Positions 1 through 64,000 of a stretch of DNA of 64,000 nt are shown in pieces. The stretch lies in NCBI GenBank assembly GCA_040902225.1, contig JBBDXT010000004.1, positions 934,309 through 998,308 on the forward strand, read 5' to 3'. The stretch's first letter is position 1; each line of letters starts with the position of its first letter. This stretch comes from Chloroflexota bacterium (GTDB lineage Bacteria > Chloroflexota > Limnocylindria > QHBO01). The notes below the pieces were generated by a model. That model saw nothing but the letters and a program-made list of their open reading frames with translations. It searched no databases and was not told the DNA's origin. The position numbers and the translations under genes were made by a program.

Positions 1-479
1 AGCGCCTGAAAAGCATTGGCCTGCGGCAGCTGCTCCTCGCGGAGGAGGTCAGGGACGATCGCAGTGGAAGCCGGGTTGAAGAAGGCGTCTCCGAGGCCGA
101 CGAAGGAAATCAACGCGACCACGTGCCAGATCTCGATCAGGCCCGAGATGGACAGAACACCCAGCATGCCAATCGCCGCGGCCCGCACGCAATCGGCGCC
201 GATCATCATCCAGCGGCGGTCGTATCGGTCCGAGAAGACGCCGCCGAGCAGGACGAAGAGGATCAGCGGCAGCGTCCACGCGACGCCGACGAGCGAGAGC
301 GCGGTCGGCACGTTGCTGATCTCGTACACCTGCCAGGCCAGGGCCACGACGAAGAATCCGTCCCCCAGGAGGGACACGAGCGATCCGGCGGTGAGGAGCG
401 CGAAGTCACGCTCCTGCAGCGGCTCGAGGAGCCGGGTGCGCAGGATTCGGGCGCGCAGAAAGCGAGGGATCAGCGGCAT
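1..479 (-). CDS. MFS transporter, N-terminal part (runs off the left edge)
   Basis: Translating the minus strand from the ATG at 479 gives an open frame to the window edge. It has a short basic N-terminus, the stretch LQERDFALLTAGSLVSLLGD, several hydrophobic helices and the loop GGVFSDRYDRRWMM, which is the conserved loop between helices 2 and 3 of major facilitator transporters. The following helix contains FVGLGDAFFNPASTA, typical of the MFS_3/enterobactin-exporter-like drug and metabolite efflux branch. The substrate cannot be read from this part. Only about 160 residues are present; the C-terminal half lies outside the window. The tRNA-Val gene ends 24 bp upstream of the start, so the gene probably has its own promoter in or beyond the tRNA. 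Confidence 0.85.
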   Translation of the reverse strand, partial: MPLIPRFLRARILRTRLLEPLQERDFALLTAGSLVSLLGDGFFVVALAWQVYEISNVPTALSLVGVAWTLPLILFVLLGGVFSDRYDRRWMMIGADCVRAAAIGMLGVLSISGLIEIWHVVALISFVGLGDAFFNPASTAIVPDLLREEQLPQANAFQA

Positions 480-502
480 GGATCAGCCCAGGCGGGGAGC
501 AA

Positions 503-580
<78 letters not shown>

Positions 581-619
581 ACGCGGGGTTCGCCAGTATA
601 CCGATGGGCTCCCGAGCCC

Positions 620-877
620 TCAATCGGCGAGCCGAATGACCAGGCGGAGCAGCAGCCCCAGCACGAGCATCGCGATCAGCGGTGCCCAGTCGAGCCCGCC
701 GCTGGGCGGCACCACCCGTCGAATCGGGGCCAGGATCGGCTCGGTCGCCTGGTAGATGAAGGCGACCAGCCCGCCGCCACCACTCGGGGCGAGCCAGCTG
801 ACCACGACCCGGGCGATCACCAGCAGCATCAGGACGCTGATGAGGAGCTCAAAGAAGTTGAGGATAACGAGCGGCAT
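620..877 (-). CDS. yggT: YggT family membrane protein
   Basis: An 85-residue protein with two hydrophobic segments (about residues 5-27 and 64-82). Between them is the family signature AxxxxxEPILAPIRRVVPP, here YQATEPILAPIRRVVPPSGG. YggT proteins sit in the membrane and are implicated in envelope or osmotic homeostasis and, in some lineages, in divisome function. The gene is 27 bp downstream of yggS and is the last gene of the dcw transcript. In many bacteria sepF lies between yggS and yggT; it is absent here. Length and topology match the family. Confidence 0.9.
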   Translation of the reverse strand: MPLVILNFFELLISVLMLLVIARVVVSWLAPSGGGGLVAFIYQATEPILAPIRRVVPPSGGLDWAPLIAMLVLGLLLRLVIRLAD

Positions 878-904
878 CTCGACTTCGAGGATAGCAGTGC
901 GCGT

Positions 905-1639
905 TCAGGTGAGCCGGGGCCCAAAGATCGCCGTGCCGATCCGGACGAGGGTCGCTCCCTCGGCCACCGCCGCATCAGCGTCCGCGGTCATCCCCATCGA
1001 CAGCTCGGGGAGGGGGTGGCCGGCCAGCTGCTGCAGCTCGTCGCGCAGTCGTCGCAGCGTGGCGAAGACGCGCCGCGACTCCTCGGGCGGGACGCCGGCC
1101 GGCCCGATCGTCATCAACCCCGCCAACCTGACCGCGGTGAGATGGCCGATCGCGGCCGACAGCGCGCCCGGTCGCCGCACCGCCTCGTCGAACCAATCCA
1201 GCGCGAAGCCAGCCTTGCTCGTCTCCCCTGTCACGTTGACCTGAAGGAAGGCCATCGGGGCACGAGACTCCTCCGCGGCGATGCGGTCGAGGCGACCCAG
1301 CAGGTCAAGCGAATCGACCGAGTGGATGGCGGCGAATGCGCGCACCGCCGGCCGAGCCTTGTTGCCCTGAAGGCGGCCGACGAGGTGCCACTCGGCGTCG
1401 GGCGCCGCCGCCAGCTTGGGGATCGCCTCCTGGACCCGGTTCTCACCGAAGCGACTCAGTCCCGCGGCGGTCGCTTCGCGAATGACACCGATCGCGAATC
1501 CCTTCGTGACCGCCACCACCCGAACCGCGTCCGAGTCCCGCCCTGCCGCATCGGCCGCGGCGCGCAGTCGTGCGAGCAGCGCCTCGTGGCGGGAGCGGAT
1601 CAGCTCGACGCTGAGCGCCGGCTCGTCGATCGGCAGCAT
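905..1639 (-). CDS. yggS: YggS family pyridoxal-phosphate-binding protein
   Basis: PLP homeostasis protein with a fold-type III alanine racemase-like barrel. Lys46 in VVAVTKGF is the expected PLP Schiff-base lysine. Other landmarks are FGENRVQEA, WHLVGRLQGNKA and, near the C-terminus, LSMGMTADADAAVAEGATLVRIG, which lines the phosphate site. The frame is also open to an ATG at 1693, but those 18 extra codons would run through the GC-rich hairpin at 1667-1690 and extend beyond the usual family N-terminus. MLPIDEPALS at 1639 is therefore preferred (244 aa). It lies downstream of ftsZ as in many Gram-positive-type dcw clusters. Confidence 0.88.
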   Translation of the reverse strand: MLPIDEPALSVELIRSRHEALLARLRAAADAAGRDSDAVRVVAVTKGFAIGVIREATAAGLSRFGENRVQEAIPKLAAAPDAEWHLVGRLQGNKARPAVRAFAAIHSVDSLDLLGRLDRIAAEESRAPMAFLQVNVTGETSKAGFALDWFDEAVRRPGALSAAIGHLTAVRLAGLMTIGPAGVPPEESRRVFATLRRLRDELQQLAGHPLPELSMGMTADADAAVAEGATLVRIGTAIFGPRLT

Positions 1640-1666
1640 CGCGAACGGGTGTCGGGGGGATGCGAA

Positions 1667-1690
1667 CGCCCCGGCCGCTCGGCCGGGGCG
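1667..1690 (-). terminator. GC-rich hairpin after ftsZ (possible attenuator or terminator)
   Basis: A perfect 10-bp stem (1667-1676 with 1681-1690) with a 4-nt loop lies 19 bp downstream of the ftsZ stop codon. No run of T follows, so it is not a classical intrinsic terminator. It may slow transcription or protect the upstream mRNA end and so separate ftsZ from yggS-yggT expression. Confidence 0.5.
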
Positions 1691-1708
1691 CATCGGTCCA
1701 TGGGAGCG

Positions 1709-2968
1709 CTATTCGCTCTTGCGGCGCAGGAAAGAGGGGATGTCCAAATCGGTCTCGCCGTAGGTGGGGCGATCGAGCCCGCTCCCACGCACCGGGATCG
1801 GCTGCCGCTCGCTGGTGCGCGCGGTCGTCTCGGCTGGCCTCTCGCTGGCGGCGAAGGGCGATGCCTGGGGCATCTGGTCCTCAAGTGCCTGGCGCTCGGC
1901 GCGGTCGCGCTCGATCTCGGCCAGGATCTCGCGGCTCCGATCGTCGAGCGATGCCTCGATCCCAGTGGCGACCTCGCTCGCGGCAGTCACGGCCCGGCTC
2001 GCCGGTCGTGGCTTGCGCGTGGCGTCGAAGCCGGTGGCGATGACCGTGACCTTGACCTCGTCCCGCATCCGGTCGTCGATCACCGTGCCGAAGATGATGT
2101 TGGCCTCCGGATCGGCGGCCTCCTTGATCACCTCGGCCGCCTCGTTGACCTCGAACAGGCCGAGGTCGCTGCCGCCGGTCACGTTGAACAGGATCCCGCG
2201 CGCCCCGGTGATGTTGACCTCGAGGAGCGGGCTCATGACCGCGGCCCGAGCGGCCTCGACGGCGCGGTTGTCGCCGGTCCCGATGCCAATTCCCATCATG
2301 CTCGAGCCAGCGTCGCGCATGATCGTCTTGACGTCGGCGAAGTCAAGGTTGATGAGGCCCGGCACGGTGATCAGGTCGCTGATCCCCTGCACGCCCTGGC
2401 GCAGCACGTCGTCGACCACCCGGAAGGCGTCGAGGATGCTGGTCTTCTTGTCGACCACCTCCCGCAGCCGGTCGTTGGGGATAGTGATCAGCGTGTCGCA
2501 CTTGTCCTTGAGCAGCTCACTGTATTGCTCGGCGACGAGCTTGCGGCGGACCCCCTCGAAGCTGAATGGCTTGGTGATGACGCCAACGGTGAGGGAATCC
2601 AGGTCCTTGGCGATCTCGGCGATGACGTGCGCGGCGCCGGACCCGGTGCCACCGCCCATGCCGGCGGTGATGAAGATCATGTCGGCGTCCTTGAGGGCCT
2701 CGTAGATCTTCTCGCTGTCTTCCTCCGCGGCCCGCTGGCCGACCGCCGGGTCGGCGCCGGCGCCGAGGCCTCTGGTGATCTTGTCGCCGATCCGGATCTT
2801 GTGCGGCGCGTCGCTCTGCAGGAGGGCCTGGGCGTCCGTGTTCACCGCGATGAACTCGACCCCCATCATCTCGGCGCGGATCATGCGGTTGACGGCATTC
2901 GTCCCGCCGCCACCGACCCCGATGACCTTGATCAGTGCGAAGTGCTCGGCGTCGGAACGGAGCGGCAT
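1709..2968 (-). CDS. ftsZ: Cell division protein FtsZ
   Basis: Tubulin-like GTPase that forms the Z ring at midcell. The 419-residue protein has the N-terminal GTP-binding region with [16 protein letters not shown], the signature GGGTGSG at residues 105-111 and the T7-loop sequence [14 protein letters not shown] that completes the catalytic site of the next subunit. A variable, charged linker of roughly 80 residues follows. The protein ends in the conserved C-terminal peptide [13 protein letters not shown], which contacts FtsA and other partners. The start has a good ribosome binding site (AGGAGA, about 7 nt upstream). ftsA lies 198 bp upstream, and that gap carries two DnaA-box-like sequences. 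Confidence 0.98.
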
Positions 2969-3071
2969 GGGGGGTTCTCCTGCACAAGGTGCTGGCTGCT
3001 TGGCTGGGCGAACCCGGAGCTCGCGCGGGTCTGACCGATTCTACCGACCCGGCGGAGGCGGCGTGGCCGAT

Positions 3072-3102
3072 TTATCCACATACGCCTGCCGAGTTGTCCA
3101 CA
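3072..3102. promoter_or_regulatory. Two DnaA-box-like sites in the ftsA-ftsZ gap
   Basis: TTATCCACA at 3072-3080 is an exact consensus DnaA box. TTGTCCACA at 3094-3102 differs by one base. Their starts are 22 bp apart, about two helical turns, and they have the same orientation. They lie about 105-135 bp upstream of the ftsZ start in a 198-bp intergenic region. They could couple ftsZ transcription to DnaA; this is inference from sequence only. Confidence 0.5.
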
Positions 3103-3166
3103 GGCCTCGAAATCACGGTGGAGCGATTGGCGGTTGCTCCACATCCGTTGCGTGGCCCGCGACCGA

Positions 3167-4405
3167 TCAGCCCGGGAAGAGGCCTCGGAGCCAGTCCACG
3201 AACCGCCCGACGCCGCCGCCGATGGGCGACCCGGTGGTGAAGCTGATCGGCTCGCTGCCGATGTGGTGCGCGCCCCACAGGAGCAGCCCGATCGAGGTGC
3301 TGAAGGCCGGGTTTGAGAGCTGGTCCATCAGCCCGCCCACGCCCTGCGGCGACGCCACCCGGACCGGCATCTGGAGCACCTCGCGGGCGAGCTCCGCGAC
3401 GCCGCCGAGACGCGCGCCGCCACCGGTCAGCACGACCCCCGCGGGGAGGGGGCCGGCGTGGCCCGAGCGCTTGATCTCCTCGCCGATGAGCGAATAGATC
3501 TCGCCCATGCGCGCCTCGATGATCTCGCACAGCTTCTTGCGCTGGATCGTCTGCCCGCCGCCCTCGCCGAGCACCGCCACGTTGAGCAGCTCCTCCGGCG
3601 CGATCTCGGCCAGGTTGGCGGAGCCGTGCTTGATCTTGATCTCCTCGGCCAGGTCGAGGCTGGTGCGCAGTCCGATGGCCACGTCGTTGGTGACATTGAT
3701 GGCCCCTACCGGCAGGACGGCGGAGTGGTAGACGGCGCCATCGGTGAAGATCGCCAGGTCGGTGGTGCCGCCGCCGATGTCGGCGACCATCACGCCCAGC
3801 TCCTTCTCCGTGTCGGTCAGGGTTGCCTCCGCGGCCGCCAGCGAGCTGATCACCAGCTCGTCGATCTGGACGCTGGCGTTGGCGATGCACTTGGACAGGT
3901 TCTGGACCGAGGTGGCTGCTCCGGCGACGATGTGCGTCTCGACCTCGAGGCGCACCGCGCTCATGCCGAGCGGGTCCTTGATCCCTTCCTGTCCGTCGAC
4001 GATGTAGCCGCGCGGGATGACGTGCAGGATCTCGCGGTTGGAGGGGACCTGGATGGCCTTGGCAGCCTCGGTCGCCCGCGCCACGTCCTCGCGGCTCACC
4101 TCGCGCTTGTGGCCGGAGACGGCCACCACGCCGCGGCTGTTCTGGCTGCTGATGTGGCTGCCGCCGACGGCCACGAAGGCCGAGCTGATCTTGTAGCCCG
4201 ACAGGCGCTCAGCCTTCTCCAGGCTGGCGGCGATCGAGTTCACGGTCTGGTCGATGTTGGCGACCATCCCCTTCTTCATCCCGGCCGAAGGGGCGATCCC
4301 ATAGCCGATGATGTTGACGTCGCCACCTCGGCTGACCTCGCCGATGAGGGTCGTCACCTTGGTCGTGCCGGCATCGATGCCGACCAGGACCGTCTCCCTG
4401 TCCAA
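3167..4405 (-). CDS. ftsA: Cell division protein FtsA
   Basis: Actin-like ATPase that anchors FtsZ to the membrane. The 412-residue sequence opens with VLVGIDAGTTKVTTLIGEV (phosphate 1 motif), carries the 1C subdomain after it, then VMVADIGGGTTDLAIF (phosphate 2) and GVVLTGGGARLGGV (adenosine motif). The C-terminus GRFVDWLRGLF can form the amphipathic membrane-targeting helix that defines FtsA. The gene lies between sbp (51 bp upstream) and ftsZ, the order usual in Firmicutes and Chloroflexota. ATG start. Confidence 0.97.
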   Translation of the reverse strand: MDRETVLVGIDAGTTKVTTLIGEVSRGGDVNIIGYGIAPSAGMKKGMVANIDQTVNSIAASLEKAERLSGYKISSAFVAVGGSHISSQNSRGVVAVSGHKREVSREDVARATEAAKAIQVPSNREILHVIPRGYIVDGQEGIKDPLGMSAVRLEVETHIVAGAATSVQNLSKCIANASVQIDELVISSLAAAEATLTDTEKELGVMVADIGGGTTDLAIFTDGAVYHSAVLPVGAINVTNDVAIGLRTSLDLAEEIKIKHGSANLAEIAPEELLNVAVLGEGGGQTIQRKKLCEIIEARMGEIYSLIGEEIKRSGHAGPLPAGVVLTGGGARLGGVAELAREVLQMPVRVASPQGVGGLMDQLSNPAFSTSIGLLLWGAHHIGSEPISFTTGSPIGGGVGRFVDWLRGLFPG

Positions 4406-4456
4406 GCTACCTCCCGTACGTCCCGTCGCGCTTCCGTGGCACGGGTGCGTCCGAGC

Positions 4457-4780
4457 CTACAGGAAGTGGCGGCGAATGAGTGCCACGTTTTGGAAGATGC
4501 GCAGCCCGAACGCGAACAGCGCGACCAGGTACAGGTCGATTCCCAGCCGGTCGCCGACGAAGGTGAGGGCCGCCGCCACGATGGTGTTCGTCACGAAGCC
4601 CGAGATGAAGACCCGGTTGTCGTAATGCGCGTCGAGCTCCGCCCTGATCGCGCCAAGGACCGAGTCGAGGCCGGCCAGGATGCCGACCGCGCTGTAGCGC
4701 GCCAGGTCCGGGCTGACGTTCACGTTGAGCGCCAGGCCGAGCGCCACGCCTAGGGCCAGGCCTCCGAGGGCAAGCCACAT
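4457..4780 (-). CDS. sbp: Small basic family protein (Sbp, DUF1290)
   Basis: A membrane protein of about 107 residues with an N-terminal helix (WLALGGLALGVALGLAL) and two further hydrophobic segments. It carries the family pattern ILAGLDSVLGAIRAELD, then FISGFVTNTIVAAALTFVGD, and ends FGLRIFQNVALIRRHF. Sbp genes are typical of the ftsQ-ftsA interval in Firmicutes, Actinobacteria and Chloroflexota; the molecular role is not established. The frame is also open to a GTG at 4807 (nine more codons). The ATG at 4780 begins directly with the first membrane helix, as in relatives, and has AGGA upstream, so it is preferred. Confidence 0.88.
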   Translation of the reverse strand: MWLALGGLALGVALGLALNVNVSPDLARYSAVGILAGLDSVLGAIRAELDAHYDNRVFISGFVTNTIVAAALTFVGDRLGIDLYLVALFAFGLRIFQNVALIRRHFL

Positions 4781-4834
4781 CAGAGATGCATCCTGCGTGC
4801 GCCGCACCGGCCGGTCTCGACCGAGCTGCGGATT

Positions 4835-5692
4835 TTACGGGCGCCAATATACCCTCCGTGGATCGCGAGCATCCACCCAGCCGACGGTCGCCTCCCCCTC
4901 GAAGGAGAAGAGGGTGCGCACCGCGCTGACCTGCGCCTCGACCCGCTCCTGGAGCGCTCCGGGCTGACCGGAATCGGAGTCGGGATAGAAGCCGAAATCA
5001 GCCTGCCAGCTGGGCTGATCCGACACGAGTAGGAAGCCGTCGTCGTCGGTCAGCCGCAGATCGAGGTCGGCCGCCGTCGACCCGAGCTCCGCCGGCTCCA
5101 CCTCGGACAGGCGCAGCGCCGCGGCGAGGGTGGAGGAATCAATTCGATCGCCGACGATCATGCGCCGGCTCGCGACGCGACTATCGTCGATGAGCGGCAG
5201 CGCGGCGAGGTCGGCAGGCAGTTCGCCATTCAGCGCCGCCTGGCCGATCAGGGTGCCGTCGGCGTCGCCGATCAGGCGGACGGAGCTCGTCTGCCAGACG
5301 AATGCCGCCACTTTTTCCACGATGCGAACGTTCACGGCGTCTGGGAGGACCGCCTCCACCGTTGCCCGGGAGATGGCCGGCAGCCGCTCGAGCTTCGCGG
5401 CCACGGCGGTCGCGTCGATCGTCAGCAGGGCCATCCCGTCGAGCGATGCCAGCGCGCGCTGCACCTGAGTGGCCGGGGTGTACCGCTCGCCGGCCCACGC
5501 GACCCTGGCGACGCGCAGCCATGGCCCGTTGATGAGAGCCAACAGTCCGCCGATGAGGACCGCGGTCAGCACTCCGGCGGCGATCCGGCCAGGAGCCGGC
5601 AGCGCGCCTCTCACACGCCTGCGGAGCGGCGGACCGGGGCGGCGCGCATGGGCCGACGGGCGCTTCCGAGACGTGGTCGAGCGACGCGTCAT
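4835..5692 (-). CDS. ftsQ: Cell division protein FtsQ/DivIB
   Basis: Bitopic divisome protein of 285 residues. A basic cytoplasmic N-terminus (about 38 residues rich in Arg) is followed by one membrane helix (IAAGVLTAVLIGGLLALI). Next comes a POTRA domain beginning LRVARVAWAGERYTPATQVQ and a beta domain ending in VGWVDARDPRRVYWRP. It links the FtsL/FtsI module to the Z ring. The start ATG overlaps the ddl stop by 4 bp (ATGA at 5692-5689), which supports translational coupling and this start over the longer open frame that reads through ddl. Sequence conservation in FtsQ is low; the assignment rests on topology, the POTRA motif and position. Confidence 0.88.
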   Translation of the reverse strand: MTRRSTTSRKRPSAHARRPGPPLRRRVRGALPAPGRIAAGVLTAVLIGGLLALINGPWLRVARVAWAGERYTPATQVQRALASLDGMALLTIDATAVAAKLERLPAISRATVEAVLPDAVNVRIVEKVAAFVWQTSSVRLIGDADGTLIGQAALNGELPADLAALPLIDDSRVASRRMIVGDRIDSSTLAAALRLSEVEPAELGSTAADLDLRLTDDDGFLLVSDQPSWQADFGFYPDSDSGQPGALQERVEAQVSAVRTLFSFEGEATVGWVDARDPRRVYWRP

Positions 5693-6840
5693 CGGTCCGC
5701 CGGCGGGTCGCCGTTGCCCGGCGTTCGCCCCTCCCGAGCGGATTCCAGCCCAAGCTCGATCAGCCGCTCGATGAGCTCCGCGAATGTGAGGCCCGCCAGC
5801 TCGGCCTGCTTCGGGTACATGCTGGTCGTCGTGAACCCCGGCAGCGTGTTCATCTCCGAGAGGTAGACCGCGCCCGGTGGCGCCAGGAAGTCGACGCGCG
5901 CCAGGCCGGCGCAGTCGACGGCGCGATACGCGGCCAGCGCGAGCTCCTTGACGCGCGCCGCCAGGTCGGGGTCGACCTGCGCCGCGGGCACCACGTCGGC
6001 CAGCCCGGGGACGTACTTGGCCTCGTAGTCGTACCACTCGTGGTGGCTGATCACCTCGCCCGGCTCGAACACGAGCGGGTCGTCATTGCCGAGCACTCCG
6101 CATTCGAGCTCCCGGGCGCCTGCGACATACGCCTCGACGATCACCTTGCTGTCGTACCGGAACGCCTCGTCGAGCGCGGCGGCAAGCTCGCCAGGGCCGT
6201 GGACCAGGGTCATCCCGACGCTGCTCCCCAGCCGGGCCGGCTTGACCACGGAACGTTCCCCGACTGCATCCGCGATGTCACGCAGGACTCGCTCGGGCGC
6301 GCTGCGCCATGCGGTGCGACGGAACCAGGCATAGCCGACCACCGGCAGGCCGTGGCCCCGCATCAGGTCCTTGAAGACGACCTTGTCCATCGCCACCGCA
6401 CTCGCCATCACCCCCGCGCCGGTGTACGGGATGCCGGCCATCTCGAGGAACCCCTGCAGGGTGCCGTCCTCGCCGAATGGCCCGTGCAGGGCAAGGAATG
6501 CGACATCGATCGCGTCGGCCAGCGAGCGCAGGACGGCGCGCGGCGCGAGCTCGGCGCGATCGTCGGCGACGGCGACCGGCAGGTCGGAGTGCGCGCGCAG
6601 CAGGCTCGTCTGCTGTGCCGGCGTCGCGGCTCCCAGCAGCTCAGCCAGCGGCTGCTCGCCCAGGAGCGGCGCCGGGCCGGCCGGCAGATGCCACCGCCCG
6701 TCGCGATCGATGTACACCAGGTACGGCTCGAACCGATCGCGATCGATGGCCCGCAGGATCGCGTCCGCCGAGCTGATGCTCACCTCGTGCTCGGCCGATT
6801 GGCCACCGGCGAAGATGCCGACCCTGAGACGTCCGCTCAC
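5689..6840 (-). CDS. ddl: D-alanine--D-alanine ligase
   Basis: ATP-grasp enzyme that makes the D-Ala-D-Ala dipeptide for UDP-MurNAc-pentapeptide. Its 383 residues include the N-terminal GIFAGGQSAEHEVSISSA signature and the family motif ALHGPFGEDGTLQG. The ATP-grasp core has VVKPARLGSSVGMT, and the C-terminal catalytic part reads ARVDFLAPPGAVYLSEMNTL and PGFTTTSMYPK, the metal- and D-Ala-binding end. It overlaps murB upstream and ftsQ downstream by 4 bp each, so the three are translationally coupled. Confidence 0.97.
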   Translation of the reverse strand: MSGRLRVGIFAGGQSAEHEVSISSADAILRAIDRDRFEPYLVYIDRDGRWHLPAGPAPLLGEQPLAELLGAATPAQQTSLLRAHSDLPVAVADDRAELAPRAVLRSLADAIDVAFLALHGPFGEDGTLQGFLEMAGIPYTGAGVMASAVAMDKVVFKDLMRGHGLPVVGYAWFRRTAWRSAPERVLRDIADAVGERSVVKPARLGSSVGMTLVHGPGELAAALDEAFRYDSKVIVEAYVAGARELECGVLGNDDPLVFEPGEVISHHEWYDYEAKYVPGLADVVPAAQVDPDLAARVKELALAAYRAVDCAGLARVDFLAPPGAVYLSEMNTLPGFTTTSMYPKQAELAGLTFAELIERLIELGLESAREGRTPGNGDPPADR

Positions 6841-7796
6841 CTTCCACCATCCCCGGCGCGGGCGGCTGCCCAGTCGCCGACGAACTCGATCTCATAGGCG
6901 AGGCCGATGCCGAAGCGCGCGCTGACCTCGGCGCGCACGCGATCGCCCAGGGCTCGGACATCGGCTGCGCGTCCACCGCGATCGGTCACGATGAAATTCG
7001 CGTGCAGCGTGCTCACGCTGGCGGTGCCCACGCGCAGGCCCTTCAGGCCTGCCGCGTCGATGAGGCGACCAGCGTGGTCACCCGCCGGGTTGCGAAAGAC
7101 GCTGCCGGCATTCTGGTCGGCGAGCGGCTGCGTCGCCACGCGCTGCGCCTGGTGGTCCGCCACTCGTCCCGCGATGGCATCCGGCGCGTCGTTGTCGAGG
7201 GCCAGCGTCGTGGCGACGACCACGGCTGGGCTGTGCTTGAAGCGAGATTCGCGATAGGCGAAGCCACACGCGTCCGCGTCGAGCGTACCGATGCTGCCGT
7301 CTGCCGGCTCCCAGGCCTCGACCGCCACGACCACGTCCCGCATCTCGCGACCATGCGCGCCGGCGTTGGCCCAGACCGCGCCGCCCAGCGTGCCAGGGAT
7401 GCTGGTGCCGAACTCCAGGCCGCCCAGGCCAGCGGCAATGCTGCGCCGGACGAGGAGCGCCATCGGCGTGCCTGCGTCGGCGTGCATCCGCTGCCCGTCG
7501 ATCGCCACGCTCCTGGCCCGGTTGCGGACGACGAGTCCGCGGATCCCCGTGTCGGCGACCACCAGGTCGCTGCCGTTACCGAGGACGAACCACGGAACCT
7601 GCGCGTCGCGCGCCAGCCGCAGCGCCGCCAGCAGCTCATCCCGGCTCTGCACCTCGACCAGCCGGTCGGCCGAGCCCCCCACGCGCAGCGTGGTGAGCGG
7701 GGCCATCGGCGCATCCGCGGCCAGGGCGATCCCGCGCTCGGCAGCCAGGTCGTCGAGGCGCTCGAGGTCGGCCGTGTTGATCGGCGCCACGACCAT
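6837..7796 (-). CDS. murB: UDP-N-acetylenolpyruvoylglucosamine reductase MurB
   Basis: FAD-dependent reductase that makes UDP-MurNAc. It has the N-terminal FAD domain ([15 protein letters not shown], then [12 protein letters not shown]) and the glycine-rich stretch [28 protein letters not shown] segment, where type II enzymes keep the active-site Arg, is followed by [20 protein letters not shown], which contains the catalytic Ser that protonates the substrate. The C-terminal YEIEFVGDW supplies the conserved Glu. The ATG at 7796 overlaps the murG stop (TGATG), which is tighter than the TTG one codon earlier. In most dcw clusters murC separates murG and murB; here it is missing. Confidence 0.96.
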
Positions 7797-8920
7797 CAAC
7801 CCGCCGTCCCGGTCAGTGACGGCAGCAGCCGTCCCTCCGCCATGGCCAGGAGCTCCTCGGCCAGGAGGCGCGCGGCGTCTGGCCGGGCCAGCGCCCTGGC
7901 GGCCTGCCCGATGCGAGCCCTCTGCTCGTCGTCAAGCAGGGCGGTGGCCTCGGCCACCAGTCGATCCCCGTCAAGCTCCGCGTCCGGCACCATGACCGCA
8001 GCGCCCTGGTTGGCAAGCCACGCCGCGTTCGCCTGCTGGTGGCCGGCCGCGTGGGGATATGGGACCAGGATCGAGGCGACCCCGACGGCTGCCAGCTCGG
8101 CGCAGGTCGACGAGCCGGCACGCCCCAGTACGAGGTCGCTGGCGACCAGCGCCTCAGCCATGCGATCGGTCAGGAAGGCCATCGGCTCGTACCGCTTGGC
8201 GAGGGCCTCGGGAAGTCGGTCCCGCATGGCGAGCGCAGCCGGCATCCCCGCGGTCCCGGCCAGGTGCAGGATCCTCCATTCAGGCAGCAACTGCTCCAGC
8301 GCCGCATCGAGGGCGGAGGTGATGCGGGCGACCGCCTGCGACCCCCCGAAGACGAGCAGCAGGCGCTCGTCCGGCGCCACCCCGAACGTCGAGCGTGCCA
8401 CGGCGCGGTCGATGCCGGCGAAGGAGCGAATGGGCGTCCCCGACACGAAGCTGCGGCCGGGAAACGAGTCGAGCGTGGGAGGGAAGGAGACCGCAACGCG
8501 GGTAGCCAGGCGGGCGACCGCCGCGGTCGCGCGGCCCGGGATCACGTTGCCCTCCCAGAGGAGGCTCGGAATGCGGCGAGCGCGCGCCGCGGAGACAAGG
8601 GGAAGCGCCAGGTAGCCGCCGGTCGTGAAGATCGCGGCCGGACGCAGCCGGCCGAGCAGCCGCCAGGCCTGAGGCACGGACGCAGCCAGGCGGAGCGGGT
8701 CGAGCACGAGATGCAGATCGGCACCCGAGCTGCGCAGCGACCGGACCACCAGCTGGTGGTAGGGCAGCTCGCCATTGGCGACCAGGGTGCGCTCGAGACC
8801 GCGCGCGCCGCCAATGTAGCTGACCTCAAGCTCGGGCTGCGCGTCGCGCAGTGCCCTTGCGACGGCCAGCGCGGGGTAGATGTGCCCGCCTGTCCCGCCG
8901 CCCGACACCGAACACCGCAT
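7796..8920 (-). CDS. murG: Undecaprenyl-PP-MurNAc-pentapeptide GlcNAc transferase MurG
   Basis: Peripheral membrane GT-B glycosyltransferase that converts lipid I to lipid II. The start at 8920 ([20 protein letters not shown]) places the diphosphate-binding GGGTGGH loop at the extreme N-terminus, as in relatives. Further landmarks are [47 protein letters not shown] and [14 protein letters not shown], which form the UDP-GlcNAc site. The length of 374 aa is normal. Because the ftsW frame stays open to 8826, the two genes overlap by 95 bp, far more than the 1-4 bp overlaps elsewhere in this cluster. Confidence 0.95.
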
Positions 8921-10085
8921 CAAGCAATGATCCTGTCTGCGTGGTCTCGCGGGAGATCGACAGCAGAATGCCGACCGCCACGAGGTTGATGATGAGGGCC
9001 GAGCCACCGTAGCTGATGAACGGCAGCGGGATGCCGGTGACCGGCAGGAGCGCGGTGACGACCATCATGTTGATGCAGGCCTGGGCGAGCAGCCAGGTCG
9101 TGATCCCGGCCGCCAGCAGGCCGGAGAAGGTGTCGGGAGCCTGGATCGCGATGCGATAGCCCTGGTACGCCACCATGACGAAAAGGGCCAGCACGGTCAG
9201 GGTCCCGATCAGCCCCCACTCCTCGCCGATGATCGCAAAGATGAAGTCGGTCGAAGGGGCAGGGAGGTAGAGATACTTCTGGCGGCTGGCGCCGAGACCG
9301 GCGCCGGTGATGCCGCCCAGGGCCAGCGCCATCAGCGACTGCACCGCGTTGTAGCCGGTGTGCAGCGGGTCGCGGAACGGGTCGAGGAAGCCGTCGACCC
9401 GCTGCAGCTGATACGCCGTGGTCGTGATCATCAGGTAGGCCGCGCCGAGCACCGCCGCCCCGATCGCGCCGAGGTAGAGCAGGTTGGCCCCGGCCATGAA
9501 GAAGATGGCCAGGGAGGCCGCCGCAAAGACCCCGGCCGTCCCAAGGTCCGGCTCGAAGGCGATCAGCAGGAACCCGGGCGCGACGAGGATCACGAACGGC
9601 AGCAGCCCATTCCACAGCCCGTGTGCCTCGGTCCCGCGCCGATCCAGCCAGTGGGCGAGGTAGAGGCAGACCGCCAGCTTGGCGAGCTCGGCCGGCTGGA
9701 ACCCGCCGATCCCCGGCAGGAACAGCCAGCGGCGCGACCCGAATGCCGATGTGCCGATGCCGGGGATCAGGACGATCGCCAGCAGAACCATGGTCAGCAC
9801 GAAGACGGGGATCGCCGCGTAGCGAAGAAGCCGGAAGTCGGTGCGGCTGGCGGCGAACATGAGCAGCAGCCCAAGGGCCGCCCAGATCCCCTGCTGAAAT
9901 CCCTGGCTGCCCGGGTCTGAGGTGGAGATGTAGGAGCGCACGCTCGACGCCGAATAGACCATCACCACGCCGATGGCGACCAGCGCGATGACGGAGATCA
10001 GGAGCGGATAGGCAATCTCGTGACGCTCGCGCCGCACTCCGGCTCGGGCGGTGCGGCGAGTGGCCGTCGCGGCCATGGCCGTCAT
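8826..10085 (-). CDS. ftsW: Lipid II polymerase FtsW (SEDS family)
   Basis: Multi-pass membrane glycosyltransferase that polymerises septal peptidoglycan with FtsI. It has about ten hydrophobic segments after a basic N-terminus. Conserved SEDS elements include VMVYSASSV, the loop RRWLFLPGIGGFQPAELAKLA, LIAFEPDLGTAG, LYLPAPSTDFIFAIIGEEWG and the terminal VTGIPLPFISYGGSALI. The ATG at 10085 overlaps the murD stop by 4 bp. The C-terminal tail after SRETTQ is basic and is encoded in the 95 bp shared with murG, so its natural end is less certain than the rest. Confidence 0.95.
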   Translation of the reverse strand: MTAMAATATRRTARAGVRRERHEIAYPLLISVIALVAIGVVMVYSASSVRSYISTSDPGSQGFQQGIWAALGLLLMFAASRTDFRLLRYAAIPVFVLTMVLLAIVLIPGIGTSAFGSRRWLFLPGIGGFQPAELAKLAVCLYLAHWLDRRGTEAHGLWNGLLPFVILVAPGFLLIAFEPDLGTAGVFAAASLAIFFMAGANLLYLGAIGAAVLGAAYLMITTTAYQLQRVDGFLDPFRDPLHTGYNAVQSLMALALGGITGAGLGASRQKYLYLPAPSTDFIFAIIGEEWGLIGTLTVLALFVMVAYQGYRIAIQAPDTFSGLLAAGITTWLLAQACINMMVVTALLPVTGIPLPFISYGGSALIINLVAVGILLSISRETTQTGSLLDAVFGVGRRDRRAHLPRAGRRKGTARRAARA

Positions 10086-11509
10086 GCTTCCGGCTCCGCG
10101 GCATTGAGGGCGCGGACGGCCGCGCGGAAGGCGTCTCCCCGGGCGGCGTAGTCGTCGAACATGTCGAACGAGGCGGCCGCCGGGGCCAGCACCACCACGT
10201 CGCCCGCCACCGCCCAGGCGGCCGCCGCCGCGACCGCTTCGCGCATGCCCTCGGCCCGGACCACCGGCACGCGGCGGTTGATCAGCTCCTCGAGCCGGTC
10301 TGCCGTCTCGCCGATCAGGACCGCCGCGCGACAGCGGCGGGCGACGGTGTCGGCAAATGCCCCGTAGTCGAGCCCCTTGTCCTTGCCGCCGGCGATCAGC
10401 ACCACCTGCGCCGGCGCGAAGGCGTCCAGCGCGCCAATCGCCGCCATCGGGATCGTTGCCTGAGAGTCGTTGACCCATGCCACGCCCTGGCGTGTGGCGA
10501 CCCGCTCGAGCCGGTGCGGCACGCCGCCGAAGTCGCGGATGCCGGCCGCGATCGCCTCGTTCGAGGCTCCGGCAAGCGAGGTGGCGAGGGCCGCCGCCAG
10601 GGCATCGGTCAGCGTGTGCCGTCCGGGAATGGGCACCTCGGCAGCCGCCAGCACCCGCTCGCCGCGGATCGTCAGCCAGCCGTCGATCAGGCGCGCCGCC
10701 ATCCATGCGTCGTCGGCCGCGAGCGCATACCACGCGATCGAGGCGGCAGGCAGGCGCGCGCCCAGCTCCCGGCAGCCCGGATCGTCCGCGTTGAGCACGA
10801 CGTGCCCATGGGTCACGCTCAGTTCGGCGAGGCGAGCCTTGACCGCGCGGTAGGCCTCCTCGGTCCCGTGCCGATCGAGATGATCGGCGCCGATATTGGT
10901 GTAGACGGCGATCTCCGCTCCGCGGGAGATGGTCGGAAGCTGCAGCTCGGACAGCTCGAGCACCGCCCAGTCATTCGGGCCGAGGCGCTCAACCTCCTCG
11001 ATCAGCGGCCGACCGATGTTGCCGCCCAGCAGGTGCGGCATGCCGGCCGAGTCCATGATCGCCCCGATCAGCGAGGTGGTCGTGGTCTTGCCCTTCGTGC
11101 CGGTCACCGCCAGCACCCTGGCACGCGTCAGCCGCAGGAAGAGCTCGACCTCGCTCACCAGCTCCACGCCGCGCGCCACCGCCTCGTTGATCGCGGCGCG
11201 CAGCCACGCGTCTGTGGTGGGCATCGAGGGCGAGATGCTCGGGCTGGTGACCAGCAGGTCGGCCGCCTCGATCAGGGCGCGTGCGTCGTCAGTGCTGACG
11301 CCCAATGCCAGCCGAACCGGCCGGCCGCCCAGCGCCTGGACCGCCTCTGCCAGCTCGGTCGGGGGTCGCCGATCGTAGGCCGCGACGTCCGCGCCGGCAT
11401 CGGCCAGCAGTCGTGCCACCGCGGTCCCGGAGCGTGCCAGGCCCAGGACCACGGCGTGGCGCCCCCGCAGGTCGTCGAGAGTCGCGATCGGTGCAGTCAT
11501 GGTTTTCAT
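10082..11509 (-). CDS. murD: UDP-N-acetylmuramoyl-L-alanine--D-glutamate ligase MurD
   Basis: Cytoplasmic Mur ligase that adds D-Glu to UDP-MurNAc-L-Ala. An N-terminal Rossmann-like domain (AVVLGLARSGTAVARLLADAG) is followed by the ATP loop VTGTKGKTTTTSLIG. The central domain has YTNIGADHLDRHGT and PIPGRHTLTDALAA, and the C-terminal domain has VAWVNDSQATIPMAAIGAL and VLIAGGKDKGLDY. The motif usually written SSFQL reads SELQL here. The ATG at 11509 is used; an in-frame GTG at 11518 would overlap the mraY stop by 4 bp (GTGA) and is equally plausible, adding three residues. Confidence 0.95.
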   Translation of the reverse strand: MKTMTAPIATLDDLRGRHAVVLGLARSGTAVARLLADAGADVAAYDRRPPTELAEAVQALGGRPVRLALGVSTDDARALIEAADLLVTSPSISPSMPTTDAWLRAAINEAVARGVELVSEVELFLRLTRARVLAVTGTKGKTTTTSLIGAIMDSAGMPHLLGGNIGRPLIEEVERLGPNDWAVLELSELQLPTISRGAEIAVYTNIGADHLDRHGTEEAYRAVKARLAELSVTHGHVVLNADDPGCRELGARLPAASIAWYALAADDAWMAARLIDGWLTIRGERVLAAAEVPIPGRHTLTDALAAALATSLAGASNEAIAAGIRDFGGVPHRLERVATRQGVAWVNDSQATIPMAAIGALDAFAPAQVVLIAGGKDKGLDYGAFADTVARRCRAAVLIGETADRLEELINRRVPVVRAEGMREAVAAAAAWAVAGDVVVLAPAAASFDMFDDYAARGDAFRAAVRALNAAEPEA

Positions 11510-11514
11510 CGGTC

Positions 11515-12516
11515 TCACTGCAGCCCGCGCACGGTCGCGAGATAGAGGCTGAAGCCAAGGAGGCCTGCCAGCGCGCCCACGATCCAGAAGCGGACCGTGA
11601 TCTTCTCCTCCGCCCATCCGATCAGCTCGAAGTGGTGGTGCAGCGGGGCCATCCGGAAGATCCGACGTCCACGCAGCCGGAACGAGGCGACCTGCAGGAC
11701 GACACTCATGATCACTGCGAAGAAGACGGCGCCGATGATCGCCAGCAGCGGGAGCTGGGCGGTGATGGTCGCGACGACCGCCAGGGTGGCGCCCATCGAA
11801 AGGGCGCCCGCGTCGCCCATGATCAGCTGCGCGGGATGGACGTTGAACCACAGGAATCCCATCAGCGCCCCGATGATGAGGGCGCAGAAGATGGCCAGGT
11901 TCGGCTGCGACGGCTTGCCGCCGGCGGCCACCAGGGCGATCAGCAGATACGCCACGAAGCTGAAGATGAGGACGCCGCCCGCCAGCCCGTCGAGCCCATC
12001 GGTCAGGTTGACGGCATTGCTCACGCCGACGATCACGAAGGCAACGAACAGGACGAAGAGGAGGCCGCCGATGACGACCTCGCCGCCGAACGGGATCGGC
12101 ACCGAGATGAATGAGATGTCCACCCCCGGGATCGCGAAGTGGCGCTGGATGTAGAACGCGGCCAGGAGGCCCACGGCCGTCTGCCAGAGCAGCTTGACGC
12201 GGCCCCGCACTCCGATCCCGGTGTGCACGTTCACGAAGTCATCGATCGCGCCCAGGATGGCGACGCCGACGAGCGCCAGCATCGGGGTCAGGGTGTAGCC
12301 GTCCTCGATCCGCATGGCCATGGCCAGGAACATGACCACCACCACCAGCAGCATGCCACCCATGGTCGGGGTCCCCGCCTTTCCGAAATGCCCCTCCGGA
12401 CCGTCGGATCGGATCTGCTTCCCGAAGCCGAGGCGCTGCAGGAGGCCGATGTAGACCGGGGCGAGCAGGACCACCCCGGCGAAGGCCGCGAGCAGGGCGA
12501 CGACGATCGGCAGCAT
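11515..12516 (-). CDS. mraY: Phospho-MurNAc-pentapeptide transferase MraY
   Basis: Ten-helix integral membrane enzyme that moves phospho-MurNAc-pentapeptide to undecaprenyl phosphate, giving lipid I. The cytoplasmic loops hold the family motifs EGHFGKAGTPTMGGML, AILGAIDDFVNV (metal-binding Asp pair), VGVSNAVNLTDGLDGLAGG and MGDAGALSMGATLA, with the C-terminal PLHHHFELIGW. The length of 333 aa is typical. The start lies 2 bp after the murF stop, so the genes are coupled. The N-terminal region is slightly short compared with proteobacterial enzymes, as is usual for Gram-positive-type MraY. Confidence 0.97.
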   Translation of the reverse strand: MLPIVVALLAAFAGVVLLAPVYIGLLQRLGFGKQIRSDGPEGHFGKAGTPTMGGMLLVVVVMFLAMAMRIEDGYTLTPMLALVGVAILGAIDDFVNVHTGIGVRGRVKLLWQTAVGLLAAFYIQRHFAIPGVDISFISVPIPFGGEVVIGGLLFVLFVAFVIVGVSNAVNLTDGLDGLAGGVLIFSFVAYLLIALVAAGGKPSQPNLAIFCALIIGALMGFLWFNVHPAQLIMGDAGALSMGATLAVVATITAQLPLLAIIGAVFFAVIMSVVLQVASFRLRGRRIFRMAPLHHHFELIGWAEEKITVRFWIVGALAGLLGFSLYLATVRGLQ

Positions 12517-12518
12517 GG

Positions 12519-13967
12519 TCAGGGATGCCCCGCTGGCTGGCCGACGAGTGCCCCCACCAGTCGGTCGAGCTCGATCCCGCGCGATGCCTTCACCAGCAGC
12601 AGGTCGCCGACGCCGGGCGCCAGGTCACGCTCGACCGCCAGCACGGCCTCGTCGGCGTCGCGAACCGTGGTCACGCGGCCGAGTCCGGCCGCCCGCGCCC
12701 CCTCGGCGATCCAGCGGCCGCGCTCGCCGACAGTCACCAGCGCGTTGGCAACACCCGCCGCCATGGCCCCGACCTCGCGATGCAGCTGCTCCTCACCTGG
12801 CCCCAACTCGAGCATGTCGCCGAGGACCGCGTAGCGCGCGCGACCCGGAGCCAGCGGACTCTCGCCCAGGAATTCGAGCGCGGCGGCGACCGAGACCGGC
12901 GAGGCGTTGTAGGTGTCGTCGATGATGGTCGCTCCGGCCGTGGCCTCGACCACCGCCATGCGATGCTCGGCGTGGCTCCCCGCCGCCAGCGCCTCCCCCA
13001 CCTCGTCGAGGGGGACGCCGAAGTGCTGGGCCACCGCGGCCGCGGCCAGCGCATGCGGCACCAGGTGGCGGCCCGGGGTCGCCGAGCGCAGCCGCCGCCG
13101 CCCCCAGGGCGCCTCGACGTTGAAAATCGTGCCGTCCACCCCGTGCGACTCGACCTCCGACGCGCGCACGTCGGCGTCCGGCCCGAGGCCGAAGGTGAGC
13201 ACCGCTGCCGTGGTGACGTCGCGCATGGCCCGGACCCTGGGGTCGTCGAAATTGAGCACTGCCAGCCCATCGGCCGGCAGCGCGGCCGGAAGCTCTGCCT
13301 TGGCACGGGCGATCGCATCGAGGCTGCCGGCACGCTCCAGGTGAGTGGGGTGGACGGCCAGCACCACGCCCACCTCCGGGCGAGCGATCTCGGCAAGCCG
13401 GGCGATCTCGCCCTCCGAGTACATGCTCATCTCGAGAACGCCCACCTGGTGCGAGGGCTCCAGCTTGAGGAGGGTCATCGGCAGGCCAGTCTCGCTGTTC
13501 AGGTTGCCCTCGTTGCGAAGGACGCGCAGGGTGCGGGAGAGGACATCGGCGACGATCTCCTTGGCGATCGTCTTGCCGGTCGAGCCGGTGATGCCGACCA
13601 CGCGAACGCCCGAACGGGCGCGCCACCAGGCGGCCATCTCCTGGAGGGCCATCAGCGCGTCTCCGACCTGCAGCACGGCAACGTCCGCCCCGGCCGGGAG
13701 CTCGACCGGGCGCTCGATGATGAGGACCGTGGCGCCGGCGCGCACGGCATCGGCTGCGAAGCCGTGGCCGTCGGTCCGCTCGCCCCGGAGAGCAACGAAG
13801 CAACAGCCCGGAACGACATTGCGAGAGTCAACCGCGGCGGTGGCGAAGGAGGTGATGCTCGTCGGCCCGAGGAGACGGGCCCCGGTGGCAGCCAGGAGAT
13901 CGTCGAGCCGGATTGACGGTGGCACGCTGCTCCCTGCAACGGGGTCGGCCGAGTCTACCAGCCTCAT
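12519..13967 (-). CDS. murF: UDP-MurNAc-tripeptide--D-alanyl-D-alanine ligase MurF
   Basis: Mur ligase that attaches D-Ala-D-Ala. The N-terminal substrate domain contains VDSRNVVPGCCFVALRGERTDG, the central ATP loop is GITGSTGKTIAKE (residues 125-137), and the C-terminal domain has IIDDTYNASPVSVAAALE and YAVLGDMLELGPGEE. Several normally strict positions differ: GSTGKTIAKE replaces the usual GSNGKTTTKE, EMSMYSEGEI replaces EMGMNSPGEI, and VHPTHLERAG replaces the usual GxAHLE. The overall layout and the DDTYNASP motif still support MurF, with altered substrate contacts possible. The start overlaps the ftsI stop by 4 bp. Confidence 0.92.
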   Translation of the reverse strand: MRLVDSADPVAGSSVPPSIRLDDLLAATGARLLGPTSITSFATAAVDSRNVVPGCCFVALRGERTDGHGFAADAVRAGATVLIIERPVELPAGADVAVLQVGDALMALQEMAAWWRARSGVRVVGITGSTGKTIAKEIVADVLSRTLRVLRNEGNLNSETGLPMTLLKLEPSHQVGVLEMSMYSEGEIARLAEIARPEVGVVLAVHPTHLERAGSLDAIARAKAELPAALPADGLAVLNFDDPRVRAMRDVTTAAVLTFGLGPDADVRASEVESHGVDGTIFNVEAPWGRRRLRSATPGRHLVPHALAAAAVAQHFGVPLDEVGEALAAGSHAEHRMAVVEATAGATIIDDTYNASPVSVAAALEFLGESPLAPGRARYAVLGDMLELGPGEEQLHREVGAMAAGVANALVTVGERGRWIAEGARAAGLGRVTTVRDADEAVLAVERDLAPGVGDLLLVKASRGIELDRLVGALVGQPAGHP

Positions 13968-15787
13968 TTAGCGGCGACCGGCGACACGATTCTGTCGGGA
14001 GCGATGGCCAGGTAGTCGAAGATCTGGGGCGCCATGGTCCGGAAGACGCTCACCGGGGTCTGGGCCATCCGATAGAGGCCCCAGGTCACCGGTCGGTGGA
14101 TCAGGATCAGGGTCACGAACTGCGGGTCGTTGGCCGGCATGATCGAGATGAACGAAGAGTCGATCCAGCCGTGCTGGTAGACGAGGTGGGTCCTCATCTC
14201 GTAGATCGGATCCCCGGCGGCATCGGTCCCCACCCGCACGCGCTCCGTCTTTGGCCCGGCGACCTCGGCCGTCCCGGTCTTGCCGGCGATCGAGTAGCCC
14301 GGGATGGCGGCCGGCTGAGCCCGGCCGTTGTCGACTGCGTCGGTCAGGAGCCGGACCATCGTCGTGGCCGTCTCCTCGCGCATGATCCGCTCGCCCCTCT
14401 GAACGTCGGTGGCGTGATACATGCCATCGGGTCCGGTCCAGCCGGCGATGACGTGCGGCGTCACCAGCGTCCCGCCGTTGGCGATGGCGCAGTAGCCGGC
14501 GACGAGCTGCACGGCGGTCACGCTCAGGCCCTGCCCGAACGCATTCTGGGCGGCCGTCAGGTCGCCGGTCGCGTTCGGCCCATCCGGGTTCCAGACCACG
14601 CCCGGGGCCTCGCCGGCGATATCGACACCCGTCGGCGAGCCGAATCCAAAGCGCTTGAATGCCTCGTACAACGGCTGCCTGCCAAGAAGGAGGCCGATCT
14701 TGGCGGCGCCGACGTTGTCCGACAGGTTCAGCACGTCACCCGCCGTGATTTCGCCGTTGCCGTGGGGCTTGGTGTAGCGGTCGGCGTTCTGGATGCGGAC
14801 GCCCGCGATCCGCAGGTTGTTGTCGTCGAGCACCGTCGTCCGCAGGTCGATCGCGCCGGCATCGAGCGCGGCGGCGACGGTGAAGGCCTTCATCACCGAT
14901 CCGGGCTCGTACTGGCGGCTCACGGCCGGGTCCGTGAAGAGGGCCGGGTCGGTGTTCCCATACGTATTGGCGTCAAATGATGGGAACGACGCCATCGCCA
15001 TGATCGCGCCGGTGTGCACGTCCATCACCAGCCCGGTCACCCCCTGGGCAACGTTCTTCCGATAGGTGCCCCACATCGTCTCCTCGAGGATGTGCTGCAG
15101 TCCTGCGTCCAGCGTCAGCTGCAGGTCTGCGCCATCGACGGGGGGCCGCAGCTCATAGACCGAATCGGCGATTCGCCGGCCGATGACATCCTCTTGCGCG
15201 CTCACCGATCCCGGCAGCCCTGCCAGGAGCGCATCCTGCGCGCCCTCGACCCCATACTGCCCGTCGCCGTCCACGTTCACGAAGCCGAGCAGCTGTGCGC
15301 CGAGCGTGGTCCTGGGTGCCACTCCGTTGATTGGATAGACCCGCTGCGTCTCGGGGAGCATCCCGACCCCGGGGATGTCGAGGGTGGCAACCCATTGAGC
15401 CACCTGCGGATCGATGCGCCGCTGCAGCCAGACCCATGGATCCTTGCTGGCGAGCCGGTCCCGCACCTCGTCCGCGTCCATCCCCAGCACTGATGCGAGC
15501 AGGCTGGCCGCCCGATCCCGATCGCCCGCCTTGATCTTCGGCGGGATGGCATACACCGACTGGACCTCGACCGAGGTCGCCAGCAACACGCCGTTGATGT
15601 CGCGGATCTCGCCCCGCTCGGCAGGGATCTCCTCGTTCTGAGCGAGCTGATTCAGTGCGATCGCCGCGACCCGATCCCGGTCCACCACCTGCCAGAAGAC
15701 GAGACGCCCTCCGACGAGGCTGGCGAGCATGGCCGTGATGAGCAGCAGGAACAGGGCGCGGGCACGGCTGTCAGTCCTGGCGAGCAC
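13964..15787 (-). CDS. ftsI: Peptidoglycan transpeptidase FtsI/PBP2-type
   Basis: Class B penicillin-binding protein, the septal D,D-transpeptidase partner of FtsW. It has an N-terminal membrane anchor (residues about 11-30) and a pedestal domain including PAERGEIRDINGVLLATSV. The transpeptidase domain holds the active-site Ser297 in SVMK (297-300), the SDN triad (356-358) and KTGT (503-506). No PASTA repeats follow, and the protein ends at 607 residues. It sits between ftsL and murF. murE, commonly next to ftsI, is absent. The stop overlaps the murF start by 4 bp (ATGA). Confidence 0.96.
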   Translation of the reverse strand: MLARTDSRARALFLLLITAMLASLVGGRLVFWQVVDRDRVAAIALNQLAQNEEIPAERGEIRDINGVLLATSVEVQSVYAIPPKIKAGDRDRAASLLASVLGMDADEVRDRLASKDPWVWLQRRIDPQVAQWVATLDIPGVGMLPETQRVYPINGVAPRTTLGAQLLGFVNVDGDGQYGVEGAQDALLAGLPGSVSAQEDVIGRRIADSVYELRPPVDGADLQLTLDAGLQHILEETMWGTYRKNVAQGVTGLVMDVHTGAIMAMASFPSFDANTYGNTDPALFTDPAVSRQYEPGSVMKAFTVAAALDAGAIDLRTTVLDDNNLRIAGVRIQNADRYTKPHGNGEITAGDVLNLSDNVGAAKIGLLLGRQPLYEAFKRFGFGSPTGVDIAGEAPGVVWNPDGPNATGDLTAAQNAFGQGLSVTAVQLVAGYCAIANGGTLVTPHVIAGWTGPDGMYHATDVQRGERIMREETATTMVRLLTDAVDNGRAQPAAIPGYSIAGKTGTAEVAGPKTERVRVGTDAAGDPIYEMRTHLVYQHGWIDSSFISIMPANDPQFVTLILIHRPVTWGLYRMAQTPVSVFRTMAPQIFDYLAIAPDRIVSPVAAK

Positions 15788-15819
15788 GGCTACTCCATCG
15801 ACCGGGGCATCCCGGCCGA

Positions 15820-16236
15820 TTACTTCAAGTGGGCTGGGTCAATCGATCTCGTGGCAAAGCGGACGACGGCTGGATCGAGCGCCACGAGCTCCAACTCGTT
15901 CTGAGCTTTCAGCTTGATGGTGCTCGGCGAACGGGCCACGCCGATCTGGTAGGTGAGCTGCTGCTGCTCCGCCCGCAGGTCGGCGACTCGCGCCTGCAGA
16001 TCGTCGATCTCATAGCCGAGCGCTGCAACATGGGTCGACTGGCTCAGGTAGAAGAGGCACAGGCCGGCTGCGGCCGCGATCGCCACCAGCATGGTCGAGA
16101 GGCTGGCGACCGTTCCACGCCTGCGCGTCGCGCGACGAGCCCTCGCGCGTGAGGGGGAGGCGGGACGCACGCGAACGCGAGATCGACGTCGGACGAGGCC
16201 GATCCCAGTCGCTGGACGCGCCCCGACTATGGCCAT
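15820..16236 (-). CDS. ftsL: FtsL-like cell division protein
   Basis: A 138-residue bitopic protein. An Arg-rich cytoplasmic tail of about 45 residues precedes one membrane helix (ASLSTMLVAIAAAAGLCLFYL). A coiled-coil-like periplasmic segment follows (GYEIDDLQARVADLRAEQQQLTYQ), then a short tail. This topology and the position between rsmH and ftsI are the marks of FtsL, which joins FtsB/DivIC and FtsQ; primary sequence is poorly conserved in the family. The ATG directly follows the TAG of the 69-aa gene upstream with no gap, so translation of the two is coupled. Confidence 0.82.
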   Translation of the reverse strand: MAIVGARPATGIGLVRRRSRVRVRPASPSRARARRATRRRGTVASLSTMLVAIAAAAGLCLFYLSQSTHVAALGYEIDDLQARVADLRAEQQQLTYQIGVARSPSTIKLKAQNELELVALDPAVVRFATRSIDPAHLK

Positions 16237-16446
16237 CTAGGCTGCGCTGGGTCGCGCGTTGAGCTGGATGCTCCAGCTGGTCGTCGTCTCGGGCTCTCGC
16301 GCGTCGTCCGCCTCGAGCGCGCCATCGTGGTCGACGGCGCGCGGTGCATCCCATTCCTGGTGCGAGCGCCGCTCACGCAGGTCGCGCTGGCGGCCGCTGT
16401 ACATGCGTCTGCGACTCGACTGATGACGTGGGCGTCCTCGGCTCAT
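16237..16446 (-). CDS. Unrecognised 69-aa hydrophilic protein between rsmH and ftsL
   Basis: The gene begins with MSRGRPRHQSSRRRMYS, then a charged middle rich in Arg, Glu and Asp, and ends TTSWSIQLNARPSAA. It has no membrane segment and no cysteine. I do not recognise a family. Coding is supported by a very strong ribosome binding site (AGGAGG, 7 nt before the ATG), by a position 20 bp after rsmH, and by a stop codon that directly abuts the ftsL start. The basic N-terminal half and acidic C-terminal half suggest an RNA-, lipid- or protein-binding peptide of the divisome or of ribosome-linked RsmH; that is speculation. Confidence 0.72.
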   Translation of the reverse strand: MSRGRPRHQSSRRRMYSGRQRDLRERRSHQEWDAPRAVDHDGALEADDAREPETTTSWSIQLNARPSAA

Positions 16447-16466
16447 GGGTAACCTCCTGCAGCTGC

Positions 16467-17420
16467 TTACGCGCCTGCCGGCGCGAGCTTGATGGCCGCT
16501 CGCAGACGAGCGCTGCGAGCTCGGCGGTTGCGACTCACCTCGGCGGCGGTGGGCGTGATGCCCCTCCTGGCGATGGGACGGAGCTGTGCGCGGTGCCCGC
16601 ACAGGCAGACGGGCGGGAGCGGTTCCTCCACGCAGTCGCGGCTCTCGCGGGCCATGAAGCGCTTCACGATCCGATCCTCGCCGGAGTGGTAGCTGATGAC
16701 GGCCAGGCGGCCCCCCGCTCGCAGTGCCGCGAGGGCCCCGGCCAGTGCCGGCGTCAGCACCTCCAGCTCGCGATTGACGGCGATGCGGAGCGCCTGGAAG
16801 GTGCGGGTGGCGGGGTGGATCCGTCCGGCATCGGCGCGGCTGGTGGGAACGGCGGCGGCCACGACCTGCGCCAGGTCGGCGGCTGTCACGAGCCGCCCTT
16901 CCGCACGCGCCGCCAGGATCGCCGTCGCGATGCGGCCTGCACGGCGTTCTTCACCAAACGTCGCGAGGATTCCGGCGAGCTCTCGCTGCGACGATCGGTC
17001 GATGAGTTCGAGGGCCGATAGACCACGATCTTCATCGAATCTCATGTCCGGCGGCGCATCGGCCGCGAAGCTGAAGCCGCGTCGAGCGTCGGCCAGCTGG
17101 TAGCTCGAGAGGCCGAGGTCGAAGAGGACGGCATCGAGGGGGATGAGGTCGGCCGCGCGGGCCTCGTCATAGAGCGCCGAGAAGTTCGCCTGGCGAAGGA
17201 TGACCCGATCGCCGAAGCGGGCGAGCGTGCGTTGCGTCTCCAGGATGGCCGCCCGATCGGCGTCGAGGCCGAGCAGGCGGCCATCCGGGGACGAGGCCTC
17301 CAAGAGCCGCTCGGCGTGCCCACCGCCGCCGACCGTGCAGTCTGCGATGGAGCTGCCGGGACCCACCGCCAACGAGGCAAGAACCTCGTCGACGAGGACC
17401 GGCAGGTGCCCTTCTCCCAT
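16467..17420 (-). CDS. rsmH: 16S rRNA (cytosine(1402)-N4)-methyltransferase RsmH
   Basis: S-adenosylmethionine-dependent methyltransferase that acts on C1402 of 16S rRNA; it is the second gene of most dcw clusters. It has MGEGHLPVLVDEVL at the N-terminus, the SAM loop IADCTVGGGGHAERLLE and the acidic motif LLGLDADRAAI. After these come VLFDLGLSSYQLADARRGFSF, the helical insert domain with TRTFQALRIAVNRELE, and VISYHSGEDRIVKRFM. The length is 317 aa. The open frame extends upstream into mraZ, but the ATG at 17420, preceded by an AAGGTG element, gives the conserved family start. Confidence 0.96.
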   Translation of the reverse strand: MGEGHLPVLVDEVLASLAVGPGSSIADCTVGGGGHAERLLEASSPDGRLLGLDADRAAILETQRTLARFGDRVILRQANFSALYDEARAADLIPLDAVLFDLGLSSYQLADARRGFSFAADAPPDMRFDEDRGLSALELIDRSSQRELAGILATFGEERRAGRIATAILAARAEGRLVTAADLAQVVAAAVPTSRADAGRIHPATRTFQALRIAVNRELEVLTPALAGALAALRAGGRLAVISYHSGEDRIVKRFMARESRDCVEEPLPPVCLCGHRAQLRPIARRGITPTAAEVSRNRRARSARLRAAIKLAPAGA

Positions 17421-17511
17421 TCGCGGTCGCACCTTTCGTGTCGGACGACGGGCCGATCGGCCCGGAGACGCATGAATGGAGGGTTCGCGGCGTGCGTCAT
17501 TCGTCGCGTCC

Positions 17512-17958
17512 TCAGATCCCGAGATCGGCAAGGTGTTCGGCGAGCGCCTCTGGCTCGTCCTCGATCTTGGAGCGATACGGCAGCCAGGCAGCCGGCGCCC
17601 AGATCTCGAGTCGGTTGAGCGCCCCCACCACCACCACTTCCCCGTCGGAGAGGCCGGCGTACTCGCGCAGGTATCCCGGCACGAGGATCCGACCCTGCTT
17701 GTCGAGCTCGACCTCCACCGCACCGGACGACATGAAGCGCGCGAACTCGCGGGCGCGGGGGTTGGTCAGCGGCAGCGCCGAGATCTTCCCGGCGAGCTCA
17801 TCCCACGCGTCGTGCGGGAAGAGGCCAAGGCAGTGGTCGAGCCAGCGAGCGAGCGTGGCTCCCTGTGCCAGGCGCTGCCGAAAGCGCACGGGGACGGCGA
17901 CGCGACTGCGATCGTCGAGCGTGTGCCGGAATTCGCCGGTCAGGAATGAAGACTGCAT
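17512..17958 (-). CDS. mraZ: Transcriptional regulator MraZ
   Basis: First gene of the dcw cluster and its DNA-binding autoregulator. The 148 residues carry two SpoVT/AbrB-like half domains. The first contains FLTGEFRHTLDDRSRVAVPVRFR. The second contains AVEVELDKQGRILVPGYLREYAGL, the repeated D-x-(Q/R)-G-R-(I/V)-x-(V/I)-P signature. MraZ forms a ring that binds tandem TGGGN repeats 10 bp apart; such a set (four TGG units) is found just upstream at 17971-18003. Confidence 0.96.
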   Translation of the reverse strand: MQSSFLTGEFRHTLDDRSRVAVPVRFRQRLAQGATLARWLDHCLGLFPHDAWDELAGKISALPLTNPRAREFARFMSSGAVEVELDKQGRILVPGYLREYAGLSDGEVVVVGALNRLEIWAPAAWLPYRSKIEDEPEALAEHLADLGI

Positions 17959-17970
17959 GCGAGTCTGCTA

Positions 17971-18003
17971 CCACTGCTCCCCATTTGTCCCCACTTTGGG
18001 CCA
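17971..18003 (-). promoter_or_regulatory. MraZ operator: four TGG repeats with 10-bp period
   Basis: Read on the minus strand, TGGCC, TGGGG, TGGGG and TGGTA start exactly 10 bp apart (CCA on the plus strand at 18001, 17991, 17981 and 17971). The MraZ boxes known from Escherichia coli and other bacteria are three or more TGGGN direct repeats with 10-bp period. The array ends 12 bp before the mraZ start codon and lies just downstream of the promoter -10 box, where binding would block initiation. Confidence 0.85.
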
Positions 18004-18012
18004 CCGGGCGCC

Positions 18013-18040
18013 ATTGTACAGGGCAGCAACGCGCCGTCAA
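18013..18040 (-). promoter_or_regulatory. dcw cluster sigma-70-type promoter
   Basis: On the minus strand TTGACG (-35, 18040-18035) and TACAAT (-10, 18018-18013) are separated by 16 bp. Each hexamer differs by one base from consensus. Transcription would start near 18006, inside or at the edge of the MraZ repeats, giving an mraZ leader of about 48 nt. Confidence 0.78.
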
Positions 18041-18138
18041 GGGATTTCTGCACCCAAATGGACCGGACGATCGTTCTGGGACCCGGATTGAGGGGACGCA
18101 CTCGCCCCTCGGATGGCGAGCGATCTGGTTCTGCGGGC

Positions 18139-19059
18139 CTAGGTGTCCTCTTGGTCGAGGACGAAGTACCGCTTCTGCCCGTCCGAGCCCTCGTAGACCT
18201 CGCGAATGAGGAAGGCGCCCGATCGATCGCGAATGTAGGAGAGGCCGGTGAAGAAGCCGTCACTCGTCCGCCAGTGAAGGAGGCCGTTGGACGCCTCGAT
18301 TCGGTCCACCGGCGCCTGCGAGAATCGGTCGAAGTGGGCGGTCTCCGAGCGCAGGATGTTGCCGTCGGCGTCGACCTCGAAGAGGGTGTTTTCCCCCTGG
18401 AGGACCGTCACCTCATACCCCTTGAAGGTGTCATCCGGTCGTGGCGTCGGGTCCGGCTTGGGGGTCTCCGGGAATGGGGTCTGACTCGCCTGTGGGGTGG
18501 GCGACGGCTCCTGGCTGGGAGTGGCGCTGGCGCTCGGCGGGGTGCTGAGGGACGCCTGGGGTGTTGGCGTCGGTCGGGCGGCCACCCCCGGTCCGCTCAG
18601 GTAGAAGATGGCTCCGCCCGTGGCCGCGATGGCGAGCAGCATCACCAGCCCGATCAACAGGGGGGCGCGCCGGCCGCCACCACCATCACCGGGTTGCGTC
18701 GGAGGAGTCGGTGCGACAGGCGGCGCCGGCGGCACGGGAGGCAGCGGCCGGCGAAGCGCCTCGAGCTCCTCGGTTGGGATGACCAGCACGCCGCGCAGGT
18801 AGCGGGGACAATTCCCGTAGCCGCGCCCGAGGCAGACCCGCTCCTGCTGCTCGGCCGAGAGCTCGACCGGGTCGCCAAACGCATAGCAGCGATGCTCGCG
18901 GGTGAACCCGTCGTGATATTCGGTCTGGGAGCTGGCGAGGCCCAGAAACGGGCAGATGTTCGCGGGCCGCTTGGCGAGCTCCTCGAAGAGGGCGCGCCGG
19001 CTCTGCTCCCGCTCGGCCGCCTCGCGGCTCTCCCGGCTTCGGTTTCGACGCCCGAACAA
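18139..19059 (-). CDS. Single-pass membrane protein with N-terminal Cys/His module and P/T/S-rich linker
   Basis: The product has 306 residues. The cytoplasmic N-terminal part has a Cys/His pattern: ICPFLGL, then HRCYAFG, then CLGRGYGNCPRYLRGV. This module recurs, to my recollection, in chloroflexal membrane proteins, often with LysM domains, and could bind Zn or an iron-sulfur cluster. A Pro-rich spacer and one membrane helix (APLLIGLVMLLAIAATGGAIFYL) follow. Next comes an extracytoplasmic linker of Pro, Ser and Thr repeats, and a folded C-terminal domain of about 95 residues (from FKGYEVTVLQGEN) that I do not recognise. The gene is 98 bp upstream of the dcw promoter, on the same strand. A role near the cell wall is a guess. 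Confidence 0.75.
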   Translation of the reverse strand: MFGRRNRSRESREAAEREQSRRALFEELAKRPANICPFLGLASSQTEYHDGFTREHRCYAFGDPVELSAEQQERVCLGRGYGNCPRYLRGVLVIPTEELEALRRPLPPVPPAPPVAPTPPTQPGDGGGGRRAPLLIGLVMLLAIAATGGAIFYLSGPGVAARPTPTPQASLSTPPSASATPSQEPSPTPQASQTPFPETPKPDPTPRPDDTFKGYEVTVLQGENTLFEVDADGNILRSETAHFDRFSQAPVDRIEASNGLLHWRTSDGFFTGLSYIRDRSGAFLIREVYEGSDGQKRYFVLDQEDT

Positions 19060-19253
19060 TGCCTGGCGACCTCATCTCGATCAGCGCTGTGGGGATCCAA
19101 CCCCGATCGAGTGTAGCGCGGCAGAAGCACCGGGCGCGTTACAGCGGGCTGGGATGGTACCAACGCCCCATTGAGGAGGCGCGTGCACCGACCGTAGGCT
19201 GCGGGACGACCGGTTCCAACGCCACCCCGGTCAATCGAGGGGAAGGTCGACGC

Positions 19254-19490
19254 ATGGCGGTCCAGAAGCTCGAGCCCAGCACGCGGATCCCGATCCCCCG
19301 CCAGGGGCGCATCCGCCGCTGCCGCGTGCGCCATGTTTCGATCCTGCCGGCCGGCGACGGCCCGCGCGTGCAGGTCGACTGCCTGCTTGGCGGTCTCGAG
19401 CATCCGCTCCCGCTGGGGACCATGGACGAGGCGCGTTCCATCTGCAACGCCTGCACCGCGACCACGATCTGGCGGGCCGACGAGGACTAG
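19254..19490 (+). CDS. Small hypothetical protein with three cysteines
   Basis: The ATG at 19254 is preceded by GAGGGGAAGG at proper spacing. It opens a 78-residue protein, MAVQKLEPSTRIPIPRQG, with cysteines in RRCRVRH, VQVDCLLGG and ICNACTATTIW, ending RADED. The CNAC pair plus earlier Cys and His residues could form a small metal site. No family is recognised. The other frames over this stretch give only low-complexity Arg/Ser/Pro peptides. The gene converges on rnpB (19571-19884). Moderate confidence because the protein is short. Confidence 0.58.
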   Translation: MAVQKLEPSTRIPIPRQGRIRRCRVRHVSILPAGDGPRVQVDCLLGGLEHPLPLGTMDEARSICNACTATTIWRADED

Positions 19491-19570
19491 GCCGATGTGG
19501 GCGCGCATGCGTGCCCTACACCGATCCGTTGGGACGGTGCGGCGCCGCCAGACGTCGCGTGAAGAATCCC

Positions 19571-19884
19571 TGGAGAGCGGCCTGTAAGCCGAGTTCTGTG
19601 CCGGCGCCCGCGGCGCCGCGACGGCCATCCATCTGAGCGACCTACCCGAGGGCTGAGCGAGCAGCCTGCTGCGGCGCGAACGCCGCCTTGCGCCCTCCTA
19701 TTCGGTCTTGCTCCGGCTCGAGCTTGCCGCGTTTCACTCCCGCTTGCGCGGGCATCGTCACTGTGGCGCTGGTCCTCGCCTCACGGCGGACGGGCGTTAC
19801 CCGCGAACCTGCTCTATGGAGCTCGGACTTTCCTCGGACGCCGCCTTTCGACGATCGCGCCCGCGGCCGTCCGGCCGCCTCCAG
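19571..19884 (-). ncRNA. rnpB: RNase P RNA (bacterial class A type)
   Basis: On the minus strand the segment contains the universal core GAGGAAAGTCCG near the 5' end, followed by AGAGCAGG. The GAGTGAAACG segment is in the middle, and ACAGAACTCGGCTTACAG is at the 3' end. The termini (about 19873-19882 and 19573-19582) pair to form helix P1. The length of about 314 nt is on the short side for a class A RNA. The ends are estimated from P1 pairing. The gene follows rnhA on the same strand by 11 bp. Confidence 0.93.
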
Positions 19885-19895
19885 GGACGAGCATT

Positions 19896-20318
19896 CTATC
19901 GCCGTTCGTCGATGGCGACGTTCGAGAGCCGATCGGCGTCCTTGTTCAGCTCGCGCGGCACGTGGCCGACCGTGTAACTGCTGAGCTGGCCGAGCATCGC
20001 CATCACACGAGCATGGATCGGCTTGAGATCGGGATGCTTGACGCGATAGCGGCCGCTGAGCTGGCGCGCCACCAGCTCAGAGTCCATCCGCAGGTCGACG
20101 TGGCTGGCGCCCAACAGGAGCGCTTCGCGCAGCGCTTCCTCGACCGCCGTCCATTCGGCGTAGTTGTTGGTACGAACACCCAGGAAGCGCGCGAGCTCGG
20201 CGAGGACGGCGCCGGTCTGCGCGTCGCGGAGGACCGCGCCCAGGCCGGCTGGGCCCGGGTTGCCGCGGGCCGCGCCATCGGTGTAGATCAGGAGGCGCAG
20301 AGGGTCATCCGTCGTCAC
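19896..20318 (-). CDS. rnhA: RNase HI-fold protein
   Basis: A 140-residue RNase H domain protein (RNase HI / RVT_3-like). The four acidic residues of the two-metal site are visible: Asp14 in YTDGAARGNPGP, Glu in NNYAEWTAV, Asp in RMDSELVARQL and Asp in NKDADRLSN. It should cleave the RNA strand of RNA-DNA hybrids. The GTG at 20318 is chosen because it places the domain start correctly and overlaps the sdhB stop by 14 bp; an upstream ATG at 20396 lies wholly inside sdhB. It is an unusual last gene for a succinate dehydrogenase operon and sits directly before rnpB. Confidence 0.88.
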   Translation of the reverse strand: MTTDDPLRLLIYTDGAARGNPGPAGLGAVLRDAQTGAVLAELARFLGVRTNNYAEWTAVEEALREALLLGASHVDLRMDSELVARQLSGRYRVKHPDLKPIHARVMAMLGQLSSYTVGHVPRELNKDADRLSNVAIDERR

Positions 20319-21099
20319 GGGGAGGCGGCTTCGCCGCACCCGACTCGGCGACTCGTCGCCAGAACGCCTGGACGGGGTCGTAATAGGCATCGGCAACGCG
20401 CTCCTTGAGGGGGATAATGGCGTTGTCGGTGATCTTGATGTGCTCGGGGCAGACCTCGGTGCAGCACTTGGTGATGTTGCAGTATCCGATCCCGCCGTCG
20501 TCCTTCAGATCGCGCCGGCGGTCGGCGCGATCCATCGGGTGCAGCTCCAGGCCTGCGACCCGAACCAGGAAGCGCGGCCCCATGAACGGATCCTTGGTCT
20601 CGTGGTTGCGCAGCACGTGGCACACGTCCTGGCACAGGAAGCACTCGATGCATTTCCGAAACTCCTGGACTCGCTCGATGTCCTCTTGCTGCCAGCGCCA
20701 CGCCTCCTCGGGAGCGTCCTCCGGCGGGGTGAATGGCTGGATTCTGCGGTTGACGTCGTAGTTCCAGGAGACGTCGGCGACGAGGTCTCGGATGAGCGGG
20801 AAGGTTCTCATCGGCTCGACCCGGATCGGCTCGCCGGCCGGCAGGTCGCTGAGCCGCGTCTTGCAGGTGAGCGTCGGCCGGCCGTTGACCTCGGCACCGC
20901 AGGACCCGCACTTGGCCGCCTTGCAGTTCCAGCGCACGGCGAGATCCGGCGCCTCGTGCGCCTGGATCCAGTGGAGGGCGTCGAGCACGACCATCCCCTC
21001 CTCCACCGGCACGGAGTACTCGACGTACTCGCCCTCGTCCTCCGGGCCGCCGCGAAAGACCTGGAGGAACCGGAAAGCGAAGGTGCGGGCAGTGGACAA
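20305..21099 (-). CDS. sdhB: Succinate dehydrogenase/fumarate reductase iron-sulfur subunit
   Basis: Electron-transfer subunit of complex II, 264 aa. The N-terminal ferredoxin domain has Cys59, Cys64, Cys67 and Cys79 for the [2Fe-2S] cluster (WNCKAAKCGSCG and LTCKT). The C-terminal domain has CIECFLCQDVC and CCTEVCPEHIK for the [4Fe-4S] and third cluster. A MDRADRRRDLKDDGGIGYCN stretch matches the link region of non-classical Sdh/Frd B subunits. It lies 13 bp after sdhA in the order C-A-B, and its 3' end overlaps rnhA. Confidence 0.96.
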   Translation of the reverse strand: MSTARTFAFRFLQVFRGGPEDEGEYVEYSVPVEEGMVVLDALHWIQAHEAPDLAVRWNCKAAKCGSCGAEVNGRPTLTCKTRLSDLPAGEPIRVEPMRTFPLIRDLVADVSWNYDVNRRIQPFTPPEDAPEEAWRWQQEDIERVQEFRKCIECFLCQDVCHVLRNHETKDPFMGPRFLVRVAGLELHPMDRADRRRDLKDDGGIGYCNITKCCTEVCPEHIKITDNAIIPLKERVADAYYDPVQAFWRRVAESGAAKPPPRDDG

Positions 21100-21112
21100 T
21101 GCGGCAGCTCCC

Positions 21113-22927
21113 TCAGGTCGTGATCAGGCGGCGCAGCTCGTCGGGCAGCTGGGGAAGTGGCTCAGCCGTCACTCGCATCTGCTCGCCGTCCCGTGCCACC
21201 GTGCTGTTGCGACTCCCCCAGCCGGGGTCAAGGTCCGGATGGTCGAGCCGCGCGTGCGCGCCGCGGGTCTCGGTCCGCTGCAGGGCGCTGCGCGTGACCG
21301 CCTCGGCACAGACCAGCATGTTCCGCAGCTCAAATGCCAGGTTCCAGCCCGGATTGAAGGCGCGCAAGCCAACGACCTGGACGGTCTCCCAGCGCTCCCG
21401 CAGCTGCGCGATCCGCGCGAGCGCCGCCTCCAGGTCGGAAGCTGTCCGGAAGATGCCGACCAGCGACTGCATCGCGGCCTGCAGATCAGCATGAAGCCGA
21501 TACGGATTCTCGCCCGCCGGTCGGTCGAACGGTGCCGCCAACTCCGCCTCGGCATCGCGGAGCTGCTCCTCGTCGAGCGCACCGGCCGGCGGCGCGTCCG
21601 CCGCGAACGCGACTGCCCCGGCACCGGCACGCTGGCCGAAGACGAGCAGGTCAGAGAGCGAGTTGCCGCCCAGGCGATTGGCGCCATGCATGCCTCCCGC
21701 CACCTCGCCGGCGGCGAAGAGGCCCGGGCGGGTACTGGCCGCGGTCTCCGCGTCGACCCGTACGCCGCCCATGACGTAATGGCAGGTTGGGCCGACCTCC
21801 ATCGGTCCGGCGGTGATATCCACGTCGGCAAGCTCCCGGAACTGCTCGTACATGGATGGCAGCTTGCGTCGCACCAGGTCCGGCGGGAGGTAGCTGATGT
21901 CAAGGTAGACGCCGCCGTGGCCCGATCCGCGACCCTCGCGCACCTCGGTGTGGATCGCGCGGGCCACGTTGTCCCGCGTCGACAGCTCAGGGGGCTGACG
22001 CGCGTCGGTCTCGCGCCCCTCGCTGAGCGCTTCGACCCAGCGGCTGGCCTCCTCATCGGTCTCCGCATACTCGTGGCGACGCTCTTCGGGCAGGTACCGC
22101 CACATGAAGCGCTCCGCGTCGCGGTTACGGAGGATGCCCCCCTCCCCGCGCACCGCCTCGGTGACGAGCAGGCCCCGCACGCCAGGCGGCCAGACCATGC
22201 CGGTCGGGTGAAACTGGACGAACTCCATGTCGATCAGCTCCGCGCCCGCCTGGTAGGCGAGCGCGTGACCGTCGCCCGAGTATTCCCACGAGTTCGAACT
22301 GACCTCCCACGCACGGCCGATGCCTCCCGTGGCAAGGATCACCGCCTTTGCCGCGAAGGCCACCGGCTCGCCGGTCGTGCGCCAGTACCCGAATGCCCCG
22401 GTGACCCGGTCGCCGTCGGTCAGCAGCCGGGTGGTGGTGCACTCCATGTAGACCGCCAGCCCCGACTGCACCGCACGATCCTGCAGGGTGCGGATCATCT
22501 CCAGGCCGGTGCGGTCGCCGACATGTGCCAGGCGCGGATGCGTGTGGCCGCCGAAGGGGCGCTGAAGAATCCGCCCGTCGCGGGTGCGATCGAAGACGGC
22601 GCCCCAGCGCTCGAGCTCGCGGACCCGCTCGGGGGCTTCCTGGGCGTGGAGCTGGGCCATCCGCCAGTTGTTCAGCATCTTGCCGCCGACCATCGTGTCG
22701 CGGAAGTGGGTCTGCCACGTGTCGGCGGCTGCGACATTGGCCAGCGCCGCGGCGACGCCCCCCTCGGCCATCACGGTGTGCGCCTTGCCAAGGAGCGACT
22801 TGCAGACCAACCCAACCGACACTCCCGCCGCCGCGGCCTCGATTGCGGCCCGGAGCCCCGCGCCCCCGGCGCCGATGACCAGGACGTCGTGCTCGTACGT
22901 CTCATAGCTCGGGGTCGCGGAGGTCAC
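21113..22927 (-). CDS. sdhA: Succinate dehydrogenase/fumarate reductase flavoprotein subunit
   Basis: Catalytic subunit that oxidises succinate to fumarate. It has the FAD dinucleotide fold VLVIGAGGAGLRAAIEAAAAG and the His of GKAHTVMAEGG, expected for covalent FAD attachment. Active-site and capping regions include EFVQFHPTG, EAVRGEGGILRNRDAERFM, RGSGHGGVYLDIS and VGPTCHYVMGGV. The GTG at 22927 overlaps the sdhC stop by 4 bp (GTGA), which fixes the start (604 aa). The open frame upstream of it is the out-of-frame reading of sdhC. Confidence 0.96.
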   Translation of the reverse strand: MTSATPSYETYEHDVLVIGAGGAGLRAAIEAAAAGVSVGLVCKSLLGKAHTVMAEGGVAAALANVAAADTWQTHFRDTMVGGKMLNNWRMAQLHAQEAPERVRELERWGAVFDRTRDGRILQRPFGGHTHPRLAHVGDRTGLEMIRTLQDRAVQSGLAVYMECTTTRLLTDGDRVTGAFGYWRTTGEPVAFAAKAVILATGGIGRAWEVSSNSWEYSGDGHALAYQAGAELIDMEFVQFHPTGMVWPPGVRGLLVTEAVRGEGGILRNRDAERFMWRYLPEERRHEYAETDEEASRWVEALSEGRETDARQPPELSTRDNVARAIHTEVREGRGSGHGGVYLDISYLPPDLVRRKLPSMYEQFRELADVDITAGPMEVGPTCHYVMGGVRVDAETAASTRPGLFAAGEVAGGMHGANRLGGNSLSDLLVFGQRAGAGAVAFAADAPPAGALDEEQLRDAEAELAAPFDRPAGENPYRLHADLQAAMQSLVGIFRTASDLEAALARIAQLRERWETVQVVGLRAFNPGWNLAFELRNMLVCAEAVTRSALQRTETRGAHARLDHPDLDPGWGSRNSTVARDGEQMRVTAEPLPQLPDELRRLITT

Positions 22928-23715
22928 AGCCGGATTGCCGGATCCACGATCACCCCGGCCGCCAGGAGCCGGATGTAGAGATCGGCCAGCGCGACCGAAA
23001 CGAGGCTGACCCATGCCCACAGCATGTGCCGCTCATTGAGGCCGGTGAGTCGCTGCCACGCCCCATAGCGCATCCTCGCGGCCACGCCGCAGGAGAAGGA
23101 GTCGAGCCGCCCGCCGGCGAGGTGGCGCAGCGAGTGACAGGAGAGCGAGTAGCCCGTCAGCAGTGCGGCGTTGACGAGGAGGAGGGGGGTGCCCAGGCCG
23201 ATCCGGATCTGCCCGGTATTCCAGAGCGGGATCACCGCGTCGACCCACAGGAAGAAGAGCGGGATGAAGGCCAGGTACAGGAAGTAGCGGTGGATGTTCT
23301 GGAGGATGAAGGGGAAGGCCCGCTCCATCGCGTAGCACCGATGAATGCGCGGCTCACCTACCGCGCACGCGGGCGGATCGGCGAAGTAGGAGCGGTAATA
23401 CGCCTTCCGGTAGTAGTAGCAGGTCGTCCGGAACCCCAGCGGGACCCACAGGATCAGGATCGCGGGCGAGAACCAGACCGGCAGCGACTCCTTAAAGAGG
23501 AGTGGCGAGAAGAGCGGCGAGAGGTAGCCGTCGACCTCGTACGGAACGTGAAAGAGCGGCTCCCAGATCAGCGCGGAGAAGAGCGAGTACGCGATGAAGG
23601 TCCCGAAGCCGCCGGCGATGATCCCCGGCACCAGCCACCACGGGTCGCGCCGGCTGGTGGCCCCGAGACCCTGCCGAGCCGTTCCTTGTGGGTTACTCAG
23701 GCGCGTGGCGGTCAT
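22924..23715 (-). CDS. sdhC: Succinate dehydrogenase membrane anchor subunit
   Basis: A 263-residue membrane protein with about five hydrophobic helices. His residues suitable as haem ligands occur in FHVPY, RIHRCYAME, NIHRYFLY and SCHSLRH. A single large anchor (rather than separate SdhC and SdhD) resembles the membrane subunits of chloroflexal and actinobacterial succinate dehydrogenases. The first gene of the sdhCAB-rnhA operon, it is preceded by AGGAGAG. The next gene upstream, icd, ends 133 bp away on the same strand. Family assignment relies on context plus helices and histidines. Confidence 0.85.
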   Translation of the reverse strand: MTATRLSNPQGTARQGLGATSRRDPWWLVPGIIAGGFGTFIAYSLFSALIWEPLFHVPYEVDGYLSPLFSPLLFKESLPVWFSPAILILWVPLGFRTTCYYYRKAYYRSYFADPPACAVGEPRIHRCYAMERAFPFILQNIHRYFLYLAFIPLFFLWVDAVIPLWNTGQIRIGLGTPLLLVNAALLTGYSLSCHSLRHLAGGRLDSFSCGVAARMRYGAWQRLTGLNERHMLWAWVSLVSVALADLYIRLLAAGVIVDPAIRL

Positions 23716-23848
23716 GCTGGCAGCGGTCTCTCCTGTTTCGGTCTCAGAGTCCTGGCGGGCCGATCTGAGGCTGCCGCCGCAACGCGGCTCGGCCTTCGCC
23801 GAATTCTAGCCACAGCTCACCGGGTCCGTAGAGCGCGCCGCTACCGAT

Positions 23849-24850
23849 CTACAGCCGCTCGATGACCGCCTGCGCGAACTCGCGGGTCCCGGCGCTCCCG
23901 CCGAGGTCGCGCGTTGTGGTCCGACCCTCCGCGATCACGGCGCGAACCGCGGATTCGACTCCGGCGGCGGCATCGGTCTCACCCAGATGGCGGAGCATCA
24001 GCGCGGAGGAGAGGATCAGCGCGGTCGGGTTGGCGCGGTTCTGACCCGCGTATTTGGGCGCCGACCCGTGCACCGCCTCGAAGACGGCCGCCGTCTCGCC
24101 GATGTTCGACCCCGGGGCCACGCCGAGCCCGCCCACGAGGCCGGCAGCCAGGTCGCTCACGATGTCGCCGTACAGGTTCGGGAGGACCAGCACGTCGTAC
24201 AGGTCGGGCTTCTGGACCAACTGCATGCACATGTTGTCGACGATCCGGTCCTCGAACTCGACGCGGCCGGCGTATTCGGCCGCCACCTGGCCGCAGCTCT
24301 CCAGGAAGAGGCCGTCCGACAGCTTCATGATGTTGGCCTTGTGGACGGCGGTGACCTTGCGCCGCCCGTTGCGCACCGCGTACTCGAACGCGTAGCGCGC
24401 GATCCGCTGCGAGGCGGCGCGGGTGATGATCTTGATGCTCTCCGCCGCATCGGGCCCGACTCGGTGCTCGACCCCCGCGTACAGGTCCTCGGTGTTCTCG
24501 CGCACGATGATCAGGTCGACGTCTGTGTAGCGCGACTCGACGCCGACCATGCTGCGGGCCGGGCGGACGTTGGCGTACAGCTCGAGGGCCAGCCGCAGCC
24601 CCACGTTCACGCTGCGGAACCCCGTGCCGACGGGCGTCGTGATCGGTCCCTTGATCGCCACCCCGTTGCGACGGATGCTCTCGACCACGCGCTGGGGGAG
24701 CGGTGTCCCCTCCGTTGCGATGGTCGCCTCGCCGGCCTGCTGCACCTCCCAGGCGAAGCCGATCCCGGTCGCCTCGAGGACACCGACGGTGGCCTCGCTG
24801 AGCTCCGGGCCGATCCCATCGCCGGGGATCAGAGTGACGGTGTAGGTCAC
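23849..24850 (-). CDS. icd: Isocitrate/isopropylmalate dehydrogenase family protein, NAD-type isocitrate dehydrogenase
   Basis: A beta-decarboxylating dehydrogenase of 333 aa. It has [19 protein letters not shown] at the N-terminus, the substrate loop [21 protein letters not shown] with Ser and Asn positions typical of isocitrate binding, and [15 protein letters not shown]. Further on are [17 protein letters not shown], the metal site [19 protein letters not shown] and the NAD-binding [12 protein letters not shown]. The short length and ENTEDLYAG motif favour the NAD-dependent IDH3-like group. Homoisocitrate or isopropylmalate dehydrogenase is the alternative. The sdh and suc neighbours support a TCA-cycle role. 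It is divergent from sucC with about 100 bp between. Confidence 0.88.
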
Positions 24851-24950
24851 GAACGTGGTCTCCGGTGCGCGCGCCGGTCACAGCGCCGGCGGTAGGGATG
24901 GCAAGTGTAGGCTGATGGGTGACCACCCGTTCTGCCCGCAGGAGGGCGAA

Positions 24951-26090
24951 GTGAAGCTCCAGGAATATCGTTCGAAGGAGATCCTGGCGCGCTTCGGCGT
25001 GCCGGTCTCCGGCGGCGAGACGGCCACCAGCCCGGACGAGGCGCGCGAGGCCGCCGCCCGGATCGGCGGGCCGGTGGTGGTGAAGGCCCAGGTGCTGGTG
25101 GGCGGGCGTGGCAAGGCCGGGGGCGTGAAGCTGGCGGCCACCCCGGACGAGGCCGCCGCGCGCGCGAAGGAGATCATCGGCCTCCAGATCAAGGGCGTCA
25201 CCGTCCGAACCGTGCTGGTCGCGACGGCCGCCCGGATCGCGAAGGAGTACTACCTGGGCCTGATCCTCGACCGGGGTGGGCAGGCAGTGACTATCATCGC
25301 CAGCGCCGAGGGGGGCGTGGAGATCGAGGAGACCGCCAGGACCAACCCCGAGGCGATCCTGCGCGTGCCGCTCCACCCGCTGATCGGGCTCCAGGAGCAC
25401 CAGGTGCGCCGGGTGGGGTTCTTCCTAGGCCTGCCAGTCGAGCTGCGCAAGGAGTTCGGGGCGACCCTGCGCGGCTTTTACGCCGCCTTCATGGAGTCCG
25501 ATGCGGACCTGGCCGAGATCAATCCGCTGGTGGTGACCGAGGACGGGCAGCTGCTGGCGCTCGACGCCAAGATCGTCCTCGATGACTCCGCCCTCTTCCG
25601 TCACCCCGACCTCGAGTCGCTCCGCGACCTGGGCGAGGAGGAGCCGTCCGAGATCGCCGCTCGCGAGGCGGGCATCAACTTCATCAAGCTCGACGGCAGC
25701 ATCGGCTGCATGGTGAACGGCGCCGGGCTGGCAATGACCACCATGGACCTCGTCCAGCTGGCGGGCGGCGAGCCGGCGAACTTCCTCGACATCGGGGGCG
25801 GCGCCAAGGCGGACCGGGTGGCGGCCGCCTTCCGCATCATCCTGGATGATCCCCACGTGCGGGCGATCCTGATCAACATCTTCGGAGGGATCACCCGCGG
25901 CGACGAGGTCGCCCGCGGGATCGTCGAGGCGCGGGCGTCGCTCGGCCGGCAGGTGCCGATGGTGGTCCGCATCGTCGGCACCAACGCGGCGGAGGCAGCG
26001 GAGATCCTGCGCGCCGCCAACCTGATCACGGCCGAGAGCCTCGACGACGCGGCGCGCAAGGCGGTTGCCGCGGCCGCCTCGCCCGTATGA
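24951..26090 (+). CDS. sucC: Succinyl-CoA synthetase beta subunit (ADP-forming type)
   Basis: ATP-grasp subunit of succinyl-CoA ligase, 379 aa. It begins [20 protein letters not shown] (GTG start) after an ideal AGGAGG six nt upstream. Motifs are [19 protein letters not shown] (ATP-grasp), [15 protein letters not shown] (metal-binding Glu/Asn), [17 protein letters not shown] and [15 protein letters not shown] (CoA/succinyl-phosphate end). It makes ATP (or GTP) from succinyl-CoA, or runs in reverse. It overlaps sucD by 4 bp. The methylmalonyl-CoA genes that also make succinyl-CoA lie just beyond. Confidence 0.96.
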
Positions 26091-26965
26091 GCATCCTGGT
26101 CGGCGCGCAGACGCGTCTGCTGGTGCAGGGCATCACCGGCCGGGAAGGCGAGTTCCACTCGCGGGCGATGCTGGAGTACGGAACCAACATCGTGGCCGGG
26201 GTGACCCCCGGCAAGGGCGGTCAGGCAGCGGTCGACGGGCGGGTTCCCGTCTTCGACACGGTCGCCGACGCGATGGCCCAGTCGGGGGCCGATGCGGCCT
26301 GCATCTTCGTTCCCGCACCCTTCGCTCCCGACGCCATGCTGGAGGCTGCGGATGCGGGCGTGCCGCTGGTGATCTGCATCACGGAGGGGATTCCCGCACT
26401 TGACATGCTGCGCGTGCATCACGTGCTGCGCTCGAAGGGCGTGCGCCTGATCGGCCCCAACTGCCCGGGCGCCACGACGGTGGGAGGTGCCAAGGTCGGG
26501 ATCATCCCCGGCGACATCCATCGCCCCGGGCCGGTCGGCCTGGTCAGCCGGTCCGGCACGCTGACCTACGAGGTGGTGCAGGCAATGACCGATGCGGGCG
26601 TCGGGCAGACGACCTGCGTCGGGATCGGCGGCGACCCGATCGTCGGGACGACTTTCATCGACGTGCTGGAGATGCTCAACGCGGATCCCGAGACGGAGGC
26701 GATCGTCCTGATCGGCGAGATCGGCGGCGACGAGGAGGAGCGAGCGGCGGACTACTGCGCCCGCGAGGTGCGAAAGCCGGTCGCGGCCTTCATCGCCGGA
26801 CGGACGGCGCCGCCGGGCCGTCGCATGGGCCACGCCGGTGCGATCATCTCGGGAGGCGCCGGCACGGCCGAATCGAAGCGGCAGGCGCTGCACGCGGCAG
26901 GCGTCCGGGTCGCCGATTCTCCATCCCAGATCCCCGCGCTGCTGCGCGACGCGGGGGTCCGCTAG
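26087..26965 (+). CDS. sucD: Succinyl-CoA synthetase alpha subunit
   Basis: CoA-binding subunit carrying the phosphohistidine. Its 292 residues include [52 protein letters not shown] and [11 protein letters not shown]. The catalytic His249 lies in [20 protein letters not shown]. The ATG overlaps the sucC stop by 4 bp. Its stop codon overlaps, across a shared CTAG, the stop of the epimerase gene that comes from the other strand. Confidence 0.96.
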
Positions 26966-27392
26966 GCGCGGGGCTCTTCGTCGCGGACCGTCGACAGGAG
27001 CTCCCATAGGACCCCATTCAGGGCGCGGGGATGGAGGAAGGCCACGTCGCCATGTGCGCCGGCGCGCGGCTCGCGGTCGATCAGCTCTGCCTCCAACGCC
27101 GCCAGCGCCTCGAGGTCACCCGGCAGGTCGTCACTGATCAGGCAGACGTGGTGCAAACCCTCGCCGCGCGCTGCCAGGAACCGCGCCACGCCGCTCTCGT
27201 CGTCGGTCGGCTCGACCAGCTCGAGCTTCGCACCCTGCCCGGCGCCGGGCGCCAGGAAGCAGAGGCGCACGTGCTGCGAGGCGAAGATGCGCGGCTCGTC
27301 GATGGGCGCCCACCCGAACAGGGCCCGATAGCGCGGCAACGCCTCATCGATCGAGCGAACCACGATCGCGACGTGATCGATCGGGCCAATCG

Positions 27393-27396
<4 letters not shown>
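26962..27396 (-). CDS. mce: Methylmalonyl-CoA epimerase
   Basis: Glyoxalase/VOC-fold enzyme of 144 aa that interconverts (2S)- and (2R)-methylmalonyl-CoA. The N-terminal [18 protein letters not shown] holds the first metal His. The motifs [19 protein letters not shown] and [18 protein letters not shown] supply the Glu and second His, and the C-terminal [16 protein letters not shown] carries the last metal Glu. The start overlaps the mutase stop by 4 bp, so it is made together with the mutase. Confidence 0.94.
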
Positions 27397-28982
<1,586 letters not shown>

Positions 28983-29018
28983 CGGCCGATTGTACGAGGC
29001 GCGCGATCCCGACCCGCG

Positions 29019-29483
29019 CTACTCGATGCGCAGCAGCGGCGTTCCGGCGGCGACCGTCTGGCCGGCCACGACGGCGACGGCCGAGACCCGGCCCGCCTGC
29101 GGCGCGCGGACCTCGTTCTGCATCTTCATGGCCTCGATGGTCAGGAGAGTCGCGCCAGGCGACACCTCGTCCCCCTCCTTGACGACGACGGCCACCACCA
29201 GCCCGGGGAGCGTCGCCCGCACCTCGACCGGACCGTGACGCCGCATTGACGCGGACTCGGCGTCGGCCAGGACGCGCTCCCGCCAGGTGCGCACCGCGAC
29301 GGGGATGCGGCGCCCGCGAAGGGTGACCACCCAGTCCATGCCCGAGCCCTCGACCAGGCACACCTCGGAACGCGACCCGTTGCTCAGCCGGGCGACACCG
29401 GCATCGGCATCGAGCCAGGTGAGCGTCCAGTCGGCTGCCGGCTCGACCGGGCTGGCGTCGACGCTGAGCTCGAAGTCGCTCAT
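29019..29483 (-). CDS. Biotin carboxyl carrier protein of an acyl-CoA carboxylase
   Basis: A 154-residue protein with a C-terminal biotinyl domain. The biotin-accepting Lys120 is in TIEAMKMQNEVRAPQAG. The first half is a variable linker domain. As a separate polypeptide it would carry carboxybiotin between the biotin carboxylase just upstream (4-bp overlap, ATGA at 29483-29480) and the carboxyltransferase pccB. With these it forms a three-gene propionyl-CoA (or acetyl-CoA) carboxylase. Confidence 0.93.
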   Translation of the reverse strand: MSDFELSVDASPVEPAADWTLTWLDADAGVARLSNGSRSEVCLVEGSGMDWVVTLRGRRIPVAVRTWRERVLADAESASMRRHGPVEVRATLPGLVVAVVVKEGDEVSPGATLLTIEAMKMQNEVRAPQAGRVSAVAVVAGQTVAAGTPLLRIE

Positions 29484-31048
29484 CCGGGTCGCCGCCGACC
29501 CACCGCCTCGCGCCTTGCCACATGCTGCCAGGCACTCTCCGTGGGTATCGCGCCGACCGGTGCCCCAGCCGCGAGCGCGGCCTGGCGCGTGCGCGCCTGG
29601 CGGGCCACCTCGGCCGCCAGCGAGCGCTCCTCATCGGTCAATCCCGGACCGTCTCCCCATTCGTCCTGGATGAACCCCGTGTCATAGGCACCGGTCACGA
29701 AGGCCGGTTGGTCGACCAGCCAGCGCAGGAAGGAGAGATCGGTCTTAACGCCACCGATCGCGGTCTCGTCCAGGGCCCTGCGCAGCCGCCCCACGGCGGC
29801 CGGCCGGTCCTCCGCGTGCACCATCAGCTTGGCCAGGAGCGGGTCGTATTCGACCGGGAGCGGCGTACCGGCGGTGACGCCGGCGTCGACCCGAATCCCT
29901 GGACCGTCCGGCATCCGCCAGGTCGTGACCGTGCCCGAGACGGGGGTGAAACGCTGGTGCGGATCCTCCGCGTAGATGCGCCCCTCGATGGCGTGTCCCA
30001 GTGGCTCCGAGGCCAGCACCGATTCGGGCAGGTGCTCGCCGGCCGCCACCCGGATCTGCCAGGCGACCAGGTCGAGGCCGGTCACCAGCTCCGTCACGCC
30101 GTGCTCGACCTGCAGCCGGGTGTTCATCTCCAGGAAGTAGTGCTTACCCTCCGCGTCGACCAGGAACTCGACAGTGGCCGCGCTGTGGAACGCCACCGTG
30201 CCGGCGACGCGCCGGGCGCTCTCCGCCAGCTCGGCACGCAGGCTCGGGCTCACCGCGGGCGAGGGCGTCTCCTCGACCAGCTTCTGGTGACGTCGCTGGA
30301 TGCTGCACTCGCGCTCGCCGAGGACCGCCAGGCTCCCGTGCCTGTCGCCGAGCAGCTGGACCTCCACGTGCCGTGCCGGCGAGATGAGGCGCTCGAGGTA
30401 GAGGGTGCCGTCGCCGAACGCCGCGAGTGCCTCCCGCGCCGCGCCGAGCAGCGCAGCCTCAAGCGCCGCACGGTCTGCCACCTGGCGCATCCCGCGCCCG
30501 CCACCACCGGCCGCGGCCTTGAGCAGTGCCGGGAAGCCAACCCCGGCCAGGTCGACCTTCGACACCGATCCGTCGCCATCCGCGACGAGTGGAACCAGCA
30601 GGCCCGGCACGATCGGCACCCCGGCGGCCGCAACCGACCGTCGCGCTGCCAGCTTGTCGCCGAGCGATTCCAGCGTCGCCGGCGGCGGCCCGACGAAGAC
30701 GAGCCCCGCATCCTCGACCGCGCGAGCGAAGGCCGCGTTCTCCGACAGGAATCCGTAGCCGGGGTGGATCGCGGCGGCCCCGGAGCGGACGGCCGCGGCC
30801 AGGACCGCATCGATCGACAGGTAGGAGTCGGCGGCCGACGCCGGACCGATGCGCTCGGAGCGATCGGCCAGGCGCGTATGCATGGCATCCCCGTCCGCGT
30901 CGCTGTAGGTGGCGACCGACTCGATCCCCAAGTCGCGACAGGCGCGAATGATCCGGACGGCAATCTCGCCGCGGTTGGCGACCAGGAGTCGGTGAAACGG
31001 CGGCCCGTCTTTGCGCAAAGACGAGGCGTCAGAGCGGGATGTTGCCAT
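29480..31048 (-). CDS. pccA: Biotin carboxylase subunit of propionyl-CoA-type carboxylase
   Basis: ATP-grasp enzyme of 522 aa that carboxylates biotin. It has [20 protein letters not shown] at the N-terminus, [21 protein letters not shown]-binding [36 protein letters not shown], and [20 protein letters not shown] with the catalytic Arg. The start overlaps the end of pccB by 20 bp. A perfect 16-bp palindrome (31007-31022), possibly a partition site, lies inside codons 9-14. The acyl-CoA specificity belongs to pccB. Acetyl-CoA carboxylase is possible, but the methylmalonyl-CoA neighbours favour propionyl-CoA. Confidence 0.93.
31007..31022. promoter_or_regulatory. Perfect 16-bp palindrome, candidate parS
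   Basis: GTCTTTGCGCAAAGAC equals its own reverse complement. The same 7-bp arms recur at 32709-32724 upstream of parA, and a near copy lies in parB. The site is inside pccA, 1.8 kb from parA. Its size equals that of classical 16-bp parS sites, but its sequence is not the usual TGTTTCACGTGAAACA. Confidence 0.45.
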
Positions 31049-32579
31049 GCTTGCGAGCGGGCACCACTTGACGCTTTCCCTGCAGCATGGCCAACGCGTC
31101 GACGACGCGCTCCCGCGTCTCGGACGGGAGGATCACCTCGTCCACGTAGCCTCTCGCCGCGGCGACATAGGGGTTTGCAAATCGAGCCTCATACTCCGCG
31201 ACGAGGGTCGCCCGCTCTGCATCTGGATCGGCCGCTTCCGCGAGGCGCTCGCGAAAGATGATGTTGACCGCTCCCTCGACACCCATCACCGCGATCTCGG
31301 CTGTCGGCCACGCGAAGTTCAAGTCGCCGCGAACGTGCTTGCTGCTCATCACGTCGTAGGCGCCGCCGTATGCCTTGCGCGTGATCACCGTGACCTTCGG
31401 CACGGTTGCCTCGCAATAGGCGTAGAGCAGCTTGGCGCCGTGGCGAATGATGCCGCGATGTTCCTGGTCGACGCCCGGCAGAAAGCCAGGCACGTCCACA
31501 AGGGTCACGAGTGGGACGTTGAAGCAATCGCAGAAGCGGACGAAGCGCGCCGCCTTGTCGGACGCGTCGATGTCCAGCACCCCGGCCAGCACCTCGGGCT
31601 GCTGGGCGACAATTCCAACGCTCCGGCCCTCGACCCGCGCGAATCCGCAGATCACATTTCGTGCGAAGTGCGCGTGCACCTCGGTGAAAGATTCCGCGTC
31701 CACGATCCCGCCGATGGCACGACGCATGTCGTAGGAGCGTTGCGCAGAATCGGGTACCAGCGCATCAAGGTCAGCGCCGCTCACCTCCGGTGGCTGCCAG
31801 TCAGCCGCCGTCGGCGCCGGATCGATGTTGTTCTGCGGCATGTAGGTGAGAATCCGCCGCGTCAGCTCCATGGCCTGCGGCTCCCCCTCCGCCAGGAAGT
31901 GCGCAACGCCGCTTGTCTCATTGTGGACACGCGCGCCGCCGAGCCCTTCGAGATCGATCTCCTCGTGGGTCACCGTCTTCACGACGTTGGGTCCCGTAAC
32001 GAACATGTAGCTGCTGCCATCGACCATGACCGTGAAGTCGGTGATCGCCGGCGAATAGACCGCGCCCCCCGCACATGGGCCCATCACCACCGAGATCTGC
32101 GGCACGACACCCGACGCCAGCGTATTGCGGAGGAAGATCTCGGCATATCCTCCCAGCGAGGCGACCCCCTCCTGAATCCTCGCTCCGCCCGAGTCCGAAA
32201 GACCGATGATCGGCGCGCCGGTGCTCATCGCAAGGTCCATCACCTTGCAGATCTTCTCGGCATGGGCCTCGGAGAGTGATCCTCCGAAGACGGTGAAGTC
32301 CTGCGCGTAGATGAAGACCAGCCGCCCGTCGATCCGGCCGTGCCCGCTGACGACGCCGTCCCCCAGGTAACGCTCCTCGTCCAGGCCGAAATCGGTCGCC
32401 CGATGCGTCACGAACGCGTCCAGCTCGACGAACGATCCCTCGTCCAGGAGCAGCTCAATCCGTTCACGCGCCGTGAGCTTGTTGCGTTCGTGCTGCTGCG
32501 CAATCCGCTGCTCGCCACCGCCGAGGCGGGCCTCTTCACGCAGGCGCTGGAGGTTTGCGAGTTTGTCGGCGGTCGACAC
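31029..32579 (-). CDS. pccB: Acyl-CoA carboxylase carboxyltransferase subunit (propionyl-CoA type)
   Basis: Crotonase-fold carboxyltransferase of 516 aa. Landmarks are [40 protein letters not shown], the oxyanion-hole motif [38 protein letters not shown] and the second-half [21 protein letters not shown] with [17 protein letters not shown]. These are the patterns of propionyl-/methylmalonyl-CoA carboxyltransferases. Together with the carrier, carboxylase, epimerase and mutase it builds a complete propionyl-CoA to succinyl-CoA path, missing only the B12-binding subunit. Confidence 0.95.
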
Positions 32580-32597
32580 GGGGGTCCTCCGCGCTGG

Positions 32598-32673
32598 TGG
32601 TGGGCCCAGCAGGGATCGAACCTGCGACCCGCCGGTTATGAGCCGGATGCTCTAACCACTGAGCTATGGGCCC
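32598..32673 (-). tRNA. tRNA with CAT anticodon (Met or Ile2), CCA encoded
   Basis: The minus strand folds into a cloverleaf with acceptor stem GGGCCCA/TGGGCCC, D arm with AGTGGTTAGAG, anticodon loop CTCATAA (CAT) and T arm GGTTCGATCC. CCA is encoded at 32600-32598. A CAT anticodon may read AUG (elongator Met) or, if the C is converted to lysidine, AUA (Ile2). The GGGCC acceptor and loop resemble Ile2 genes of several bacteria, but the sequence alone does not settle it. It is not initiator-like: the 3G-3C anticodon stem is absent. Confidence 0.92.
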
Positions 32674-32708
32674 GACAAGATGGTGGACAAGTCCGAGTAT
32701 AGATGCTC

Positions 32709-32724
32709 GTCTTTGCACAAAGAC
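32709..32724. promoter_or_regulatory. 16-bp inverted repeat upstream of parA, candidate parS
   Basis: GTCTTTGCACAAAGAC has perfect 7-bp arms around a CA centre. It differs from the perfect palindrome at 31007-31022 by one base. It lies 121 bp before the parA start, where partition or autoregulatory sites are often found. Confidence 0.45.
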
Positions 32725-32742
32725 ATCGACATTCCTGCAGCT

Positions 32743-32751
32743 TGTGGATAA
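32743..32751 (-). promoter_or_regulatory. Exact DnaA box upstream of parA
   Basis: The plus strand reads TGTGGATAA, the reverse complement of the consensus DnaA box TTATCCACA, 94 bp before parA. A weaker match (GGTGGACAA) lies at 32682-32690. No AT-rich unwinding element accompanies them, so this is not offered as a replication origin. DnaA control of parAB is a possibility. Confidence 0.4.
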
Positions 32752-32845
32752 CTCGGACGGTCGCTGGCGACCGTCGGCGGGTATGATCGATCGGTCGCGT
32801 CCGCGACCCTTCCTTCCCGCCCCGAGCCGCTTGCAAGGTGATCTT

Positions 32846-33613
32846 GTGACCAAGGTAATCTCCATCGCGAACCAGAAAGGCGGAGTCGGAAAGACGACCG
32901 CCTCCATCAATCTCGGCGGTGCGCTCGCCGAGTTGGGGTACCGGGTCCTCTGCATCGACATGGACCCGCAGGCGAATCTGACGGTTGGCCTGGGCATCAG
33001 CCTCTCCGATGTCCGACATTCGATGGCCGATGTCCTCTCCGAGAATCGAGTGCCGCTCGACGAGATCGTGCGGCAGACGGAGATGCCGGGCCTGTCGGTG
33101 GCACCGTCCACGCTGGAGCTGGCCTCGACCGAGGTCGAACTGTTCACCGCGATCGGCCGCGAGATGGTCCTGCGCGACGCGCTCGACGGCTGGGCCGAGC
33201 GGCAGTACGACGTCATCATCATCGACTCACCGCCGACGCTGGGCCTCCTCACCATCAACGCCCTGGTGGCGAGCTCGCGGGTGATCATCCCGGTCCAGAC
33301 GCAGTTCTACGCGATCAAGGGCCTGACCGCTCTTATCAAGGTGATCAACACCATCAAGATCAAGCTCAACCACGACCTCGAGATCCTGGGTCTGCTGGCC
33401 ACCTTCTATGACGGTCGCACGGTGCTCGCGCGCGAGATGCTCCAAAACCTGCGAGAGCTCGGCGACCATCGGGTCTTCTCGACCATGATCAAGCAGACCG
33501 TGAAGCTCGGCGAGGCGCCGCTCACCGGGAAGCCGGTCACCGAGTATGCGACCCATTCCGCCGCGGCTCGCGCATTCCGCGACCTGGCCCAGGAGGTAAT
33601 TGAACTTGGCTAG
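32846..33613 (+). CDS. parA: Chromosome partitioning ATPase ParA/Soj
   Basis: Deviant Walker-type ATPase, 255 aa. It begins MTKVISIANQKGGVGKTTAS (Walker A at residues 11-18) and continues with VLCIDMDPQANLTVGLG and VIIIDSPPTLGLLTINALVA. The GTG at 32846 follows AAGGTG; the longer frame runs back into the tRNA and is not used. The compact N-terminus without an HTH domain marks the chromosomal Soj type. It drives segregation of ParB-bound origin regions and may affect DnaA. It overlaps parB by 8 bp. Confidence 0.96.
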   Translation: MTKVISIANQKGGVGKTTASINLGGALAELGYRVLCIDMDPQANLTVGLGISLSDVRHSMADVLSENRVPLDEIVRQTEMPGLSVAPSTLELASTEVELFTAIGREMVLRDALDGWAERQYDVIIIDSPPTLGLLTINALVASSRVIIPVQTQFYAIKGLTALIKVINTIKIKLNHDLEILGLLATFYDGRTVLAREMLQNLRELGDHRVFSTMIKQTVKLGEAPLTGKPVTEYATHSAAARAFRDLAQEVIELG

Positions 33614-34574
33614 CAAGCGACCGGCCTTCAGCGAGAATATCCACCGCCTCTTCGACGAGGCGCAGGCCACTGACCTTGCGCCGGGGATCGTCTCCCTGAT
33701 CGAGTCTCGCGCGACCCATGCGCAGATTCGCGAGGTGCCCACCAATCGGATCCTGCCGAACCCCGCGCAGCCTCGTCTCTCCTACGAGGAGGAGTCATTG
33801 GTCGAGCTGGCCGATTCGATCCGCGAGCATGGCGTCCTGCAGCCGATCCTGGTGCGCCCGGTCGGCAGCCAGTTCGAGCTGATCGCCGGCGAGCGACGCT
33901 GGCGCGCATCACGCATGGCGCAACGGGACTCGATCCCCGCCATCGTCGTCGAGTTCGACGATGAGACGGCGCTCGAAGTGTCGATCATCGAGAACCTCCA
34001 GCGCGAGGATGTCTCCCCGCTGGAGGAGGCCGCGATGTTCCGCAAGATGACGGACCTTGGGTATTCGCTTCGTCAGCTTGCCCAGAAGATCGGAAAGGAC
34101 AAGGGCTATGTCGAGAACCGCATCCGTCTCGCGGAGGCCCCACCCGAGATCCGCGAACTCGTGTCCCTGCGCAAAGACACGTTGAGCCATGCCTACGAGC
34201 TGATGAAGGTCAAAGACGAGCGGACGCGAAGGCGACTCGCCAAGAAGGTGGCCGCCGGCGAGCTGACTCTCTCGCGACTACGAGCCATCACCGGCGGCAG
34301 CCCACCCGAGACGGAGACGAGCGCCAAGCCGAAGCGCCGGGCGAAGACGGTCGCCGGACAATTGGCCGCCAAAGACACGGACGATGCCCTCGTCAACAAT
34401 CGGGCACGGCTGGCGGGCGCAGTTGACGAACTGGTCGATCTCTTGAGTCAGCGAGAGCTGATCGACGAGATCCCCGACACCAACCGCGACAACCTGGCTC
34501 GCTATCTGACGGTCACCAAGCTCAAGCTCGAGAACGCGATCGCCATCATTCGGGCCACGCGCGAACCGGCGTAA
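33606..34574 (+). CDS. parB: Chromosome partitioning protein ParB/Spo0J
   Basis: DNA-binding CTPase of about 322 aa. Its N-terminal CTP-binding domain has ILPNPAQPRLSYEEESLVEL, GVLQPILVRP, LIAGERRWRASRMA and SIIENLQREDVSPLEEA. The central helix-turn-helix reads GYSLRQLAQKIGKDKGYVEN, unlike the usual KSRSHVAN form. After a charged linker, a C-terminal dimerisation region follows. The TTG at 33606 is preferred: AGGAGG at 33591-33596 then has a 9-nt spacing. The TTG at 33600 would leave only 3 nt. The divergent recognition helix fits with a non-standard parS. Confidence 0.93.
   Translation: MASKRPAFSENIHRLFDEAQATDLAPGIVSLIESRATHAQIREVPTNRILPNPAQPRLSYEEESLVELADSIREHGVLQPILVRPVGSQFELIAGERRWRASRMAQRDSIPAIVVEFDDETALEVSIIENLQREDVSPLEEAAMFRKMTDLGYSLRQLAQKIGKDKGYVENRIRLAEAPPEIRELVSLRKDTLSHAYELMKVKDERTRRRLAKKVAAGELTLSRLRAITGGSPPETETSAKPKRRAKTVAGQLAAKDTDDALVNNRARLAGAVDELVDLLSQRELIDEIPDTNRDNLARYLTVTKLKLENAIAIIRATREPA
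34163..34178. promoter_or_regulatory. Degenerate copy of the 16-bp palindrome inside parB
   Basis: GTCCCTGCGCAAAGAC keeps the centre and right arm of the palindrome at 31007-31022 with two changes in the left arm. It is in coding sequence and could be chance, but it is the third copy within 3.2 kb around parAB. Internal parS sites within parB are known in other bacteria. Confidence 0.3.
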
Positions 34575-34578
34575 CCCT

Positions 34579-34935
34579 TCAGGGCGTGTAGCTCATCACC
34601 TCGCGCTGGCCGACGAGGAACGCCACCAGCTTGCGTCGTGCGTCGGGATCGGTTCGGCGCAGCCCGGCGATCGCGCGGGGCAGCTCGAAGATCGGCGCGG
34701 CCAAGGCCCCGGCGGTGTCGATGCCGACGACGTGATCCGGTCCCCCGCCGACGAGGAAGGTGCGCTGAAATCCCCTGGCGTCCAGGTCGGTCACCGCGCA
34801 GAACGCCGCAATGGCCGTGCCGACGCCCATCCGCTTGGCGAAGTCCATGAACAGGTCGCCCGCCCAGGTGTCGATTTGCTGGTCGCCCTGCGCCTCCACC
34901 ATGGTTCGATAGCCGCGCTCTTCGATCGCGCTCAC
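34579..34935 (-). CDS. Hypothetical protein, 118 aa
   Basis: Soluble, mixed alpha/beta protein starting at a GTG with AGGAG five to six nt upstream (MSAIEERGYRTMVEAQGDQQ). The middle AVTDLDARGFQRTFLVGGGP looks like a beta-rich core, and the C-terminus is helical and charged. No signal peptide, membrane helix or cysteine motif. I do not recognise a family. It converges with parB (4 bp between stops) and shares no operon with neighbours. Confidence 0.65.
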   Translation of the reverse strand: MSAIEERGYRTMVEAQGDQQIDTWAGDLFMDFAKRMGVGTAIAAFCAVTDLDARGFQRTFLVGGGPDHVVGIDTAGALAAPIFELPRAIAGLRRTDPDARRKLVAFLVGQREVMSYTP

Positions 34936-35042
34936 CCGGCTCCTCCGCTCGTCACTGGCCCCGCGATTCTACCCAAGCCGCCCCCTCGCTGACTGCGCCG
35001 ATGCGCCGTCGGCCGCGCGCTGGCATCGGCTATCCTGCGGCC

Positions 35043-35606
35043 GTGATCGACCCCATCGCTCGGCTGCGGACCGAGGACACGATCGTCTACGAGCTGATCC
35101 AGGGTAACCAGGGCAGCGACCAGGGCACGGTCGTCGGCACCGCCACCTTCCGTGATGGCAGCGCGAAGGTCGAAGCCCCTGAGGCGATCTCGCTGGCCGT
35201 CGAGGAGCTCCTGTCCCGCCCCTTCGTCGACCGCGTCCAGGCGGACGAGCGGCCGCGCGGGTATCGCCGCAGCCGGGTCGGCCAGGTCGACCTTCTCGTG
35301 CCCGGCATGCCCGAGCACTTCGTGGCGCGCATGCGCGGTCTCTGGCTTGCCTACCCGGATGGCTCGCTGATCACCGCCCGCCCGTCAGCGGGGACCCCAC
35401 CCGTTCCGGGCCCGCGGGCGGCTGTCCCCGAACTGGCCGAGGGCGAAGCGCCGGTCACCGACCCGGCCGTGCGACGTGCCACGCTGGCCGACAGCGGCGA
35501 GCTGCTCGGCGCGGGTCCGCTGGTTCGCGCCAGCGAGCCGGCGACCGGGATCCGGGCCGGCGAGGGTCGCGCGGTGGCACGCACGGACTGCGGCTGGCTC
35601 GTCTAA
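35043..35606 (+). CDS. Hypothetical protein with Pro/Ala-rich C-terminus
   Basis: Reading from the GTG at 35043 (MIDPIARLRTEDTIVYELIQ) gives about 187 residues. The first 120 form a plausible folded domain with strands such as TVVGTATFRDGSAKVEAP and a segment SRVGQVDLLVPGMPEHFVAR. The C-terminal third is Ala, Gly and Pro rich and may be disordered. An in-frame ATG at 35001 adds 14 basic residues. No recognisable ribosome binding site decides between them. Family unknown. Confidence 0.55.
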   Translation: MIDPIARLRTEDTIVYELIQGNQGSDQGTVVGTATFRDGSAKVEAPEAISLAVEELLSRPFVDRVQADERPRGYRRSRVGQVDLLVPGMPEHFVARMRGLWLAYPDGSLITARPSAGTPPVPGPRAAVPELAEGEAPVTDPAVRRATLADSGELLGAGPLVRASEPATGIRAGEGRAVARTDCGWLV

Positions 35607-35679
35607 GTCATAGAAATACGCAGATTCGCTGCTGAGATGCGATCGCGCTGATGCCCACCGCTCCCCTATCATCTCGATC

Positions 35680-35886
35680 ATGCTGATCCGCATTCTGGCG
35701 CTGCCGATCCTCATCGCGGCGGTCGGTGCCATCTACTGGTGGGCAAGCTACGAGCCTGCCGGCACCGCGCTGCTCCTCATCTTCGCCGCGGCGATGGCGG
35801 TCTTCGTGTGGGTCCTGCTTTCGACCAGCGACAACGTGGGACCGACAGCCCCGGTCGACCCCGACTTCGAGCCGAAGCGCCGTTAG
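35680..35886 (+). CDS. Small two-helix membrane protein
   Basis: A 68-residue protein: MLIRILALPILIAAVGAIYW, a short loop WASYEPAGTALLL, a second helix to WVLL, and a charged tail ending FEPKRR. The WW.S.EPAGT pattern and tail recall small subunit IV-like components of aa3 oxidases, but no oxidase genes are nearby, so this is weak. Its stop overlaps the stop of the convergent lipoprotein gene. Confidence 0.5.
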   Translation: MLIRILALPILIAAVGAIYWWASYEPAGTALLLIFAAAMAVFVWVLLSTSDNVGPTAPVDPDFEPKRR

Positions 35887-36548
35887 CGGATCCCGGTGTC
35901 GTAAGAGACCTGCAGCTCGGTCATCGGCTGCCCGGCCTCGACCTCGACATCCATCAGCGCAGGCGTCCCCATCAGGCCCTCGACGGGCTGCGGAGTCACC
36001 TGGTACGCGCCGGGCGCGAGCTCGACGCTGTACGTTCCATCGGCGGCCGAAGTCGCTCGTGCCACCTCGGTGCCGTCCGCGTCGCTGAAGACGAGGACGG
36101 CTCCGGCCACCGGTCGCGCGGCGCAGGCTGGATCCGGGGGTACCGTCTCGACCGGACACGTCGGTCCGGCCGTCACAATGCCTCGCACGCCGCTCGCCTC
36201 CGGGAGGGCATCTCCCTCCTCGCGCAGGAGCTCGACGCTCGCGTCGCGATCGACCGCATAGATCCAGCGATGCTCGTTGATACACCCGGCCGGGCAGTCT
36301 CCCCAGCCGATCCGGATCAGGACCTGCCAGCCGTCCTCGACCTCGATGACCTTGTACCAGGCGGCCTGGCCGATCAGGTCTTCGTCCTGGGGGCCGATCC
36401 CAGCAAAGCGGGCGTGCTGGGCGAGCGCCAGCCGCGCAGCGACCCCAGCATCGATCGGTGGAGATCCGCCGGGGGCCGCGGCACATGCGGCGCTTCCGAA
36501 GGCGAGGAGGAGGGTGGCCAGGACCGCGCGACGAATCGGGCTTTTCAT
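35883..36548 (-). CDS. Putative secreted lipoprotein with carboxypeptidase-regulatory-like domain
   Basis: Starting at the ATG at 36548, the product (221 aa) has a signal peptide MKSPIRRAVLATLLLAFGSA followed by AC, an approximate lipobox. The mature part contains two Cys-containing segments (GWGDCPAGCINEH and GPTCPVETVPPDPAC) and a C-terminal beta-sandwich-like module, AGAVLVFSDADGTEVARATS then YSVELAPGAYQV. This module is the pattern of carboxypeptidase-regulatory or SpaA-like domains. The function is unknown. It is the last core gene before the accessory region, which begins 47 bp upstream of its start. Confidence 0.7.
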   Translation of the reverse strand: MKSPIRRAVLATLLLAFGSAACAAAPGGSPPIDAGVAARLALAQHARFAGIGPQDEDLIGQAAWYKVIEVEDGWQVLIRIGWGDCPAGCINEHRWIYAVDRDASVELLREEGDALPEASGVRGIVTAGPTCPVETVPPDPACAARPVAGAVLVFSDADGTEVARATSAADGTYSVELAPGAYQVTPQPVEGLMGTPALMDVEVEAGQPMTELQVSYDTGIR

Positions 36549-36594
36549 GCCGCCGTGACGCAAGCCACGGCAGGGTAGTTCCATCGGGTGAGTG

Positions 36595-36645
36595 TGGCTC
36601 CGGCGGTAGGATTCGAACCTACGACCCAAGCGGTTAACAGCCGCC
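36595..36645 (-). repeat. tRNA-Asn 3'-end fragment, distal attachment-site copy
   Basis: The segment repeats the 3' part of tRNA-Asn (CCA, acceptor 3' strand, T arm, variable loop and anticodon arm through the GTT anticodon). Relative to 49920-49969 it has one extra base and one substitution. The 5' half of the tRNA is absent. It marks the outer end of integrated DNA that starts at the intact tRNA at 49920-49994. Confidence 0.85.
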
Positions 36646-37020
36646 GGTCTCGGGGCTGACTCTGAGCACGAATGTGGCCCATCATGCCGGCTGAATCAGT
36701 CACGGGGTCAGTCACCAAGTCGGCCGCGGCGGAACCTCGTGGTCGCGCGGGGCGGGCTAGCACCTATGGGAACGACCCGGCTGGGACGGTTCGGGTTGCC
36801 AGCACCGAGTCGATCGTCCTGACGAGAGTGTTGCATGAGCCGCTTGCACACCGAAGCACTCTCTCCTCACGATGACCTGGCTCGCGGTCGATCTCAAGGC
36901 CGAGCGCCAACGGTGAGCGGCGCACGAGGGATTCCGTCACACAATGGCGTGGGAGTCGCGGGGTGGAGCGCATCGGTCACGCGGCGCATCTCGTCGAAAG
37001 CTGGCCGCTCCGGGACGGTC
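36646..37020. other. Left end of the accessory region, no gene seen
   Basis: Apart from the paired repeats, this stretch holds no convincing gene. Up to about 36790 it is similar to 44149-44290 (for example GAGCACGAATGTGG and CGAGTCGGCCGCGGCGGAACC are nearly shared), so both are the same end of related elements. Confidence 0.6.
36696..36715 (+). repeat. Paired TCAGTCAC repeats next to attachment copy
   Basis: TCAGTCAC occurs at 36696-36703 and 36708-36715, a 12-bp period, 51 bp to the right of the tRNA fragment. The same pair with the same spacing lies at 44199-44218 and at 49831-49850. These may be arm-type integrase binding sites. Confidence 0.55.
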
Positions 37021-37854
37021 CTACTCTCCTTTAGCAGATGCGCGGCCGGTAGCTCCACGCCTGTCCGCCGATGCCTGGCCGCCGGTCAAGCTCTGGAATG
37101 CCTTCCGAAGATGGTCCCGCACGGCCGGAATCACGATGTCGGTGGCCTCGAGCACGCCGGCGTGGTCGGCACCCGGAATCGGGATCACGCTCGCACTCGA
37201 CGGCATGACCGGCTGGGATCCTGTCGGATCCCCGAAGAAATAGAGGACCGGCGCCTTGATATCCCGAACGCCAACGTCGAGCTCATCGGGATCGGCCCAG
37301 GCTCTTGTCTGGCGTGCGAATGCGGCCGGGTCCATGCGGGCGAACATCGCGGCGAATTCCGGCCGTCCTTCGCTCTCGAGCATCTCGATGAGCGGGCGCA
37401 ACCCCTCGCGCTCCACGGTCGCCACCAGGTCCCAGTCATCTTGAGTGGTTGGAACGCGGTGATCCGCGAACCCCACCCCCCCGCCATCCGCGTCGAGCGA
37501 AACGACGACCGCGATCCGATCCGGATGGAGTGCCGCCAGGGCCAGGGCCGTACTGCCGCCCATCGAAAAGCCCACCGCCGCGGCACGCGACACCTCCAGG
37601 TCGTCGAGGACCGCGATCGCATCCGCCACGTGCGACGAGATCCGGTATTCCCGGTAATCGTCAGGCCGATCGCTCCGACCGTGCCCGCGGGCGTCGACCA
37701 GGATCAGCTGAAAATCATCGCGCAGGGTGTCCACGTAGCCGGCAAAACGCCAGACGTCGCCAGTGCCAGCGCCTCCGTGCAGGAGCAGTACGGGCGGCCC
37801 TGCGCCTTCGACCTCGTACCAGATGCGGACCCCGTCCCGATCGACCCACGCCAT
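37021..37854 (-). CDS. Alpha/beta hydrolase
   Basis: A 277-residue alpha/beta hydrolase. The oxyanion-hole region is PPVLLLHGGAGTGDVWRF, strand 3-4 is ILVDARGHGRSDRPDDY, and the nucleophile elbow GFSMGG carries Ser97. The acid is in YFFGDPTGS, and the His in GADHAGVLEA. The active site is complete. The substrate is unknown; this branch includes esterases, epoxide hydrolase-like and haloperoxidase-like enzymes. First complete gene of the accessory region, with no operon partner. Confidence 0.87.
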   Translation of the reverse strand: MAWVDRDGVRIWYEVEGAGPPVLLLHGGAGTGDVWRFAGYVDTLRDDFQLILVDARGHGRSDRPDDYREYRISSHVADAIAVLDDLEVSRAAAVGFSMGGSTALALAALHPDRIAVVVSLDADGGGVGFADHRVPTTQDDWDLVATVEREGLRPLIEMLESEGRPEFAAMFARMDPAAFARQTRAWADPDELDVGVRDIKAPVLYFFGDPTGSQPVMPSSASVIPIPGADHAGVLEATDIVIPAVRDHLRKAFQSLTGGQASADRRGATGRASAKGE

Positions 37855-38134
37855 GCGGCTTCCACCCTGCGAGCTCGAACACAGTACGCCCGCTCGGCAA
37901 TATCCAGGATCTAAGCACCATGAACCCTACTGCGTCGGCCCATCGCTGCGGGCGTGCTGGTCCCGCAGGCTTCGTGAGGATAAGCACTACTCGGCGACCC
38001 AGCCCGCAGCACGCGCCGACACCTTCGCCGCTGGCGGTGGAAGGCCGGTAGTGCATCAGTTTGATCCGCAGGAGTTCCGCAGGAGTAGGCTGGTGGCCCA
38101 GGGGTCAGTAGTCGCAGAAGGGAGCGGTCAGACC
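37855..38134. other. Intergenic, no gene seen
   Basis: About 280 bp between the divergent hydrolase and DUF1059 genes; must contain both promoters, but none stands out. No coding frame is supported. Confidence 0.5.
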
Positions 38135-38338
38135 ATGCGGGGAGTCGAGTGCGATGTTCCAAACTGCGCGCATCTCCACGCCGAGGATGACGACCAGCTA
38201 GTTCAGGAAGCGATGCGCCACTCGCAAGAAGTCCATCCGGAGGAGGAGTTCCCGGAGTCGGCGGCTCGTGAGTTCGTGCAGAAGGGTGCCTTTGACGACA
38301 CGCAGCACATGGCGGGTGGCGGCAACACTAGCGGCTAG
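38135..38338 (+). CDS. DUF1059-like small protein
   Basis: A 67-residue protein beginning MRGVECDVPNCAHLHAEDDD after AAGGGAG. The pattern (a Cys-containing N-terminal strand, a short acidic turn, then the helix LVQEAMRHSQEVHPEEEF) matches small DUF1059 proteins, whose function is unknown. The longer open frame upstream reads through non-coding sequence. Its stop shares a CTAG with the stop of an IS remnant on the other strand. Confidence 0.68.
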   Translation: MRGVECDVPNCAHLHAEDDDQLVQEAMRHSQEVHPEEEFPESAAREFVQKGAFDDTQHMAGGGNTSG

Positions 38339-38570
38339 TCGAGCAGCGCCGCGATGTCCTCGCAGGACCAGATGTGATCCTCAATGCACGCTGCCATCGC
38401 AGGGGTCCGGGGGTACGGATTGGCGAGGCTCTTGTGCGGCCGCGTACATGTAGTGGAGCGCGACCGCTGCCGCGTGATTCTCGGCCTTCTTTGAGAAGCC
38501 ATTGGTCAGCCGCGTGAAGCGCCGCATCCCCATCCGCATCGTCAAGTTTTGGCGCTCCACGCCTGATGGC
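38335..38570 (-). pseudogene. IS1-like transposase C-terminal remnant with frameshift
   Basis: One minus-strand frame gives GVERQNLTMRMGMRRFTRL, then TNGFSKKAENHAAAVALHYM. The next frame continues HKSLANPYPRTPAMAACIED and HIWSCEDIAALLD to a stop at 38335. Joined, these match the C-terminal end of an IS1-type transposase (usual sequence ...ALHYMYYNFARIHKSL..TPAMAAG). A deletion around 38445 breaks the frame, and the catalytic N-terminal part is missing. No terminal inverted repeats were identified. A dead remnant. Confidence 0.75.
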
Positions 38571-38596
38571 GTCGGTGGGGCCGCCGCTCCTCGAGA

Positions 38597-38941
38597 TTGC
38601 GCAGACCGAGGGATGCCGTGCGGATCGGCTTCTTCGCGCTCGTCGACGCGATCGCCATCGGGCTGTGGGGCACCCTGGAGCTGTTGCTTCTTGGCGGATG
38701 GCTGATGGGGCTGGCATGGTTCACCCGTCGAGAGGACCGCGGGCTCTCGATAGTGACGACCGTCGCTGCTGCCGAAGTCGTCGGCTACTCGGCAAAGGCC
38801 GGTCTGACCGGACAACTGTCACTCGATCAACCAGGGCCGCCTGAGCTGCTCATCATCGGTGCAGTCGGGTTTCTGCCGGTGTCCGCTATCTGGCTGGCGG
38901 CCAAACTTTGGCGGCAGGATCCTCCTAGCAGGAGGATCTGA
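38597..38941 (+). CDS. Membrane protein, probably 5'-truncated
   Basis: The open frame encodes about 108-114 residues with three hydrophobic segments (ALVDAIAIGLWGTLELLLLG, a middle one around VVGYSAKAGL, and LIIGAVGFLPVSAIWLAAKL). A GTG at 38618 or TTG at 38597 could start it, but the sequence begins in the middle of what looks like a larger membrane protein. It directly abuts the transposase remnant, so it may have been cut by insertion. Resembles in style the DUF4386-like protein encoded next to it on the other strand. Confidence 0.5.
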   Translation: MRRPRDAVRIGFFALVDAIAIGLWGTLELLLLGGWLMGLAWFTRREDRGLSIVTTVAAAEVVGYSAKAGLTGQLSLDQPGPPELLIIGAVGFLPVSAIWLAAKLWRQDPPSRRI

Positions 38942-38945
38942 TGGG

Positions 38946-39647
38946 TCAGCGCGCTGCAGACACGAGGCGCCGGCGCTCGAGGGCGACCCAAGCGATCCAC
39001 GCCGCGATCGCAACCGCAAAGCCTCCCCCAAGGACGGCCAACGAGTGGATCCCGGACATCGTCACGAATGCGAACGCCCAGCCCCACACGCCGAGCACGA
39101 CCAGCAACCGCCCAACTAGAGGGCGGTCGCCGAGGATCAACCATCCAACGCTCAAGGCCCACGAGCCGGCGGTGATCCCATCAAGCGTCTGCCACACGCC
39201 GTACACGAACGCATCGCGCAGGAGATGTAAGGCAGTGAGGATCGCCGCCCGATCGGCGGGGGCCGCCGCGTCATGCGCCTCGATGAGGGAGCTGCCCGCC
39301 TGAGCGAGGATCGCGGCGGCGGCGCCTCCGATGAGGATATACGCCAACGCGCCGGCCAGGCCAAGGTCGGCCAGCCACGGCCGCCGCTCGCGGAGCCGCC
39401 GATGGAGGAACAGCGCCAGGGGCAGGAGCAGCAGGTAGGAGAAGAGCATGTCGCCGAAGAACCCCCAACGCCACAACACGGCTGTGTCGCGGCCGGCGCC
39501 CAGCGCCGCCTGGGGGTGGACGAAGATCGACGCCTCGAGATCCCAGCCGAACGCCGCGAGGTAGATCGGCGTGGCCACGATGGCGACGACGACCGCCAGC
39601 ACCACCCCCACGATCGCGGCACGTCGTAGCGTATCGAGATCGGTCAT
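38946..39647 (-). CDS. Multi-pass membrane protein, DUF4386-like
   Basis: A 233-residue protein with about six membrane helices, starting MTDLDTLRRAAIVGVVLAVV. Conserved-looking features are the FFGDMLFSYLLLLPLALFLH helix, LRDAFVYGVWQTLDGITAGS and a closing helix before the basic tail. The arrangement resembles DUF4386-family membrane proteins. No catalytic residues can be named. Convergent with the truncated membrane gene at 38597 (4 bp between their ends). Confidence 0.65.
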   Translation of the reverse strand: MTDLDTLRRAAIVGVVLAVVVAIVATPIYLAAFGWDLEASIFVHPQAALGAGRDTAVLWRWGFFGDMLFSYLLLLPLALFLHRRLRERRPWLADLGLAGALAYILIGGAAAAILAQAGSSLIEAHDAAAPADRAAILTALHLLRDAFVYGVWQTLDGITAGSWALSVGWLILGDRPLVGRLLVVLGVWGWAFAFVTMSGIHSLAVLGGGFAVAIAAWIAWVALERRRLVSAAR

Positions 39648-39780
39648 CCCCGCCCCTCCGCGTCCCGGCCATGGCGACGGCGCCTGGCCGCCCCTGCTGT
39701 TCCACTGATCTTACTGACGGCAGGCGGGGTGGAAGGGCGAGGGGAAGCGGCGGATAAGCGGGCACTGCGGGGTCGAGCGC

Positions 39781-40098
39781 TCAAGAGTGCCCCCGGCGAT
39801 CAGGGAGTCTGCACAAAGGCGCGCACAGCTCGTCGTCACGCGTCCCGGACAGCCGCCACTCCATCCACACCTCGTTCTCGCGCTCCGCCAGCCGGAGGAT
39901 CCCCGCGGTGACATCCGGCATGGACGTGAACATGCGGGCGAAGTTGGCACGCACCTCGTCGCGGCCGCGCACCACCTCTCCCCGACGGGCGGGCGCCTCG
40001 TCCTCATAGTCCTCGGCGAAGCAGGCCGCGACCGCGTCGGCATCGTGCCGCGAGATGGCGGCGACGATGGCTTCGGCGAGTTCGCCCGGTCGGGTCAC
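39781..40098 (-). CDS. NTF2/SnoaL-like protein with damaged C-terminus
   Basis: From the GTG at 40098 (MTRPGELAEAIVAAISRHDA) the protein shows the SnoaL pattern: helix, then DADAVAACFAEDYEDEAP, RGEVVRGRDEVRANFARMF and ILRLAERENEVWMEWRLSGT. After that the expected final strands are replaced by RDDELCAPLCRLPDRRGHS, which looks out of frame. The gene may carry a frameshift near 39850 or have lost its 3' end. Function unknown; such domains serve as small-molecule isomerases or as binding scaffolds. Confidence 0.5.
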   Translation of the reverse strand: MTRPGELAEAIVAAISRHDADAVAACFAEDYEDEAPARRGEVVRGRDEVRANFARMFTSMPDVTAGILRLAERENEVWMEWRLSGTRDDELCAPLCRLPDRRGHS

Positions 40099-40340
40099 TT
40101 GACGAATCTGCGCGCGAATCTGATGCAAGTCAACGTCGGATTCGAACGAGCCGGCTTGGCAGCATGCAAGGCGGCTCGTGCCGGGTACGACCACGGGCGT
40201 TCGGCGCGGTGCGGATCCGAGTCTTGCATGCTTAAAGCGCAGAGTCGGCCAAACTGAGTCGCGTTTCGCTCGCGTGCCGGTGTGATGCGTTCCCTTGAGC
40301 AGCCCTCAGTGAAGGCACGAGTGAGAGAGGAGACATCGAC

Positions 40341-40649
40341 ATGGCTGAAGTCGTTACGTTGGTCACGGGGTACGTCGAACCAGATCGCGTAGCTGAGGTC
40401 GCGGAGACCTACCGGAAAGCGCTCCAGGGCGGAACGCCGCCCGATCTTGAGGAGACATTTCTCCTGACCGGATCCGAGGGACGTGTGGGCGTCCTGAGCG
40501 TGTGGTATCGCCGAGCGGATCTCGACGCCATGCTTGCTTCTGGCGAGGAGCCCTTCGCACGTCGGTTGATCCGAAATGCGGGAGGCACTCCAGAGGTAGC
40601 GATCTACGACATCGTGGTCCGGGCGACCGGCGAGGTCGGTCAGCCGTAG
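40341..40649 (+). CDS. Small alpha/beta-barrel-like protein, possibly ABM-type
   Basis: A 102-residue protein with AGGAGA upstream of the ATG. The order strand-helix-strand-strand-helix-strand is visible: VVTLVTGYVEPDRVAEVAET, EETFLLTGSEGRVGVLSVWY, then the helix DLDAMLASGEEPFARRL and the last strand VAIYDIVVRA. This resembles antibiotic-biosynthesis-monooxygenase-like dimeric barrels, but no catalytic residue is diagnostic. Confidence 0.62.
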   Translation: MAEVVTLVTGYVEPDRVAEVAETYRKALQGGTPPDLEETFLLTGSEGRVGVLSVWYRRADLDAMLASGEEPFARRLIRNAGGTPEVAIYDIVVRATGEVGQP

Positions 40650-41050
40650 TGACGTGCCGGCCGCTGGGGCGAAGCCTGGAGCATCGGGCATACGTCGTCT
40701 CGGCCCACGTGGTCATGCGTGCGGGTGCCGATCCGGCGCGAGTCCCCTGCCTCACCGACGATTTCGACATGGAGCATTCGACCATCCAGCTCGAAACCGC
40801 GGATCGTCGGCGACTTGAGCACGCCATGCATTCGTGACCCGCTCGACTGGCGCCGCAGGACGCGAGTAAGCCGCCGTCGACTCGAAGCAGGTATCACACT
40901 AATCACTGTTAGTGGGATGCCCTCGGCGTCGCTGGGGCTACTCGCTCGCCACGTATCATGCTCGCTCGGCCGCCACACCTGTGGTAGGGCGCCCGAGGCC
41001 GCCGGGCGCTGACGAATGGCGCCGGAACGTGGCGAGGGGAGGGAAAATGG
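40650..41050. other. Intergenic or decayed DNA, no intact gene
   Basis: About 400 bp. Open frames on both strands have no recognisable product, and none has both a good start and domain-like sequence. Probably decayed cargo. Confidence 0.5.
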
Positions 41051-41194
41051 GTGCTTAGCGCAGATCGGAGCATCGGCGGCACGCTGCCGGAGCAAGCCAA
41101 CGCGGCAGCCCGCCGCCGGAGGGCCGCACGTCTCCTCGCCGGGCCTGGCACAGGGAAGACGTGGAAGCTCGTCGAGTACGTGGTCGGGCTCCCG
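41051..41194 (+). pseudogene. 5' fragment of a UvrD/Rep-type helicase gene
   Basis: A GTG at 41051, with GGAGGG upstream, starts MLSADRSIGGTLPEQANAAA. It then reads RAARLLAGPGTGKTWKLVEY followed by VVGL. LLAGPGTGKT is the Walker A motif of superfamily 1A helicases, in its usual N-terminal place. After VVGL the reading frame loses all helicase character. Only about 48 codons remain, so the protein is inactive. It shows the island once carried a UvrD-like helicase gene, often part of defence or repair loci. Confidence 0.6.
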
Positions 41195-41276
41195 TTCCCC
41201 CCGCGGTTGAGCCCGATCCAGCTTCTGCCTTGCTTTCCCGATCTGTCGCATCCAGCCCAATGGCTAGGATGGACCG

Positions 41277-41576
41277 GTGAGCGAGATGTTCGAGCAGTGC
41301 CGGGCGCTGATGGAGACCATGATGTCCGGCGCCGGATCGTGGATGGGCATGATGCCGATGGGCGGCGGCATGATCCTCATCGGCCTCGTGTGGCTCATCC
41401 TCCTGGTGGCGGCCACCGTCCTCCTCGCCTGGCTCATCCTCCGTGGCCGAGGGCCTAGCGCGGCCACCGACGCGCGCCAGGTCCTCGACATCCGGTACGC
41501 CCGCGGCGAGCTCGAGCGCGAGACGTACCTTCGCATGCGAGCCGACCTGACTGACCACGCGCCGGCCGCGCGCTGA
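41277..41576 (+). CDS. SHOCT-domain membrane protein
   Basis: A 99-residue protein. A Met-rich N-terminal part (MFEQCRALMETMMSGAGSWM, then GMMPMGGGM) precedes one membrane helix (LIGLVWLILLVAATVLLAWL). A C-terminal SHOCT domain follows: ARQVLDIRYARGELERETYL. SHOCT segments bind other macromolecules through an amphipathic helix. The Met-rich head could contact copper, as in several small membrane proteins of metal homeostasis; this is inference. First gene of a three-gene set with the Asp-box protein and the next membrane protein. Confidence 0.78.
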   Translation: MSEMFEQCRALMETMMSGAGSWMGMMPMGGGMILIGLVWLILLVAATVLLAWLILRGRGPSAATDARQVLDIRYARGELERETYLRMRADLTDHAPAAR

Positions 41577-41590
41577 GCATACGGGCACGC

Positions 41591-42526
41591 GTGGTGGCAG
41601 CCAGGCGCAAGCGGCAGACAACGACCCCCCGATCTGCGGCGTCGCGCCGTCAGCCGTCCCGCCCCACGCCCGGACGCCGTTCCAGCACTGCCCTGCTCAT
41701 CGCCGCCGGAGTCGCTGTGGTGGGGGTGGTGGCCTTCCTCATCCTCCGACCCCTTGAGGGCGGTGCCGCTCCCTCCGCCTGGGCGAGGCTCAATACCGCC
41801 GACGTCCACGCCCTGGCCTTCGCGCCGGACGACCCTGGGCGCCTCTACTTCGGCCACCACAATGGCCTACTCGAGTCGCGCGACGGCGGCCGCACCTGGC
41901 AGCCGGCCTCGCTCTCGGGCGCCGATGCGATGAACGTCCGGGCGGCCGGCGAGGGACGCATCCAGATCGCTGGGCACGAGGTGTACCTCGAGAGCACCGA
42001 TGGCGGAGCCAGCTGGCAGCCGGTCCCCAACGACCTGCCCGGCCTCGACCTCCACGCCTTCGCCCTCGATCCCGCCGATGCCGATCACGCCTGGACCTTC
42101 GCCGTCGGCTTCGGTCTGTTCGAGACCCACGACGCCGGGCGGCATTGGGCGCTGCTCCAGTCCGGAAACTGGGGCTACCTCGCCAGCTACCGCGCCGGCG
42201 ACCAGACCGCCCTGGTGGCGGTCGGCCCGGAGGGCCTGGTCCGCAGCGTCGACGATGGTGCGACCTGGCAGCCCCTCGCCTACCCCGGCGCGCCTCTGGC
42301 CGGTGGCCTCGCCGCCGCCGACGACGGCAGCGCGCTGTATGCGGCAACCAGCGCCGGTCTGAAGCGTTCGACCGACCAGGGGCAGACCTGGCAGTCGACC
42401 GGCTTCGACGGCGTGGCCCTCGCGCTGGCGGTCGCCCCGGGCGACCCGACGACGGTCGTCGTGGTCGACGACGCCACTCGCTTCTACCGCTCAGCGGACG
42501 GCGGCGCCAGCTGGCCGCTACCCTAG
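41591..42526 (+). CDS. Membrane-anchored Asp-box/BNR-repeat beta-propeller
   Basis: A basic tail, one membrane helix (TALLIAAGVAVVGVVAFLIL) and an extracytoplasmic domain of about 255 residues. The domain has repeated Asp-box motifs: ESRDGGRTWQP, ESTDGGASWQP, ETHDAGRHW, RSVDDGATWQP, RSTDQGQTWQS and RSADGGASWPL. Six boxes fit a six-bladed sialidase/sortilin-like propeller. It resembles the protein family annotated as F510_1955 glycosylhydrolase, but no sialidase catalytic residues can be assigned, so binding rather than hydrolysis is likely. Starts at a GTG, 14 bp after the SHOCT gene. Confidence 0.82.
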   Translation: MVAARRKRQTTTPRSAASRRQPSRPTPGRRSSTALLIAAGVAVVGVVAFLILRPLEGGAAPSAWARLNTADVHALAFAPDDPGRLYFGHHNGLLESRDGGRTWQPASLSGADAMNVRAAGEGRIQIAGHEVYLESTDGGASWQPVPNDLPGLDLHAFALDPADADHAWTFAVGFGLFETHDAGRHWALLQSGNWGYLASYRAGDQTALVAVGPEGLVRSVDDGATWQPLAYPGAPLAGGLAAADDGSALYAATSAGLKRSTDQGQTWQSTGFDGVALALAVAPGDPTTVVVVDDATRFYRSADGGASWPLP

Positions 42527-42529
42527 CGC

Positions 42530-43672
42530 GTGTCTCTTCACGAGACGCCGGCTCAGCCGTGGCTGCGGGCGCTGGCGGCCGTGCTGGCGCTCACCGCGGG
42601 GGCGGTGCACCTCGGACAGGTCGGCGTCCACCTCGCCGAGGGGTGGCCGATTGCCGGCTTCTTCCTGGTCGTCGGGGTCATCCAGGTCGCAGCCGCCGGT
42701 CTCCTCTTCCGACCCCGGCCGCGCTCGTGGTTCTGGGTCGGGATCGCCGCGTCGGCGGCGGTCATCGGGGTGTGGATCGTGTCGCGGGCGCTCGGCCTGC
42801 CGTTCGTCGAGGGCGGCGAGCCGGAGCCGGTCGGCGTGGCCGATGGGGTGGCCAGCCTGACCGAGGCGTGGACCATCGTCGTCCTCGGTGCGTACCTGGC
42901 CGAGCCGACGCGGCCCAGGCGGCTGACGGTGATCGGCCTCGCGACGCTCTCGGTGCTTGGCCTCACCGGGCTCTGGTGGCTGGCAGCCGATGCCGGGATC
43001 TTCAACGCCGACCCGGCGCGCCTGGCGCTCGACCAGCCGTGGGTGGTGGACTGGCTGGTGGCGAGCGGCGGGATCGGTCTGGCCGCCGCCATGCCGCTGG
43101 CGCTCCGACGAACGGCCTGGCGGCCGTGGCGGCGCGGCCTCCTGCGCGGCCTGGTCGGCATGACGGCGGTGAGCGTGGCTGGGCTGGCGTGGCTGACGCT
43201 GCCCCCGACCATCGGCCAGAACCTCGATTGCCAGGCTGCGCCACTGTCGACCGCGCTCGGCGGCGGCCACGCCGATGCAGCTGAGCCGATCGCCCTCGAC
43301 ACCGGCGAGCTTGTCTACTTGCCCGCCTTCGAGGTGCGTGCGTGCGGGAGCTCGGCGGTGACACTCGAGCGCGCCGAGCCGGTAACGACCGACGGTGGCG
43401 GGGCAACGATCGGCGGTGTCTGGCTGCTCCCGGTTGGAGTCCGGCTCACCGACGAAGGCTCCCCGGCGCTGCCGGCCGGCGCGGTTGCGGTCCCTCCTGG
43501 CGCCCAGATCGTCCCAGGGCAGCCACGCCAGCTCATCGTCGGCCTTGAGGCGACCGGCGACGGCGACTTCTCGCTCGCCTCGCTGCGGCTCACCTACCGC
43601 ACGACCGAAGCGGGCTCGTTCGCCTTCGCCACTCAGATCGTTGTCTGCAGCGGTCCATGCGGCGATGGGTAG
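42530..43672 (+). CDS. Multi-pass membrane protein with extracytoplasmic C-terminal domain
   Basis: A GTG 3 bp after the Asp-box gene opens a 380-residue protein. Residues 1-210 hold about seven membrane helices (for example VLALTAGAVHLGQVGVHLAE and FFLVVGVIQVAAAGLLF). The remaining 170 residues form a beta-rich external domain with Cys in NLDCQAAP, VRACGSSA and VVCSGPCGDG. Early helices carry His residues (GAVHLGQVGVHL), as in metal- or haem-binding membrane proteins. Family unknown. Tight spacing suggests it works with the two genes before it. Confidence 0.75.
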   Translation: MSLHETPAQPWLRALAAVLALTAGAVHLGQVGVHLAEGWPIAGFFLVVGVIQVAAAGLLFRPRPRSWFWVGIAASAAVIGVWIVSRALGLPFVEGGEPEPVGVADGVASLTEAWTIVVLGAYLAEPTRPRRLTVIGLATLSVLGLTGLWWLAADAGIFNADPARLALDQPWVVDWLVASGGIGLAAAMPLALRRTAWRPWRRGLLRGLVGMTAVSVAGLAWLTLPPTIGQNLDCQAAPLSTALGGGHADAAEPIALDTGELVYLPAFEVRACGSSAVTLERAEPVTTDGGGATIGGVWLLPVGVRLTDEGSPALPAGAVAVPPGAQIVPGQPRQLIVGLEATGDGDFSLASLRLTYRTTEAGSFAFATQIVVCSGPCGDG

Positions 43673-43823
43673 GCCGCCGGCCCATGTACTGCGCTAGACG
43701 CGAGCGGTTAGCCGATTGGAGACAGGGTCATCGCCTCGGGCCGGAGCCGGCCACTTACTGCGTTCGCGAGGCGAGCAGGCCGACGAAATCTCACTCCCCC
43801 GCCCTAGCCGCTCCCGCGAATGG

Positions 43824-43976
43824 TTGAGGGTAGCGCTTCTCGAGTGCCATCGGTGCCATCAAGTCATCGAACGCCGCTCTCCTGTCCAGCGGCATTGTCC
43901 CGAGTGCACGTCCACGCTCAAACGCATGCGGAGTCGACGGGCGATGGCGCGCTCCAGGGAGACGACCCGCGATTAG
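43824..43976 (+). CDS. Tiny zinc-ribbon protein
   Basis: From a TTG at 43824 the frame reads MRVALLECHRCHQVIERRSP, VQRHCPECTSTLKRMRSRRA and a basic tail (50 aa). Two CxxC pairs (CHRC and CPEC) 16 residues apart make a typical treble-clef or ribbon site, and the Arg-rich tail suits nucleic acid. No good ribosome binding site; too short for certainty. An overlapping later frame (to 44113, ending VNRSDAVIEWLRR) looks protein-like but lacks a start; its stop codon lies in the attachment repeat. Confidence 0.42.
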   Translation: MRVALLECHRCHQVIERRSPVQRHCPECTSTLKRMRSRRAMARSRETTRD

Positions 43977-44098
43977 CGCGCCCCACGGTAAGGGACCTCT
44001 TCGAACGTGTCGACGTCGACAGCCGGGAGCTGAAGGCCGTTGCAGTCTGGAACGTGGCGACCGAACAGGGTGTTAACCGGTCGGACGCAGTAATCGAG

Positions 44099-44148
44099 TG
44101 GCTCCGGCGGTAGGATTCGAACCTACGACCAAGCGGTTAACAGCCGCC
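44099..44148 (-). repeat. tRNA-Asn 3'-end fragment, internal attachment-site copy
   Basis: Identical to 49920-49969 except for one C-to-T change in the T loop region. It includes the CCA, acceptor 3' strand, T arm and anticodon arm, and stops just after the anticodon stem. It divides the accessory region into a left unit (36.6-44.1 kb) and a right unit (44.1-49.9 kb). Confidence 0.88.
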
Positions 44149-44198
44149 GGTCTCGAGGCTGACTCTGAGCACGAATGTGGCAGATCATGCCGGCTGAA

Positions 44199-44218
44199 TC
44201 AGTCACACAGTCAGTCAC
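44199..44218 (+). repeat. Paired TCAGTCAC repeats next to internal attachment copy
   Basis: TCAGTCAC at 44199-44206 and 44211-44218, 12-bp period, 51 bp to the right of the tRNA fragment. Spacing and distance are the same as at 36696-36715. Confidence 0.55.
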
Positions 44219-44570
44219 CGAGTCGGCCGCGGCGGAACCTATTGGTCGGGCCGGGCGGGCTAGCCCGTACGCGAACGACCTTGTCGAAACGGTCCGCGTT
44301 GCGCGTCATCGAACTGACCGGGGCATTGAGGTCGTCGCATGGCGCTCACTCTGGCCGATCGGCAGCGACCAGGTGGTAGCGCAACGCTGACGGTCTAGGA
44401 CAGGTCAGTTACCCCTTAGGAGTACCATTACGAGTCGGGGATCGGCCGGGGACTCGCCGAGCAGTCGTCTGGGAGCCAGCTCGTCGAGTCGACCACTCCA
44501 TTCGCGCACCTCCGAGATGCCCTGCCCACCCAGTCGTCCCCCGTCCCGGTCTGGCGCTGGAGGTTTGCCC
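44219..44570. other. Intergenic, no gene seen
   Basis: About 350 bp between the attachment-site repeats and the SRPBCC gene. The first 70 bp continue the similarity to the left end at 36716-36790. No coding frame is supported; a promoter for the SRPBCC gene must lie here. Confidence 0.5.
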
Positions 44571-45032
44571 ATGGGTCACATCCGCGACACGTTCCACATC
44601 GATGCAGCACCGGATCAGGTCTGGGCATTGGGTACCGATCCCTCGCGGTACCCGGAATGGCAGGCCGGCCTCCTCGAGGTCAGGGACATCAGCGGGCCGC
44701 TCGACCGAGTCGGCTCCAAGTACACCGCGGTCTATAAGGTGATGGGCCGGCGCCTCGAGGCCACCAGCGAGGTCACCAAGGTCGAGCCGGGAAAGCTGAT
44801 CGAGGAGCGTGGCTCCATCGTCGGTGGAGGGCCGGCCGTCTCGACGCTTCGCATCGAGCCGGTGTCTGGCGGCACTGACATGACTGTGGAGCTCGACTAC
44901 GAGCTGCCCGGAGGTCTGATCGGCGACATCGCCGATAAGTTGTTCATGGAGCGCGCGATCGATCGCCAGATTCGCCACTCCAACGAGAACCTCAAGGCCC
45001 TCGCCGAGGCAAAGGTCGGCGTTACGGCTTGA
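44571..45032 (+). CDS. SRPBCC family protein (polyketide-cyclase/START-like)
   Basis: A 153-residue START-like fold: MGHIRDTFHIDAAPDQVWAL, PSRYPEWQAGLLEVRDISGP, then paired strands (YTAVYKVMGRRLEATSEVTK, GTDMTVELDYELPGG) and a long C-terminal helix (MERAIDRQIRHSNENLKALA). GGAGGT lies 6 nt before the ATG. Such proteins hold hydrophobic ligands in a cavity. No specific ligand can be named. Confidence 0.85.
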   Translation: MGHIRDTFHIDAAPDQVWALGTDPSRYPEWQAGLLEVRDISGPLDRVGSKYTAVYKVMGRRLEATSEVTKVEPGKLIEERGSIVGGGPAVSTLRIEPVSGGTDMTVELDYELPGGLIGDIADKLFMERAIDRQIRHSNENLKALAEAKVGVTA

Positions 45033-45094
45033 CCGTGGTACGTCGGCGAAGCCGCCCCGTCGCAGGGGCGGCTTCGCATACCCCTCAGGCGAGA

Positions 45095-45112
45095 GTGGTA
45101 CCGCATACCGGA
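45095..45112. repeat. 18-bp direct repeat, left copy
   Basis: GTGGTACCGCATACCGGA here recurs exactly, in the same orientation, at 47378-47395. The pair brackets the FAD oxidase gene and the Crp-type regulator gene (about 2.3 kb). Confidence 0.65.
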
Positions 45113-45192
45113 ATCGCGGCGAGCCTCCGGTGGAGTCCGACTGAGAACGATTGTTACGGTCGGCTCAGTGACCGCGCTGCCTGCGCGGGCAC

Positions 45193-46584
45193 TCAGCCCG
45201 GGACGATGTTCTGGTTCAGGTGGAAGACGTTCTTCGGATCGTACCGGCGTTTCACGGCCTGCAGCCGCCGGTAGCGTTCCTCGCCGTAGACCTCCCGGAC
45301 GTGCTCGTCGCCCTCCTCCATCAGCCAGTTGACATAGGCGCCCGTCCGGTAAGGAGCCATAGCCTCCCAGCACTCGCGGGCCCATAGGCGCTCCACGTCG
45401 AACCCGTCGGCCGAGTCCGTCGCGCCGACCACGTCCACGAGGTAGCCGCTGCGGGTGCTGCTGAAGGCGGTGTCCAGCGCGCCGACGCGTGCCACGGCGC
45501 CTCCGAGCTGCCAGGCAATCATTGCCGACCGCAGCGACCTGATGCGGGCGCCGTGATCCAGCATCACCTCCAGGACGCCATCCGAGAGCGCGGCGACGTC
45601 GGACGCCTTGGAGTAGATCCAGATGCCGTGCGGGAAGCTCGGGTCAAGGAGCCCCTGGTGCTCGACGAATGGGCGACGGCTGACGAGGTCGACGATCGGT
45701 GTGCCGAACTGCCGCATGGCGGCCAACGCGGCCTCACCCCGGTCGTGCTCGCCGACCCAGCAGCACGCGACGCCGATCACCGGCCTCCCGTGGAGCTCGG
45801 CGGGAATCAGGTCGACAGCCGGCGCGCGCCGCACGATCAGCGCGGTGGTGAGCTCATCGGGCGCGGCCAGCGCCCACTCCCGATAGAAGCGTCCCACCTC
45901 CGCGCCGTCCTCGAGTGCCCACAGGACGAGGCCGGCGACGACCGTCGGCGCGACTTGGTTCAGCCGATAGGTGAAGTCGGTGACGATGCCGAAGTTGCCG
46001 CCCCCGCCGCGCAGCCCCCAGAAGAGATCCGCATTGTGAGCGGCGCTCGCCTCGACCACTTCCCCTTTGGCGGTGACGACCTCGGCCGCGAGCAGGTTGT
46101 CGACGGTCAGACCGTGCTTCCGCATCAGCCATCCGAAGCCACCACCCAGAGTCAGGCCGGCGATGCCGGTGTGCGTCACCGAGCCAAGCGGCACGGCCAG
46201 GCCGTACGCCTGGGTCGCCCGGTCCAGCTCGCCGAGCAGTACGCCACCCTCGGCGCGCGCCACCCGACGCTCGGGATCGACGTCGATGCGCTTCATCGGC
46301 CCAAGGTCGATGACCACTCCGCCGTCCACGACCGAGAACCCCGGGAAGCTGTGTCCGCCGCCCCGGATGGCAGCGGTCAAGCCGGCTCGTCGTGCGAACG
46401 CCAGCGCAGCGACGACATCGGCGCGCCCCGAGCACCGGGCGATCAGCGCGGGCCTGCGGTCGATGGAGCCGTTCCACACCCTGCGCTGCGCCTCGTAGGC
46501 GGGATGGTCTGGACCGACGAGGTCGCCGCGGAACGAGCGCTCGAGGTGGGCGTATGCGCTGCGGCCTTCCGTCAGAGCTGCCAT
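45193..46584 (-). CDS. FAD-linked oxidase, berberine-bridge-enzyme type
   Basis: PCMH-type flavoprotein of 463 aa. The FAD-binding domain has GLTAAIRGGGHSFPGFSVVD, where His78 is the usual covalent 8-alpha flavin attachment site, and LGSVTHTGIAGLTLGGGFGW. Then come FWGLRGGGGNFGIVTDF and the C-terminal BBE motif RYDPKNVFHLNQNI. No second flavinylating Cys of the bicovalent group is seen. It likely oxidises an alcohol, sugar or aromatic substrate with O2. It lies just downstream of the Crp-type gene on the same strand (40 bp), so the two may be regulated together. Confidence 0.9.
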   Translation of the reverse strand: MAALTEGRSAYAHLERSFRGDLVGPDHPAYEAQRRVWNGSIDRRPALIARCSGRADVVAALAFARRAGLTAAIRGGGHSFPGFSVVDGGVVIDLGPMKRIDVDPERRVARAEGGVLLGELDRATQAYGLAVPLGSVTHTGIAGLTLGGGFGWLMRKHGLTVDNLLAAEVVTAKGEVVEASAAHNADLFWGLRGGGGNFGIVTDFTYRLNQVAPTVVAGLVLWALEDGAEVGRFYREWALAAPDELTTALIVRRAPAVDLIPAELHGRPVIGVACCWVGEHDRGEAALAAMRQFGTPIVDLVSRRPFVEHQGLLDPSFPHGIWIYSKASDVAALSDGVLEVMLDHGARIRSLRSAMIAWQLGGAVARVGALDTAFSSTRSGYLVDVVGATDSADGFDVERLWARECWEAMAPYRTGAYVNWLMEEGDEHVREVYGEERYRRLQAVKRRYDPKNVFHLNQNIVPG

Positions 46585-46624
46585 TCATGGCAGCATGATG
46601 CTCGGAGCGGCGAGCTGTCAGGAA

Positions 46625-47320
46625 CTATCGTTCCTGAGCGGCGGCGATGGCCGAAAGCCGCTCCGGGTCGGTGAGCACGATCCCGTCGCGGCGGGTCCGG
46701 ATGCAGCCCTGCGTCCGCAGCTCGCGGAGGACCCGGACGACGACCTCGCGCACCGTTCCGACCCCATCGGCGAGCTCCTGCTGACTGATGGAAGCGGCGA
46801 GCTCCTCCGAGTGCGGGTCGAGGGCGGCAAGGTCGAGGAGGTGCCGTGCGATGCGCTGCCGGACCGTGGCGAAGGCGTGGCCGGAGAACTCCGCGACAAA
46901 GGTCATCACTCGCTCGCTCGTCTCGACGAGCAAGGCGTTCGCGACCCGGGAGTCGCGGAGCGCCTGCCGTACCACGCGCGCGGGATCGAGCCGAAGCAGC
47001 TCCGCGTCCGTCAACGCCTGGATGGTGAAGGGCCTGACGGCCTCGGCGTACAGCGTGGCCGCGCCCATGAGCGCTCCGCGGCGGCAGTAGCGAACGGTCA
47101 AGGCCCTACCGTCTGCGGCGGCGACCTGGATGCGGACCAGCCCGGATACTACGAGCTCCAGGTGCGGTGACTCGCCTGCCACCGGGCGGACCGTGGATCG
47201 CGCTGGGATGGTCACCCGCGTAGCGCCCGCCAGCACTTCGCCCAGGACATCCGCTGGCAGCGTGCCGAGCCGGGACGCGGCGAGAGCTTCACGCTCGCTG
47301 TGATCGAGCCGTAATCCCAC
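46625..47320 (-). CDS. Crp/Fnr family transcriptional regulator
   Basis: A 231-residue regulator. The N-terminal cyclic-nucleotide-binding-like domain contains LELVVSGLVRIQVAAADGRA and RYCRRGALMGAATLY. A dimerisation helix follows, then the winged helix-turn-helix: TVRQRIARHLLDLA, then ISQQELADGVGTVREVVVRV and GCIRTRRDGIVLTDPERL. No FNR-type Cys cluster is present. The effector is unknown. It probably controls the FAD oxidase gene immediately downstream and possibly the peroxiredoxin. Confidence 0.9.
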   Translation of the reverse strand: MGLRLDHSEREALAASRLGTLPADVLGEVLAGATRVTIPARSTVRPVAGESPHLELVVSGLVRIQVAAADGRALTVRYCRRGALMGAATLYAEAVRPFTIQALTDAELLRLDPARVVRQALRDSRVANALLVETSERVMTFVAEFSGHAFATVRQRIARHLLDLAALDPHSEELAASISQQELADGVGTVREVVVRVLRELRTQGCIRTRRDGIVLTDPERLSAIAAAQER

Positions 47321-47377
47321 GACTGAACGCTACTGCAGCGAGCGGTCGGCGTGGGGGCAGGTTATCGCGCGACCAGG

Positions 47378-47395
47378 GTGGTACCGCATACCGGA
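47378..47395. repeat. 18-bp direct repeat, right copy
   Basis: Exact copy of 45095-45112. About 80 bp to its right lies the 12-bp tandem repeat at 47476-47499, the same relative layout as attachment core and paired repeats at 36.6 and 44.1 kb. Confidence 0.65.
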
Positions 47396-47475
47396 TGCGC
47401 TGTATTTCGTGCCACGCGTCCCACAGAGCGACAGGATGGGCAGCATAGGCGACATGGGACGTATGGGACACGACC

Positions 47476-47499
47476 GATAAGGGCTCAGATAAGGGCTCA
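47476..47499 (+). repeat. Tandem 12-bp repeat GATAAGGGCTCA
   Basis: GATAAGGGCTCA occurs twice with no gap. A close relative (ATAAGGGCTCC twice, 12-bp period) is at 48669-48691. Just before each pair lies a short 9-bp-period repeat (ATGGGACGT/ATGGGACAC here; GAGACGCAT/GAGACGCAG at 48.6 kb). Confidence 0.6.
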
Positions 47500-47909
47500 G
47501 ACACCAATGCGGTGGTGGCTTCCCGGACCACCTCACGGGCAACGCGCGCAGTACCGGACCTCGTCCCCGGCAGGTGACGGGGCCGCGCTAGCAACCATCC
47601 CTATCCTTGGGCGTCACGAACTGAAGTCAGCTGGCGAATCAGCAAGAATGCAATCGGCCGAGGGTTCCCCGACGCGACACTGAGGTCGGAGGCGCAAGTG
47701 GGACTTAAACCGGCAGATACCAAATGCCGAATCGTCTTGCCGGCACAGGTCCACCACTCTCGGATGGCCGCTTAGCGGGGTGGCGGCTTCCGGCGCAGCC
47801 TTCAACTTCAGTCGTTAAGCATACTGACGAGCGGGTTGTGGATAAGTCAACGCATCGGTACGGCGCAAACGCCTGAAGTCGAAAGCCTCGAGAAGAGGAG
47901 AACCAAGAG

Positions 47910-48494
47910 ATGAGGTCGAGCACCAACTACCAGCCGCCGCCCCTCCCTGAGGGTCTCCCCGTTCCGGTCGACGACGGTGCGGCTGCACACCTACCAGACC
48001 GGCTGATACCCGACCTCAAGCTTCGCTCGACCGAGGGACAAGACGTCAACCTCGCCGAGCTGGCTGCGACACAGCTCGTTCTGTACATCTACCCCAAGAT
48101 GGGGCGCCCTGACGACGCCGACCCACCTGGCTGGAACGAGACGCCGGGAGCGCGGGGGTGTACGCAGCAGAGCTGCGCCTTCCGCGACCTTCACTATCAG
48201 TTCCGTGACCTCGGATACAGGGTTGCAGGCGTGTCTGCCCAAGATAGCGAGGAGCAAGAGGAGGCAGCCCAGCGACTCCACTTGTCGTTTCCCCTCCTGG
48301 CTGACCCGACGCGCCAGCTGGGCGAGGCGTTGAAGCTTCCTACCCTCGAGATCGCCGGAATGATCCTTTACAGTCGGCTGACACTCGTCGCCCGAGCGCG
48401 CCGCATCGTCAAGATCTTCTACCCGGTGTTCCCACCAGACGAGAACGCCGAGGAGGTCCTGCAGTGGATTCGGTCGGACAGCAGTTCAGACTGA
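47910..48494 (+). CDS. Peroxiredoxin/redoxin (AhpC-TSA family, Bcp/PrxQ-like)
   Basis: A 194-residue thioredoxin-fold peroxidase. Its order is IPDLKLRSTEGQDVNLAEL, then VLYIYPKMGRP, ETPGARGCTQQSCAFRDLHY, GYRVAGVSAQDSEEQEEAAQ and FPLLADPTRQLGEAL. Cys84 in GCTQQSC is the peroxidatic Cys, and Cys89, five residues later, fits the PrxQ-type resolving position. The N-terminal 35 residues are extra and Pro-rich. A GAGGAGAA ribosome binding site precedes the ATG. It would remove peroxides, perhaps those made by the neighbouring FAD oxidase. Confidence 0.88.
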   Translation: MRSSTNYQPPPLPEGLPVPVDDGAAAHLPDRLIPDLKLRSTEGQDVNLAELAATQLVLYIYPKMGRPDDADPPGWNETPGARGCTQQSCAFRDLHYQFRDLGYRVAGVSAQDSEEQEEAAQRLHLSFPLLADPTRQLGEALKLPTLEIAGMILYSRLTLVARARRIVKIFYPVFPPDENAEEVLQWIRSDSSSD

Positions 48495-48818
48495 CAGCCG
48501 CGCCCAGACTTCTTCAGGCTGACATGCCATCGCTGGAGGCTTCTTGTTATGGGCCGAGACTCAGGAGCACGGCCGTCGCGAGCGGACTCTACGTGAACCG
48601 TCTCATACGTCTCAGCCGAGTTCAGCGAGACCTACCAAGAGACGCATGAGACGCAGGAAACAGGACAGATAAGGGCTCCAATAAGGGCTCCTGAAGCTCG
48701 ACACGTCACCGTCGTGGGTGACTCGCCGTTGCTGTGACGCACCTGGCCGGCTTGCGGCGGCGTGGAGGAAGGTGTAACGGGGGACCCCGACCCATGATGG
48801 CGCCGATGATGAGCTGGA
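48495..48818. other. Non-coding stretch with repeats, no gene seen
   Basis: About 325 bp between the peroxiredoxin and NTF2-like genes. Contains the ATAAGGGCTCC pair at 48669-48691 and the preceding 9-bp-period repeat. No supported coding frame. Confidence 0.5.
48669..48691 (+). repeat. Paired ATAAGGGCTCC repeats, 12-bp period
   Basis: ATAAGGGCTCC at 48669-48679 and 48681-48691. Nearly the same sequence and spacing as 47476-47499, 1.2 kb to the left. Confidence 0.55.
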
Positions 48819-49208
48819 TTACCCGTAGAAGTCGGCCTGGACTCGCGGGTCGCCGCTGAACCACGCTTCACTGATCTGCCCGTCGCGCACGTGGAACACG
48901 TACACGACGCGGTCCGCCAGCGAGCGGCCGTTGCGTTCGGCCCGGGTGATATGCAGGGCGACGGTGTGATCGTCATTGGCCAAGACGTCATGCAGTTCCC
49001 AACGGAGCGTGCCGTTCGTCATCTCGCGCAGCTGCCAGATCATCCGCGCGATGCTCTCTGACCCGGCAACTTCGACTCCTTCGCCCCCGTGCAGAACCGC
49101 ATCCGGGGCGAACGCGGCGGCGAAGCCGGCCATGTCATCGCGGTCGAGGGCCGTCCGCCGCAACGAGGCGAAACTCGTGACCCTGCGACGCGTCACCCGA
49201 TCGAACAT
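48819..49208 (-). CDS. NTF2/SnoaL-like protein, 5' end uncertain
   Basis: The C-terminal 110 residues form a good SnoaL domain: TALDRDDMAGFAAAFAPDAV, GSESIARMIWQLREMTNGTL, HTVALHITRAERNGRSLADR and VVYVFHVRDGQISEAWFSGD. Upstream of about 49166 the frame is antisense to the integrase coding sequence and looks arbitrary. The true N-terminal dozen residues may have been replaced when the integrase fragment was joined here. An ATG at 49208 can still start the frame. Ligand unknown. Confidence 0.65.
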   Translation of the reverse strand: MFDRVTRRRVTSFASLRRTALDRDDMAGFAAAFAPDAVLHGGEGVEVAGSESIARMIWQLREMTNGTLRWELHDVLANDDHTVALHITRAERNGRSLADRVVYVFHVRDGQISEAWFSGDPRVQADFYG

Positions 49209-49983
49209 CGAGGCTCTCACCCCAGAGCGTGCGCGAGGCATCCTCAAGGCAATCAGCGGCGACCGGCTCGAGGCAGCCTACGCGCTCTCGTTCATGGGTC
49301 TACGCTCGTCGGAAATCCTGGGGATCGCTCGCTCCGACCTCGACCTCAACGACGGGACCGTGACTATCCGGTACCAGATCGCGGGATCGGGCCGGAAAGC
49401 GGCTAGGGTTGAGACGAAGACGGCCGCGTCAGCAGCCACTATCGCGCTGTCGCCCTTCGTTGTTGACCGTCTGCGGGGGCACCTCCGGCGGCAGGAGGCC
49501 GAACGACCCCTAGTGCCATTCGGGGATTCTCTCGTGTTCGTCACGAAAGGCGGTCTGGCGATCAATGGCTCGTGGTTCACCAAGCACTTCCAGTCGCTAC
49601 TGCTGAGAGCAAGCCTGCCGACGATGCGCCTCCACGATATGCGCCACGGGGCTGCGAGCCTGCTCGTGGACGCGGGAGCACACCCTCGCGTCGCCCAGGA
49701 GTTGCTCCGCCACGCGCCCGGCAGCCAGGTCACCATGGAGCGATACGCTCATGTCACGGCAAGGCAGCAACGCGATGCGGCCGACCTGCTAGAGCGGGCA
49801 ATTGCCGGGCATGGGTTCATGGCGGAGGAGTCAGTCACGGAATCAGTCACGGAGGCCGCAAAAGGAGTCGCCTCGAGTGGACTGCAGCGACCAAGCGTGG
49901 GCGATCCACTCGGGAAAAGTGGCTCCGGCGGTAGGACTCGAACCTACGACCAAGCGGTTAACAGCCGCCCGCTCTACCACTGA
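49177..49983 (+). pseudogene. Tyrosine integrase, N-terminally truncated
   Basis: The frame gives the catalytic domain of a phage-type tyrosine recombinase: LTPERARGILKAISGDRLEA, MGLRSSEILGIARSDLDL (Arg43), the Lys near ETKTAASAATIALS, LHDMRHGAASLLVDAGAHPR (His-x-x-Arg), LLRHAPGSQVTMERYAHVT (His and nucleophile Tyr). The core-binding and arm-binding N-terminal domains (about 150-200 residues) are missing; upstream codons are antisense to the NTF2-like gene. The frame also runs on into the tRNA-Asn gene (GGRTRTYDQAVNSRPLYH). Catalytic residues survive, but DNA recognition is probably lost. Confidence 0.85.
49831..49850 (+). repeat. Paired TCAGTCAC repeats left of tRNA-Asn
   Basis: TCAGTCAC at 49831-49838 and 49843-49850, 12-bp period, 69 bp from the tRNA-Asn end. 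Within the integrase frame this reads ESVTESVTE. Same motif and spacing as at 36696 and 44199 but on the opposite side of the core. Confidence 0.55.
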
Positions 49984-49994
49984 GCTACGCCGGA
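49920..49994 (-). tRNA. tRNA-Asn (anticodon GTT), integration target
   Basis: Full cloverleaf on the minus strand: acceptor stem TCCGGCG/CGCCGGA, D arm AGCTCAGTGGTAGAG, anticodon loop CTGTTAA (GTT), T arm GTAGGTTCGAGTCCTAC, discriminator G and encoded CCA (49922-49920). Its 3' 50 bp are repeated at 44099-44148 and 36595-36645. The intact copy lies at the right edge of the accessory region, as expected when elements integrate into the tRNA 3' end and restore it. Confidence 0.96.
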
Positions 49995-50076
49995 ACATTC
50001 GCCTCATCCAGTCGCCGTGGCCGATGAGGCCGGCCGATGATACCCGTGCCTGACGCGACGGGTCAAAGAGGAATCA

Positions 50077-50094
50077 GGCGGCCGGACGGCCGCC
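50077..50094 (-). terminator. rpoD transcription terminator hairpin
   Basis: A perfect 7-bp GC stem (50077-50083 with 50088-50094) and a 4-nt loop lies 6 bp beyond the rpoD stop codon. On the minus strand it is followed by a moderately T-rich TGATTCCTCTTTGA. A weak but plausible intrinsic terminator. Confidence 0.6.
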
Positions 50095-50100
50095 ATCGGT

Positions 50101-52191
<2,091 letters not shown>

Positions 52192-52193
52192 GA

Positions 52194-54038
52194 TCAGTCC
52201 CTCCTCGCGCCGACCGCCTGGGCCGGTGATTCCATTTCCCTGTTGAGATCGGCCTTTTCGCGGCCGAGCTTGTTGATTTGTTGCTTGAGTAACTCGAGCT
52301 GGGTCCCGTCCTCGTCGCGCTGCGCTTCCGCGAGCAGGAGCTGCCCGTCGTGGATCGCCTCCTCGATGCGCGTCGCGCGGAGCCGCAATAGACAGGTACG
52401 GAGTTGGGCACGCGCCTCGCCCGGATCGAGCTGTGCGCCATTTCCGTTGGCCGCCAGGTTGGCCAGCAGGTCGCGGGCGAGGCCCGCGGTCACGGGATCG
52501 AGGCTGCCGACGAAGGTCTCCAGGTCCGCCGCCGTCGCGTCGCCCTGCGCCACGCGTTCGCGCCAGGCGGTAACCAGGGCGCCGGTCGCGGCATCCCGGA
52601 ATGGAAGCGGGCCCTCGGAGGGAAGCTCGGCCGTCAGCGCCGGATATCGGAGCAGGAGGCTCAACGCCTCGCGCTCGAGCGGTCCGAGCCCCCCCACGGC
52701 GGGAGTCGCGGTACCCGGACCCACCGGCAGCGGGGCGAGGCGCGGGGCGCGGCGGATCGGCTCGCGCGCGAGCGCCTCCAGCAGGACACTCTCGTCCACG
52801 TTGACAAGGCGGGCCAGCCGCTGGAGGTATCCCCGCTTTTCGACTGGGTCTCCCACCCGTTGTAGGACGGCTAGCACCCGCCCTGTGACCTCGCGCTTCC
52901 CGGCTACGCTGTCGAGGCCGACCTCCCGTGTCATCCGCTCCATGAAGTATTCGACCAGCTCCTTGGCGTCGGCGACCGCAGTACGCCACGCCTCGGGATC
53001 AGTTCTGATCAACTCGTCAGGATCCTTCCCCGCCGGAATGCGCACGACGCGGATCTTGGAAACACTCTGATCGGGTCCAAGTTCCTCGAGCAGCCCGCGC
53101 TGCGTGGCTGCCTCGCCGGCGAGGTCGACGTCGTAGGCGAGTGCGATCCCGTCTGCGTAGCGCGTCGCCAGCTCGATCTGGCCCCTCGTCAGCGCCGTGC
53201 CGAGGCTGGCCACCACGTTGGCGAAGCCGGCCTGGTGTGCTGCCATGACATCGGTGTAGCCCTCGACGATCACCGTGAGCTTCTCGCGCCTGATCGCGGC
53301 CTTGGCAAGGTCGAGGCCGTACAGCGTCCGGCTCTTGTCGAACAGCGGGCCGGCCGGCGAATTCAGGTACTTCGGACCCTCCGCGCCCGGCATGACCCGG
53401 CCGCCAAGGCCAACCGCCCGGCCTGAGGCATCGCGGATCGGGATGATGATCCGGCCACGAAACTTGTCGATCACGCCGCCACGGCTCGAGGGCGAGGCGA
53501 GCCCGGCGGCGAGGAGCTCGTCATTGGTGAAGCCGCGACCGATGAGCCGGCGCGTCAGCGCATCCCAGCTGGTTGGCGCATAGCCGATCCCGAAACGCTC
53601 GAGCGTTTCGGCGGTGAGGCCGCGCTCGTCGAGGTAGGCGCGAGCCTTCTCGGCCTGGGTCGCCTGGAGCAGCACTTCGCGGTACCACGCGATGGCCGCC
53701 TCGAGCGCTTCGCGCAGGCGACGCCGATGTCGGTCTTCCTTCGCCGTCTGCGCCGACAGCTCGACACCCGCCTTCTCGGCGAGGCGGGAGAGCGCCTCCC
53801 GGAAGTCGATTCCGTCCCGTCGCATCAGGAAGGTGAAGATGTCACCGCCCTCGCCGCAGCCGAAGCAGCGCCAGCTCTCGCGATCGGGAGTGACGATGAA
53901 GGATGGAGTCTTCTCGGCGTGGAACGGGCAGAGCCCCTTGTAGGCAGAGCCCGCCCGCTTGAGGGCGACGGTCTCCCCGACCACGTCGATCACCGGAAGC
54001 TTGGATTTGATCTCGGCAGCAATGCCGGAAGAGGTCAT
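52194..54038 (-). CDS. dnaG: DNA primase DnaG
   Basis: Primase of about 614 aa that makes RNA primers. The N-terminal zinc finger is [13 protein letters not shown] followed by [16 protein letters not shown] (CHC2). The RNA polymerase core reads [20 protein letters not shown] and the TOPRIM fold has [19 protein letters not shown] and [15 protein letters not shown]. The C-terminal helicase-binding part is less conserved and ends with a basic region. The ATG at 54038 gives [20 protein letters not shown]; six earlier codons to 54056 are possible. First gene of the dnaG-rpoD operon, divergent from the sigma/anti-sigma pair. Confidence 0.96.
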
Positions 54039-54143
54039 GCGAAAGATGCACCCCACGCCGTGCGGCGCTTTGTCAAGGGCTTGTCAAGAGGGATGCCGGT
54101 ATTTTACCACGAAGTCAAGTTTCGGCTGCTGCCTGGCCCGTCG

Positions 54144-54812
54144 ATGATCAGGGTTGCTCGGAGGGAATACACTTTGCAGTCGCTGGTCCGAGCCGACACG
54201 CCAGGGAGGAGTCCGACGGCCACTTTTCAGCCTGCGCCCGCGCAAGATGACGCGCTGCTGGCGGCCGCCTTCCGTGAGCTGCACGGGGCACGGCTGCACG
54301 GCTTCGCCATCCTCGTCACGCTCGGCGATCGGCAACCCGCCGAGCGCGCCGCCGGCTTCGCACTCGCCGCGGGGGCCGAGCAGGCCGCCGCCCTGCGCCA
54401 CCCGGAGCGGGCTGCTGCCTGGCTCCGCGCACGAGTCTTGCGGGGCCTGTCGCAGCGGCGATCGGTCACACGATCGACCTCGCTCGAGGCGCGTCGCACG
54501 GCGCTAGCCCCCCTGGGCCTGGATGAGGTCGTATATCGGGGGCTGGCCGCCCTCAGCGTCAACGCCCGGGCTGCTCTCGTGGCATCGGCGATCGAGCGGT
54601 TCGACCCGATCGACGTCGAGACGATCCTGGATGCGGCGCCGGCCACGACGCGGCATGCGGTCGCTGGGGCACGAAATCGATACCTGCGATACGCCACCCG
54701 CGCCTCCGACGATGAGGCCGATGCGGCTCTGGATGAGCCTACCGGCGAGCTCGCCAGTCGCGTGCAGCGCGTCGCGAAACGCGCCTTCTCGACGAGCGAC
54801 GCGTCCCGATGA
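54144..54812 (+). CDS. Divergent ECF-like sigma factor
   Basis: A 222-residue protein, mostly helical. LLAAAFRELHGARLHGFAIL and the following helices match region 2 of extracytoplasmic-function sigma factors only loosely. TALAPLGLDEVVYRGLAALS with VNARAALVASAIERFDPID fits region 4, where the helix-turn-helix lies. The identification is supported by its partner: the gene overlaps by 4 bp (ATGA) a gene with a zinc-type anti-sigma motif. It may be a highly diverged or inactive sigma. Start MIRVARREYTLQSL at 54144; upstream codons read into the dnaG promoter region. Confidence 0.65.
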   Translation: MIRVARREYTLQSLVRADTPGRSPTATFQPAPAQDDALLAAAFRELHGARLHGFAILVTLGDRQPAERAAGFALAAGAEQAAALRHPERAAAWLRARVLRGLSQRRSVTRSTSLEARRTALAPLGLDEVVYRGLAALSVNARAALVASAIERFDPIDVETILDAAPATTRHAVAGARNRYLRYATRASDDEADAALDEPTGELASRVQRVAKRAFSTSDASR

Positions 54813-55456
54813 AAGAGGCACATGGGCGCTTCCACGACTGGCTCACCGCAGGAGCGGATGGTGATCCACCTCGGGACGTTGCGGTGCACGCGTCGGTCTG
54901 CGCAGAATGCCAACAGTCGATGGCCGCGCTCGATGAGCTCGCGAACGTCAACCCCGCCATGGCGAGCATCCCCGGCGAGCCGATGGGCCGCGAACGCGGG
55001 CGACTGGCAATGGCAGGGCGGCTCGTGGGGGCCACCGCGGTCCTGTTCAGCGCGGCGATCCTGGGCGTGGGCGTCTCCCAACTGATTGGGGTATCGCATC
55101 CAAACGGCCAGGTCGCAAACACAAGTCCCACTCCAGACCAGAATGTGCTGGCGGAGACCGCGACGCCACAGCCGAGCCCTGAGCCCACGACCGCGCCGCC
55201 CCAGGAGACGCTGACTCCGCTGGGCACGCCGGGTCCGACGGCAGTTCCGGACCCCTCGTCGACCCCTTTCCCGTATTGGACATTCATCCCGACCCCATTC
55301 CCGACGGCCCAGCCAACCGCGACTCCGCCCGAGACGCCGGTGCCGAGCGTGTCGCCGTCCACCTCGGCGTCGCCGTCCACCTCGGCGTCGCCCTCCACCT
55401 CGCCGAGCGCGTCGCCCTCCGCCCCGCCGAGCGCGTCGCCCTCCGCGTCGCCGTAG
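54809..55456 (+). CDS. Membrane-bound anti-sigma factor with Ser/Pro/Thr-rich tail
   Basis: A 215-residue protein. The short N-terminal cytoplasmic domain contains VHASVCAECQQSM with His27, Cys31 and Cys34, the HxxxCxxC motif of zinc-associated anti-sigma factors. One membrane helix follows (GATAVLFSAAILGVGVSQLI). The external part of about 120 residues is Pro/Thr/Ser rich and ends in repeated SPSTSA and SPSAPPSA units, probably wall-spanning and glycosylated, with no folded sensor domain. It should hold the preceding sigma factor at the membrane until signalled. Confidence 0.82.
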   Translation: MKEAHGRFHDWLTAGADGDPPRDVAVHASVCAECQQSMAALDELANVNPAMASIPGEPMGRERGRLAMAGRLVGATAVLFSAAILGVGVSQLIGVSHPNGQVANTSPTPDQNVLAETATPQPSPEPTTAPPQETLTPLGTPGPTAVPDPSSTPFPYWTFIPTPFPTAQPTATPPETPVPSVSPSTSASPSTSASPSTSPSASPSAPPSASPSASP

Positions 55457-55471
55457 GCCGAAGTCCTTGGG

Positions 55472-58252
<2,781 letters not shown>

Positions 58253-58335
58253 GCGGCGCTCGAGGCTCCTCCATATGGGGATCGCGGGGGGCTGATTCTA
58301 CCCGGCGGGATCGATCTGCCGGTCACCCGCGGGTC

Positions 58336-58695
58336 TCAGCCGGGTCTGCGACCCGAGAGCCGCCGACGGCCCGGCTGCCGGTAGCGAACCTCCAGCAGCG
58401 GCCAGAGATCGGAGACCAGAACCCGGTAGTCTCCGCCAACGACGGTCGCGCGCAGGCGTCCCGTCCGAATCAGGCGCCGCACGTGCTCAGGGTGGAAGCC
58501 GAGGATGATCGCCACCTGCCGCGTGCCAACCACCAGCGCCTCGGGGTCGACCTCGGCCGACGGATCCATGCCAGCCATCGCGACCGCCATCGCCTTGGCC
58601 CGATCCGCGGTCAGCGCCACCGCCTCAGGCTCGGAGCGTCGCATCGCGCTGGCCATCGCGGCGGCCAGTCGCTCGCGCAGATCGCCGACCTTCAT
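58336..58695 (-). CDS. Excisionase-type helix-turn-helix protein
   Basis: A 119-residue protein. The N-terminal half is an Ala-rich helix (MKVGDLRERLAAAMASAMRR). The C-terminal half carries a MerR/excisionase-type winged helix: VVGTRQVAIILGFHPEHVRR, then LIRTGRLRATVVGGDYRVL and a Leu/Arg tail. Such domains bind DNA as small regulators. Last gene of the glyS-NTF2-TPR-HTH set, overlapping the TPR stop by 4 bp, so it may not be an element-borne excisionase. Targets unknown. Confidence 0.8.
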   Translation of the reverse strand: MKVGDLRERLAAAMASAMRRSEPEAVALTADRAKAMAVAMAGMDPSAEVDPEALVVGTRQVAIILGFHPEHVRRLIRTGRLRATVVGGDYRVLVSDLWPLLEVRYRQPGRRRLSGRRPG

Positions 58696-59420
58696 CGCAC
58701 CCGCAGCCAGCCGCGTCGCAGGGCGAACGCAAAGACACCGGTCGACAAGGCCAGCAGGCGGCCGAGCCAGCCGGCTCGAGGCCGGTAGAGAGATCTGGCC
58801 TTGGCGATGATCCGCCCTCGGTCGCGGCCAGAGAGCTCATCGGCCAGGGCGCGGAATTCGCCGAAGGCAGCCGACTCACGCGCGGCCAGCCACAGGGCAT
58901 CGGCCACTGCCTCTCGCGCGGTGGCGTCCCCGGGCCGCAGGTCGGCTGCGCGCGTTGCTGCCGGGAGTGCTGCCGCGGCATCGCCGAGGTGAATCAGGCC
59001 GCGGGCCAGGGCGAGCTGGGCGTCGAAGTTGCCAGGATCGAGGCGGACGGCGCGACGCGCCGCCTCCACTCCCTTTCCCGCCTCGGCCGCCTCGATCCGC
59101 TCGGCTGCCTCCGCCACCGTCCAGGCCACCTGGCGGGGGTCGCGGCGTGCCAGGCGGGCGTATTCGGCCGCCGCGTCCGCATGCTCTCCCCGCTGGGACT
59201 GGATCTCGGCCAGCAGCTCGCGGTAGCGGACCTCGTCGGGGTCGAGACGGACCGCGTCCATGGCGTCGGCCTCCGCCTCCTCGAGCCGGCCGAGCGCAAG
59301 CAGGGCCCGTGCCCGTGCCTCGTGCGCCGCGTCGTCGCCCGGCCGCTCGGCCAGGACGGCGTCGGCGCTACGGACGATCTCCTGCTGATCTAGGACGGAG
59401 GGAGGCGATTCCCCGTTCAC
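58692..59420 (-). CDS. Tetratricopeptide-repeat protein, C-terminally membrane-anchored
   Basis: A GTG at 59420 overlapping the previous stop by 4 bp (GTGA) starts a 242-residue protein. It contains several TPR units, such as AHEARARALLALGRLEEAEA, RYRELLAEIQSQRGEHADAA and FDAQLALARGLIHLGDAAAA. A basic segment and a C-terminal hydrophobic stretch (WLGRLLALSTGVFAFALRRG) could attach it to the membrane. TPRs mediate protein contacts; the partners are not evident. Tight coupling to an NTF2-like and an HTH gene suggests a shared unit. Confidence 0.85.
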   Translation of the reverse strand: MNGESPPSVLDQQEIVRSADAVLAERPGDDAAHEARARALLALGRLEEAEADAMDAVRLDPDEVRYRELLAEIQSQRGEHADAAAEYARLARRDPRQVAWTVAEAAERIEAAEAGKGVEAARRAVRLDPGNFDAQLALARGLIHLGDAAAALPAATRAADLRPGDATAREAVADALWLAARESAAFGEFRALADELSGRDRGRIIAKARSLYRPRAGWLGRLLALSTGVFAFALRRGWLRVR

Positions 59421-59836
59421 TCGACCACGACTTCCGTCGGGGCGTAGCGCGATGTCATCAGCCGCATGACGCGCCACTTGCCCGCATCCAGGCGCCACGT
59501 GTACGCCAGTCGCCCGTAGACCCGCTCGACAAGGTGCTCCCGGCGCGACCGACGCGTCTCGATGAACGAGCCGACGACGGCCGCGAGGGGCCCCTCGACT
59601 GCAACCAGGTCATACATCGGCTCGAACGAGATTGTCTCGAACCCCGCCACGAACTCGGCGAACGCCTCGCCGATCGCCTCGGGCCCGGCGATCGCCGGCT
59701 GCTCCGGCCAAAGGAGCTGTGCGTCGTCCGCGAAGCAGCCCGCCAGCGCCGCACCAGCGTCGTGCCGGAACAGATCGTCGAAGGCGCGCTGTGCGGCCTC
59801 GAGCTGGATCCGCGATCCTTGCGACCCGGTTCCCAT
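59417..59836 (-). CDS. NTF2/SnoaL-like protein
   Basis: A 139-residue protein from the ATG at 59836 (4 bp after the glyS stop). The cone-shaped SnoaL fold is suggested by LEAAQRAFDDLFRHDAGAAL, then GCFADDAQLLWPEQPAIAGP, EAIGEAFAEFVAGFETISFE and the paired strands AAVVGSFIETRRSRREHLVE and YGRLAYTWRLDAGKWRVMRL. No catalytic residues are diagnostic. Third NTF2-like gene in the window, but this one is in a core operon and intact. Confidence 0.82.
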   Translation of the reverse strand: MGTGSQGSRIQLEAAQRAFDDLFRHDAGAALAGCFADDAQLLWPEQPAIAGPEAIGEAFAEFVAGFETISFEPMYDLVAVEGPLAAVVGSFIETRRSRREHLVERVYGRLAYTWRLDAGKWRVMRLMTSRYAPTEVVVE

Positions 59837-59840
59837 CGGC

Positions 59841-61208
59841 TCAGTCTGCGGCCGCGGGCCCACGCTCGGTACCCTGCCAGGCAGCGCCGGCCACCAGGGA
59901 TGCAAGGCGCTCCGGAAGGGCACTCATCACCACCCGCTGCTGCGTCATCGAATCGCGCTCGCGGATGGTCGCGGCGCCGTCGGCAAGGGTCTCCACGTCG
60001 ACCGTCACGCAGAACGGCGTGCCGATCTCGTCCTGGCGGCGATACAGCTTGCCGATGCTGGCGGTGTCGTCGTAGGTGGCGGGCATGCGCAGCTTCAGGT
60101 CGCCGGCCAGGCGCTGTCCCAGCTCGACCAGCTCGGGCCGGTTGCGGAGGAGCGGCATGACCGCGACCCTGATCGGCGCCAGCGACGGGCGAAGGTGCAG
60201 CACCACCCGCTTCTCGCCCTCGACCTGCTGCTCCTCGTAGCCGTCGAGCAGGACGGTGAGCAGCGCACGATCCACCCCCATCGCCGGCTCGATCACGTAC
60301 GGCGTGACGTGCTCGCCGCTCGCCTCGTCGAAGATGGACAGCGACTTGCCGGACGCCGCGGCGTGCGCCTTGAGGTCGTAGTCGGTCCGGTCGGCGACCC
60401 CCTCCAGCTCGGACCAGCCCATCGGGAATGCGTATTCGATGTCGGTCGTCTGGCGGCTGTAGTGCGACAGCTCGTCCGGATCGTGCGGCCGCAGCCGGAG
60501 ACGGTCGGCACCGACCCCCATCGCATCGGTCCACCAGCGCAGGCGCTCCTCGACCCAGTAGGCGAACCACTCGTCCTCCTGCGAGGGATGGACGAAGAAC
60601 TCCATCTCCATCTGCTCGAACTCGCGGTCGCGGAAGATGAAGTTGCCGGGTGTGATCTCGTTGCGGAAGCTTTTCCCGATCTGGGCGATCCCGAACGGCA
60701 GCTTCCTGCGCGCGGTGGTGGCCACGTTCGCGAAGTTGACGAAGATCCCCTGGGCCGTCTCCGGGCGCAGGTAGGCGACCGATGCCGACTCCTCGAGCGG
60801 GCCGACGTGGGTCTGGAACATCAGGTTGAACTGGCGCGCCTCGGTCAGGGTGCCACGGTTGCCGCAGTTGGGGCAGGCGATCTCCAAGGGCGGCCCCTTG
60901 AGATCGTCAGCGCGGAAGCGGAGCTTGCAGTTGCGGCAGTCCACCATGGGGTCGCTGAAGCCGGCGACGTGACCGGAGACCTCCCACACCCGCGGGTTCA
61001 TCACGATCGCCGCGTCGAGCCCCACGATGTCGTCACGCAGCTGGACCATGTGCCGCCACCAGGCCGCCTTGACATTGTTCTTGAGCTCGACGCCGAGCGG
61101 TCCGTAGTCCCAGAAGCCACCCATCCCGCCATAGATCTCGCTCGACGGGAAGACGAACCCGCGGCGCTTGGCGAGACTGACGATGACTTCCATGTTCGGC
61201 GCGGGCAT
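59841..61208 (-). CDS. glyS: Glycine--tRNA ligase (single-chain, homodimeric type)
   Basis: Class II aminoacyl-tRNA synthetase of 455 aa, alpha2 type as in Gram-positives and archaea. It has the N-terminal VIVSLAKRRGFVFPSSEIYG and GGMGGFWDYGPLGVELKNNV (motif 1 region), then a Cys-rich insert CRNCKLRFRADDLKG with CPNCGNRG. Motif 2 is GIAQIGKSFRNEITPGNFIF with FRDREFEQMEMEFFV, and motif 3 is VIEPAMGVDRALLTVLLDGY. A C-terminal anticodon-binding domain closes it. Heads the operon with the NTF2, TPR and HTH genes. Confidence 0.97.
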   Translation of the reverse strand: MPAPNMEVIVSLAKRRGFVFPSSEIYGGMGGFWDYGPLGVELKNNVKAAWWRHMVQLRDDIVGLDAAIVMNPRVWEVSGHVAGFSDPMVDCRNCKLRFRADDLKGPPLEIACPNCGNRGTLTEARQFNLMFQTHVGPLEESASVAYLRPETAQGIFVNFANVATTARRKLPFGIAQIGKSFRNEITPGNFIFRDREFEQMEMEFFVHPSQEDEWFAYWVEERLRWWTDAMGVGADRLRLRPHDPDELSHYSRQTTDIEYAFPMGWSELEGVADRTDYDLKAHAAASGKSLSIFDEASGEHVTPYVIEPAMGVDRALLTVLLDGYEEQQVEGEKRVVLHLRPSLAPIRVAVMPLLRNRPELVELGQRLAGDLKLRMPATYDDTASIGKLYRRQDEIGTPFCVTVDVETLADGAATIRERDSMTQQRVVMSALPERLASLVAGAAWQGTERGPAAAD

Positions 61209-61292
61209 GCCGGCGAGTCTAGCGCAGCCGATCAGCTCGCCCGCCCGGCTCGGTCATGGGCGGGTGGCCTCGTCTGGCTGGTCGGGGGAGGG

Positions 61293-62078
61293 CTAGGCCG
61301 GCGCAGCGACCCCTCGCAGCGCGACCTCGTCGAGGAAATCGCGGCTGCGCAGCTCGCGTTCGAGGACGGCAGACACGCTCGCATGCAAGAGATGCTCGAC
61401 CTCGCGCTGCGTGACGCCCGGCACACGCAGCCGCAGCACCTCTGTCAGCGGGGAGCGCTGGAGGTGACGCATCACCTTCAGGGCCGCCGCGGAGATCTGC
61501 TGCGTCCCGAGCGCGTCGTGCGAGCACTCGGGGCCGACGACCCCACCTGCCACCGGGGAGTAGGCATTTCCGTTTGGCTCGATCTCGACGCCGCAATCGA
61601 GGCATTGCCCGAGCTCTGGCCGGAAGCCCATCGCCTCGAGCAGGTGCAGCTCGAACCAGCGCGCCACGATCGCGCGCGAGACCGCGGCAGGGGCGGCGTC
61701 GAGCGCCGCCAGCGCCTGGGCCAGGAGCTCGAAGGCCTGGTGCGATTCGGCCGATCCCTCGCAGAAGCGATCGGCCAGCTCCACGACGTACCAGGCCGCC
61801 GCGGTCGAGTGCAGGTCGTCACGCAGGCCCAGGTGCGGGTCCTCGAGCGAGGCCTGGGTGACCACGTCGAAAGTCCGTCCCACGGCCAGCACCAGGTGCA
61901 CGTCGCTGAACGGCTCCAGTCCGCCGCCGAGCCGGGAGCGTGGCCGGCGGATCCCCTTGGCGATCACGCGCAGCTTGCCCAGGCGCGGCGTCAGGACCGT
62001 CAGCACTCGATCGGCCTCGCCGAGGTCCATGCTGCGCAGCACGATCGCCTCGGTCTTGTAGAGGCGGGCTCGGCTCAC
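61293..62078 (-). CDS. recO: DNA repair protein RecO
   Basis: Recombination mediator of 261 aa that loads RecA with RecR. The N-terminal OB-fold begins [20 protein letters not shown] and includes [20 protein letters not shown] and [15 protein letters not shown]. The helical C-terminal domain keeps the zinc ligands in LGQCLDCG and one in VGPECSHD (a fourth is not clear). The GTG at 62078 is the conserved family start; the longer frame reads antisense to the prenyl synthase. It ends 84 bp before the glyS start. Confidence 0.93.
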
Positions 62079-62117
62079 CGGCGCATCGACCTCGGGTACC
62101 CTTGGGGCGTGGACGCC

Positions 62118-63167
62118 ATGAGCCAGTTTAACGACCTGCTGGTCGAGATCGAGACGGAGATGCGTTCCGTCATCGGCGAGCACGATGGGCGCGCCCGTCC
62201 CCTGTACGAGATGCTTGGCTACCACCTCGGGCTCGACCAGATGGAGGGGCCGCGCGGCAAGCGGCTGCGCCCGCTGCTGGGCCTGCTCGCCTTCAAGTCC
62301 CTCGGCGGCGAGTATCGCAAGGCGCTCCCCGCGGCCGCCGCGGTCGAGCTCGGGCACAACTTCAGCCTGGTCCACGACGACATCGAGGATTCCGATCGCG
62401 AGCGACGCCACCGGCCAACCCTCTGGGCGCTGTGGGGCGTGCCGCTCGCGATCAACGCCGGGGATGCGCTCTTCGCGCTGTCGCGCCTTGCTCTGTATCG
62501 GCTGATGAAGGAGGAGGAGTACGAGCCGCAGAAGCTCCTCGACGTGATGCGCGTCTACGACGAGACCTGCCTGGCGCTGTGCGAGGGCCAGTACCTGGAC
62601 ATCAGCTTCGAGCGCCGCACCGATGTGACCGTCGACGAATACCTCGAGATGATCTCCAAGAAGACCGCCGCCCTGATCGGCGCCTCAATCGAGACCAGCG
62701 CGATGATGGCCAGCGACGACCAGGACGTCATCGATGCCTACCATCGGCTCGGGCGCGATCTCGGCATGGCCTTCCAGATCGCCGATGACCTGAAGGGCAG
62801 CTTCTGGGCCAGCGCCGACTCGGGGAAGGCGGCGGCGGGCGACATCCGCAAGCGCAAAAAGACCTATCCGGTGGTGTGGGCGATGCGGAACGCAGCCGCG
62901 GAGGACGTGGCGCGCCTGATCGCGATCTACCAGCCGGTGATCCGGGCCACGGATGGCTCCGGCCCACCGGACGGCGACATGCCGATGTCGGAGGGCCTGA
63001 CCGAGGAGGTGCTGGAGATCCTGGAGCGCTCCGGCGCTCGGGAGGCCACCGAGCAGGAGGCCCGCCGCTACCGGGACCTGGCGCTGGTGGAGGCACGATC
63101 GCTTCCGGTGCCGGCGGAGCGCGTCGAGGACCTGCGCATGCTCGTCGAGAGCATGATCAGCGCCTAA
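62118..63167 (+). CDS. Polyprenyl diphosphate synthase
   Basis: All-trans prenyl diphosphate synthase of 349 aa (GGPP/polyprenyl type). It begins [20 protein letters not shown], has [16 protein letters not shown] and the first Asp-rich motif [16 protein letters not shown], then [24 protein letters not shown] and the second Asp-rich motif [13 protein letters not shown]. It condenses isopentenyl diphosphate into chains for quinones, carotenoids or undecaprenyl carriers; chain length cannot be read with confidence. The GTG at 62109 could add three residues. Divergent from recO and convergent with the CNNM gene. Confidence 0.92.
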
Positions 63168-64000
63168 TCGGCGTCGGCGGCCGCCAGCTCCTCGATCGCT
63201 GACTCCGGCTGGCGGGGGCGCGTGGCGATCACCTTGGCGATGCGTCGCGGCTCGGCGGTCTCGACCGTCAGCGTCACGTCCCGGAACGGCACCACCGCCC
63301 CCGGCAGCGGGATGCGGCCGACGCGGTGCACGATGTACCCGCCGACCGTGTCGTATTCGTCCTCGTCCTCCTCCTCGGTGTCGGAGAGCTCGAACAGGTC
63401 GCGCAGGTCGTCCATGCTGACCCGCCCGTCGACCCGGAACGCGATCTTGTCGTCCTCCTCCAGCGCCTCGACCAGCGACTCCTCGCTGTCGTACTCGTCC
63501 TGGATCTCGCCCACGATCTCCTCGACCACGTCCTCCATGGTGATCAGGCCGGCCGTGCCGCCGTACTCGTCCACCACGATCGCGATGTGTCGCTTGTCAA
63601 CGCGCATCTCGTGCAGCAGCTCGTCGACCGGCTTGGTCTCCGGCACGTAGGCGGCGGGACGCGCCAGCGCGCGGACGTCGATCTCGGATGACGGCGCGGC
63701 GCCGGGCCGCAGGAACGGCAGCAGATCCTTGGCGTAGAGGATCCCGACGATGTTGTCGAGGTTCTCCTCGTAGACCGGCACCCGCGAATGCCCGGCGCGG
63801 ACGATCATGTCGAGCACCTCGTCGATCGGGTCGTGGACCTCGACCGCGCGGATGCCGATGCGCGGAACCATCACCTGGTGAACCTTCGTCTCCGCCAACT
63901 CGATGACCCCGTGGATCATCTCCTTCTCTTCCTCTTCGATGCCGCCCTGCTCGCTGCCGGTCTCGACCAGCATCTTCAGCTCCTCGGTCGAGAGGTAGCC
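63164..64000 (-). CDS. CNNM/hemolysin-C family protein with CBS domains, C-terminal part
   Basis: The frame is open to the right window edge, reading GYLSTEELKMLVETGSEQGG and then EEEEKEMIHGVIELAETKVH, the usual link region after the membrane domain of CNNM/CorC/HlyC proteins. Two CBS motifs follow (VMVPRIGIRAVEVHDPIDEV, then SRVPVYEENLDNIVGILYAK; and IAIVVDEYGGTAGLITMEDV). The C-terminal transporter-associated (CorC_HlyC) domain begins near FRVDGRVSMDDLRDLFEL. Members handle Mg2+ or Co2+ efflux. The N-terminal membrane helices lie beyond the window. Its stop overlaps the prenyl synthase stop. Confidence 0.93.
   Translation of the reverse strand, partial: GYLSTEELKMLVETGSEQGGIEEEEKEMIHGVIELAETKVHQVMVPRIGIRAVEVHDPIDEVLDMIVRAGHSRVPVYEENLDNIVGILYAKDLLPFLRPGAAPSSEIDVRALARPAAYVPETKPVDELLHEMRVDKRHIAIVVDEYGGTAGLITMEDVVEEIVGEIQDEYDSEESLVEALEEDDKIAFRVDGRVSMDDLRDLFELSDTEEEDEDEYDTVGGYIVHRVGRIPLPGAVVPFRDVTLTVETAEPRRIAKVIATRPRQPESAIEELAAADAD

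Follow-up and report, generated by a model that had tools for sequence, protein, structure and literature searches.

The rsmH-ftsL junction

The window, by which we mean the whole 64,000-nucleotide stretch analysed here, derives from a member of the Chloroflexota belonging to a group of uncultured soil bacteria. It carries on its minus strand a complete-looking dcw cluster, in the order mraZ, rsmH, a small gene, ftsL, ftsI, a Mur ligase gene, mraY and, further along, ddl, ftsQ, a DUF1290 gene, ftsA and ftsZ (Table 1). The small gene runs from an ATG at 16446-16444 to a TAG at 16239-16237; the ftsL ATG begins at 16236, and the rsmH stop, which ends at 16467, leaves 20 bp to the ATG of the small gene. 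Both this gap and the direct contact between TAG and ATG had been reported in a preliminary description of the locus and are borne out by the coordinates. The AGGAGG ahead of the ATG is likewise present, although its spacer measures 6 nt and not the 7 nt given there. The identity of ftsL is drawn from sub-threshold DivIC and FtsL_2 matches together with position and topology. Tight packing is common in this cluster, with ftsI and the next Mur ligase gene also overlapping.

Table 1. Coordinates of the small gene, its parts and neighbouring genes in the window
Feature	Position	Strand	Remarks
ftsI/pbpB (class B PBP)	13964..15787	-	PF00905, PF03717
ftsL	15820..16236	-	138 aa; 45-aa basic cytoplasmic tail, one transmembrane segment, DivIC-like
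TAG/ATG junction	16234..16239	-	small-gene stop abuts ftsL start; ftsL without its own Shine-Dalgarno sequence
Small gene (ORF)	16237..16446	-	69 codons + TAG; conserved in 113 class genomes, 109 distinct copies at the site
Acidic tail without predicted structure	16240..16365	-	codons 28-69; dN/dS 0.34, low pLDDT
Arginine-rich core motif MSRGRPRHQSSRRRMYSGRQRDLRERR	16366..16446	-	codons 1-27; predicted helix 7-32
Shine-Dalgarno AGGAGG of small gene	16453..16458	-	6-nt spacer to ATG
rsmH (mraW)	16467..17420	-	PF01795, E 1.4e-93
mraZ, first dcw cluster gene	17512..17958	-	PF02381

The DUF1290 gene (window 4457-4807, minus strand), which lies between ftsQ and ftsA, codes for an Sbp-type small basic protein. 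Sbp is likewise a small dcw-linked protein of unclear role, but it has its own Pfam model (PF06947) and no sequence relation to the protein considered here. Upstream of mraZ, at 18139-19059 on the minus strand, an ORF encodes 306 aa that include a stretch rich in proline and one likely transmembrane segment; a Pfam search gave no match to it at E 1e-5.

Purifying selection on the encoded protein

Nearly all genomes of the family to which the window belongs were matched in a search with the 69-aa protein (E 1e-33 to 1e-7), and a 26-row profile matched 113 of the 177 genomes of the class, with one match per genome among the matches listed. From the regions downstream of rsmH we recovered 109 distinct copies, all of them between rsmH and ftsL. 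Selection was estimated from 28 close pairs, some of which share a member, so that the values are pooled estimates and not independent tests. Across codons 2-27, hereafter the core, pS is 0.37 and pN 0.033, giving a dN/dS of 0.068 (bootstrap 0.044-0.094), against 0.34 (bootstrap 0.26-0.44) for the remaining tail. In the same pairs the C-terminus of rsmH gave 0.121 and ftsL 0.221; the core thus evolves more slowly than either, and no other segment tested is as constrained. Its other two sense frames give dN/dS values of 3.9 and 7.5, and its synonymous sites show no constraint relative to those of the tail (pS 0.37 versus 0.40). The core is therefore under strong purifying selection at the protein level, and of the three sense frames only its own shows this. 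A low antisense +1 value (0.18) mirrors the third positions of the codons, and an antisense or overlapping-gene artefact was set aside.

We consider it almost certain that the small gene is a genuine protein-coding gene. Long spurious frames abound in GC-rich genomes, and a chance open frame in GC-rich DNA might be suggested on that ground, but the presence of 109 homologous copies at the same site, together with the difference in dN/dS between the coding frame and the others, refutes it and leaves it with next to no probability. The preliminary description had proposed a dN/dS comparison of the small ORF among relatives, which has now revealed purifying selection, and had named a frame broken while rsmH and ftsL persist as evidence against a gene; in nearly all copies no such break is seen.

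Distribution, gain and loss

The small gene occurs only in two families of the Limnocylindria, f1 (QHBO01, that of the window) and f3. Within the class, families f2, f4 and f5 have rsmH leading straight into ftsL, mostly overlapping it by 4 nt, with no extra ORF; no equivalent small ORF was seen at about 70 junctions sampled elsewhere in Chloroflexota. A phylum-wide search with a profile of the core only matched 38 of 400 genomes, all from f1 or f3, and no homologue was found at another locus, either in the same genome or in the phylum. Incomplete genomes were excluded as evidence of gene absence. Eight f1/f3 genomes without a match were examined: six are without any rsmH match, in G012 a contig end cuts through rsmH, and G088 has a decayed copy. 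With 109 copies at one site, confinement to two families and purifying selection, the earlier suggestion of a conserved, lineage-specific gene is upheld.

In a tree of RsmH sequences, f3 and f5 are sisters (99/96) and are joined by f1 (96/94). From this tree and the order of Limnocylindria families in PMC13212565, which we used for naming f1, f3, f5 and f2, we infer that f3 is CSP1-4, f5 Limnocylindraceae and f2 P2-11E. Because the tree joins f3 with f5, and then both with f1, a single gain in the common ancestor of these three families and a single loss, in the streamlined f5, suffice to account for the distribution.

Two copies are in decay. One (L140, in G088) is truncated to 26 aa and carries R12L; the other (L299, in G064) is truncated to 34 aa and carries R12H and Y16C. 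In both, near-invariant core residues have been lost and yet the stop remains at the ftsL start; the protein can degenerate with coupling kept, which suggests that the small gene has two separable roles. A further copy (L295, in G080) is irregular and has no in-frame start codon.

A protein in two parts

The first 27 or so residues carry the pattern SKRHQxSRRRxYGRRQHELxERR. Across copies their median net charge is +7 and that of the remainder -4, in line with the basic N-terminus and acidic C-terminal half first described, and the predicted solubility also holds in that there is no transmembrane segment (maximum 19-residue hydropathy: median 0.18, highest value in any copy 1.18). R13 and R19 are the same in all 107 aligned copies, H8, R12, Y16 and R26 differ in no more than five, and Q20, E/D22 and E25 are present in about 90% or more. 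The protein is 62-75 aa long in all but five copies, and about 38-43 residues, roughly one exit tunnel, follow the core; copies of 78, 83 and 97 aa retain an intact core. AlphaFold2 predicts a helix at residues 7-32 (pLDDT about 80 for residues 11-30) and an unstructured tail, which is probably disordered. Conservation around the predicted helix has no significant helical periodicity, and a helix with a single conserved face was set aside.

In several f3 genera (loci L221, L224, L228, L231 and L241, and other f3 loci) the tail ends in a second conserved C-terminal element, about ADPLAFLDPRTPRLRFALGD, which faintly resembles the C-terminal peptide of FtsZ and is absent in other genera. The FtsZ-tail-like motif DPLAFLDPR of some f3 tails was set aside, as it is missing from other genera and from f1.

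The core invites comparison with the ARM RNA-binding peptides (phage N, HIV Rev), since by composition and prediction it too is a short, N-terminal, arginine-rich helix, although no sequence homology was found and RNA binding is here only putative. One alternative is accordingly a trans-acting RNA-binding protein whose ARM-like helix would bind rRNA or dcw mRNA, for instance in regulating the operon. The residues R12, R13, R19, R26, Y16, H8 and Q20 are typical of nucleic-acid contacts, conservation is spread round the helix, and the gene adjoins that of an rRNA methyltransferase. However, no Rfam element was found between 15.7 and 18.6 kb, the spacer between rsmH and the small gene varies from -4 to +157 nt and so offers no constant RNA target, synonymous sites vary about as freely in the core as in the tail, and the strict linkage to ftsL would need another reason. 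We regard this alternative as unlikely.

Comparison with known families

Neither profile nor fold searches gave a significant match of the small protein to a Pfam, NCBIfam or PDB family, Foldseek and hmmsearch against PDB included, which agrees with the initial impression that no known dcw component fits. Matches to PF05416 (8 of 26 profile members, best E 4.5e-4) were judged compositional, and the one PDB sequence match, YGRRQHD in the CSL3 lectin, is short and due to chance. The protein does not belong to FtsL/DivIC (PF04977, FtsL_2), as its hydropathy maximum of 1.18 indicates no transmembrane segment and there is no Pfam match. With the bitopic divisome proteins FtsL, FtsB and DivIC it shares small size, an operon neighbourhood and a position before ftsI, but it has neither a transmembrane segment nor a periplasmic coiled coil, and the true ftsL follows it. 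The small division regulators MciZ, YneA and SosA are stress- or sporulation-induced and encoded at other loci; they are likewise small and the present protein may, like them, act on the divisome, but its gene is part of the dcw operon. Judged by these searches, the small gene belongs to no catalogued family; with its place in the dcw cluster, its conservation in two families and its coupling to ftsL, it is a candidate new cell-division factor. That it went unrecognised reflects the lack of a family model, and a gene caller would probably label it hypothetical.

It could also be that the gene encodes a small basic protein unrelated to division, associated with ribosome or nucleoid and simply riding in the operon. 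Its composition would suit this, and two of the 26 profile members weakly match the Pfam AT_hook model (best E 0.3). The conserved RGRP core of AT-hooks is lacking, however, with GRP columns 4-6 missing in 90 of 107 aligned copies; the GRP element is confined to the window's family, and f3 copies have none. Given also that the gene is never found at another locus, we think this very unlikely.

Translational coupling to ftsL

The ftsL start can be placed relative to the small-gene stop in 104 copies: 61 have it at -1 and 11 at 0, and 97 in all fall within -4 to +7, so that 97 of 104 have the stop/start spacing of less than about 10 nt expected of coupled pairs. Of these 97 copies, 86 have a Shine-Dalgarno sequence of 5 nt or more ahead of the small gene, and only 8 have one ahead of ftsL. 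Among the seven copies with a spacing of 14-36 nt, ftsL has one of at least 5 nt in three; a spacing of about 20 nt already nearly abolishes coupling (PMC10666635). TGATG/ATGA termination-reinitiation pairs (PMC6728339, PMC10666635) have the same -1 or 0 nt spacing, a strong upstream Shine-Dalgarno sequence and a weak or absent downstream one, and differ in that the upstream partner here is a new protein family. It is thus well supported, on the geometry of the junction, that the small gene is built for its translation to continue into ftsL by termination-reinitiation, and the lack of an ftsL Shine-Dalgarno sequence gives indirect support for a dependence of ftsL translation on it; the tight coupling seen in the window recurs in most copies.

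Such coupling raises the possibility of a cis-acting leader or nascent peptide, which would deliver ribosomes to ftsL and whose basic segment would slow or place the ribosome and thereby set FtsL output. The geometry, with no ftsL Shine-Dalgarno sequence, the near-constant length of almost all copies (62-75 aa) and the shortened copies that hold their stop at ftsL all speak for it. A conserved protein, however, would be superfluous in a bare coupling device, and the core is more constrained than any other segment tested; copies of 78, 83 and 97 aa keep that core intact; and f2, f4 and f5 couple rsmH directly to ftsL, so the extra ORF is unnecessary for coupling. We hold the probability of such a leader to be low. 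The preliminary description had offered either a division or wall factor or an FtsL leader: translational coupling stands, and a pure leader is disfavoured, since what is conserved is the N-terminal amino-acid sequence. The low core dN/dS, the ftsL start at -4 to +7 and the rarity of an ftsL Shine-Dalgarno sequence together establish a gained, translationally coupled small protein, neither a chance frame nor a bare leader.

A possible partner of FtsL

Gene pairs spaced at -8 to +10 nt are enriched for subunits of heteromeric complexes, from 4.5-fold in E. coli to 8.1-fold in H. volcanii (PMC10666635). The geometry here is supporting but not decisive evidence of a partnership with FtsL; by itself it is weak, because the dcw cluster is compact anyway. 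A second line of evidence is FtsL itself, whose cytoplasmic tail in E. coli recruits FtsW (PMC7733951). This tail is 99-104 aa long (about 101) in f5, against 43-51 in f1 and a median of 49 in f3. Tails of about 100 aa at loci without the small gene are seen in L127, L131, L133, L136 and L138, all from f5. A doubling of the tail in f5, from 44-49 aa, is compatible with compensation for the lost gene, although this is one event.

On the strength of the coupling and of this exchange in f5 (gene absent, FtsL tail longer), the explanation we favour, at somewhat under even confidence, is that the small protein acts in the cytoplasm as a partner of FtsL and that the two are synthesised in step. The gene was gained in Limnocylindria by insertion between rsmH and ftsL and has stayed there in single copy. 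Translation just before FtsL would give matched amounts of both proteins, and the basic helix or the acidic tail may dock on the FtsQLB-FtsWI-FtsA assembly from the cytoplasm, at the place of FtsW recruitment by the FtsL tail in E. coli, and so tune how septal wall synthesis is recruited or activated. In the two shortened copies both tail and core have decayed, which favours a partner. Against it, f2 and f4 have an FtsL tail of ordinary length and no small gene, so the gene is not needed for division as such, and the invariant H/R/Y/Q pattern resembles a set of nucleic-acid contacts more than a helix that docks through hydrophobic residues. AlphaFold2, run on a read-through chain of small protein plus FtsL with a shallow alignment (13 rows), gave no confident contact (pTM 0.25).

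From gene context a divisome role is plausible. It is possible, though we are more doubtful of this, that the protein represents a new divisome family: a cytoplasmic adaptor gained in the static dcw cluster of one class, coupled to FtsL, and lost in a streamlined freshwater family with a longer FtsL tail. The dcw cluster is normally fixed, and the gain of a gene under selection between rsmH and ftsL in a single lineage would make an exception to this. Such a gene would also offer a way into the division of largely uncultured bacteria with FtsA and no detectable SepF. SepF was detected in none of 23 class genomes, while B. subtilis, C. glutamicum and others were positive in the control; FtsA is present in all 23 class genomes tested (that of the window, G000, and 22 others).
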